Shown in pieces: positions 1 through 41,436 of a DNA stretch of 41,436 nt (position 1 is the stretch's first letter; the number at the start of each line of letters is the position of its first letter). Below the pieces are notes generated by a model. The model was not told the origin of the DNA and did no database searches. It saw nothing but the letters and a program-made list of their open reading frames with translations. A program made the translations under genes and the position numbers. This stretch comes from Microgenomates group bacterium Gr01-1014_7 (lineage in GTDB: Bacteria > Patescibacteriota > Microgenomatia > Daviesbacterales > UBA10151). The stretch is from positions 1 through 41,436 of the forward strand of contig VMGD01000010.1 in assembly GCA_007376405.1 (NCBI GenBank), given 5' to 3'.

Positions 1-414
1 TGCAGAAAAAGCATTTTTATTAACTGCAGGAAAAGCATTTGAGTCCTGAAAACCAGATTCTGGATTTGAGGAATGTGGTTCTTCTGTTTTCCATAAATCT
101 ACTATTCTTATATACCAACCAAGAACCTTACCAGAACCCTCATCAACTCTTCTTATTTCCTCTATTAATCCTAGTTCCTCTAATTGCCTTTTAACTTTTA
201 TTACCTTATCTTTGTTCCAATGTAATCCTTTGGCTACATAGGCTATAGAAGCTTTGGGTTGGTTAGTTTTTTGCCATTTGGCTGTGTAGTAGTAGAAAGT
301 GTAAAGAGAAATTAGATCCCCGGGGTTTCTTTGAGCCAAAAACAGATCCATCGTCTGTTTAGATAAAATCAAAATATTGTTTTCAACTAAATTATGTTTG
401 TAGGCAGTTTCCAT
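1..414 (-). CDS. Partial HTH/replication-initiator-like protein (C-terminus beyond window)
   Basis: Open frame read on minus strand from ATG at 414: METAYKHNLVENNILILSKQTMDLFLAQRNPGDLISLYTFYYYTAKWQ...YVAKGLHWNKDKVIKVKRQLEELGLIEEIRR; winged-helix-like, typical of phage/plasmid replication proteins. Confidence 0.55.
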   Translation of the reverse strand, partial: METAYKHNLVENNILILSKQTMDLFLAQRNPGDLISLYTFYYYTAKWQKTNQPKASIAYVAKGLHWNKDKVIKVKRQLEELGLIEEIRRVDEGSGKVLGWYIRIVDLWKTEEPHSSNPESGFQDSNAFPAVNKNAFSA

Positions 415-471
415 ATTTTCTAACTGGACGAGAACCAGGGAGTGCTAATCCCTGGAAACTCGGATAAAAGA

Positions 472-1230
472 TTAAAGCTGATTGCCTGCTTCTTTTAAGC
501 TTGGGCAACCACTTTTGTGATACTTGCCAACTGTTCCGCAGAATTGGCATTTTTCCGAAACAATAGTTGTTGGTATCTCACCCTCTTCAGATTCCTCAAC
601 TTCTATTGATTCTGCTCTTACCGGAGGCTCAACTCCTTTTTCAGCCCAGTCCTTTAAGGTCTTCCCTGTTTCAGCTGTTATTTTGAATTCAGGTTTATCC
701 ATAAAAAGACCTGTTCTGTCTTTGGAAGTTGCAGCCAAGTGGTTTTGACTCAAATCAAAGGAAAGAGTTAGCTCATACTCAAACCCTTCCCGGGTTATTT
801 CCTTGAGTCCTTTTTTCTCAACCTTCAAAAGAATTGCTTGAATAAATCTGGCGTGACGCGGAGTTACTTTGGACCAGTCTTGATAGCGACCACCGAGTTT
901 ATCTACTATCTCAAGACAGCCTCCCTCTCCATCCCATTCATGGGTAATAGAATCTACAATTATTACTTCCATCCCTGCTTCTTCAGCAGCTCTTATAGCT
1001 TCTATGTACCTTTCTGGAGAAAAAGGAGCCTTTAAAGTTATGACATTATATTCACCGAGACCATCATATAAATCTGCTGATCCATTTTCTGTGTCTATAA
1101 CGCACACCTTATCCCAGCTCGTCATTCCGCTGGCAAGCAAGAGAGCAGAGTATGTTTTCCCTGACCCGCTTGTGCCTGCAAGACCTACTTTTAGCTTGCT
1201 TTTACTTTTTTGTGCTTTTCTTATTTCCAT
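472..1230 (-). CDS. Phage-type P-loop (RecA/Sak4-like) ATPase
   Basis: Walker A GTSGSGKT, Walker B-like VIIVDSI, C-terminal CxxC...C zinc motif. Confidence 0.7.
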   Translation of the reverse strand: MEIRKAQKSKSKLKVGLAGTSGSGKTYSALLLASGMTSWDKVCVIDTENGSADLYDGLGEYNVITLKAPFSPERYIEAIRAAEEAGMEVIIVDSITHEWDGEGGCLEIVDKLGGRYQDWSKVTPRHARFIQAILLKVEKKGLKEITREGFEYELTLSFDLSQNHLAATSKDRTGLFMDKPEFKITAETGKTLKDWAEKGVEPPVRAESIEVEESEEGEIPTTIVSEKCQFCGTVGKYHKSGCPSLKEAGNQL

Positions 1231-1262
1231 CTAAAATCACCTCCCTTCAAATTTTTATTCAC

Positions 1263-1559
1263 TTAATCCCACCAAATTCTGATGACATATCTGCCATCGA
1301 TTACTTTCCAGTGGAATTCATCAGCTGCGTAATCAACCGCTATCTGACCTAAAGCTAACGCTACCTTCAGTCCGGTAGAACCTTCTTTAATTGCTATAAG
1401 CAGGGTGGCTGAATCATTCTCATAGTAGGTAGCTGTTTCCTCAGGCAAATCAACAAAATCCAGATAAGAGTTTAGATTTCGCTCATACAACTCTTTCTTT
1501 ATTCGATCTGCACCCGGGCAATTATTAAACTCTTCAAGTTTTATTTCGCTGGGCTTCAT
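1263..1559 (-). CDS. Hypothetical protein
   Basis: 98-aa ORF, overlaps upstream ORF (1556) as in an operon. Confidence 0.5.
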   Translation of the reverse strand: MKPSEIKLEEFNNCPGADRIKKELYERNLNSYLDFVDLPEETATYYENDSATLLIAIKEGSTGLKVALALGQIAVDYAADEFHWKVIDGRYVIRIWWD

Positions 1560-1822
1560 ATTTTTCTCTCCTTTCTGGCAGAGATAATTTTCACCAGTAA
1601 AGGTGCTATTTTTAGCTCGTAAAGCTCTAATATGTCGGAAACACGGGAGGCTGAAATACTATATTCTTGGGCAATTTTGGTTGTGGATTTGTGCTCTATG
1701 TAGTATTTAGTGGCAATATCGAGGTTTTTCTCTAAATTAATGCGAGGATTTATCCGAGATCTGAGTAGCACAGATAGGTTGCTATTTCGTTTTACGTGTC
1801 GTAATATGTCGCTGTTATGCAT
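1556..1822 (-). CDS. Small helix-turn-helix DNA-binding protein
   Basis: TTKIAQEYSISASRVSDILELYEL resembles an HTH. Confidence 0.55.
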   Translation of the reverse strand: MHNSDILRHVKRNSNLSVLLRSRINPRINLEKNLDIATKYYIEHKSTTKIAQEYSISASRVSDILELYELKIAPLLVKIISARKERKI

Positions 1823-1841
1823 AAAGGTTTGACCTTTATGC
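1819..1841. promoter_or_regulatory. Perfect inverted repeat GCATAAAGG-tttga-CCTTTATGC, putative operator
   Basis: 9-bp perfect arms; overlaps start codon of the HTH ORF. Confidence 0.5.
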
Positions 1842-1943
1842 TAAAGACTTGAAGGATTTTTCTTGTCTAGGTGATGTACAAACTTACGGACATTGTGTGG
1901 GGGTCATCCGCAGATTTCAGTAATTTTTGCTAAACTTTCAAGC

Positions 1944-2627
1944 ATGCTCTACATTGTAGCAACACCAATAGGAAATTTAAAAGATATTACTTTAAGGGCC
2001 TTGGAAACCCTGCAGGCTGTTGATGCTATCATCTGTGAGGATACCAGAAGAACTTCTTTACTTTTGAATCATTACCAGCTTAAAAAACCTCTCATATCTA
2101 TGAATGATTATAATGAGATAAAAATCCTGAATTCTCTTGTTGAGAGGTTAAAATCAGGTGAAAATTTGGCTTTAGTATCTGATGCAGGAACACCATTAAT
2201 TTCTGACCCGGGTTATAAACTGGTCCGGGCATGTTTGGAAACCGGCATAGAAGTGGATTCTATTCCCGGCCCATCTTCTGTAATCACTGCTCTTACACTG
2301 TCTGGCCTACCCCCTGACAAATTTTTATTTTTAGGTTATTTACCGGAAAAACCGGGCCATAGAAAAGATACTTTGCAAAAAATTGACATCCTCAATCAAA
2401 AAATGCCGCAGACTTTCATAATTTTTGTGGCTCCTCATAAGCTAATAGGGACCCTGCGTGAAATGAAAGAAAATTTTGGAGATATCGAAATAGTCCTAGC
2501 CCATGAACTTACCAAAATTCATCAGAGTATAAAAAAGAAAAAAATAAGTGTCTGGCTGGAAAATTTAAATCCGCCGGCTGGCGGACCTAAAGGAGAATAT
2601 GTACTACTTTTTCGTCTAAATCCTTAG
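1944..2627 (+). CDS. rsmI: 16S rRNA (cytidine-2'-O)-methyltransferase RsmI
   Basis: MLYIVATPIGNLKDITLRALETLQAVDAIICEDTRRTSLLLNHY...SDAGTPLISDPGYKLVR, classic RsmI; start placed at ATG 1944 rather than 1893. Confidence 0.95.
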   Translation: MLYIVATPIGNLKDITLRALETLQAVDAIICEDTRRTSLLLNHYQLKKPLISMNDYNEIKILNSLVERLKSGENLALVSDAGTPLISDPGYKLVRACLETGIEVDSIPGPSSVITALTLSGLPPDKFLFLGYLPEKPGHRKDTLQKIDILNQKMPQTFIIFVAPHKLIGTLREMKENFGDIEIVLAHELTKIHQSIKKKKISVWLENLNPPAGGPKGEYVLLFRLNP

Positions 2628-2637
2628 GTGTCAATTC

Positions 2638-2658
2638 AACCCACCCCAGGGGTGGGTT
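2638..2658. terminator. Bidirectional hairpin AACCCACCCC-a-GGGGTGGGTT between convergent genes
   Basis: 10-bp perfect arms between rsmI (+) and the next minus-strand gene. Confidence 0.6.
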
Positions 2659-2669
2659 AGCTTCACACC

Positions 2670-4166
2670 TTAGGATGTTCTTCTTAAAATCATTCTTTTT
2701 TCTGCATTGTGTAAAAGTTCAGTTATGGAGGGGGCTTCAAAGCGCTCGACCACTATTCCATACACTCCTTTTTCTATTAGGAAATCTAAAACCGTTGGAT
2801 TTAAGGATAGCGATCCGTAGGCTATAAAGGGTATTTTGGACTGGTGCAAAAGTTTTATGCCGTCTTCCAGAAATTTTAGCAGTCCGGTAACTTCATGTTT
2901 ATAAAAAGAAACTTCCTGCTCTCTATGATCATATCCGGACAAATGCGCTGACAGCTCATCCAGATTTAGAACTATTCCATCTACCCCCTGGGTTAAATAA
3001 TCTTCCAAATTAATCACATTTTCCGGCACAGCCAATTCCAGCCACACTTGAAAATTATTTTTCCTGATTAGTTTTCTGACAGCCAATTCCCGCTTTAGCC
3101 CAACCAGCTCGTTTACCCCACGGACAAACGGAATCACCACATGTATGTTTCTCAGTTCCTTTTTGTTGCGAGCAAAAAGCAATGCCTCACATAGCCGGTC
3201 AAGCAGGCTTTTTTGATGAATCAGCCGGAGTGCTCCTCTAACTTTTCCCATCCCCTCACTCATATCTGCCAGTTTCATTAAAATAGGACTATTTGGAAAA
3301 GTATGCGCACATTCAACCAGCTTAAATACCAGTTCCTCCCATGATGTTTGAGGCTTGTTTAAATCAAAAATCTTTTCCGAAGAAATATATATTCCGTCAA
3401 CTTCCCGCTCAATTACCAAACCCTTTGATAAATCCAGGAAAACTTTGACAGTTGATTTTGATTTGTCATTGGATGTGGGACTGACCTTCGTCAGAGATCC
3501 TTCGATAGCGCTCAGGATGACAGGTTGTGTGTATGATTTTATACCTGTCAGTTTTAATCCCTTGTCTATAATCCATTCATATTCATGAGGAATAAATAAC
3601 TTTTTATTTGCATCTTGCACAATCTCAAAAAGTTTTCTCTGATCATTTGGATGAAGTTTTCCTGTTTGGATATTTATCACCACGTCATCTTGCAGAGAAT
3701 CAAAAAATGCTATTCCCGAAGCCTCCGGTTTTTTAAGAAAAATCACCAATTTTGGCTCCAGATTTTGGGCAATCCCGGGATAAAATCCGTCTTTCCATAA
3801 TCTCTTCTTAATTTCCTCCAGCCACTCATGCAAAAGCGCAATCCACAGCTCTTTCACGCTCCCAGGCGTCGCCTGGGAGCCCAGCAGGAATTTATTATGA
3901 GTTTTGGTCTCACTAATCAAAATTTCCGGGACAGGGGTTTTTTCGATTTCTTTTTTGACTAATATTAAAGTCTGCTCAAATATTTCTTTATGTGCACAGT
4001 CGTAATACTCCAGTACAGTTTTTAAATGGAGCTCAGGAGCCGTAACTACTATCCCGTTCGCAACCGGAAAATCCAATCTGGCAAGCTTTCCTAAAACCAC
4101 ATTTAAGGGACCAAAAATAGGAGCATCTTCATCCCGTAGCAATTTAATGGGCAGAATTTCTAACAT
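2670..4166 (-). CDS. PEP synthase/PEP-utilizing enzyme-like protein
   Basis: C-terminal PEP-utilizing TIM-barrel-like stretch (IHVVIPFVRGVNELVGLKRE...VWLELAVPENVINLEDYL..GVDGIVLNLDELS). Confidence 0.7.
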   Translation of the reverse strand: MLEILPIKLLRDEDAPIFGPLNVVLGKLARLDFPVANGIVVTAPELHLKTVLEYYDCAHKEIFEQTLILVKKEIEKTPVPEILISETKTHNKFLLGSQATPGSVKELWIALLHEWLEEIKKRLWKDGFYPGIAQNLEPKLVIFLKKPEASGIAFFDSLQDDVVINIQTGKLHPNDQRKLFEIVQDANKKLFIPHEYEWIIDKGLKLTGIKSYTQPVILSAIEGSLTKVSPTSNDKSKSTVKVFLDLSKGLVIEREVDGIYISSEKIFDLNKPQTSWEELVFKLVECAHTFPNSPILMKLADMSEGMGKVRGALRLIHQKSLLDRLCEALLFARNKKELRNIHVVIPFVRGVNELVGLKRELAVRKLIRKNNFQVWLELAVPENVINLEDYLTQGVDGIVLNLDELSAHLSGYDHREQEVSFYKHEVTGLLKFLEDGIKLLHQSKIPFIAYGSLSLNPTVLDFLIEKGVYGIVVERFEAPSITELLHNAEKRMILRRTS

Positions 4167-4167
4167 T

Positions 4168-4653
4168 TTACTTAAGTTCTATCTTGTCACCAACTTTGAT
4201 TCCATGCGCTTTAACAAATCCGCCCGCAACTTCCAAAACTTTATCCACTTCGGTATTGGAAGTATAAATCTGCAAAGAAGAATCAGGCACGCCAGGTGCC
4301 GGTGGCTGAATATTTTCCAGAATATCCGCTACCTCACTACTCTTTATCCAGATAAAATCCAGGGGAAAGTTTAAGCCTTTCATCCAGAAAGGATACTTAT
4401 CCGGCTTTTCAAAAACAAACAGCATGCCGGAACTAGAGGCCAAACTTGCCCTCCCTCCCAAACCTTTGCTTCTTTTGCTTTGAGTATCAGCTATTTCGAT
4501 ATTTATTACCGTATCATTAATCTTTACCTGATGTGTTTTTGGGGCTTGAGGTAAAAACGGAATAGGCACAATAGAGGCACCTCCCAGATAATAAAACATT
4601 CCTACGGCAATAACTATAACGAGTAGAATGAATTGGATGATAAATTTTTTCAT
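4168..4653 (-). CDS. DUF192 family protein with N-terminal TM/signal
   Basis: INIEIADTQSKRSKGLGGRASLASSSGMLFVFEKPDKYPFWMKGLNFPLDFIWI. Confidence 0.85.
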   Translation of the reverse strand: MKKFIIQFILLVIVIAVGMFYYLGGASIVPIPFLPQAPKTHQVKINDTVINIEIADTQSKRSKGLGGRASLASSSGMLFVFEKPDKYPFWMKGLNFPLDFIWIKSSEVADILENIQPPAPGVPDSSLQIYTSNTEVDKVLEVAGGFVKAHGIKVGDKIELK

Positions 4654-4675
4654 AGGTTAATTTAATATTATCATA

Positions 4676-5290
4676 TCACTTGCATCTTCCCCAAAGCCCT
4701 TTTTTCCCCTCCTTAGCCTCCTTTTCAGCTCCTCTGAACTCCTCATTATATTTTACATCCGGAGGATAAGTCAGGACACTGGCAAAACCCTCTCTTACCA
4801 AATAATCATTAACAAAAAGTGTTTGTCCGTTTTCCAGAGGAAGATAAATATATCTTAGTAATCTGCCATATTTATCTTTATCCGTTATATCTTTTTGTAA
4901 AATAACTTCTTTTCCGGAAAGCAAACCTTTGGTTTTGTTACTGGCTTCTTTACCAAAACAGCCAACCGGGCGGCGGGGATCAACAGTTTCCGGGGTATCA
5001 ATACCAATAAATCTGATGGTTTTTTCACCTTCCCAGCCAGAGGCTGGTCGTCCTATGGAGGACACTTCTATAGTATCCCCGTCAACTACTTTAGTAACTA
5101 GAACTCTCTCGCCCTCTATTCCGACTACGGCAGATGTTGTAGCTATCGGTGCAGTTTCCACAATAGATGTGGTAGGCTGGGGGGAAAAATTTTGTTCGGG
5201 CTTAGGGTTTAATCCAAAGAATAGAAAGGTAAGACCGAAAAAAATAATTATAAAGCTAAATGAAACAAGCAGTTTAGTGTTTTGGGACAT
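4676..5290 (-). CDS. Thermonuclease (SNase-like) family protein, membrane-anchored
   Basis: VVDGDTIEV...IRFIGIDTPETVDPRRPVGCFGKEAS...DKYGRLLRYIY. Confidence 0.9.
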   Translation of the reverse strand: MSQNTKLLVSFSFIIIFFGLTFLFFGLNPKPEQNFSPQPTTSIVETAPIATTSAVVGIEGERVLVTKVVDGDTIEVSSIGRPASGWEGEKTIRFIGIDTPETVDPRRPVGCFGKEASNKTKGLLSGKEVILQKDITDKDKYGRLLRYIYLPLENGQTLFVNDYLVREGFASVLTYPPDVKYNEEFRGAEKEAKEGKKGLWGRCK

Positions 5291-6240
5291 TAGTTAGTGA
5301 ATACTTGAGTAAACATTTTGCCATATACTCCTCCGTCCATAACTCCTATACCAATTTTTCCATAATCTACTGATAAAATATTGGCCCTGTGACCCTCGGA
5401 ATTCATCAAGCCTTTGTGAGCAGATTCCACGCTCGGCGCATAAGCCAAATTCTCTCCCACTACCAGAAAATCAATTCCTGCCTCTGTTATCCTGTCAGCT
5501 ACTGTTTTTCCTTCCGGAGAATAGTGAGAAAAATAGCCTCTTTTAAACATGTCCGCGCTGTGTCCTCTACCCACATCCCGCAACCGGGCATCAAACTTTA
5601 GCTCCTTTAAACCCCGGGAAGTTCTTTCTTTATTGACCAAATCTATCATTGCTTTTTCAGCAAACTCATCCGCGCTAAAGACGGAGGTTTGAAAACCCAG
5701 ATTAACTTTCTCATTGGTTTTTGGCTTGATAGTCATAAAGGTCAAACTGTCATTGCTCACACCACCAAAGACATTTTTGACCGGTTGTTCAAGGGAGTAG
5801 GCATTTTTTAAAATTACGCTGCCGATTTTGGAATCAAGCACCGACTTTTTAATTGAAGGCTGGATCGGAAAAGTGGCAATTAAAACCAAAGTCAAAGCAA
5901 TAAAAATCAGGCTGCGCAAAAAGGCCGGGAAAATAGATAAAATATTGGCCCCGCGAAACTTTAAGCGGGGCATCCGGGGAAGAACTATTCTGACCAGGAT
6001 ATAAAAAATAATCTCCGATAAAAACCAGGCAGCCATAAATCCCAAAACCAGAGATAAACCATGAGGTGTTTGGAAATTAGTTTCAAAAAATTTGGCAGTT
6101 AGATTATAATATCTAAAAGAAATAAAAAAGGCTATCAAAAATGAGCCAAAATCCAGCAGTTCCAAAATTAAAGGCTGGCCAATGGCCTCCACAGTAAATA
6201 AAATTAATGTCCCGATAATGACCAAATCAACCCAGTTCAC
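5290..6240 (-). CDS. CvpA-like membrane domain fused to CAP/SCP domain
   Basis: N-terminal multi-TM; C-terminal VNKERTSRGLKELKFDARLRDVGRGHSADMFKRGYFSHYSPEGKTVADRI..AGI. Confidence 0.85.
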   Translation of the reverse strand: MNWVDLVIIGTLILFTVEAIGQPLILELLDFGSFLIAFFISFRYYNLTAKFFETNFQTPHGLSLVLGFMAAWFLSEIIFYILVRIVLPRMPRLKFRGANILSIFPAFLRSLIFIALTLVLIATFPIQPSIKKSVLDSKIGSVILKNAYSLEQPVKNVFGGVSNDSLTFMTIKPKTNEKVNLGFQTSVFSADEFAEKAMIDLVNKERTSRGLKELKFDARLRDVGRGHSADMFKRGYFSHYSPEGKTVADRITEAGIDFLVVGENLAYAPSVESAHKGLMNSEGHRANILSVDYGKIGIGVMDGGVYGKMFTQVFTN

Positions 6241-7478
6241 TAATTTATAATATCAGACTTATGCTTTTCGCGTCTGGCCAGAAGTATAAAAGGCAGAGCT
6301 ACTGCCTGAAACAGGGCCGCTCCCGCATATGACAGGGGATAATTCCAAATATCTGCCACCTTTCCCAGGATAGGTTGAACAAAAATTCCACCGCTTGATC
6401 CCATTAAAGAATCAAAAGACAAAACAGTTGCCCGCTGCTGTGACGGAATAATGCCGTTTAAATAAGCCTGGCGGATTGGCATTAAAGCAGCAAAGGTTAA
6501 TCCCCACAGGAAAATAAGAATCAGCGCTATATAGAAATTACTGGTTGCTGAAACCAAAAGCAAAGAAAGCACAGCTATAAATGTTCCAGAAAATAGCACG
6601 CTTGTCCTTTTGGTGAATAATTTTCTTACATGGGGAGCTATGAAACCTCCGGCAATTTGGGCACATGCGACCAATGCTGCCACAAGCCCTGCTATAGTGT
6701 AAGCTTTTTCATCCCCATACAGTTTAAGCAGGAATGGCTGAAGAGCATAAAAAACATAAAAACTGACACCGGTCACAAACGGCGCTGCCAGCATCACCCA
6801 TCTAACAGAAGGGTTACCCAGACCATGTTTTATGGAACTGTTAAAAATATTTTTCATTTCATTAAGCGGATTTTTAGTTTTCTTGGGAGTAAACCCTAAA
6901 TCTTTCATCAGAAAAAATGCCGTACCAAAATTGGCAAACAAAATAAGTGCCCTTAAGATATAGGGAATACCCAGACTGGTAAACTGGGCTATCACTCCCC
7001 CGGCAACAGACCCGGTTAACATGGCCGCTCCTCCGACCATTTGGGCTTTGGCAAAAACCCCGTCCAGATTACCTTTAAAATTGCTGGCTGCCAAAGCATC
7101 TACCAGCCATGCTTCCAGCGCTCCTGAAAAGAAAGTAAATCCCAGGCCCAGCAGAACAGATGACACTGCCCAACCCCAAAATGGCCCGTGTATTTGCCAC
7201 ATAAAAAGATATAAAAGGGTGGATGTAGCCAGGGTAAAAGCTCCCAAAAGATAAGAAACTCTTCTGCCAAAAGTATCTGCAATAATTCCGGTTGGCACTT
7301 CAAATACCACCATCCCGGCTGTAAAAAAGGCATTAGCTGCAAAAGCCTCAAAATTGGACAGTCCGGCATCAAGCAGGAAAATAGTATTAATCCCCCAGAT
7401 GAATGATGCGGCCAAAGTATTCCCAAGTACCAAATATAGATAAATGGACTGAATACTCTGTGGTTTCCTGATTAACAT
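6240..7478 (-). CDS. MFS transporter
   Basis: About 12 TM segments; MVVFEVPTGIIADTFGRRVSYLLG. Confidence 0.9.
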   Translation of the reverse strand: MLIRKPQSIQSIYLYLVLGNTLAASFIWGINTIFLLDAGLSNFEAFAANAFFTAGMVVFEVPTGIIADTFGRRVSYLLGAFTLATSTLLYLFMWQIHGPFWGWAVSSVLLGLGFTFFSGALEAWLVDALAASNFKGNLDGVFAKAQMVGGAAMLTGSVAGGVIAQFTSLGIPYILRALILFANFGTAFFLMKDLGFTPKKTKNPLNEMKNIFNSSIKHGLGNPSVRWVMLAAPFVTGVSFYVFYALQPFLLKLYGDEKAYTIAGLVAALVACAQIAGGFIAPHVRKLFTKRTSVLFSGTFIAVLSLLLVSATSNFYIALILIFLWGLTFAALMPIRQAYLNGIIPSQQRATVLSFDSLMGSSGGIFVQPILGKVADIWNYPLSYAGAALFQAVALPFILLARREKHKSDIIN

Positions 7479-7543
7479 GAACTTCTTTAAATTTATTATA
7501 TTGAATAAGAAAATAGCAAGAAGTAATTTTTCTGTACACTTTG

Positions 7544-7560
7544 CACACCCTAAGGGTGTG
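7544..7560. repeat. Palindrome CACACCC-taa-GGGTGTG (intergenic hairpin)
   Basis: Perfect inverted repeat just upstream of the MFS gene, near the element's probable left edge. Confidence 0.5.
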
Positions 7561-7760
7561 TTAGGTAGACATGGGTTTTGTTATTTAATGTTTATTAATT
7601 TAGCTTGTTCTGACAATCTAATCTATCAATGGTGAGCTGACAAAGCCCGTTTACGAACTCCACATTGAGTCCTTAATGAGATTATACCAGAATTTGCAGG
7701 CAATAAACTTCCAACCACAGTTTGCTTATGCTAAAATTTAATGGAAAGGTGGTGGTAAAA

Positions 7761-7892
7761 ATGGCAGGAATTCAGTTTAGAGATGAAAACGGAAACATAA
7801 TACCAATAAAATCTCCAAAACCAACTCGGATTAAACTTAAAGTGAAAAAAGTTGAGGAGCCGAAAATCAGATTAAAAATTAAAAAACCTTAA
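7761..7892 (+). CDS. Short basic peptide
   Basis: MAGIQFRDENGNIIPIKSPKPTRIKLKVKKVEEPKIRLKIKKP; preceded by ggaaaggtggtgg. Confidence 0.45.
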   Translation: MAGIQFRDENGNIIPIKSPKPTRIKLKVKKVEEPKIRLKIKKP

Positions 7893-8083
7893 AGTAACCC
7901 CCTCACTCCCCTAGTAAAGTCTCTTCTACTTAAAATATTAGGCACGAGGTAGGCAGGGGAGTAACCCGAATACTATATCACCTCAAACTATATCAAAAGC
8001 TAGGCTCAAATTATGCACGAATGAATACTTTTTGTCTACTGCATCACACTATATCATTTAACAAGCATGTTATACTTTTAATA

Positions 8084-8203
8084 ATGAAACCAAAGAAGAA
8101 CCCTCTGATTGAATGGGCAACTTTGCTGGTTTGGCCTCTAATGTTGTTAATTCTTGCTTTGGTTTTTCAGTTGGGGGTAATGCTGATAAGCTGGTTATTC
8201 TAA
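8084..8203 (+). CDS. Small single-TM protein
   Basis: MKPKKNPLIEWATLLVWPLMLLILALVFQLGVMLISWLF. Confidence 0.45.
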   Translation: MKPKKNPLIEWATLLVWPLMLLILALVFQLGVMLISWLF

Positions 8204-8659
8204 CTCTTTTAACCAGCATTTGCGGTGGTACCAGGTAGTCTTCTCGCCAGAAAATGAAGTATCTATCTTTTCTTCACCCTTAAGAAATAATCCCTCACAA
8301 GCAATACACCTGCCGTCCTTTGAACTGTATTGTCCTGTTAATAACTTTGTCCTTACTTTCTCCCTCTGATTTGCAGCTTCATTCTCTCTTTTTTCTCTCC
8401 TGTAATCTATCTGGTAGCATCTCCAACATTTGCCAAAAGAGTGAACCTTTCTTTCTGTAAGATGGCATACCACACAAGCAATATATAATTTTGACCATGC
8501 CCCCTCTTTGTAGTTATTCAATGAGGTTTTAATTTCTATGGCACAGGATTTGCATACTCCTAGAATAATAATAGGTGAATCAGTTTTCTCACAGAGGGTA
8601 CAGGGGCTCATTAAATTAAAGCTAACTTCCAGCAAGGGTCTGCACAGTAAACCTGACAA
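8195..8659 (-). CDS. Multi-zinc-ribbon protein
   Basis: Repeated CxxC motifs: CTLCEK..CKSC, CVVC..CWRC, CIAC..HRKC. Confidence 0.6.
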   Translation of the reverse strand: MSGLLCRPLLEVSFNLMSPCTLCEKTDSPIIILGVCKSCAIEIKTSLNNYKEGAWSKLYIACVVCHLTERKVHSFGKCWRCYQIDYRREKRENEAANQREKVRTKLLTGQYSSKDGRCIACEGLFLKGEEKIDTSFSGEKTTWYHRKCWLKELE

Positions 8660-8805
8660 TAATTTCTAGTAGAGAGTTTATTTTTTAACTGCTTGGGACC
8701 CATTACCTCTTCCCTTATCAAAGGAATTTTCCCGCAAGAGATACAGGTGAGGTTGTCAAATTCTGGGGAATGAATTCTGATAATGTCTGGATTTGGTTCT
8801 GACAT
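8611..8805 (-). CDS. Small zinc-binding protein
   Basis: CISC...CQVYCADPCW. Confidence 0.4.
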   Translation of the reverse strand: MSEPNPDIIRIHSPEFDNLTCISCGKIPLIREEVMGPKQLKNKLSTRNYCQVYCADPCWKLALI

Positions 8806-8942
8806 AATATTTCCTGAATTTACTCTCCTAGCCTATGAATCCATTTTAAGGGGAACTAAGAGAGTAAATACAAAATCCTTAATTAAATAGCCAGGTGGCC
8901 GTTGTGCGGATTTACGCCACGCGCACCACCTAGCCAAAAGGT

Positions 8943-9257
8943 TTATAAATAGCTTCCAATTTCTTCTCTTAAAGTTTGGTTGTATTCTCTTGTTTCCTCT
9001 TCTTCAGCCTTTAAATTCTCATTATCTGTTTTTAGAATCTCGTTTAATTCCTGTGCACGTCTAATTTCCAGAGTGTCTCCTTCGCTTGCTGCATTTATTC
9101 TTGTAAATAGATTAGTCATCTGGTCGCTGTGAGCCTTTACTTTTTCTCCCTTTGCTGATTCTCTCTCTTGTCTTTCAGCTAATTCTGCGGCAGCAATTCG
9201 AGCAGCCAATATATCTTGGTTAATGTATCTTTCTTGGGTAACTTGTGTCCTTGGCAT
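8943..9257 (-). CDS. Coiled-coil hypothetical protein
   Basis: 104 aa, Glu/Arg-rich heptad-like sequence in tight operon. Confidence 0.55.
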   Translation of the reverse strand: MPRTQVTQERYINQDILAARIAAAELAERQERESAKGEKVKAHSDQMTNLFTRINAASEGDTLEIRRAQELNEILKTDNENLKAEEEETREYNQTLREEIGSYL

Positions 9258-9258
9258 T

Positions 9259-9789
9259 TTAATTTCTTCCTCCTTTCATCAATTTTTTTTCTAGTTCAAA
9301 CGTGAGGGATTTTTGGAGCCAGTAAATAGGATTTCCCACATTTTGCGGCATTGAGCTTAGTTTCTTTGAAAGAAAATTAAAAACTTTGACAGGCGAGTCA
9401 TCTTGTAAAAGCGTAGCAGCGAATCTTGCGATATTAGAAACTTCGTTTGACCCCGCAGACTCTACGGCCAGTCCTAGAGCTGTTCTAGTAGCTCCCCAGA
9501 CTGGATTTAACTCTATAGGGGAACTTGTATCAAAGAAGTACTCCTTAGTTAAACCGCTAGATTCCTGTGAATGAGTCTCTTTTTGCTCAACTTTTTTAAC
9601 TCCCTGGGGTTTTGGCTCCTTAGGTTTTACTTCCTTGATAATTGGTTTAGATTCTTCCACAGGTTGTGTTTGATGCGTTTTCTCATGTGCCATTTCTAGG
9701 GCACTGCCAGTCACTCCCGTAGTAGGAGAATAGTCAGCTGGCTGCCAATTAGAAAAAAATCCACTGGTTTTAAATGTAAATGGTTCCAT
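9259..9789 (-). CDS. Hypothetical element protein
   Basis: 176-aa ORF in minus-strand operon. Confidence 0.6.
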   Translation of the reverse strand: MEPFTFKTSGFFSNWQPADYSPTTGVTGSALEMAHEKTHQTQPVEESKPIIKEVKPKEPKPQGVKKVEQKETHSQESSGLTKEYFFDTSSPIELNPVWGATRTALGLAVESAGSNEVSNIARFAATLLQDDSPVKVFNFLSKKLSSMPQNVGNPIYWLQKSLTFELEKKLMKGGRN

Positions 9790-9807
9790 ATTTTTTAATT
9801 CCTTTCT

Positions 9808-9993
9808 TTAATATTTAGTTGAATAGTATTTGCTGCTACTTTCTCTCTCCTGGTATCTGGCCTTCTTGATTTCACGGCACTTGGTACAACGCTTTGGCAA
9901 ACTGAATTCCTTTTCCTGGTAGAATCTCTGTTCTGCACTTGAGAAGTTGAACTCTTTTTGACAATCAATACAATTTAGTGTTTTATCATTCAT
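9808..9993 (-). CDS. Small zinc-ribbon protein
   Basis: LNCIDCQKEFNFSSAEQRFYQEKEFSLPKRCTKCRE, typical two-CxxC zinc ribbon. Confidence 0.75.
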   Translation of the reverse strand: MNDKTLNCIDCQKEFNFSSAEQRFYQEKEFSLPKRCTKCREIKKARYQERESSSKYYSTKY

Positions 9994-10009
9994 TTTTTTG
10001 TCTCCTTTC

Positions 10010-10312
10010 TTATGGTAAATTCTGGTTTAAAGTTAGAAGGTTCTCATTAAGGTACTTTGACACAGGTAGACCAAGCTCTCCAAGTGCTTGCGCCAAAAGG
10101 TCTGAAAGGTATGGAGAGGAAGGTGTTCCACCATTGTTAGTAATTATTTTTCTTAGGAATGCTTGGTCTATTGAGCCTCTGCTGTCACTCTTTGATACTG
10201 CAACAATGGTACCCACATATTTCTTGTGAAGCTCTCCTGCTGGAATTCTGGTGCTGCTAGGACCTGCTTTGGCTTCTTCTGCTGCTCTCCTGGTTGCTGA
10301 TAAACTAGCCAT
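10010..10312 (-). CDS. Hypothetical element protein
   Basis: 100-aa ORF immediately after the 1125-aa ORF. Confidence 0.55.
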   Translation of the reverse strand: MASLSATRRAAEEAKAGPSSTRIPAGELHKKYVGTIVAVSKSDSRGSIDQAFLRKIITNNGGTPSSPYLSDLLAQALGELGLPVSKYLNENLLTLNQNLP

Positions 10313-10313
10313 A

Positions 10314-13300
10314 TTAGAATTGCCCCCTGTTTAATTTCTGAAAGTTTAGCTTCTTGGTTCTTGCCTTTAATTGAGGTTTAATTTTCAATGCTGATACTTT
10401 CAAGGGCTTGAGTATTACGGGTTTTAATGTTGGGACTTTTATTGCTTTTATTTTCTTAGTTTTTGAAACCTTAAGAGATGGGCTTTTTATTGGCATTCTT
10501 TTTATCTTTGGTTTAGATGCTGTTGTTGATGATGATGGGTTGATGACAGAACGGATTAACCTATCAATGCCCTTTTTCTGGTCAAGTGTAATCCTTCCAG
10601 ATTCAGACCATTCAGAAGTTACTCCATAGGTAAGCAGTTTTTGTCCAGCAAGTTCTTCTAGCTTTGCCTTATATGCTTCAGAGTCTAATCCCTTAAGCAT
10701 TGAGGCCAGGGCCTTGCCTCTGTTCCCATTTTCAACCTCTAAACTTTTTAGAATTATTCCCTCTGCATCTCCTGGCTTAACTCCAAAATCTTGTAACATT
10801 TTATCTGTCTCTGCTTTTGAAAGTCCCAGAGAATAGATGTCTTTTACATTTGCTACTTGTTCAGCTGATTTCTGTTCCTGGGTAAATAGACTCATTATCA
10901 GATTTTCCTCTTCTTTATCAGCTGCCCCAACTTCTTTGATAAGTTTGGGTAATAAATCCAAAAGGTTAAAATCCACAGAAGGTTTAAGGGTAGGTTTTTT
11001 CTTCAAAAGCTCTGCTTTTTTCTCATCCAGTAACTTTTGAATCTCTCTTTTTTTCTCAAAGATTGTATAAGCTTTTGTAGGACTGATACCGCTATTAATC
11101 ATTTGGATGTACTGCTGGGTTTGCTTTGAACCTAAATTAGGAATGTCTTCATCATAATGCTGCTGTGCTGCTTCTGTCTGATTCTTGCCTAAAATAATAG
11201 GTTGTAGTTCTTTCTTTACAGGGTATTGAAGCTGGCCACTCTTTGAATAACTTCCGCCTTCCTGAACTGCTTTCAAACCTTCGTAAGTCTTTTTTATCTG
11301 ACTTCCAGCTGGTACATAATGAAGAGCTCCTCTTGTAACATTTGGATTCAATATTCTATCTTGGGGAGTTAATTTATTTCCATATTTATCAGTGTCCTGG
11401 GTTAGGGATTGAACTGCACCAACTGGTAACTGTAATGCGGGTGCACCAAAACGGAAAGCTGGAAATGTGTCCTTATAATCCAACCCTAATATTTTACCTA
11501 TGGTTGCAATAAATAAAACATTACTTGCAAGCCATCTTATAGAACCTATAACATCTTTTCTCTTAACCATTTCAATCAAAAATTCACTTTGTTTTAATGG
11601 GTAGGTCCCAAACTGTAGAAGAGTTTTTGCAATATCTGATTGAAGAATTGCTGGTGTGTCTATGACATCATACATGAATTGTGTGCGACCAACAATTTCT
11701 TTGGCATATTTAATTGCTGCCTCCTCTGTCATTCCTTTTGATATTCCCTGGGCCTTAGCTCCAAAATATGCAAAGCTACGATTGATTTTCTCAGCTGTAT
11801 TAAACATATAAAAGAGAGTTTTATCAGCCCGTTCCCAAAACTTGTGAACTGCTGAAATGGTTCTGTCTTGAACAATATCTTTCCCTATAACCCCAGCTGC
11901 CTCAAGTTCAGTATCTTTCCCCAGAAGGTACCTAGGCAAGTTTTGAAGGGTTTTAATTGCACCTACAATTAGATTCTTTTCTCCTACAATGGCGTAAGTA
12001 TTGGTTGTCTGTTGAAGGTTTCTTAAGGCTGATAATGGGTTAAGCCCCAGGAGGCTTCTAAAAACTGCCTGTCTGGCCGATTGCGTAACTACGTTAGTAG
12101 GTCTCTGGCCCAGCTTGTAACTAATAGGGGTAGATTTAACTAAATTGTCTAGTAAGTTGTCCAGGTCAGTTGGCTGCATGTTTATCTTGGCTATCTGATT
12201 CTTAACGTAGTTGTACGATTCTTCTGGTAGGCTGTCTGCCTTTGCTGCTATAACTTCAAGGGCTGGGTCCATCTGGAATTTTCGGGTGGCTCTCTTCACA
12301 TACGCACTCAAAGCAGCCCAGGTGTCGGTATTATATTCTGGTTTACCAGTTCTCTTCTGCAAAAATGGGTCCCACACACTAGAAACTACCTTTGAACGAA
12401 TGAGCTTTGCAATTTCTGGGTCAAACTCCTTTTCTACTACCCCTTGTGGAAATAGATGGGTAATATAGTCACTAATCTGTTTATCCTCTGGAAGCTTTAG
12501 TTTTGTGGCCCAACCCTTAAGATAACTTTTAATTTCTGTTGCCACCTGTAATTCATTAGGGTCAAGGGGTATTTTCTTCCCATCAAGATAATTAAATATT
12601 CTCTCATTAGCTCCTGGTTGGCTGGCTCTTTTTGCCCAGTTGGTAATATTGGAAATTTCGTGAGGTAATGCCTTTAAATAGTCATCATATTTTTGTCTTA
12701 ATAAATCACTTTCATTCTTCAAGCCTATTTTTTCAAATACTCGGTTAGGAGTTCTTAAATAATCCAGAAGGTTTACTTTTTGTTTTACAGAAACATTTTG
12801 CATTACAGAATCCAGTTCTTTTGCCTGATAGGTAGGTTTGCCTATTCTTTGAACTTCTTCCTGCATATCTTTTAAAAATCTCATTGACTCATTCCCACTA
12901 CCAGGGAGTTCTGCTCCAAACCTTTCAGATGCCTTGATGTTATTTTTAAGTAGGGAAGCTGCTTCTGCCCCAGATATTTTTTCTATTTGTGGTTTAGAAT
13001 ACCCAGCTTTTAATAGTTCATTTGAATAATTCAAAAGATGCGCTAATCTATCAGACTTGTCTAATTTAGAAAGAATTTGTTTCCCTTCTTCCACAAGTTT
13101 AGGAATAAGAAGTTCTCCTGCTCTTACTCCTACTTTTTGCACACCCATAGGAGAAAAGTTTATAGCCATATCTGCCATCTGTCTATTTCTTTCTTCTTCA
13201 CTCTTTGGCTGTGGGTAGAGTTCTGCTAATCTTTGATTTCTGGCTTGGTCATTTCCCTGGACAAAGTTAATAAAGTTTCCTACTTCCTGCTGGACAGAGT

Positions 13301-13691
13301 GAATATATTGCTGGTTAATTCTCTGACCTCTATTTTGCAAGTCCTGGTAAAAGTCTTGGAACCTTGGTTTTAATTCATCTAATCTGTTAGTAGTATCTTT
13401 TTCAAACCTCTGCTGCACAGCTTGGAATCCCTTTTGGAGGTTCTCAAGATGAAGCTGGGGAGTTTGGAATGGTCTTGGTTTAAGATATTCTCTGTATGCA
13501 GTTTCTTTTATTTGCTGGGAAATTGGCTGGACAGTCTTCTGCCATGATTGGAACCTGTTTGAGATGTCCTGTTGAATCTGCTTCACAGGCTGGAATTGTT
13601 TTTGAACCTCTGGGACTATTCCCATGGCTCTTTTGATAATACCCGTTCCTGTTTCTTTTAAGCTGTTAATTTGCTGAATGAAATTGTCCAT
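10314..13691 (-). CDS. Large virion-associated/polyvalent-type protein (1125 aa)
   Basis: Very long ORF with coiled-coil N-terminus, helical core (LLGLNPLSALRNLQQTTNTYAIVGEKN...) resembling phage large polyvalent-protein domains, Lys-rich repetitive C-terminus. Confidence 0.6.
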   Translation of the reverse strand: MDNFIQQINSLKETGTGIIKRAMGIVPEVQKQFQPVKQIQQDISNRFQSWQKTVQPISQQIKETAYREYLKPRPFQTPQLHLENLQKGFQAVQQRFEKDTTNRLDELKPRFQDFYQDLQNRGQRINQQYIHSVQQEVGNFINFVQGNDQARNQRLAELYPQPKSEEERNRQMADMAINFSPMGVQKVGVRAGELLIPKLVEEGKQILSKLDKSDRLAHLLNYSNELLKAGYSKPQIEKISGAEAASLLKNNIKASERFGAELPGSGNESMRFLKDMQEEVQRIGKPTYQAKELDSVMQNVSVKQKVNLLDYLRTPNRVFEKIGLKNESDLLRQKYDDYLKALPHEISNITNWAKRASQPGANERIFNYLDGKKIPLDPNELQVATEIKSYLKGWATKLKLPEDKQISDYITHLFPQGVVEKEFDPEIAKLIRSKVVSSVWDPFLQKRTGKPEYNTDTWAALSAYVKRATRKFQMDPALEVIAAKADSLPEESYNYVKNQIAKINMQPTDLDNLLDNLVKSTPISYKLGQRPTNVVTQSARQAVFRSLLGLNPLSALRNLQQTTNTYAIVGEKNLIVGAIKTLQNLPRYLLGKDTELEAAGVIGKDIVQDRTISAVHKFWERADKTLFYMFNTAEKINRSFAYFGAKAQGISKGMTEEAAIKYAKEIVGRTQFMYDVIDTPAILQSDIAKTLLQFGTYPLKQSEFLIEMVKRKDVIGSIRWLASNVLFIATIGKILGLDYKDTFPAFRFGAPALQLPVGAVQSLTQDTDKYGNKLTPQDRILNPNVTRGALHYVPAGSQIKKTYEGLKAVQEGGSYSKSGQLQYPVKKELQPIILGKNQTEAAQQHYDEDIPNLGSKQTQQYIQMINSGISPTKAYTIFEKKREIQKLLDEKKAELLKKKPTLKPSVDFNLLDLLPKLIKEVGAADKEEENLIMSLFTQEQKSAEQVANVKDIYSLGLSKAETDKMLQDFGVKPGDAEGIILKSLEVENGNRGKALASMLKGLDSEAYKAKLEELAGQKLLTYGVTSEWSESGRITLDQKKGIDRLIRSVINPSSSTTASKPKIKRMPIKSPSLKVSKTKKIKAIKVPTLKPVILKPLKVSALKIKPQLKARTKKLNFQKLNRGQF

Positions 13692-13694
13692 ATT

Positions 13695-14969
13695 TTAGGC
13701 AAAGGGGTTAATTAAATTCTGAAACTCGTCTTGTCTTTGGCCTAAATAGTTAGGAGTAGTTACTTGTTTCTTGGCTGGGGTGGTTGCAGAGGTTGGAGTA
13801 TAGGTTCTGCCCATAGTTGTTTTATCTGCCTGGAATTGAGAACTTGAGCCTATATTAGAATATTGTTGTTTCAAATCAGAGATGCCGTTATTTATAAGAA
13901 ACTGTTGTTGTTGGAACCACCCTTGGAGCTGCATATCATAATCTTTCTTTGACTGTACAACTGCTTGAGCAGCTGCCTGAGCTTCTGCTAGAAGATTATA
14001 TTTCGCAGTTGCCTTAGCTGATTCAACCTGATCTCTTGCATTGTTAATTTGCATTATTTGCTGTGAAAACTGGTCTGCAATGTCTCTTTTCTGCTGTTCG
14101 GCTGATGCTGCTATTCTGCTGCTCTCTCTTTGAACCCAATCTACAGACTTACTTTGAAAATCAAGAATAGTCTGGAAACTCCGAGTAAACGCTTGTTCTA
14201 TACCACCCTGGGTTCTCAAAACTTCCTGGTTGGAGAGCTCGTTAATTGCCCCACCCGTACTTGAACCACCGCCATATAATGCCTGTGTGTTTCTAGTTAA
14301 GGCGTTTTTTGCTCTAATCGCAGAGGCTAAGGCTGACTCTCTGTTTTGGGTAATATCTGACTTCTGTAAATCAATTGTTCTTTGACTTTCCAGTTTATTT
14401 GCTTGGAGAGCTGATTCCAGTTCTTGTGCAGAGGTTTTGATTTTAGATAACGCATTTGGAAGTTGTGTATTAGTCAGAAAATTCTCTTGATTCTGAAGAC
14501 TCGCATAGGTTGGGTTATAGATTGCATCAATTTGTGCACTCATATCTGGCTGCTGAGGTTGGTTATTACTGCTACTTCCAAACCCTCTAGCCTGTTTCAA
14601 TCTGTTTATATCTCGGTTAAAAACCTGAGTATAGTCCGCAAAAGCTTCAGAATTTGGCCATCCCTGGTAAAAATCCATGAAATTTTCAGAAGATGATGTG
14701 TTTGACGGTGTGTTTTGTTGTGATGGCTGGGGTTGGGTTTTTGGAGTTGGCTGATTGGCTTTTTCCCAAGCTTGTAAATCTGAGTTTTGAGTCCAGCTTC
14801 TGTTATCAGGTGGTGGAGTTTGAGTACTAGGAGGACCAAACAAGTTAGAACCACCTTGAGAGGTTCTTTGGCCACCAAATAAATTACTTATACCTTCACT
14901 CACCCCAAAATCGGGAAGGCCAAACCAACTTCCTTGATGAGATCCAAAAATACCCATAGTTAGTTGCAC
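13695..14969 (-). CDS. Gln/Asn/Ser-rich virion-like protein
   Basis: 424 aa, low-complexity Q/N-rich N-terminus plus long coiled coil; start may be at an internal ATG (MGIFGS...). Confidence 0.5.
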   Translation of the reverse strand: MQLTMGIFGSHQGSWFGLPDFGVSEGISNLFGGQRTSQGGSNLFGPPSTQTPPPDNRSWTQNSDLQAWEKANQPTPKTQPQPSQQNTPSNTSSSENFMDFYQGWPNSEAFADYTQVFNRDINRLKQARGFGSSSNNQPQQPDMSAQIDAIYNPTYASLQNQENFLTNTQLPNALSKIKTSAQELESALQANKLESQRTIDLQKSDITQNRESALASAIRAKNALTRNTQALYGGGSSTGGAINELSNQEVLRTQGGIEQAFTRSFQTILDFQSKSVDWVQRESSRIAASAEQQKRDIADQFSQQIMQINNARDQVESAKATAKYNLLAEAQAAAQAVVQSKKDYDMQLQGWFQQQQFLINNGISDLKQQYSNIGSSSQFQADKTTMGRTYTPTSATTPAKKQVTTPNYLGQRQDEFQNLINPFA

Positions 14970-15002
14970 TCCTGTGATAAAATAAAGTTAATGGCTATTA
15001 GA

Positions 15003-15113
15003 TTAAATTTGTTTAAAATTTTGTTGTTCATAATTTTTATTATCTTTATGGCTTATTTCATCCCTCTTTTTATGGGTACCCATTTTTGCCTCTTCGGGAT
15101 TGAGAGTGTTCAC
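15003..15113 (-). CDS. Possible 36-aa leader ORF (GTG start)
   Basis: AGGAGG upstream; VNTLNPEEAKMGTHKKRDEISHKDNKNYEQQNFKQI*; lies between tandem terminators and the 424-aa ORF. Confidence 0.35.
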   Translation of the reverse strand: MNTLNPEEAKMGTHKKRDEISHKDNKNYEQQNFKQI

Positions 15114-15145
15114 ACTTGCTTTACTTCCTCCTAATTTTTTCCTTT

Positions 15146-15177
15146 AAAAAAACAGCCTTTAATTTCTTATTGGCTGC
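15146..15177 (-). terminator. Intrinsic terminator-like hairpin in promoter P2 leader
   Basis: Minus strand CAGCC-N14-GGCTG followed by TTTTTTT. Confidence 0.6.
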
Positions 15178-15185
15178 CTTGAAAC

Positions 15186-15210
15186 AAAAAGGCCACCGAT
15201 TAAGGTGGTC
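15186..15210 (-). terminator. Intrinsic terminator-like hairpin in promoter P2 leader
   Basis: Minus strand GACCACC-ttaatc-GGTGGCC followed by TTTTTG. Confidence 0.7.
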
Positions 15211-15259
15211 TTAGAGTTGAGTTTAGTTGCAACTATCACTCAGCTAATTTATTAAATAC

Positions 15260-15290
15260 AGTATCGCTAACTAAAACACATCTTGTCAAG
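15260..15290 (-). promoter_or_regulatory. Promoter P2 (31 bp near-duplicate of P1)
   Basis: Minus strand CTTGACAAGATGTGTTTTAGTTAGCGATACT: TTGACA -35 and GATACT -10, spacer 18. Confidence 0.65.
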
Positions 15291-15317
15291 GCGTATGATG
15301 TATATATCTTTAGGTGG

Positions 15318-15323
15318 TATAAT
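15318..15323 (+). promoter_or_regulatory. -10 box TATAAT 7 nt before ATG 15331
   Basis: TATAAT-ctgggga-ATG, consistent with leaderless transcript. Confidence 0.5.
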
Positions 15324-15330
15324 CTGGGGA

Positions 15331-16044
15331 ATGAAACCACAGCTTATTGGGAATGGTATTAGAGCTAGGTGTCCTGATTGTGGTGGTGCTGTAACAACAT
15401 TTGAGTTTGATAGTCAAAATAGTGGTCATGGATATATTCTTCACGATACACAACACCATTATGATAGGCAGACTTTTAGCAGAATCTTATATTATCTGGG
15501 TAAATGTGCTGGTTGTGGTAGAGGTGGTCTAGCTAAAATTCATGACTATGGAAATGTAAAAGATGGAGCCTTGGAATGGTTTTTCCCGATGAGCATTGAA
15601 TCGCTTGAAGTTCCCACCCAAACACCAGAGCCGATTAAAAAGGAGTTTGAAGAAGCTGAACTTTGCGCATCTGTTGGGGCACGGAGGGCTGGGGCAGCTA
15701 TGTTGAGGTCTACTTTAGAAAAGGTTTTAAGAGATCATGGGTATACTGAAAGACACTTAACAGTAAATATAAAAAATGCTGGGGAGGATCAAGTAATTAC
15801 TCTTGTTCTTAAGAGGCAAATTTCTGATGTTGTAAAAGTTTTGGGTGATGAAGTATTACACCAGTCCTGGCGAGAGGTTACAGAAGAGGAATTTGAACTT
15901 GCCCATGAGTATACCCAAAACATCTTAAAGAATTTTTATGACTATCCAGATACAGTAGCAGAGATATTAAAAGAGAAGGGTAGATTAGTTGAAAAAGTAA
16001 ATAGTGAGGAAAAACCAGAAGAAGTAAAGGTTGAAGGCTCTTAA
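15331..16044 (+). CDS. DUF4145-like protein with N-terminal zinc ribbon
   Basis: CPDCGG...CAGCGRGG; EAELCASVGARRAGAAMLRSTLEKVLRDHG typical DUF4145 core; start set at ATG 15331 rather than TTG 15283. Confidence 0.7.
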   Translation: MKPQLIGNGIRARCPDCGGAVTTFEFDSQNSGHGYILHDTQHHYDRQTFSRILYYLGKCAGCGRGGLAKIHDYGNVKDGALEWFFPMSIESLEVPTQTPEPIKKEFEEAELCASVGARRAGAAMLRSTLEKVLRDHGYTERHLTVNIKNAGEDQVITLVLKRQISDVVKVLGDEVLHQSWREVTEEEFELAHEYTQNILKNFYDYPDTVAEILKEKGRLVEKVNSEEKPEEVKVEGS

Positions 16045-16741
16045 GAGATTATAGGCTAGTTTAGAAGCCCCACAGTAGGCCTAGAACGTCTTCTGTAGTT
16101 GGTTTGATAGGTAGCTTCATGCTTGAGCCTGGGGAAGTTTAGAATTTGAGGGTATGGGAATATATCTAATGTATATGTTATTGTCTGGAAAGTTTTATTT
16201 TTTATATTGTGATTTTTATTTGGGGGATTTATTTTTAAGTACAAATTCTCTAACGCTTTTCTAACATTTTAGGCATAATCCTGGAATTTTTTATTTTTAG
16301 TATTTTAAATCTAGGGAATGGTTTAAAAAGAGGGTATAAGCTTTTTCTTTCAGTCCATCATCCCGACCTTTAGGATCTTTCCTTGGCTGTGGGGTGTGTA
16401 CGGTGGGGGTGGTAGAAGCACAACCACCTACCTAGTCAACACCAGCTCTATCTGTTTATTTATGCAGACTAAGCCATGAAGTAGTGAAGGGAGTTGTTTT
16501 CTATTCTGTATTAACTATCTTACACATCCCTACTCTACACCGTATACTCTACTTAACGTAGCTTAACGCATATAGATATACAGGTATAATTTGAACTTAA
16601 AAAGAAAATAAAGGGGAAAATGTCTTAAGAGGAATGAGCTTTTGCAGTACCATTAAAGGGCTTTTGAGCCTGTTATTCCCGCCAGGAAGTTAAATTATTC
16701 ACAGTTTTTTAGTGAAAATGTAGCGATTTTGTAGGAAATTC

Positions 16742-17212
16742 TTACTCATCTATATACTCCCCCTCAACATCCCCTTCAACATATTCTGCTATCAGCTTCT
16801 TTTGAGTTTGAATAATGTTTAATATGCTTGGAGTTTGGGCTTTCTCTTTTACTGGCATAAAATCTGCATAACCAGCCATTTTCATAATTCTATCCCACCA
16901 TGCTGGGTCTTTGGCTATATTCATTTTCTTTTCAGCTACATCTATCATTTTTCCATAAGTTAAACCTTTGGTTTCTATAAGAGCTCGTATAAACTCTTTA
17001 CCCTGTTTCATATAACGGGAACCTATTACACTGGCCGAATGACGGGTGGCCTTCGGGTGAGCAACCTGGGCTGCTGCTGTTATGTTGCCACCATTTTCAA
17101 TATAGGCGTTTAAGAATCTTTCCAGCCTTTTGCTTAATAGTTTAATTTCTTTTAGTCTTTTAGGTTGTTTAACTTGAGGTTTTTTAATTTGTTGTAAGAC
17201 AGGTTTATCCAT
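16742..17212 (-). CDS. Terminase small subunit-like DNA-binding protein
   Basis: LSKRLERFLNAYIENGGNITAAAQVAHPKATRHSASVIGSRYMK...IDVAEKKMNIAKDPAWWDRIMKMAGY. Confidence 0.55.
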   Translation of the reverse strand: MDKPVLQQIKKPQVKQPKRLKEIKLLSKRLERFLNAYIENGGNITAAAQVAHPKATRHSASVIGSRYMKQGKEFIRALIETKGLTYGKMIDVAEKKMNIAKDPAWWDRIMKMAGYADFMPVKEKAQTPSILNIIQTQKKLIAEYVEGDVEGEYIDE

Positions 17213-17215
17213 AGC

Positions 17216-17596
17216 TTAAGAAACAATCGATTGTTTTGTTATTTGTCTTTTCTTTGATACAGCTGGTGGTTCTTCTTGTAGTGCAGTCAGTAAAGCATTT
17301 ATAAGTCTTAATTTTGCTTCTTTATAAACAGCCATCAATTTTCCAAAACCATACCTTTTAAGTACCTTGTCTCTTTTGTCTGGTTCTAAGAAAGGATTAA
17401 CTTCTGGGTGGTCGTCTAAATTATTCTGTAAACCCATTGTAAATTCACTTAAATAATTCTCAGGTTGAAGTATCCCAAAGATTGTATAGAAAAGATTAGT
17501 TGCATCTCTCTCGATATCCTGGCAAATAAGGTTTTGTTCTTTTGGTTTTAATTTATCCATAGTTTGTTGTTTACCGCCCGACTTTGAGGCTGACAA
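17216..17596 (-). CDS. Hypothetical element protein
   Basis: 126-aa ORF; likely real start MDKLKPKEQN near 17560. Confidence 0.5.
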   Translation of the reverse strand: MSASKSGGKQQTMDKLKPKEQNLICQDIERDATNLFYTIFGILQPENYLSEFTMGLQNNLDDHPEVNPFLEPDKRDKVLKRYGFGKLMAVYKEAKLRLINALLTALQEEPPAVSKKRQITKQSIVS

Positions 17597-17605
17597 TCGA
17601 TTGTT

Positions 17606-18019
17606 TTATAGTCTTTTTGCACCACACTGAATACAAAGCGGTTTCTCATTTGCAATAAATCCACAAGATGCACAAAAGGTTTTCTCTTTGGGCTGTTCTA
17701 TTTCTGGTTTTGCTAGATTTGCTTCTCCTGAATTGTCACTGTCGACAAAGCCTGCAACTACACGCCCTCCTGTAGGTGGAGTTCCAACTCCACTTCCTAG
17801 CATTAATACTTTTTCCTCAATCTGTGCCAACACCTTTTCACTTGTACCTATTACATTTGAAGTTATCAGTTGTCCATAGCCCCCCTGTAAAATTAGGTCT
17901 TGGAGTAGCTTAGAAGAGATTTTGTTATCAGCGAACTTAATTACTAAGTAACCTATAATTAGGGATGAAACCAATTGACCTGCTTCTGCGAGTTTTACGT
18001 CAAATTCTTTTTTATCCAT
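17606..18019 (-). CDS. Hypothetical protein with C-terminal zinc ribbon
   Basis: CASCGFIANEKPLCIQCGAKRL at C-terminus. Confidence 0.6.
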   Translation of the reverse strand: MDKKEFDVKLAEAGQLVSSLIIGYLVIKFADNKISSKLLQDLILQGGYGQLITSNVIGTSEKVLAQIEEKVLMLGSGVGTPPTGGRVVAGFVDSDNSGEANLAKPEIEQPKEKTFCASCGFIANEKPLCIQCGAKRL

Positions 18020-18158
18020 TTGTTCTAACCTCTCTTTTTAGAGTTTGAGTCTTTTTAAGAAGTTCAAGAGCAACTTCTGCAAGAGGTGTTCTCTCCTCTG
18101 GTTTTGAGGGAGTAGAATAATCGATTGTTTTGTTAGGTTGTTTTAGTTTACTTTCCAT
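18012..18158 (-). CDS. Small ORF coupled to neighbours (48 aa)
   Basis: MESKLKQPNKTIDYSTPSKPEERTPLAEVALELLKKTQTLKREVRTNG; ATGGATAA overlap with next ORF start, ATG inside end of previous ORF. Confidence 0.5.
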   Translation of the reverse strand: MESKLKQPNKTIDYSTPSKPEERTPLAEVALELLKKTQTLKREVRTNG

Positions 18159-18438
18159 ATTTGAAAGGTCCAATACTTCTGGTTTTACTATTAATTATCT
18201 TAGCTTTCTCCTCTTCTGTTAAAGAATACTTCTGCGGATTTTGGTACCTCTTTACAGCTGCGGAAAGCCGTTTATGTTTGTCGCATAGGTGAGGTTTTCT
18301 TCGTATGTCCTTTGTCTCAAATAGCTGGGGACAAATTTCACACCTGGCCAAAGAAGTCCCTTTTGAAGCAAGATACCTTGCGTCTTCTTCAGTGGCTTTT
18401 CCCTCCTCTATTAATTGTTTTATAGAAACTTGTGACAT
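18148..18438 (-). CDS. Small zinc-finger-like protein
   Basis: CEICPQLFETKDIRRKPHLCDKH. Confidence 0.55.
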   Translation of the reverse strand: MSQVSIKQLIEEGKATEEDARYLASKGTSLARCEICPQLFETKDIRRKPHLCDKHKRLSAAVKRYQNPQKYSLTEEEKAKIINSKTRSIGPFKYGK

Positions 18439-18441
18439 ATT

Positions 18442-18669
18442 TTAAACGTCTAATCCTTCCCTATAGCCAACACCCTCCAGGTTTTTAACAAAATCTAGGA
18501 TGTCTGCCCCAAAGTAAAGATAGTTTTTACCCACTTTCTTTGCTTTTAGACCATTTAGTTTTGAAAATTCACCCCAGAACTTAGGGGTCTTAATATGAAA
18601 AATGTGCATGGCTTCTTTTGTGGTAAAAAGAACATGCGGCACAATTAATTGTGGCTGTTTAGATAACAT
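18442..18669 (-). CDS. Excisionase/MerR-like HTH protein
   Basis: LFTTKEAMHIFHIKTPKFWGEFSKLNGLKAKKVGKNYLYFGADILDFVKNL. Confidence 0.6.
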   Translation of the reverse strand: MLSKQPQLIVPHVLFTTKEAMHIFHIKTPKFWGEFSKLNGLKAKKVGKNYLYFGADILDFVKNLEGVGYREGLDV

Positions 18670-18747
18670 GACTACAGGATAACGGGGACAATAGGGGGTT
18701 TGTCAAGTAGCAGTTTTAAGTATTATAGTCTTAGCCTCAAGTTGGTA

Positions 18748-18778
18748 CTTGACAAGAGGGTTTTTAGTTAGCGATACT
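18748..18778 (+). promoter_or_regulatory. Promoter P1 (31 bp, near-duplicate of P2)
   Basis: CTTGACAAGAGGGTTTTTAGTTAGCGATACT: TTGACA, 18-nt spacer, GATACT; 28/31 identical to P2. Confidence 0.65.
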
Positions 18779-18796
18779 ACTTATAGTTTCAGAATT

Positions 18797-18877
18797 AAGG
18801 CCTCTTTAAGCTAGGACTCACCTCCTGAAACTGCACTAGAAATGGTGCGGTGGGTTTTAGCTTCAAGGGGCTTTTTT
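18797..18877 (+). terminator. Long leader hairpin followed by T6
   Basis: Arms 18797-18822 and 18849-18874 (about 26 bp with G-U pairs and one mismatch), then a run of Ts. Confidence 0.6.
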
Positions 18878-18887
18878 GTGAAATAGA

Positions 18888-18926
18888 CCAGATAAGAGAT
18901 TTACACAGGTAAGTGCTTGTCTGGTT
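18888..18926 (+). terminator. Second leader hairpin followed by T6
   Basis: ACCAGATAAG...CTTGTCTGGT then TTTTTT. Confidence 0.6.
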
Positions 18927-19116
18927 TTTTAGTGGTTTGAGATTGGATTAGAGGGTAGAGGTCTTCTTGCTGATTGTACTTCTACCTTCTAACTCAATCT
19001 TAAATAGATTGAGGGTAAGAATTACGTCTCATGCCAGAGATAAGGAGGGGCAGAGTTTGCTGCTACTGCCCCGTCCTGAAGTTTACTGAAGATAAGTAAG
19101 AAAACAAAATAACAAT

Positions 19117-19737
19117 ATGGATAATACTATTATTAGTACAAATGATAACAGGACTCCTACCTTAAAAGTCAAGGTGGTCCCCTCAAAGAGATTTAAAACT
19201 TGCCTAAAATGCTACAGAAGTAAGACTAATAAAAATATCCCTCTAAAATTCATCAAAAACTACTGCCTGACTTGTCTTTATAAAATAATAGATTGTTTTG
19301 CTAAAGAGAACCCAAAACCAACCTGGTCACGTAAGTTTCACAGCTGCCAGGGTTGCGGAACTACTTCAAGAATACATCACTCTTTGGGATACTGCGAGCT
19401 GTGCTACGAAAAATTACCGAAAGTTAGGAAGGCTAGAAATAAATTACAGAAGAGATTCAGAGAAAGCGAAAGCTACAAAATAGCACTTTTAAAATATAGA
19501 AATTCTGAAAAGTATCAAGTAAACAAAAAAAGGCAGGCAGCACGGCTTCGTGCTAACTACATACCAAGGGTTAAAAAGGCATGCACTGGTTGTGGTGTAC
19601 CTAGTCTAAAAGAAGTTTGTGCAGAATGCCATTATAACCTCCCTGAAGTTAGGGAGAAGAGACGGTTCATTTGGAGGGAATGGTATAAAAGGCACCATCC
19701 AAGGAGTAGAAGTTATAAGAAGGAGGCCACAGAATGA
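19117..19737 (+). CDS. Multi-zinc-ribbon protein
   Basis: Three CxxC/CxxC modules: CLKCYR..CLTC, CQGCGTTSRIHHSLGYCELC, CTGCGVPSLKEVCAEC. Confidence 0.65.
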   Translation: MDNTIISTNDNRTPTLKVKVVPSKRFKTCLKCYRSKTNKNIPLKFIKNYCLTCLYKIIDCFAKENPKPTWSRKFHSCQGCGTTSRIHHSLGYCELCYEKLPKVRKARNKLQKRFRESESYKIALLKYRNSEKYQVNKKRQAARLRANYIPRVKKACTGCGVPSLKEVCAECHYNLPEVREKRRFIWREWYKRHHPRSRSYKKEATE

Positions 19738-20024
19738 AGGGATTTTTTAATATTTTAAAACTAAAAGAAATTACATTATTAAAACATCTGAAGGCTTTAC
19801 TTGACGCCCCTGAGGTGCGGAGGATGAATGGGAAAAAATGGGTAGTTAAAACCTACAGTCAATGGGCGCAGTGTCTCCCTGAGTGGAATTTGTGGACAAT
19901 CAGAAGAACAATTTATAAATTAGAGGCAAAAAATATCATTTTGAGTCATAGCTTTAATAAGAAGATATACGATTTTACTAAATGGTATCGCTTGAGCAAG
20001 AAGGGAGAGGAGCTTTTAAAATGA
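19734..20024 (+). CDS. Small winged-helix-like protein
   Basis: WVVKTYSQWAQCLPEWNLWTIRRTIYKLEAKNIILS; ATGA overlap with previous ORF. Confidence 0.6.
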   Translation: MKGFFNILKLKEITLLKHLKALLDAPEVRRMNGKKWVVKTYSQWAQCLPEWNLWTIRRTIYKLEAKNIILSHSFNKKIYDFTKWYRLSKKGEELLK

Positions 20025-20914
20025 GAGTGACAAATTACCAGAAAGAAATACGGGAGCTAGGAGGTTCCAGGCCAATTGCCTATGACCCAGCTTTATCAGC
20101 AGTAACAGGAAGTGTTAAAACTGGACTGTTTTTGTCGCAATTATTATTCTGGGCAGGGTTGGGTCGGGATAAGGAATGGACTTTTAAAACAATAGCTGAA
20201 ATCAAACAAGAAATTGGATTGTCACGGGATGAACAGGATGTATGTATCAGCAAATTGAAGGCAAAGGGCATTATTTCCACCGCCAGAAAAGGGATACCAG
20301 GAAAACGACATTTTAGAGTCAACTTTTTAGTCCTATCTGAACTCATAAAAGTGTACACATCACATTGTGGGAAACCCACAAACAACATTGTGGCAAACCC
20401 ACAATGTATTACAGAGAATACTTCAGAGAAAAAAGAAATATATATAAAAAGAAAAAATATAAAAAAACAATTTAAAAAGCAAGAAAAAACAAATACATAC
20501 ATACACACTCCAACCAGTGTGCCTTTACGGAATCCGACATTGCCGACACGAACAAAAGGCGAAGCCATAATATCATCAAAGCCTATAGTACCTAATTCTA
20601 CAGGCACACTTGAGGCTGGGCTCACCCCCCTTCCAGCGGATGCACTCTGGGAGATAGCTGGTAAGTTAAATGTTAGATATGAAGATGTTACAGAAACTTA
20701 TAACAATCTTCTTGCAGACCTAGAGGGTGAGAATAGATACAAAACAAAAAACATCAATCTTACCTTACACAAGTGGTTAAAAATTAATCTAGCAAAAGCA
20801 TATATACGACCTATGGAGGAGCTCCAGCGCCTAGCCTGGACAATTTCTAAACCTTCTTTAGTTGCCAAAGACAGAGCCCAGACCAGACGCATGGTTGAGA
20901 TGGGATTACTTTAA
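20021..20914 (+). CDS. Winged-helix replication-type protein
   Basis: SVKTGLFLSQLLFWAGLGRDKEWTFKTIAEIKQEIGLSRDEQDVCISKLKAKGIIS; real start at ATG 20021 overlapping the previous stop. Confidence 0.65.
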   Translation: MRVTNYQKEIRELGGSRPIAYDPALSAVTGSVKTGLFLSQLLFWAGLGRDKEWTFKTIAEIKQEIGLSRDEQDVCISKLKAKGIISTARKGIPGKRHFRVNFLVLSELIKVYTSHCGKPTNNIVANPQCITENTSEKKEIYIKRKNIKKQFKKQEKTNTYIHTPTSVPLRNPTLPTRTKGEAIISSKPIVPNSTGTLEAGLTPLPADALWEIAGKLNVRYEDVTETYNNLLADLEGENRYKTKNINLTLHKWLKINLAKAYIRPMEELQRLAWTISKPSLVAKDRAQTRRMVEMGLL

Positions 20915-20966
20915 ATATGAATAAATTCTCAAACTTAGGCAATTCAAAATATAAAAAGAAAGTGAG

Positions 20967-21386
20967 GTGAAAAAAATGACTGAAGAAGTAAAAAACTTAA
21001 AAAAACAACTTGCCAGAGTAAAAGACAGGGAAAGAAAAAGAGTTAAGTTTGGTTATACCAATACAAAGACTAATGGGACTTATGGTGAATTTTTAGTATT
21101 AGACATGCTTGAAGGGTCAAAGTTAAAGAGAAAACCAACCTATGACATTAAGGCAGCTGATGGGGCAAAAGTAGAAGTTAAAACCAGTTGTTTCCATGCA
21201 GACAGAAAAGCCTGGGAGTTCCAGCTTAAAGAGAAACAGCAAAGAGCAGATGTCCTAACTTTAATTTGCTTGAACCAGGAGAATAAACTGGGGAGACGAT
21301 ATGATATCCCACCTAAGGAATTAGGCATGCAGAATTTGTGGTTGTGTGAAGGTACAGACAGATTTGAAGCTTATAGGGTTATTTAA
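20967..21386 (+). CDS. PD-(D/E)XK nuclease-like protein
   Basis: YGEFLVLDML...PTYDIKAADGAKVEVKTSCFH: E...D...ExK arrangement. Confidence 0.55.
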   Translation: MKKMTEEVKNLKKQLARVKDRERKRVKFGYTNTKTNGTYGEFLVLDMLEGSKLKRKPTYDIKAADGAKVEVKTSCFHADRKAWEFQLKEKQQRADVLTLICLNQENKLGRRYDIPPKELGMQNLWLCEGTDRFEAYRVI

Positions 21387-21389
21387 TAT

Positions 21390-21593
21390 ATGAGTATTAT
21401 TTTAAGACTAAAACCAGGAGAGAATCAGAACTCCCTCTTAAAACGCTTTAAATACCAGGTGAAGAATGAGTTAGTAATAGAAGAGGCACGGGCAAGAATG
21501 GCTTATGTTAAACCTTCCCAGGTTAAACAGGAAAAATTAAAAGAGAAAAAAAGAAAGATAAGAGAGTTTAAAAGAGAATTAGACAAGGTTTAA
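21390..21593 (+). CDS. Small basic protein
   Basis: 67 aa, Lys/Arg/Glu-rich. Confidence 0.45.
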   Translation: MSIILRLKPGENQNSLLKRFKYQVKNELVIEEARARMAYVKPSQVKQEKLKEKKRKIREFKRELDKV

Positions 21594-21599
21594 AAGATT

Positions 21600-21633
21600 G
21601 CCACCTGGTTTATTCTGGGTGGCTTTTCTTTTT
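21600..21633 (+). terminator. Intrinsic terminator of the plus-strand operon
   Basis: GCCACC...GGTGGC followed by TTTTCTTTTT. Confidence 0.65.
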
Positions 21634-21785
21634 CCCCACCTCGCTCACCCATTTTTATTTTCCAGCCTCAGGGGTGAAGCTATAGGCAGGATAAGGTTTC
21701 TGACATGATTTTGACCCCCTACAGCCCCTTCTACAGAGGCACAAATATAGACACTCCAACCTGTAGGCTCAAGAGATAAACCTAT

Positions 21786-21814
21786 TTGACAAGACAAAGA
21801 ATTTAGATTATATT
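21786..21814 (+). promoter_or_regulatory. Promoter P3 for the recombinase operon
   Basis: TTGACA - 17 nt - TATATT; shares TTGACAAGA with P1 and P2. Confidence 0.65.
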
Positions 21815-21861
21815 TAACAAGTTCACGAGTATTAGATTTTAAGTGTTACCACATTAGTAAA

Positions 21862-21906
21862 TAATTTTAGGAACTGGGAAGTACCTTAGAAACCAGCCTA
21901 AAATTA
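21862..21906 (+). promoter_or_regulatory. Leader hairpin abutting the start codon
   Basis: TAATTTTAGG-aa-CTGG ... CCAG-CCTAAAATTA; 3' arm ends at the A of ATG 21906. Confidence 0.5.
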
Positions 21907-22121
21907 TGGAAGAGAAACAATATCTAACTGAGGACGAAGCAAAAGAATTACCCTTCATTCCCCTACCCAAAGAATTAGAAAGCCTTCCATTACTACCCAA
22001 AGAGCAAGAAGAAACCATGCGTACTCTGGCCCGCCACGCAATTAGCATCATGCTAGAACGATACAGAAATGATCCCTTGAAAACCTCTTCAAAAAGGCCT
22101 AATGTGGAGGTAAGAAAATGA
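21906..22121 (+). CDS. Small acidic protein upstream of recombinase
   Basis: 71 aa, ATGA overlap with the recombinase start. Confidence 0.55.
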   Translation: MEEKQYLTEDEAKELPFIPLPKELESLPLLPKEQEETMRTLARHAISIMLERYRNDPLKTSSKRPNVEVRK

Positions 22122-23938
22122 GCAACGAGCAGATGAAGTATGCCATTGATTGCAGCCGTGTTTCTGACTCCCGCAATGCTGGAGATACTCACGAAAGACA
22201 AGAAGAACAGTCAAAACTTGTTAAACTTCGTGTTGAATCTCAATACAACTGTAAAATCGAAATTGTTAAGACTTTCGAAATAACAAAATCTGCAACTGTA
22301 GCTTTTGAAATTCAACCGTTATTAGAACCCCTTAAATTCTGTGAGGAATGGAATAAAAATAATCCAGACAAGAGAATTGAATTTGCTTTCTTTAGAAGCA
22401 TTGACAGGTTGACCAGGGGTGGGGCTGTAATTTATGGTCAACTAACTGCATTATTTGCAGAAATTGGAATAACAATTCTTGATGCCTGGGGTGTAATTGG
22501 AACTTCCAAAATAAATACCCTTGAGTATCTTGGAGTTGATTATAAGTGGTCAATCTATAACCCTTCATTCGTAAATCAATTAATTACTGCTGAAGGTGCA
22601 AAAGACTCAGTCAGAATTTCTTTAAGCAGTATGATAGGTGCAGAGATTAAATATGTGAGGATGGGGTATTCAGTCGGACCCTCACATGTGGGGTTAAGGA
22701 ATGAAAAAATAGACACTTCTAGCGGTAGGAGAGTTGTTGAAGTTCCAGACGAACATTCTAAACATTTTAACTGGTTTAAGATGATGTATGAGGATTCAGC
22801 AAGTAGAAATTATTCAAACGAAGAGATAACTACCAGATTAAACCAGGATGGCTTTTTAACACCCAAAACAAAAATCCATGATAAAACTGACCCAAACAAT
22901 ATAATTGGATTCAAGGGTGGTATTCCTCTTGATGTAGAGCAAATGCTTAGGTATAGAGAGAATCCAATTTATGCAGGAGTAAATGTTGAAAAATGGACTG
23001 ATGCAGCAAACCACAGAACCACAAAAAGAGAAGAATACAAAGCATTAAAATTATATTCCCCAGGCTTCCCAGGTCTGGTTAGTACAGAATTATGGAATGC
23101 AGCCAATAAAGGCAGATGGGAGATTATAGAAAACGGAGCTGAAGTTTTTGTGGTCCGTGATGAAGGATTTTCTCCCCATCCCAGAAGAGACGATATAGAA
23201 ACTGTTTTCCCCTGGAAGTTCTTTCTTGACCCAAACTGTAGACAACCCCTCAACGCATACGACACCACAAAAAAGAATGGTAAAAAGTATGGTGCTTATG
23301 GTTGTCATGGACCACATAGAGCAAAAAAGTTTGGAAAGCATTACTTCAGAGTTACTACTAAGGAGATGGACAAAACAGTCAAAAAGTTCATAAAAAACCT
23401 TAAGTTTAAGGATGAAGTAATTATGCACTGGAAAAAATATCTAATTGAGGAGTGGAATTCAATGCTACTTAAAGCAAAGAAAAAATCACAGTCTACTCAA
23501 GAGAAGGTAACAGAACTTGAACAGATAGAAATAATGTGGAGAGAGAAATTCAAGTGGGCAAGCACTCAAGAAGGTTTCAGAACCATTGAGGAAGAATTAA
23601 GTAAACTTGCCATTGAGAAAGCAAAGGCCTTGAATAATAGAGAAGAGAAAGAGTTAAAAGCATTAGACGTTCAAACTGCGGTTAATTTCTGCGGTTACTT
23701 TTTTGAGAATATGGAAGACCTTATCCTGGGACACTCAAACCCACTTAAGAGAGGTGCAATGTTGAAGGTTATTTTTAAAGAAATACCTACTTATACTGAA
23801 TTAAAAGAAGGACGGGCACAATTAGAAGACTGCGTGGAGTATATAGCCACGCATAAAGTTCGTAAATCTAACGTCTGTGACCCGACAGGGATTCGAACCC
23901 TGGACCAAGAGATTAAAAGTCTCCTGCTCTACCACTGA
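22118..23938 (+). CDS. Large serine recombinase (integrase)
   Basis: N-terminal YAIDCSRVSDSRNAGDTHERQEEQ, FRSIDRLTRGG, recombinase domain NYSNEEITTRLNQDGFLTPKT..., coiled-coil C-terminus. Confidence 0.85.
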   Translation: MSNEQMKYAIDCSRVSDSRNAGDTHERQEEQSKLVKLRVESQYNCKIEIVKTFEITKSATVAFEIQPLLEPLKFCEEWNKNNPDKRIEFAFFRSIDRLTRGGAVIYGQLTALFAEIGITILDAWGVIGTSKINTLEYLGVDYKWSIYNPSFVNQLITAEGAKDSVRISLSSMIGAEIKYVRMGYSVGPSHVGLRNEKIDTSSGRRVVEVPDEHSKHFNWFKMMYEDSASRNYSNEEITTRLNQDGFLTPKTKIHDKTDPNNIIGFKGGIPLDVEQMLRYRENPIYAGVNVEKWTDAANHRTTKREEYKALKLYSPGFPGLVSTELWNAANKGRWEIIENGAEVFVVRDEGFSPHPRRDDIETVFPWKFFLDPNCRQPLNAYDTTKKNGKKYGAYGCHGPHRAKKFGKHYFRVTTKEMDKTVKKFIKNLKFKDEVIMHWKKYLIEEWNSMLLKAKKKSQSTQEKVTELEQIEIMWREKFKWASTQEGFRTIEEELSKLAIEKAKALNNREEKELKALDVQTAVNFCGYFFENMEDLILGHSNPLKRGAMLKVIFKEIPTYTELKEGRAQLEDCVEYIATHKVRKSNVCDPTGIRTLDQEIKSLLLYH

Positions 23939-23949
23939 GCTATCGGGCC
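23878..23949 (-). tRNA. tRNA-Lys (anticodon TTT)
   Basis: Minus strand GGCCCGATAGCTCAGTGGTAGAGCAGGAGACTTTTAATCTCTTGGTCCAGGGTTCGAATCCCTGTCGGGTCA folds as cloverleaf. Confidence 0.93.
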
Positions 23950-23992
23950 ACCCCAGTATTATACGATTTTATGGTAAACTTTTCACCATATT

Positions 23993-24625
23993 ATGCCTTC
24001 TGTATTTTTTACTTTAATATTGGGTTTTATTCTGGGGATTAAACATGCTTTTGAGCCGGATCATCTGATTGCCGTATCAACTATTGTGGTTGATCAAAAA
24101 AATCCCCTAAAAGCTGCCTTAGTTGGCACTTTCTGGGGCCTGGGTCACACCACCACTCTTTTTATTACCGGAGTTTTAGTTTTGCTGCTTAAACTGTCAA
24201 TTCCGGAAAGAGTTAGCTTAACCTTTGAATTTTTCGCAGGAGTGATGCTTATTATTTTAGGGGCAAGGGCAATCCAAAGAGGAAGGGTTATCCTGAATTT
24301 TCATCAGGAAAAACCTACTCACCGAAAACATCATGTTTCCTTTTTTATCGGCACTGTCCACGGCCTGGCCGGAACCGGAGCAGTAATGCTTTTGGTTTTA
24401 TCCACCATTCCTTCACTCATGCAAGGCTTGTACTACATTTTACTTTTTGGGCTTGGGTCCACTTTGGGAATGACAGCCATGAGTTTTCTTTTGGGGCTAC
24501 CTTTTCATTTTGCAGGTAAATTCCCTAAAACAGAAAGCTATCTTCGCCTCCTTGCCGGAATTTTAAGCATCATCTTTGGAATATTTATTATCTATAAAAT
24601 TACAAAAGTATTATCTGCGCTTTGA
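23993..24625 (+). CDS. NicO/UreH-like membrane transporter
   Basis: HAFEPDHLIAVSTIV (HX4DH) and GTFWGLGHTTTLF, about 6 TM. Confidence 0.75.
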   Translation: MPSVFFTLILGFILGIKHAFEPDHLIAVSTIVVDQKNPLKAALVGTFWGLGHTTTLFITGVLVLLLKLSIPERVSLTFEFFAGVMLIILGARAIQRGRVILNFHQEKPTHRKHHVSFFIGTVHGLAGTGAVMLLVLSTIPSLMQGLYYILLFGLGSTLGMTAMSFLLGLPFHFAGKFPKTESYLRLLAGILSIIFGIFIIYKITKVLSAL

Positions 24626-24720
24626 GAGTTTGGTGCGCGTGTGTATTGAAAGAAGAATGGCAAAAGTTAAGGCAACTATTGCCATTACGGTAATCCAGCT
24701 GTTAAATATATCTGCAAAAT

Positions 24721-24924
24721 TCATAAATTCTCCTTAACACTTTCAATCTTAAGCGACAGATACAAAAATGTCAACCCAACCAGAATACCCATTAGAAAAG
24801 AAATTAGATTTACGAAACTGGAAATCGCCGGAGCTGCAACTGAAGCTAGAACTAAACCCTTAGCCATATCCGCACAAAAATCGGACAACCTATTTAGTTG
24901 ATTGTTAGTAAAGTGAAAATCCAT
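24721..24924 (-). CDS. Small membrane protein
   Basis: 67 aa, one to two TM segments. Confidence 0.4.
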   Translation of the reverse strand: MDFHFTNNQLNRLSDFCADMAKGLVLASVAAPAISSFVNLISFLMGILVGLTFLYLSLKIESVKENL

Positions 24925-24968
24925 TGAGATAATTATATATTATTGTTGAATAATATATACTCAAGGTT

Positions 24969-25655
24969 ATGAAAATTGTTTTATTTGATATAGACGATAC
25001 CCTTTTGGTTTGCGGCAATGAAACAAATGTTAATGCCTCCCGTAAAATGTTTAAGCAGGTTTTTGAAATAGATGCAGACGAAGACATGATAGATAATAAG
25101 GGCAAAACCGATAAACAAATTATTGGGGAAGTTGTTGCGCTGGTAAAAGGATGCAGCAGTATTGACGAAGTAAAAATTCCTTCTGAAGCATTTCAAGTGT
25201 GGGCAGAAACGCTGGAAGATTTGCTAAATTTACATCCGGCCAGGATTTTACCCGGTATCACAGAACTGCTGGATGCATTATCAAAAAAAGCAAACGTTTT
25301 ATTGGGCCTACTCACAGGTAATTCCCCGTCTAGAGCTAAAATAAAATTGGAAAATACAAAATTAGAAAAATATTTTAAAGACAAAAGCGGTTTGATAGGG
25401 GCATTTGGAGATATTACTAATATAAGAGCTGATTTAATAAGAATTACTAAAGAAAAATACAGAGGGTATACCCATATAATTATTGATGATTCTTTAATCG
25501 GGGCCAAAATGGCCAAAGACAGTAATGTGGAGTCTATTCTGGTAGCAACAGGCAATGCTTCCGCAGAAGAACTTAAAGAATATTCAGATTATGTTTTTCC
25601 GGATTTTGGGGAGGGTAGGTGGAGAGAGGCAGTGGAAGTTATAGAAAATATTTAA
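24969..25655 (+). CDS. HAD-superfamily hydrolase
   Basis: MKIVLFDIDDTLLV (DxDxT), LLTGN, IIIDDS. Confidence 0.9.
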   Translation: MKIVLFDIDDTLLVCGNETNVNASRKMFKQVFEIDADEDMIDNKGKTDKQIIGEVVALVKGCSSIDEVKIPSEAFQVWAETLEDLLNLHPARILPGITELLDALSKKANVLLGLLTGNSPSRAKIKLENTKLEKYFKDKSGLIGAFGDITNIRADLIRITKEKYRGYTHIIIDDSLIGAKMAKDSNVESILVATGNASAEELKEYSDYVFPDFGEGRWREAVEVIENI

Positions 25656-25747
25656 TCAATTTCTGTGTTTTACGCTTACACCTCTCAGGTGTAAACCTAG
25701 AAAATTATATAATCCTTTTTGTGCTATGATTTTAAGCGTTAGTATTT

Positions 25748-26221
25748 ATGAAAATGATTGGACTCTTACTTTTAACGCTAGGGTTTATTTTTATAGCAAC
25801 TATTTTATTTATTGGAACATATAGAACCTGGAAAACCCAAACCAGTCCTAATCAAGCTCTCTTTATATCTGGTAGCGCTCCTATGGCGCTTCCTAATGGC
25901 TTTTATTCAGGAAAAGTGACTGGGTTAAAAACAAACTGGCAGGGTAAAAAGTTCAATTCCAAAAGCAAAACCGGAATAAACATTTTTAAAAAAGAAGGTA
26001 AACAAATTGAGCTTTACCCCTTTAAAATTTATATGGCAGCGGGGTTGCAGGATAATATAGAAGTTTTAAGGATTGACTATAATCTCCCGGAAAATCCGCT
26101 CTGGGTTAGATTTGTGAAAGATGAAATCGTAGAAACCGGGGAGGATAAATTTTTAGGCAAAATTCACCTTACTGTAATTCCCGGTCTCCCTGTTTCTGTA
26201 GGCTACTTTAGCTTATTCTGA
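25748..26221 (+). CDS. Membrane-anchored hypothetical protein
   Basis: N-terminal TM, 157 aa. Confidence 0.6.
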   Translation: MKMIGLLLLTLGFIFIATILFIGTYRTWKTQTSPNQALFISGSAPMALPNGFYSGKVTGLKTNWQGKKFNSKSKTGINIFKKEGKQIELYPFKIYMAAGLQDNIEVLRIDYNLPENPLWVRFVKDEIVETGEDKFLGKIHLTVIPGLPVSVGYFSLF

Positions 26222-26240
26222 CAGGCTAAACTGGTACTTG

Positions 26241-26314
26241 TACCGCGTACGGGAGTCGAACCCGTGATTTCCGGGATGAAAGCCCGATGTCCTAGGCCAC
26301 TAGACGAACGCGGC
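26241..26314 (-). tRNA. tRNA-Glu (anticodon TTC)
   Basis: Minus strand GCCGCGTTCGTCTAGTGGCCTAGGACATCGGGCTTTCATCCCGGAAATCACGGGTTCGACTCCCGTACGCGGTA. Confidence 0.92.
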
Positions 26315-26359
26315 AAACTCTAAAATTATACTTGAATTAGGAATACTTCTCAAGAAGAA

Positions 26360-26920
26360 TTACTCTGTTTTTCCTGTAAGGAGGGCATCAATAATATCGT
26401 GCGGCAAAGTTGCCGCATTAAGTAATGCTTTTCTAACCAAAGACCCTGCTTCACTGCTTATTTCATCTGCTGCTTTTAATATTCCCATAACCGCACCCTT
26501 TGCCAGGGTACCCGTATCTTCTCCAACGTCTCCCGCTGCTTCAATAGCTCCTGTTACTGCAGATACTGCTGCCTCCCCTACATCCCCGCCTACCTCTGAA
26601 ACTGTTTTAACCACTGTTGATGCAGCCTCACCTGCTGCTTCAGTTGTATCAACCCCCACCTCTTTTGCGCCGTCAACAACTCCTCTTACCAAACCTACCA
26701 CTCCATCTGTTACAGATACTCCCGCTGTTGAGATAGCCTCCACCCCTCCAGTAATAACATCCGTTATTGCTTGAGTACCGCTTTCAGTAACAGTTCCTAC
26801 GCCCTGAACCGCTTTCACCACATTATCTTTAGCCACATTTTGTGCTGTAGAAACAACACCTCCTGCTCCGGAAATAAGTGAGGTAAGTGTATTCTTAACA
26901 CTATTTGTTAAATCAGACAT
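26360..26920 (-). CDS. Ala/Gly/Val-rich repetitive protein
   Basis: 186 aa of degenerate 11-12-residue repeats (VTGAIEAAGDVGEDTG..., GVEAISTAGVSVTDGV...). Confidence 0.6.
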   Translation of the reverse strand: MSDLTNSVKNTLTSLISGAGGVVSTAQNVAKDNVVKAVQGVGTVTESGTQAITDVITGGVEAISTAGVSVTDGVVGLVRGVVDGAKEVGVDTTEAAGEAASTVVKTVSEVGGDVGEAAVSAVTGAIEAAGDVGEDTGTLAKGAVMGILKAADEISSEAGSLVRKALLNAATLPHDIIDALLTGKTE

Positions 26921-26978
26921 AACTACAGCTTAAAACAAAACATTGAAATTTGTCAAGTACTCCAATATACTAAACTGA

Positions 26979-27866
26979 ATGGATAAGACAGGAAGCGCTC
27001 TTTTAGTCCCAATCAATTTAGGGATCATTGGTTATGGTTTTGTGGGGCAGGCTGTTGCCAATGGGTTTAATGTGGCATCGGCCGGCAAAGATACTATCCG
27101 CTATTATGACAAATTTAAAGATACTGCCCCCCTTGAAGAGGTAATTAAAAAATCCGAATTTATTTTCATCTGTCTTCCCACTCCAATGAAGGAGGACGAG
27201 GAAGGAATTGACCTCTCAATAATAAATGACAGTATGAAAGAGGTCACCAAGTTTACTAACGGTACAGATAAAATTATAGTTATTAAATCAACAGTTATTC
27301 CGGGTACCACTACCAGTCTGGAAAAAGAGTATCCAAAATCTCAGTTTGCTTTTAACCCGGAATTTTTAACAGAGGCCAATTTTCTGGAAGACTTTTTAAA
27401 TGCTGACAGGACCGTGATTGGAGCCAACAATGATTTAGTTTCCAGAAGAGTGGCAGTAATCTATAGGCAAAGATTTCCTAAAACTACTATCTATCAGACA
27501 GACCCGACCACTGCCGAGACAGTAAAATATTTTTCCAATGCCTTTTTATCTCTTAAGGTCACCTTTGCCAATTTTTTCTATGACTACTGCCAGAAAATAG
27601 GCATTAAATATGAGGAGGTTAAAAAAATGGCAGCCAAAGACCCCCGCATTAGGGATGCGCATTTGGAAGTTACCACCATGAGGGGCTTTGGGGGGAAATG
27701 TTTCCCTAAGGATTTAGTAGCTTTGATAGGGGAGTTTAAAAAAGCAGGAGTTGATGTGTCTTTACTGGAAACTATGTGGAAATACAACAAAAAAATCCGC
27801 AAAATTCATGACTGGGACGAAATCCCCTTTGCAGTCGGCTCAAACCCCAAAGGAAAAATAATTTAG
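26979..27866 (+). CDS. UDP-glucose/GDP-mannose dehydrogenase family protein (short form)
   Basis: LGIIGYGFVGQAVANGF Rossmann motif; AFNPEFLTEANFLEDFLNADRTVIG; GGKCFPKDLVAL active-site Cys motif. Confidence 0.85.
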   Translation: MDKTGSALLVPINLGIIGYGFVGQAVANGFNVASAGKDTIRYYDKFKDTAPLEEVIKKSEFIFICLPTPMKEDEEGIDLSIINDSMKEVTKFTNGTDKIIVIKSTVIPGTTTSLEKEYPKSQFAFNPEFLTEANFLEDFLNADRTVIGANNDLVSRRVAVIYRQRFPKTTIYQTDPTTAETVKYFSNAFLSLKVTFANFFYDYCQKIGIKYEEVKKMAAKDPRIRDAHLEVTTMRGFGGKCFPKDLVALIGEFKKAGVDVSLLETMWKYNKKIRKIHDWDEIPFAVGSNPKGKII

Positions 27867-27869
27867 TCG

Positions 27870-28340
27870 ATGAGCTTACTTGAAAGAAAATTTACAGCAT
27901 ATTCAGGAACGGTATTGGAAAATTTTAGAGACTGTGTTGAGATTGAGGGCGGCCAGATTTTTTATGGAAAAATTGATGACAGGTTTGAATTTACTCGGGG
28001 AGTTTACTACACACCAAAAATGGCTGTTGCCTGTTACTGGGCTTTACATCAAATATCGGAAATAAGAATAAGAAGGTGGAGAGAAGATTCTTCGATCTAT
28101 TTAAGTTCCGTACCTGTCCCGATACCAGTAATTTTATGTGGTGAATTAAGTATCTGGAGAAGATTTCCTGTTGTCGATCCGGGATATATAGACCGTTTTC
28201 CGGTTAATTCTATGTTTGTATTAAGAGATGATATAGATTTGTCAAAAACCCTTTTATCGCCATTAGACCCTAATGTAACTAACTTTTTTCAGCCTGCTGA
28301 TCCAAAACTTTACTTACAAGAACTTTCTCAAGCCAAATGA
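27870..28340 (+). CDS. Hypothetical protein
   Basis: 156-aa ORF directly after the dehydrogenase. Confidence 0.5.
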   Translation: MSLLERKFTAYSGTVLENFRDCVEIEGGQIFYGKIDDRFEFTRGVYYTPKMAVACYWALHQISEIRIRRWREDSSIYLSSVPVPIPVILCGELSIWRRFPVVDPGYIDRFPVNSMFVLRDDIDLSKTLLSPLDPNVTNFFQPADPKLYLQELSQAK

Positions 28341-28447
28341 TTTTCTGTGGATTCTGGTAGCCTGTAACCTCGAAGGTTGCAACGTAAATATTTTTGATAT
28401 AGTTAATCTCTCTTGTATTTTAACAGTTATTTTCTTAGTATAGAAAC

Positions 28448-28768
28448 ATGAGTGATGAAGATGTAAAGAAGCTTTCCCAATTAATAGAAAAAGTAATTAC
28501 TCCTGTTAAGGAGATTGTTGAGATAATTAAGCATAAGGTAGAAAGAGTTGAGTTTTTACAGATTGGTTATAATAATGACATCAGAACAGTACGTGAACTC
28601 CAGTCGGTAATGAATAAAAAACTTGATAAGCTTGATGAATTAGAAGAAAGCCTGCAGGCAAATACTGCATCAGTTGTACAAATTGAAGCCATTTTAACAG
28701 GGTATGGTGACATGTACAAAATTAATAAGAGCGACGCTTTGAAACATGAAAAAAAATATCCAAGTTAG
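28448..28768 (+). CDS. Coiled-coil hypothetical protein
   Basis: 106 aa, heptad-like. Confidence 0.55.
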   Translation: MSDEDVKKLSQLIEKVITPVKEIVEIIKHKVERVEFLQIGYNNDIRTVRELQSVMNKKLDKLDELEESLQANTASVVQIEAILTGYGDMYKINKSDALKHEKKYPS

Positions 28769-28895
28769 AGCGTAAACTTGAAATTATCCCCCCACCGGAA
28801 TTAATGGTTGAATAGAAATTTATAAAGTACAATTAAAAACTTAAAAGTTTTAAATTTTAAGTTGCAGTTTTGCGTTTTGAGTTTTGATTTTTGAA

Positions 28896-29210
28896 TTACA
28901 CTCTAACTGCTTCTCTACCACTTAAATCCCGCAGATAATAAAGCTTTGATCTTCTAACTCCGGAATTCTTTTTTTTAACCTCAATTTTATCAATACTTTT
29001 AGCATCAAGCGGCCAGGTCCGCTCCACCCCTATTCCTCCAGCACCAATCTTTCTTACAGTGAAGGTTTTGTTTTCTCCCCTGCCCCGCAAAGATATTAAA
29101 ATCCCCTCAAAAACCTGAATTCTAGTTTTTTCTCCTTCCACCACTTTGGAATGAACTCTTATTGTGTCCCCAATATGAATATCCGTCTCACCATATTTTC
29201 CCGAAATCAT
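28896..29210 (-). CDS. rplS: 50S ribosomal protein L19
   Basis: [90 protein letters not shown]. Confidence 0.95.
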
Positions 29211-29243
29211 GAAAGGAAGTGTAACATAAACAAGCTAAAATAA

Positions 29244-32200
29244 TCAACCTCGTCTGAATGCTCCATCTCCCAGAATATTTTTAATTTCTCCCTCCAGAGT
29301 TGAATCAGGGTTTATGGAAAATGGCAGAATCATTCTTCTGAGCTCATTTGATCCGTTTGGTAAAAGCAGGGTTACTTTTTCATCCCCTGGGAACTGCCGC
29401 AAGGTCCTGTTTACTCTTTGCAGGATATCCACACCCACTCCTTTGGGAACAGTAATTTCCACTCCTTCTAAATCGGTCTCATTTCTTTCAACTTTATTGG
29501 TAACAACCTTATTGGTAACAACTTTATTGGCAGAATCCTCCTCAAAAGGGGAGGTATTATCCACCACCAGAGATAAATTTTCCTCTCTTTTATCAATTCT
29601 CCCCCACATTAAAACAACTTCATCTTTAAGCAAAAAATCCCTGGACAAGGAATAAGTTTGCGGAAAAACCACACATTCAATTTCAGTTACCCCATCAGAT
29701 AACTTGACAAAAGCCATTTCGACTCTAGTCTTTTTAGTTAAAACTTTCTTCACCTCGCTGATCACTCCTCCAAGAGTTAATTTTTGTCCGATATGATCAT
29801 CGGACAAATCGGATATTTTACAGGAAACGTAATCCCCTAACCTTTGCAGCTTGGCCAGGAAAGGAGGTTCATGCAGATAAAATCCCAGCAAATCTTTTTC
29901 AAATACCAGCAGTTGTTCAAGAGGCAATTCCTCCACCTGAGGCAGGGTGATTTCAAAAGTTGAATCCTCTTCAAAAAGCATTCCCTGGCCCGACGCCTGC
30001 GATCTGACTCTTTTGTGAGATTCTTCTAAGGCTTGATCCAAAATCAAAAGCTGAGAGGACCTTTGTCCAAAAGAGTCCAGCGCTCCGGCTTTAATTAAAC
30101 TTTCCAGGGTTTTTCTGTTCACCAGCCGGGTATCAACCCTTTCGCATATATCCATCAAAGAGACAAATGGCGCGCTCTCCTCACGCGCTTTTAGAATTGA
30201 TTCAATTGCCAAAACCCCCACATTTTTAACAGCAGATAATCCAAACCGTATGCCTTGCTTTACTTTTGTCTCCACCTCCCCGCTCAAACTTCTTTCCAAA
30301 TCCTGGGCAGATAACTCTTTTAATCTCTCCATTGTAAACCCAATAAAGGATTTATTAATATCCGGAGGCAAAACTACAATGCCTAATCTTTTGCATTCTT
30401 CAATGGCCGCGGCAATTTTATCCGCATCCTCAGACTCCGCTGTCATCACTGCTGCCATAAACTCCACCGGAAAATTGGCTTTCATATAAGCTGTCTGGTA
30501 GGCAATCATGGCATAGCTGGCCGCATGAGCCTTATTAAATCCATACGCCGCAAAAGGCGCAATCAAAGCAAACAACTCCTCTGCCTTCTCCTGTTTCATG
30601 CCGTTTGTGACACACCCCTCCACAAATTTATCTTGTTGTTTGGCCATCTCGGAGGGGCTTTTTTTACCCATGGCTTTTCTGAATTTGTCCGCCTCTTCCC
30701 AGGAATAACCGGCCAGATTTATGGCAGTTAAAAGCACATCCTCCTGATAAACCAAAAGGCCGAGGGATTGTTCCATATATTCTTTCATCCGCGGATCAAA
30801 ATACTTAATTTTTGAGGGGTCGTTTTTGCGGGCAATATAATCGGGAATACTACCCATTGGCCCGGGGCGGAAAAGAGCTACCATGGCCATGATGTCAAAA
30901 ATACTGGTTGGCTTAAGCTCCTTCATATATCTGGTCATGCCTGAGCCCTCCATCTGAAAAATTCCCATTGTTTCCCCCTGGGATAAAATTTCAAAAGCCG
31001 CTTTATCATCAAGCGGCAGGTGATTTAGGTCAATATCCACCCCCTTAGTTTCTTTAACAATAGAAACTGCATGCCCCAAGATTGATAAGTTTCTTATTCC
31101 CAGAAAATCTATTTTGCTTAGCCCTACTCCGCCGTATTCTTCACTAATGGAAAACATGTCATATTGAGAAACAACTTTGTCCCCGTCAGCTTCTTTTTGG
31201 AGAGGTGTAAAGCGAGTTAGGGGTTCGGGCGCAATCACCACTCCGGCCGCGTGGACTGAGGCATGACGGACAGAGCCTTCCACCTTTTGGGCCAAATCCA
31301 AAAGAGTTTTTATCTGCTCATTGTTTCTGTAAAGTTCCGAGAGCTCCGGCACTTCTTTGATAGCATCTTTCAAGGGTTTGTGAAAGCCCTGGTGAGGTGG
31401 GGGGATAAGTTTGGCAATCCGGTCAACCTCTCCATAAGGCATACCCAGCACCCGGCCAGTATCCCGGATGGCTGCCCTTCCCATCATGGTTCCAAAAGTA
31501 ACTATGTGGGCCACTTTATCTTCCCCATATTTTTCCATAACATACTTAATAACCTCATCCCTTCTGTCATCTGCAAGATCAACATCAATATCAGGTAATG
31601 TGGGGCGGTGAACAGTCAGAAATCTTTCAAAGGGTAGTTTATAATCCAGGGGATTGGAGTTGGTCACCCCTAAACAAAACAAAATTAAAGACCCCGCAGC
31701 AGAACCTCTGGTATTGGTGATAATTCCATGTTCATGGGCAAAAGATACAAAATCATAAACCACCAGAAAATAATCCGCATACTTTTTCTTTTCAATCACC
31801 GACAGCTCATATTCCAGTCTCTCCTTTTCTTCATCGGTCATCTTTAAAACCGTCTGAGCTTTTTCAAAAGTTATTTGTCTTAAATATTCCATGGACGTTA
31901 GTCCTTCCGGTGTACTAAAAATAGGAAATGAGGCTTTGCCAAGAGGAATTTCCACATTGCATTCTTTGGCTAGTTTAACAGTATTTTCCAGGCTTTCCGG
32001 GATTTCATGGAAAAGAGCTTTCATCTCCAGGGGCGAGCGCAAATATAAATTGGGAGTGTCAATCAGGCGCAGTCTATCTATATCGGAAATAAGTTTTCCG
32101 GTTTGGACGCAAACGAGGGCATCCTGAGCATCTGCTTCTTCCTCTTTAATATAGTGATAATCATTGGTGGCAACCATTGGGACTTTGAGCTTTGGGCTCA

Positions 32201-32837
32201 AAACTTTAACAGCTTTCCAAGTCTGGTCCTGCAATTTCTCCATATTTTCCAAATCTCTTCTGACAGCCTGGTCCATTTGAGTGTTTTCCAAAAGTTTGGT
32301 GTACTCATGATTCTGCAGTTCGAAATAATAGTTTCCTTCCCCAAAAATTTCTAAATATTCTTTGGCTACCTCGGTTGCTTTTTTTAAATCCTGATCTATA
32401 GATCGAATAAATTCCCCTGCCGGACAACCGGATAAGACAATCAGACCTTCGCGGTATTCCCTAAGCAGTGCTTTATCCACCCTTGGACGGTAGTAAAAAC
32501 CTTGCAGATGAGCAATGGAAGTTAATTTCATTAAATTTAAATAACCCTGATAATTTTTGGCTAAAACTGTTAAATGATAGGGTTCAGAGTCTGCTTTTCC
32601 CTGCTTTTCACTGTGAGAGCGGCGGGCCACATACATTTCCACCCCAATAATCGGCTTTATTCCTTGGGAAATGCATTCTTTATAAAATTCTATCACTCCA
32701 TACATAACCCCGTGATCTGTTATGGCTACAGAGTCCATCCCTAAATCTTTAGTCGCTTTGACTAACTTTTGGATTTTGGATAACCCATCCAGAAGTGAGT
32801 ATTCGCTGTGACCATGAAGATGAACAAAACGGGACAT
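29244..32837 (-). CDS. dnaE: DNA polymerase III subunit alpha
   Basis: MSRFVHLHGHSEYSLLDGLSKI PHP domain; PDIDVDLADDRRDEVI; full-length 1197 aa. Confidence 0.97.
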   Translation of the reverse strand: MSRFVHLHGHSEYSLLDGLSKIQKLVKATKDLGMDSVAITDHGVMYGVIEFYKECISQGIKPIIGVEMYVARRSHSEKQGKADSEPYHLTVLAKNYQGYLNLMKLTSIAHLQGFYYRPRVDKALLREYREGLIVLSGCPAGEFIRSIDQDLKKATEVAKEYLEIFGEGNYYFELQNHEYTKLLENTQMDQAVRRDLENMEKLQDQTWKAVKVLSPKLKVPMVATNDYHYIKEEEADAQDALVCVQTGKLISDIDRLRLIDTPNLYLRSPLEMKALFHEIPESLENTVKLAKECNVEIPLGKASFPIFSTPEGLTSMEYLRQITFEKAQTVLKMTDEEKERLEYELSVIEKKKYADYFLVVYDFVSFAHEHGIITNTRGSAAGSLILFCLGVTNSNPLDYKLPFERFLTVHRPTLPDIDVDLADDRRDEVIKYVMEKYGEDKVAHIVTFGTMMGRAAIRDTGRVLGMPYGEVDRIAKLIPPPHQGFHKPLKDAIKEVPELSELYRNNEQIKTLLDLAQKVEGSVRHASVHAAGVVIAPEPLTRFTPLQKEADGDKVVSQYDMFSISEEYGGVGLSKIDFLGIRNLSILGHAVSIVKETKGVDIDLNHLPLDDKAAFEILSQGETMGIFQMEGSGMTRYMKELKPTSIFDIMAMVALFRPGPMGSIPDYIARKNDPSKIKYFDPRMKEYMEQSLGLLVYQEDVLLTAINLAGYSWEEADKFRKAMGKKSPSEMAKQQDKFVEGCVTNGMKQEKAEELFALIAPFAAYGFNKAHAASYAMIAYQTAYMKANFPVEFMAAVMTAESEDADKIAAAIEECKRLGIVVLPPDINKSFIGFTMERLKELSAQDLERSLSGEVETKVKQGIRFGLSAVKNVGVLAIESILKAREESAPFVSLMDICERVDTRLVNRKTLESLIKAGALDSFGQRSSQLLILDQALEESHKRVRSQASGQGMLFEEDSTFEITLPQVEELPLEQLLVFEKDLLGFYLHEPPFLAKLQRLGDYVSCKISDLSDDHIGQKLTLGGVISEVKKVLTKKTRVEMAFVKLSDGVTEIECVVFPQTYSLSRDFLLKDEVVLMWGRIDKREENLSLVVDNTSPFEEDSANKVVTNKVVTNKVERNETDLEGVEITVPKGVGVDILQRVNRTLRQFPGDEKVTLLLPNGSNELRRMILPFSINPDSTLEGEIKNILGDGAFRRG
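29494..29530. repeat. 15-bp tandem repeat inside dnaE
   Basis: ttattggtaacaac[c/t] x2 plus partial third unit; encodes NKVVTNKVVTNKV. Confidence 0.85.
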
Positions 32838-32873
32838 AGCGGCTATATTATACCCGCCCCTGTGCTTACTATT

Positions 32874-33137
32874 TCAAGAGGGCAAAACGCGGCGTTGCGA
32901 GGTTGGTTGTTGTTCCAGCTGATCTACATATGCCAGATGCATGCCCAATTTGTCTATTCTCTCGGTTAATTTTTCATCAACCCGATTTATCATTCCCTCT
33001 AACTTTTTATCAAGTTTATCAATTTTGGCAAGTATCTCCTGTCTAAAAACACTTTGTCCGTTAATTATGGCCCGAAGCATTTTCTTGGTGTCATCCATGA
33101 TAAAGAAATTATACATTGATAAATATGCTGTTTTCAA
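32874..33137 (-). CDS. Coiled-coil hypothetical protein
   Basis: 87 aa, KIDKLDKKLEGMINRVDEKLTERIDKLG. Confidence 0.5.
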   Translation of the reverse strand: MKTAYLSMYNFFIMDDTKKMLRAIINGQSVFRQEILAKIDKLDKKLEGMINRVDEKLTERIDKLGMHLAYVDQLEQQPTSQRRVLPS

Positions 33138-33237
33138 CTGCCAAAAGATAGATGTTATTTTTCAACCTGGGAGGTTGACTAGATAGACATTCCTCTTAAT
33201 AAACGTCTGTGGTCTGCTACTGAAAGAGACGTACGTT

Positions 33238-33918
33238 CTAGATAGTCAAAAGGTTAAGCATCTTTAAGGTTGGCTCAGGACACTCCATGTCTTCTCTGAA
33301 AATTGTGTAAAGCGGATTGTATGGTTTTGGTAGCCTCGGTATCCCGAGAATTCTTGGTTTTGCAGCTACTGCATTAATCTCAAACACCAATAGTCTTGTT
33401 AAATCCTGATGAGCAATAAGAATGTTATACGGTTCTTTTCGTAAACTCCATTCTAAACCTTCTCTTGTTACTCGATTTTCTTGACTTAACCAAACTGCGT
33501 TTCTAAATTGATTCATAGTTTCTGCTGCGCTTTCAATAGTCACAGGGTCAAATAAAAGTGCATCTAAACCAAAAGGTTCACAAATTTCCGCCAGAGTACT
33601 ACTCCAGACAGCTATTTCTCGATGAGGAAGTTTGCTGGCCCTTAGAATTGCTCCCTCTGATTCTAAGATTTTCAGAATAGCTAGCTTGGCATGAACAACT
33701 AGCTGTTCTCTCTCTTGATCTTTTGTCAAACCACGAGAATTGTAAATGTCATGTCTTTTGAGGAACTCGCTTTTTAAAAGCACATCTACAAAAGTTGGCC
33801 CACAAATAAATTCCTGGGTGGCCATATGTGAGAGTGAACGTCTGTTGCGAGCTTGCTCATCCTCTCCAGCTTTCGCAATAATTTCATATGCTCTTATACT
33901 AATAGGATCTTCTGTCAT
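33238..33918 (-). CDS. Hypothetical protein
   Basis: 226-aa ORF, good coding character. Confidence 0.55.
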   Translation of the reverse strand: MTEDPISIRAYEIIAKAGEDEQARNRRSLSHMATQEFICGPTFVDVLLKSEFLKRHDIYNSRGLTKDQEREQLVVHAKLAILKILESEGAILRASKLPHREIAVWSSTLAEICEPFGLDALLFDPVTIESAAETMNQFRNAVWLSQENRVTREGLEWSLRKEPYNILIAHQDLTRLLVFEINAVAAKPRILGIPRLPKPYNPLYTIFREDMECPEPTLKMLNLLTI

Positions 33919-33982
33919 TTTAATAATTAATCAAGGGCATTATAGGATATATTATTTACCCAGTCAAGTTTGAAAGTTTTCT

Positions 33983-34008
33983 GACAAATTTTTTAACCCA
34001 AATTTGTC
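33983..34008. promoter_or_regulatory. Inverted repeat GACAAATTT-N8-AAATTTGTC in a divergent promoter region
   Basis: 9-bp perfect arms between divergent ORFs. Confidence 0.5.
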
Positions 34009-34038
34009 AAGGAGTTTTTAATCTGATAAACTCCTTTT

Positions 34039-34494
34039 ATGGTTGAAGCAAGACCGGAATTAGGTTTAATAGCTCAAGAAGTTTTAAATAGAAATAGAAG
34101 TAGGGGGATTTATAAGAATTTATCAGAAGAACAAAGATTAAACCTAATCGGTCATTTAACTGATGTACTTGAGTGTTTATGCGGGCAGTGCCATGGGGAC
34201 TGGAGCCATCTAAGATGGGATACGGTTGAGAAAACTGTATGTGTAACTGGCTCATTCGATACATTACCGGAGGCATTAGCACTTCAGGTTGCTTTTAGAG
34301 AAACAGCTTCAGATGCCGGTATCCGTAGGACTCGCGCAAAACAAGTTGCAGATACTTGTTTAAAAACTTCGCTTTACATGCTGCAATATGAAGTTAATAC
34401 AATGGCTGAGTTAAGGGCCAAGCACAAAGTTCAAAGAGAAGCTCTGGTTGTATCAGGCCAAGGGACGTCACCTTACTTTAAAAGCTGGAAATAA
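34039..34494 (+). CDS. Hypothetical protein
   Basis: 151-aa ORF; 3' end overlaps gatB 3' end. Confidence 0.55.
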
Positions 34495-35790
34495 TCCCCT
34501 CTTTAAAAGTTTCGTCAAAATTTTTCTCGCTTTTTCTGCATCTGCTTTACCAGCAGTTTTTTTCATAACTGCTCCTATTAAAACCTGCAGCGCATTTTCC
34601 TTACCGGATTTAAAATCCGCCACTGCTTTTGGATTCTCATCAATGGCCTCTTTGACTAATTTACCTAATTCCCCTTCATCGGCAATAATCCCGGAAGTTT
34701 TGCCTGCTACTTGCGCAATTACTTCTTCAGAGGATACTTTGTTTATATCGATTTTCTTGTTAATAATATAATTGGCAATCTGAATTGGATCAACCTTTCC
34801 CGGCTTTACTGTTTTTTCAAAATAATCAGCTATCTCTTTTGTTTCTGTCAAAATAACAGCCTGTGATTTATTTAACTGGTATTCTTTTTGAAATCTTGCC
34901 AGCTTTTCATCAGGCAATTCAGGAATCCGATTTCTGATATCAGATATCTGATCTTCCGTGAAACGGATGGGAGGCAGATCCGGTTCCGGAAAATATCTGT
35001 AATCATGTGCTTCTTCTTTGCTTCTTTGAGAAACAGTAATATTTTTCTCATCATTCCACCCTCTTGTTTCCTGTTCTGGCATATCTCCCCTATCTAAAAT
35101 TTCCGTTTGCCTTTTTATTTCATACTCTATAGCCTTTCCCACAAATCTGAATGAATTAATGTTCTTAACTTCTACTTTGTATTTGGGTAGTTCATTTGTC
35201 ATTTTGAGCGAGATATTGGGTTCTAAACGCATGTCGCCTTTTTCCATATCCGCATTGGAAACTCCCAGAAATCTTACAATCTGTTGCAGTTTTTTAAGAT
35301 ATTCCACCACTTCTATTGAGGATTCAAAATCAGGTTCTGTAACTATCTCGACTAAAGGCACACCTGAACGGTTAAAATCTATTAAAGACTCGTTGCCTAC
35401 ATGCGTTAATTTCCCCGTATCCTCCTCCATATGAACCCTTCTGATTCTAATTTTTTTACCATTGCTTAATGTAATAAAACCATTTATGCAAAGGGGCTGG
35501 TCATACTGGCTAATCTGATACCCCTTTGGGAGATCTGGATAAAAATAATTTTTCCTGTCAAATTTACTAAACAGGGGAGTGGTGCAATTTAGCGCAAGTC
35601 CTATCATCACACACCATTCAATAGCTTTTTTATTTGGAACAGGCAAAGCTCCCGGAAGCCCCAGACATACCGGGCATGTGTGGGTATTGGGTTCTTTTCC
35701 AAAATAGTCAGCAGAGCACCCGCAAAACATTTTGGATTTGGTTTTTAGTTCCACATGAACCTCAAGTCCGATAACTGGAGTGTAGTTCAT
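34468..35790 (-). CDS. gatB: Asp/Glu-tRNA amidotransferase subunit B
   Basis: [51 protein letters not shown]. Confidence 0.96.
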
Positions 35791-37178
35791 AACTTAGGCT
35801 TCTCCTTTCTCCAATCTGTATTTATCTGATATTGATGTGCAACATTTAAAATCAAAGTTTCGGCGAGTTGAGGACCAATGACCTGAAATCCAACCGGTAA
35901 ACCCTCTTTAGAAAATCCGCAGGGCACATTGATTCCTGGAAGCCCGGCTATAGATGACGGTTCAACTAAAGCATCTGCCATTTCCCCAAACATTGGATTA
36001 TCTTTACTGGCACCGAGTGGTAGAGCTGTTGTGGGATTGGTTGGTGCAATAATTATATCTACTTCTTTAAATGCCCGAATAAAATCTTCCACTATCACAG
36101 TCCTTACCTTTTGGGCTTTATTGTAATACTGGTCCCAGTATCCGGCAGACAGAGCATAAGTCCCCAGCATAATTCTCCTTTTGGCTTCCTCTCCAAAATT
36201 CTCCCTTGTGGAACCGTACCTTATCCCGTCATATCTTGCCAAATTGGAAGATACTTCCGCCCTTTGCAAAATAGTATAAACAGCTATGGCATATTCGGGT
36301 TTAAAAAGTTTAATCTTTATTATTTTTGCTCCAAGTTTCTCCAACAATTTTAAAGCGTCTTCTACTCTTGCTCTTACTTGCTCCGTAACTCCATCAAAGT
36401 ATTCATCGGGAACCCCAATTTTCAATCCGGTTATTTTTTTGTCTAAATCTTTTAGGTAATCTTGCGGGGAATTTGGCAGAGTGGTAGCATCCAAGCTATC
36501 TTTCCCTGCCAGTATCTGCAAAATTATAGCTGCATCCTCTACTGTTTTAGTTATGGGACCGGGGGAGTCAAGTGATGATGCCATTGCTACAACTCCGTAT
36601 CTGCTAACACGCCCATAGGTGGGTTTAAGCCCCACCACTCCACACCAGTCAGCAGGCTGTCTGATGGATCCGGCTGTTTCAGATCCAATTGCTGCAATGA
36701 TTTCATCAGCTGCCACAGATGCGGCAGCTCCACCCGATGAGCCTCCGGGTAAATGCTCTATATTCCAGGGATTTCTGGTTGTTCCAAAGTCCGATGTTTC
36801 AGTGGAAGATCCATGTGCCCAGGCATCCAGATTGGTTTTACCGATGATTACAGCTCCTGCAGCTTTTAATTTAGCCACCACTGTTGCATCATAAGGAGGA
36901 ATAAAATCTTTCAACACATTGCTGGAGGCGGTAGTGCGCAATCCTACAGTGCAAAAATTATCTTTTATGGAAATCGGTATTCCCCGGAGAGGTAAATTCT
37001 CGTCTTTGGCATAGTTTATAGCCTCATCACAAACAGTAACAAAAGCATGGATCTTTGGCTCAACTGCCTTTATTCTATCCAGGCAGGATTTAATTAATTC
37101 TGCGGAAGAAAAGCTTTTATTCTTTAACCCATCTCTGGCTTTTTTAATTGTCAACTCGTATAAGTTATTCATTGTCAA
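35787..37178 (-). CDS. gatA: Asp/Glu-tRNA amidotransferase subunit A
   Basis: [49 protein letters not shown]. Confidence 0.96.
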
Positions 37179-37449
37179 AAATTGCCTTTACCACAAAAAA
37201 ACCATCTCTTTTGGATTTGGCATTTTTTAAAGCTTCTTCCTGGGATAAAGAGTTTGTTATTTCATCATCGCGGGTAACATTTTCCAGACCGGTAACCTGG
37301 CTTGTAGGTTCAACACCCTTGGTATCAATTTCTTCCAGTTTATTTACATAATCCAAAGTTTGGGAGAGCTGTTCTGCCAGTTTTTCCTCTTCATAATCTG
37401 TTATGGGCAAATTAGCCAGCTTTGCAATTTTCTTAACATCAATCTTCAT
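37165..37449 (-). CDS. gatC: Asp/Glu-tRNA amidotransferase subunit C
   Basis: KKIAKLANLPITDYEEEKLAEQLSQTLDYVNKLEEIDTKGVEPTSQV. Confidence 0.93.
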   Translation of the reverse strand: MKIDVKKIAKLANLPITDYEEEKLAEQLSQTLDYVNKLEEIDTKGVEPTSQVTGLENVTRDDEITNSLSQEEALKNAKSKRDGFFVVKAIFDNE

Positions 37450-38378
37450 AACCTACCTTCCATTTGCTGGAGGGCTTTGATGCGGGATTCAATTGGGGGG
37501 TGGGTATTGAATAAATTGGCCATAAATGCTTTTGCTTCTTTACCCTTTAGCGGATTTACTATATAAAGATGAGCTGTGCCGCGGTTTGCAACTTCCAAAG
37601 GTTCTTTATCTTTAGAAATTTTAAGTAGTGCATTTGCTAACCCTTCAGGATATCTTGTTAATAAAACTCCACTGGCATCTGCCAGAAGTTCCCGGCGGCG
37701 GGAAACTGCCAGCTGGATTAAAGTAGCAATAATTGGAGCCAAAATTGCGGCAGTTATAGCCAAAATCATAAAAAGTTGATTTCCTTTGGAATCTCTATCA
37801 CGCCCCCCGTACCACATTGATCTCATGAAAAAATCGGAAAGAAGCGCTATAATTCCAACCAAAACCGATACAACAGCCATAACCAAAGTATCCCTGTTTC
37901 CCACATGAGAAAGTTCATGGGCGGTTACTCCTTCCAGCTCCTGTTTGCTAAGTTTAGATAAAATCCCGGTAGTAAAAGCAATGGCGCCGTGTTTTGGATC
38001 TCTGCCTGTGGCAAAAGCGTTGGGGGCGCTGTCATCTATGATATAAATTTTGGGTAAAGGCAACCCCGCGGCAATGCAAAGGTTTTCAACAGTCCTGTAA
38101 AGTTCTTTATGGCTTTTTTCAGAAACCGGTTTTGCTCCGGAAACTCCTAAAACTATTTTGTCAGACCAAAAGTAAGAGACAAAATTCATCACTCCCGCCA
38201 TAATTAGGGCAAAACCCACTATTCCCAAGCCCCCCACTTCCCCGTATCCAAACCCGCGTGCTATTACATAAACTACCGCCACAGTAAAAGCACTAAAAAA
38301 CCCCATGATTACCCATGTTTTAAATATATTTCCTGAAACATGATCCCATGCAGTATTAACAGTTGCCATAATGAGCAT
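37446..38378 (-). CDS. htpX: Zinc metalloprotease HtpX
   Basis: PNAFATGRDPKHGAIAFTTGIL; VTAHELSHVGNRDTLV (HExxH). Confidence 0.95.
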   Translation of the reverse strand: MLIMATVNTAWDHVSGNIFKTWVIMGFFSAFTVAVVYVIARGFGYGEVGGLGIVGFALIMAGVMNFVSYFWSDKIVLGVSGAKPVSEKSHKELYRTVENLCIAAGLPLPKIYIIDDSAPNAFATGRDPKHGAIAFTTGILSKLSKQELEGVTAHELSHVGNRDTLVMAVVSVLVGIIALLSDFFMRSMWYGGRDRDSKGNQLFMILAITAAILAPIIATLIQLAVSRRRELLADASGVLLTRYPEGLANALLKISKDKEPLEVANRGTAHLYIVNPLKGKEAKAFMANLFNTHPPIESRIKALQQMEGRL

Positions 38379-38398
38379 ATTTTAGCAAAACAGATTAC

Positions 38399-39400
38399 TT
38401 ATCTCCACAGCCAAATTTGATTTTTCAATTGTTGGACTACTTTAAAACTATTAGCATGTTGTAAGTAACCTAAATAGGATTGAAGAGACTGATTAAAATT
38501 TTCCGTGCCAATTTTTTCTTTTAGTTTTGTAAATATTCTCTTTTTGGTTTTCGTTCTTGGTAAAACATAATGAGGCAAAACAATATAGCCTAGGAAGTCT
38601 ATACCCCAATCCAATCGGCGGAAAATAATTTTATCCGGATGAAGTTCCAAATTTAGGTGGTCTTTTAAAAATTCTGATAAAGGAACCACTAATCTTTCTA
38701 AAGCTCTCTTATTTGCTGACAGAATCACAAAATCATCAGCATAACGGAGATAATATTTAATCTTCATTTCATGTTTTATAAACTGGTCCAGATCATTCAT
38801 GTAAATATTGGCAAATACTTGGGACGTTAAATTTCCAAGTGGAATCCCTTTTCCTTCGCCCGGTTCGGAGTGAAAACTATCAATCACATTTGCCAGTAAC
38901 CGCAGGATATCCGGATCCTTAACCTTTTGTTTCAAAAGTACCATGAGGATTTTATGATCAACATTGGCAAAGAATTTTTTTATGTCTAATTTTAATACCC
39001 AACTATCCCTTATATAGTTTTTAGATACAATCCTTGTAAAATTTCCTAATCTTCCTACTCCTTTGTGTGTTCCTTTTTCTAATCTACAGGAGTAAGAATC
39101 GTGAATGAAACTTTTGTCAAAAACCTCATACAGATACTTATAAAGTAAATGGTGTACTACTCTGTCAGCTACAGTTGCTTTGTGAATATGTCGGAGTTTA
39201 GGATCATGAACATAAAAAGAGTGGTAATTCCCATGCCGATAGGTTTTATTTTTTAGTGCTAAATGAAGATTAAAAAGATTTTCTTCTAAGAAACGTTCAA
39301 ATAACATGACATCAGTCTTTCTTCTTTTCCCAACCTTAAATTCATTCCAGGCTTGAAATAGATTTGGAAGTGATATAAAATCCCTGTACAAAAAAAGCAT
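38399..39400 (-). CDS. DGR reverse transcriptase
   Basis: LKLDIKKFFANVDH; GKGIPLGNLTSQVFANIYMNDLDQFIK; YLRYADDFVILS; DGR-type motif GxxxGNLTSQ; start set at ATG 39400 (track gives GTG 39430 inside the CA repeat). Confidence 0.93.
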   Translation of the reverse strand: MLFLYRDFISLPNLFQAWNEFKVGKRRKTDVMLFERFLEENLFNLHLALKNKTYRHGNYHSFYVHDPKLRHIHKATVADRVVHHLLYKYLYEVFDKSFIHDSYSCRLEKGTHKGVGRLGNFTRIVSKNYIRDSWVLKLDIKKFFANVDHKILMVLLKQKVKDPDILRLLANVIDSFHSEPGEGKGIPLGNLTSQVFANIYMNDLDQFIKHEMKIKYYLRYADDFVILSANKRALERLVVPLSEFLKDHLNLELHPDKIIFRRLDWGIDFLGYIVLPHYVLPRTKTKKRIFTKLKEKIGTENFNQSLQSYLGYLQHANSFKVVQQLKNQIWLWR

Positions 39401-39781
39401 ATGTTTAAAGATATCCACACACACACACACACAGCTATAGTAGGCCTAGATATCCCTATCTTTGGCAAACTTTACGACCTCTATAAACTTTCTACTCAAT
39501 ATCTAACTTCTTTCCCCAAAGCTAAAAGATATACCCTCGGTCAAAAAATTGATCAAACAATTATAGATATTATTGAGCTGGTAATAATGGCAGGATATTT
39601 ACCCCGGGAGCAGAAACTGCCCAGCCTCCAAAAGGTCAGTATTAAACTGGATTTATTAAAAATATTTCTTCGGCTATCCATTGATACCAAATGTATTGAT
39701 AATAATAAATACCAACAAATACTCTTACAAACCCTTGAGATAGGCAGAATGCTGGGCGGTTGGATTAAAACTGTTAAATAA
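39401..39781 (+). CDS. avd: Avd-like DGR accessory protein (four-helix bundle)
   Basis: DIPIFGKLYDLYKLSTQYLTSFPKAKRYTLGQKIDQTIIDIIELVI...KLDLLKIFLRLSIDTKCIDNNKYQQILLQTLEIGRMLGGWIK. Confidence 0.88.
   Translation: MFKDIHTHTHTAIVGLDIPIFGKLYDLYKLSTQYLTSFPKAKRYTLGQKIDQTIIDIIELVIMAGYLPREQKLPSLQKVSIKLDLLKIFLRLSIDTKCIDNNKYQQILLQTLEIGRMLGGWIKTVK
39416..39433. repeat. (CA)9 dinucleotide microsatellite
   Basis: cacacacacacacacaca within avd 5' coding region and upstream of RT. Confidence 0.95.
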
Positions 39782-39786
39782 GCAAA

Positions 39787-39810
39787 GCTTGCCAGATAAA
39801 TCTGGTAAGC
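39787..39810. terminator. Hairpin GCTTGCCAGA-taaa-TCTGGTAAGC between avd stop and TR
   Basis: 10-bp arms with one G-U pair; no clear T-run, so may be a TR-RNA structural element instead. Confidence 0.45.
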
Positions 39811-39837
39811 AGTGCTTTTCAGATTAAGGGAGATTAT

Positions 39838-39948
39838 CACAGGCGAGAAGCCGGTATTGTTATTACGATTGTCAACGGAATTGTTGTTGACGTTGGCTAG
39901 GCCACCATTGTTGGAATTACCACCAATGAGCCGGTTGTCACCCTGAAA
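39838..39948 (-). repeat. DGR template repeat (TR)
   Basis: 111 bp matching VR at 93/111 positions; 17 of 18 differences are at coding-strand adenines of this copy. Confidence 0.95.
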
Positions 39949-39990
39949 TTAGTACTTTAAACCGAACTTACTTCACTGAAAATCTAGCCA

Positions 39991-40356
39991 ATGCTAAATT
40001 ATTCTGTATTTTATCGACCAACTTTAGTTAAATTGGCACAAAGTCTAAAGTACCGTAATATCCCTTCTCTTAGTTTTATTGGAAAATTACTCTTTTAAGC
40101 TCTTACTGAACCTAAAACTCTGAATCTTAAACCCAATAAAAAATTCGGCGACTTCAATCCTTGAATTGAAATACATGAGCCTTATCGAAGAGATTTTAAA
40201 AAATAAAAAGCAAGTTTTCAAGAAGCAAAAATCAAGGGTCTTATTCCAAGAAATAATAAACCCAAGTTATCGAGGTTTAGAAGAGAATTCTACCACAGGC
40301 GAGAAGCCGGCATCGTAATCACGACCGTCAACGGAACCGTCGCCGACGTGGGCTAG
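39991..40356 (+). pseudogene. ORF-like frame with three in-frame stops between TR and VR
   Basis: MLNYSVFYRPTLVKLAQSLKYRNIPSLSFIGKLLF*ALTEPKTLNLKPNKKFGDFNP*IEIHEPYRRDFKK*KASFQEAKIKGLIPRNNKPKLSRF..., stops at 40096 (TAA), 40162 (TGA), 40204 (TAA). Confidence 0.45.
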
Positions 40357-41295
40357 GCCACCATCGCTGGAACTACCACCAATGAGCCGGTCGTCGCCCC
40401 GAAAAACTGGATCACCAAACCATTCCCATGTATTAGTTTGTCCCCATTCTGGGTGAGCTATATTACCCCGAATGTTAAATTCTATATACCTTCTATTTCT
40501 AACAATTCCTTTAGCTCCACTTGCCTCTGCAAATACTGGAAGGATTACTCCTTCAATTTCTCTAGGAAAAGCTCCTGCACGAGCATAATCTGAAACATAA
40601 CTATGTTTTTCAATTCCATCTGAGGCTCCTCTTAAAGCTACCATCACAGGCTCCATGTAATCATTATCTCCATATCTTTGCTTGCCGTTGTCATACATTG
40701 ACTTGCCTCTTCTGTCCCCGATAAACCAACCTTCTATCAAAACTGTTGCTTCTTCTGGATAATTACCAACCCTTACTTGTCGCCAAAAGTTTTCTCCTGG
40801 TTTTACTCTTCCGCTTGCTTTCCAAAACTTATCATTTTCCTTTAATTGTAGACCCGGTTGATAATAAACCTCATCAAATCTTGTGATATCTCTGGCAGCA
40901 AAGTTTTCCAGTGTTTCAAATAAATCTTGGGGTGGAGTTGGTACTTCCCAATCTCTGCCAAAATTTGATTTTATTTCTGCTATTGCGGCTGTTACCAACT
41001 GATTTGAAGATGGGAGTACTAATCCTTCTACTGATTTTACGATATAAATACTATTAACTACTTCTGCAACCGATGGTCTAGTTTCTACTGGATCTGCTTG
41101 AGGAGTTTGGACAGGAGTTTCTTCTGGTATAGATTTTGCTTGAGCAGCTTGTGCTTCTGCAACTTCTACCCTTTGAAAAAGAGTTCCTGTAGCTTCAGCA
41201 TCTGCTATTTTACCTTACATCAAGGCTCTCTCTTGTGGAGTTATATTGGCTTGTTTAGCAAGAATTTTTCTACCAGCTTCTGCCCATTCGATCAT
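40267..41295 (-). pseudogene. DGR variable target protein gene, interrupted by in-frame TAA at 41217-41215 (downstream open part 40267-41214)
   Basis: Frame continuous from ATG 41295 (MIEWAEAGRKILAKQANITPQERALM*GKIADAEATGTLFQRVEVAEAQ...) to stop at 40267; C-terminus WEWFGDPVFRGDDRLIGGSSSDGGLAHVGDGSVDGRDYDAGFSPVVEFSSKPR contains VR. Confidence 0.75.
40294..40404 (-). repeat. DGR variable repeat (VR) at the 3' end of the target gene
   Basis: Aligned to TR without gaps at offset 456; lies in frame at the C-terminus of ORF 40267-40998. Confidence 0.95.
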
Positions 41296-41304
41296 ATTAA
41301 CAGA

Positions 41305-41333
41305 ATAATATCACACTACAGGACGCCTGTCAA
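41305..41333 (-). promoter_or_regulatory. Promoter of the DGR target gene
   Basis: Minus strand TTGACA - 17 nt - TATTAT, about 9 nt before ATG 41295. Confidence 0.7.
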
Positions 41334-41436
41334 GTATCAGTCTTACCTAACCAAAAATGGGACTGTAGAGAAGTGGATACCTAATCCAAAAAAGGTACTG
41401 TAAAAAGGTTAGATCTTTTAAAAACAAACGCGAACC

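What the first reader, a model, noticed from the sequence alone, without database searches (positions are those of the whole stretch)
38399..41295. Complete diversity-generating retroelement on the chromosome, next to htpX
Seen: a DGR-type RT (GIPLGNLTSQ, YADD), an Avd-like protein, and a 111-bp TR/VR pair. Read on the coding strand, TR and VR differ at 18 positions: 17 at template adenines (15 A to G, 1 A to T, 1 A to C) and one T to C (synonymous GGT to GGC). TR would encode FQGDNRLIGGNSNNGGLANVNNNSVDNRNNNTGFSPV; VR encodes FRGDDRLIGGSSSDGGLAHVGDGSVDGRDYDAGFSPV, so 14 codons changed, mostly AAY. Established: adenine-specific mutagenic retrohoming is the hallmark of DGRs, and DGRs are known in CPR/DPANN genomes.
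Basis: partly seen in the sequence, partly recalled or inferred. Interest (0 to 1): 0.85.

Follow-up and report, generated by a model that had tools for sequence, protein, structure and literature searches.

The report
Repeat-tract switch on a hypermutation cassette
A tiny bacterium carries six copies of a machine that deliberately scrambles one of its own genes, and a short stuttering DNA repeat at the start of a gene the machine needs (a repeat found at the same spot in about two thirds of 166 related machines) looks like a random on/off switch for it.

Summary
TR (39835-39948) and VR (40291-40404), minus strand, differ at 19 of 114 sites, 18 of them template adenines. RT and Avd are intact; the target gene has an in-frame TAA (41215-41217). 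As a DGR it is ordinary: one of six in this 1.09-Mb CPR genome.

(CA)6, 9 and 12 give full-length Avd; 7, 8, 10 and 11 give 11-29-residue peptides. Every (CA) or (GA) tract of at least 6 units in the genome (five sites) lies at an avd/RT junction. Among 166 CPR avd loci, 112 carry a strong tract there (control windows 2.4%), with units never a multiple of 3 (0/112 against 94/227). Tractless loci mostly have an in-frame ATG; most tract loci do not, yet their avd is under purifying selection (dN/dS 0.03-0.14 in close pairs) and their VRs are adenine-mutated. Orthologues swap repeat unit and length at the same site.

Best reading: slipped-strand phase variation of avd gates hypermutation. Within-population switching remains untested.

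The parts
38399..39400 (-). DGR-type reverse transcriptase; start ATG 39400-39398 inferred, frame open up to 39430 through the repeat tract
39401..39781 (+). avd, divergent from RT; in frame (ON) with nine CA units
   Evidence: NF033474 8.9e-26, PF22296 7.8e-18, PHROG 'Avd protein of DGR' 1.5e-24; frame simulation
39398..39403 (.). CATATG palindrome holding the head-to-head start codons of RT (-) and avd (+)
   Evidence: sequence
39416..39433 (+). (CA)9 tract: codons 6-11 of avd and 16-33 nt upstream of the RT start; proposed slipped-strand phase-variation switch
   Evidence: homologous tracts
39770..39834 (-). stable hairpin just downstream of TR (z = -3.5); on the other strand it could be the avd terminator
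39835..39948 (-). template repeat (TR)
39838..39854 (-). IMH*-like identical 3' end of TR (CCGGCTTCTCGCCTGTG)
   Evidence: assignment by analogy with BPP-1
40291..40404 (-). variable repeat (VR)
40294..40310 (-). IMH-like identical 3' end of VR
   Evidence: by analogy
40267..41295 (-). target gene with VR at its 3' end; in-frame TAA at 41215-41217; homologous to targets in other CPR genomes

Best explanation
The locus is a diversity-generating retroelement whose activity is gated by phase variation. A short tandem repeat ((CA)9 here) lies just after the start codon of avd, the accessory gene that retrohoming requires in BPP-1. Replication slippage adds or removes repeat units and moves avd in or out of frame. 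In-frame cells (6, 9 or 12 CA units) make Avd, form the RT-Avd complex and rewrite VR from the TR-RNA with adenine mutagenesis; out-of-frame cells make only a short peptide and keep their current VR. In this genome D1 (the window) reads as ON and D2-D5 as OFF, each on its own tract; D6 has no tract. Shown: the DGR anatomy, the tract, its position, its frame consequences and its conservation as a tract across CPR. Inferred: slippage within living populations, the resulting loss of Avd, and the adaptive reason (bursts of diversification followed by fixation). Because the tract also lies just upstream of RT, it may affect RT expression too.
For: (1) Own genome: all (CA/GT) and (GA/CT) tracts of 6 or more units in 1.09 Mb, five sites, lie at the avd/RT junctions of D1-D5. 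(2) In 166 non-identical CPR avd loci, strong repeats occur at the avd N-terminus in 112, against 227 of 9,341 control windows (p 7e-128). (3) Units are 1, 2, 4, 5 or 8 nt, never 3 or 6: 0/112 against 94/227 in controls, p 2e-20. (4) 117/120 tract loci have an upstream ATG open to the tract (mononucleotide-shuffle expectation 43%) and 118/120 are open from tract to domain, but only 30 have an in-frame ATG upstream; 37/43 tractless divergent loci have one (p 3e-12). (5) Orthologues keep a tract but change its unit ((AACC)10, (CAAT)7, (ACGA)9 at 83-89% identity) or length (C9, C12, C8 at 90-96%). (6) avd dN/dS is 0.03-0.14 in the close pairs, including pairs with both members OFF. (7) 77 OFF loci have adenine-specific TR/VR differences (1334/1393 mismatches), like 34 tractless loci (559/579). 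(8) avd nonsense mutations cut retrohoming to about 1e-9 in the reconstituted BPP-1 system (PMC12875486).
Against: No two tract lengths were seen within one species or population; the sets hold one genome per species. Start codons are predicted; some loci have several candidate ATGs. The in-frame fraction where candidates agree is 17/99, below the 1/3 of neutral switching (p 4e-4), with an excess of one out-of-frame register in C tracts (40 against 18, with 12 in frame). Short-read consensus may miscall C9-C12 by one, though not 2- to 5-nt units. 46 of 166 loci, including D6, have no tract at the looser cut-off, so the switch is common but not universal. Poly-C tracts also occur elsewhere in CPR genomes.
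Confidence: 0.84

Rival explanations
1. Programmed slippage: RNA polymerase or the ribosome slips on the tract, so some Avd is always made whatever the genomic tract length; the tract sets dosage, not on/off state.
For: Most C-tract loci are out of frame and one register is in excess (40 and 18 out of frame, 12 in frame); poly-C is plausibly slippery for ribosomes and polymerases (general knowledge).
Against: It does not predict (CA), (CT), (AACC), (CAAT), (ACGA) or (ACAGG) tracts at the same site, nor unit turnover between orthologues. All three registers occur, and orthologues with the same start peptide differ in register (L048 in frame, L052 and L088 out; L074 in frame, L061 out).
Confidence: 0.08
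2. The tract mainly tunes RT transcription or translation by altering spacing upstream of the RT start, or the RT reading frame itself; avd is a bystander.
For: Median distance from tract to first RT ATG is 17 nt. In 38 loci RT has no ATG after the tract; 36 of these have an upstream ATG open to it, 13 in frame.
Against: Spacing control would not exclude unit lengths of 3 (0/112). In 22 loci a stop separates the tract from the RT ATG, so the tract is outside RT. In 118 of 120 loci the tract-to-domain stretch is open in the avd frame.
Confidence: 0.05
3. An ordinary constitutive DGR; the tracts are neutral or by-products of RT activity.
For: Microsatellites can arise neutrally; RTs can make repeats (general knowledge).
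Against: Site specificity, genome-wide exclusivity in the own genome, exclusion of 3n units, and tract maintenance with unit turnover.
Confidence: 0.03

Closest known systems
BPP-1 DGR of Bordetella phage (avd-TR-brt, mtd)
   Same: RT, Avd, TR and VR, adenine-specific mutagenesis, GC-rich identical 3' end of TR and VR, a hairpin near a repeat
   Different: There avd is co-directional and upstream of TR (PMC12875486); here avd is divergent, TR lies beyond the avd 3' end, and avd carries a slippage tract
DGR clade 2 of Roux et al. 2021 (cellular, Patescibacteria-restricted; PMC8144416)
   Same: Host group; target without recognised domain; TR/VR pattern
   Different: The main text (searched by term) does not mention Avd or homopolymers, and its one use of 'phase' is not phase variation; membership by RT tree was not tested here
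Simple-sequence contingency loci (Neisseria, Haemophilus, Campylobacter, Helicobacter)
   Same: Short pure repeats, units not a multiple of 3, near the 5' end of a coding frame, in- and out-of-frame alleles
   Different: Known cases mostly switch surface antigens or modification enzymes (own knowledge and abstracts); here the switched gene is part of a targeted hypermutator

Membership tests
Diversity-generating retroelement | RT of the DGR clade | tested here: met
   Best PDB match 8ub7 E 3e-41 against group II RT 4.5e-20; PHROG RT 2e-108; LGNLTSQ and YADD motifs. No tree against other RT classes was built
Diversity-generating retroelement | TR/VR pair differing at template adenines | tested here: met
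   18 of 19 differences at A, p 1.9e-11
Diversity-generating retroelement | Avd accessory protein | tested here: met
   Over curated cut-offs
Diversity-generating retroelement | VR at the 3' end of an open target gene | tested here: inconclusive
   VR ends the frame 40267-41295 and the protein has homologues, but an in-frame TAA lies 26 codons into the gene
Diversity-generating retroelement | C-type-lectin fold of the variable domain | tested here: inconclusive
   AlphaFold model pLDDT 58, under 50 in the VR; no PDB match
Diversity-generating retroelement | Ongoing mutagenic retrohoming | not testable with these tools
   Needs reads or an assay
SSR contingency (phase-variable) locus | Short tandem tract far above background at a 5' coding end | tested here: met
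SSR contingency (phase-variable) locus | Repeat unit not a multiple of three | tested here: met
   0/112 against 94/227
SSR contingency (phase-variable) locus | Tract length differs between close relatives | tested here: met
   C9/C12/C8 and three different 4-mers in orthologues; between species only
SSR contingency (phase-variable) locus | In-frame and out-of-frame alleles of a selected gene | tested here: met
SSR contingency (phase-variable) locus | Reversible switching within a clone | not testable with these tools
   No population reads or cultures

The most novel reading that the evidence does not exclude
In CPR bacteria targeted hypermutation is itself under stochastic genetic control: slipped-strand phase variation of avd turns each DGR on in a minority of cells, so a genome with several DGRs makes a mosaic of cells diversifying different targets in bursts while most cells stay fixed.
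Probability: 0.8. Interest if true: 0.88.

Novelty: new variant of a known kind. Interest (0 to 1): 0.8.

Why it matters
How DGR activity is controlled in nature is open. Roux et al. asked whether the less steady change of non-structural and cellular targets reflects control of RT activity or selection (PMC8144416), and a 2026 study calls DGR regulation in the wild an exciting frontier (PMC12875486). A tract in avd would be a genetic, heritable and directly readable control: on/off state can be scored from sequence in any metagenome and compared with VR diversity on the same long read. It would join two separate diversification mechanisms, contingency loci and DGRs, in a design where a stochastic switch gates a mutator, in a very large group of uncultured bacteria.

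Tried and rejected
Looked for further VRs of this TR in the genome: none apart from the known pair; a 31-nt stretch of the TR downstream flank recurs at C1:435-463. Considered six DGRs as the novelty: unusual in its family (eight of the other 44 genomes have RT matches, each a single RT or a split one), but another CPR genome has seven matches and multiple DGRs are published for nanoarchaea (PMC4372165). Considered the A>G bias (16/18) as special: G is the commonest replacement across 138 loci too (1384 G, 520 T, 441 C). Target structure prediction gave nothing usable. PDB sequence searches with Avd and target found nothing. Viral contigs gave one relative, without a tract. A control with avd outside CPR could not be run. 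Literature searches pairing DGRs with phase variation, repeats or homopolymers returned no paper that, by title and abstract, describes such a switch; subscription papers, such as the 2017 CPR/DPANN DGR survey, are not in the library, so priority is not proven.

Full report
The window carries an RT (38399-39400, frame open to 39430, -), an avd gene (39401-39781, +), a TR (39835-39948, -) and a VR (40291-40404, -) at the 3' end of a target gene (40267-41295, -). TR and VR differ at 19 of 114 sites, 18 of them template adenines (16 A>G, 1 A>C, 1 A>T); the chance of 18 or more of 19 falling on 32 adenines is 1.9e-11. Avd is above curated family cut-offs, and RT matches DGR-type RTs far ahead of other RT classes. 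The target gene has an in-frame TAA at 41215-41217, 26 codons into the gene; it may be a nonsense mutation, an assembly error, or translation may start later. Homologous targets exist in five other genomes of the class, one of them (G004) 0.9 kb upstream of that genome's own DGR RT.

The host is a CPR (Patescibacteria) bacterium: the genome is 1.09 Mb, and the nearest RT relatives in named genomes are from Daviesbacteria, Levybacteria and Woesebacteria. The genome holds six DGR RTs, each with a divergent avd and its own TR and VR with adenine-specific differences; the sixth (C25) has two targets. Among 45 genomes of the family nine have RT matches, and the other eight have one RT each, in some cases seen as split or partial hits; in a phylum sample 107 of 380 have matches.

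The unexpected feature is a microsatellite. In 152 kb of this genome read directly, the only dinucleotide repeats of at least five units are five tracts, one at the avd/RT junction of each of D1-D5: 9, 10, 12 and 6 units of CA (GT on the RT strand) in D1-D4 and 9 units of GA (RT strand) in D5. Whole-genome pattern searches confirm that all (CA/GT) and (GA/CT) tracts of six or more units lie at these five sites. In D1 the tract is codons 6-11 of avd, whose start codon shares the palindrome CATATG with the inferred RT start on the other strand. Changing the tract in silico, 6, 9 or 12 units give Avd of 124, 126 and 128 residues; 7, 8, 10 and 11 give peptides of 11-29 residues. By the same logic D1 is in frame and D2-D5 are not.

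The same arrangement recurs across CPR. Of 174 RT loci with an avd found within 3 kb, 170 have avd divergent and directly upstream of RT, with one more overlapping it; three have avd on the RT strand, and those have no tract. After removing identical loci 166 remained. Measured as repeat length minus unit length of at least 8, 112 of 166 junction windows hold a repeat against 227 of 9,341 control windows from the same loci (p 7e-128). At the looser cut-off of 7 (120 loci) the units are C (79), CA (15), CT or GA (16), 4-mers (5), 5-mers (3), one 8-mer and one A. At the strict cut-off units of 3 or 6 are absent (0/112) although they make up 94 of 227 control repeats (p 2e-20).

Frame analysis fits a translational switch. 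Of 43 tractless divergent loci, 37 have an in-frame ATG near the Avd domain; the six exceptions include C7 tracts below the cut-off and partial or misplaced domain matches. Of 120 tract loci 30 have an in-frame ATG upstream of the tract, 83 have no in-frame start, and the rest are ambiguous; 117 have an upstream ATG whose frame is open to the tract, and 118 are open from tract to domain. Where all candidate ATGs agree (99 loci) the register is 0 in 17, 1 in 50 and 2 in 32. So in-frame states are fewer than one third, as if OFF were favoured. On the RT tree tract presence needs 17 changes, tract type 31 and ON/OFF 16 for 16 ON loci.

Out-of-frame avd genes are not dead. Close pairs have dN/dS of 0.03-0.14, including L069/L071, both out of frame, at 0.05; one more divergent pair, L121/L158, gives 0.35. 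Out-of-frame loci also have adenine-specific VRs: 77 such loci show 1334 of 1393 mismatches at TR adenines with a median 57% of TR adenines changed, against 58% in 34 tractless and 49% in 14 in-frame loci. These DGRs have therefore been active in the past.

Orthologues show that the state of being a repeat, not its sequence, is kept. L068, L200 and L064 share 83-89% identity around avd but carry (AACC)10, (CAAT)7 and (ACGA)9. L069, L071 and L203 (90-96%) carry C9, C12 and C8; in the first pair the alignment of 428 positions has three gap positions, the size of the tract difference. Orthologues with the same start peptide differ in register (L048 against L052 and L088; L074 against L061).

The mechanism I propose is slipped-strand phase variation of avd. 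The consequence for DGR activity rests on the published finding that nonsense mutations in avd reduce BPP-1 retrohoming to about 1e-9 (PMC12875486). Rivals are programmed slippage during expression, control of RT instead of avd, and neutrality; the mixture of unit lengths, the exclusion of 3n units and the unit turnover speak against each. The tract may also affect RT: in 38 loci RT has no ATG after the tract. I could not show different tract lengths within one population, the decisive missing observation.

As a DGR this is a new member of a known family. A DGR whose accessory gene sits behind a contingency tract I found described nowhere in the library, with the caveat that subscription papers are not held and that most hits were judged by title and abstract. 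I rate it a new variant of a known kind.

Noticed in passing
window 41215-41217 (-): In-frame TAA in the target gene 26 codons in; no in-frame ATG, GTG or TTG follows until TTG 40998, so the N-terminus may be lost or mis-assembled.
   Followed up: partly
G000 C26, C5 (three), C25 (L021-L025): Five further DGRs in the same 1.09-Mb genome, each with its own TR; the C25 DGR has two paralogous targets flanking an AAA+ ATPase-like gene, with a recombinase-like gene nearby (by eye, no family search).
   Followed up: partly
G000 C1:435-463 (L009): A 31-nt stretch of the TR downstream flank (hairpin region) recurs at 87% identity away from any DGR found.
   Followed up: no
CPR genomes (L237-L266): Poly-C tracts of 10 or more occur in 75 of 240 CPR genomes; 6 of 30 sampled lie at DGR junctions, the rest near other genes: possible further phase-variable genes, or assembly noise at contig ends.
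   Followed up: partly
L190: A (GA) tract of 47 nt at the avd/RT junction, the longest dinucleotide tract seen.
   Followed up: no
L039 avd region: C12 tract locus in which no intact avd frame was recognised; the Avd coding sequence looks broken by a stop.
   Followed up: no
L113, L218, L221: Three Patescibacteria DGRs with avd on the RT strand, no tract, and RTs that group together on the RT tree.
   Followed up: no
L228 (IMG/VR contig): A contig classed as viral carries a CPR-type DGR with divergent, tractless, in-frame avd.
   Followed up: partly
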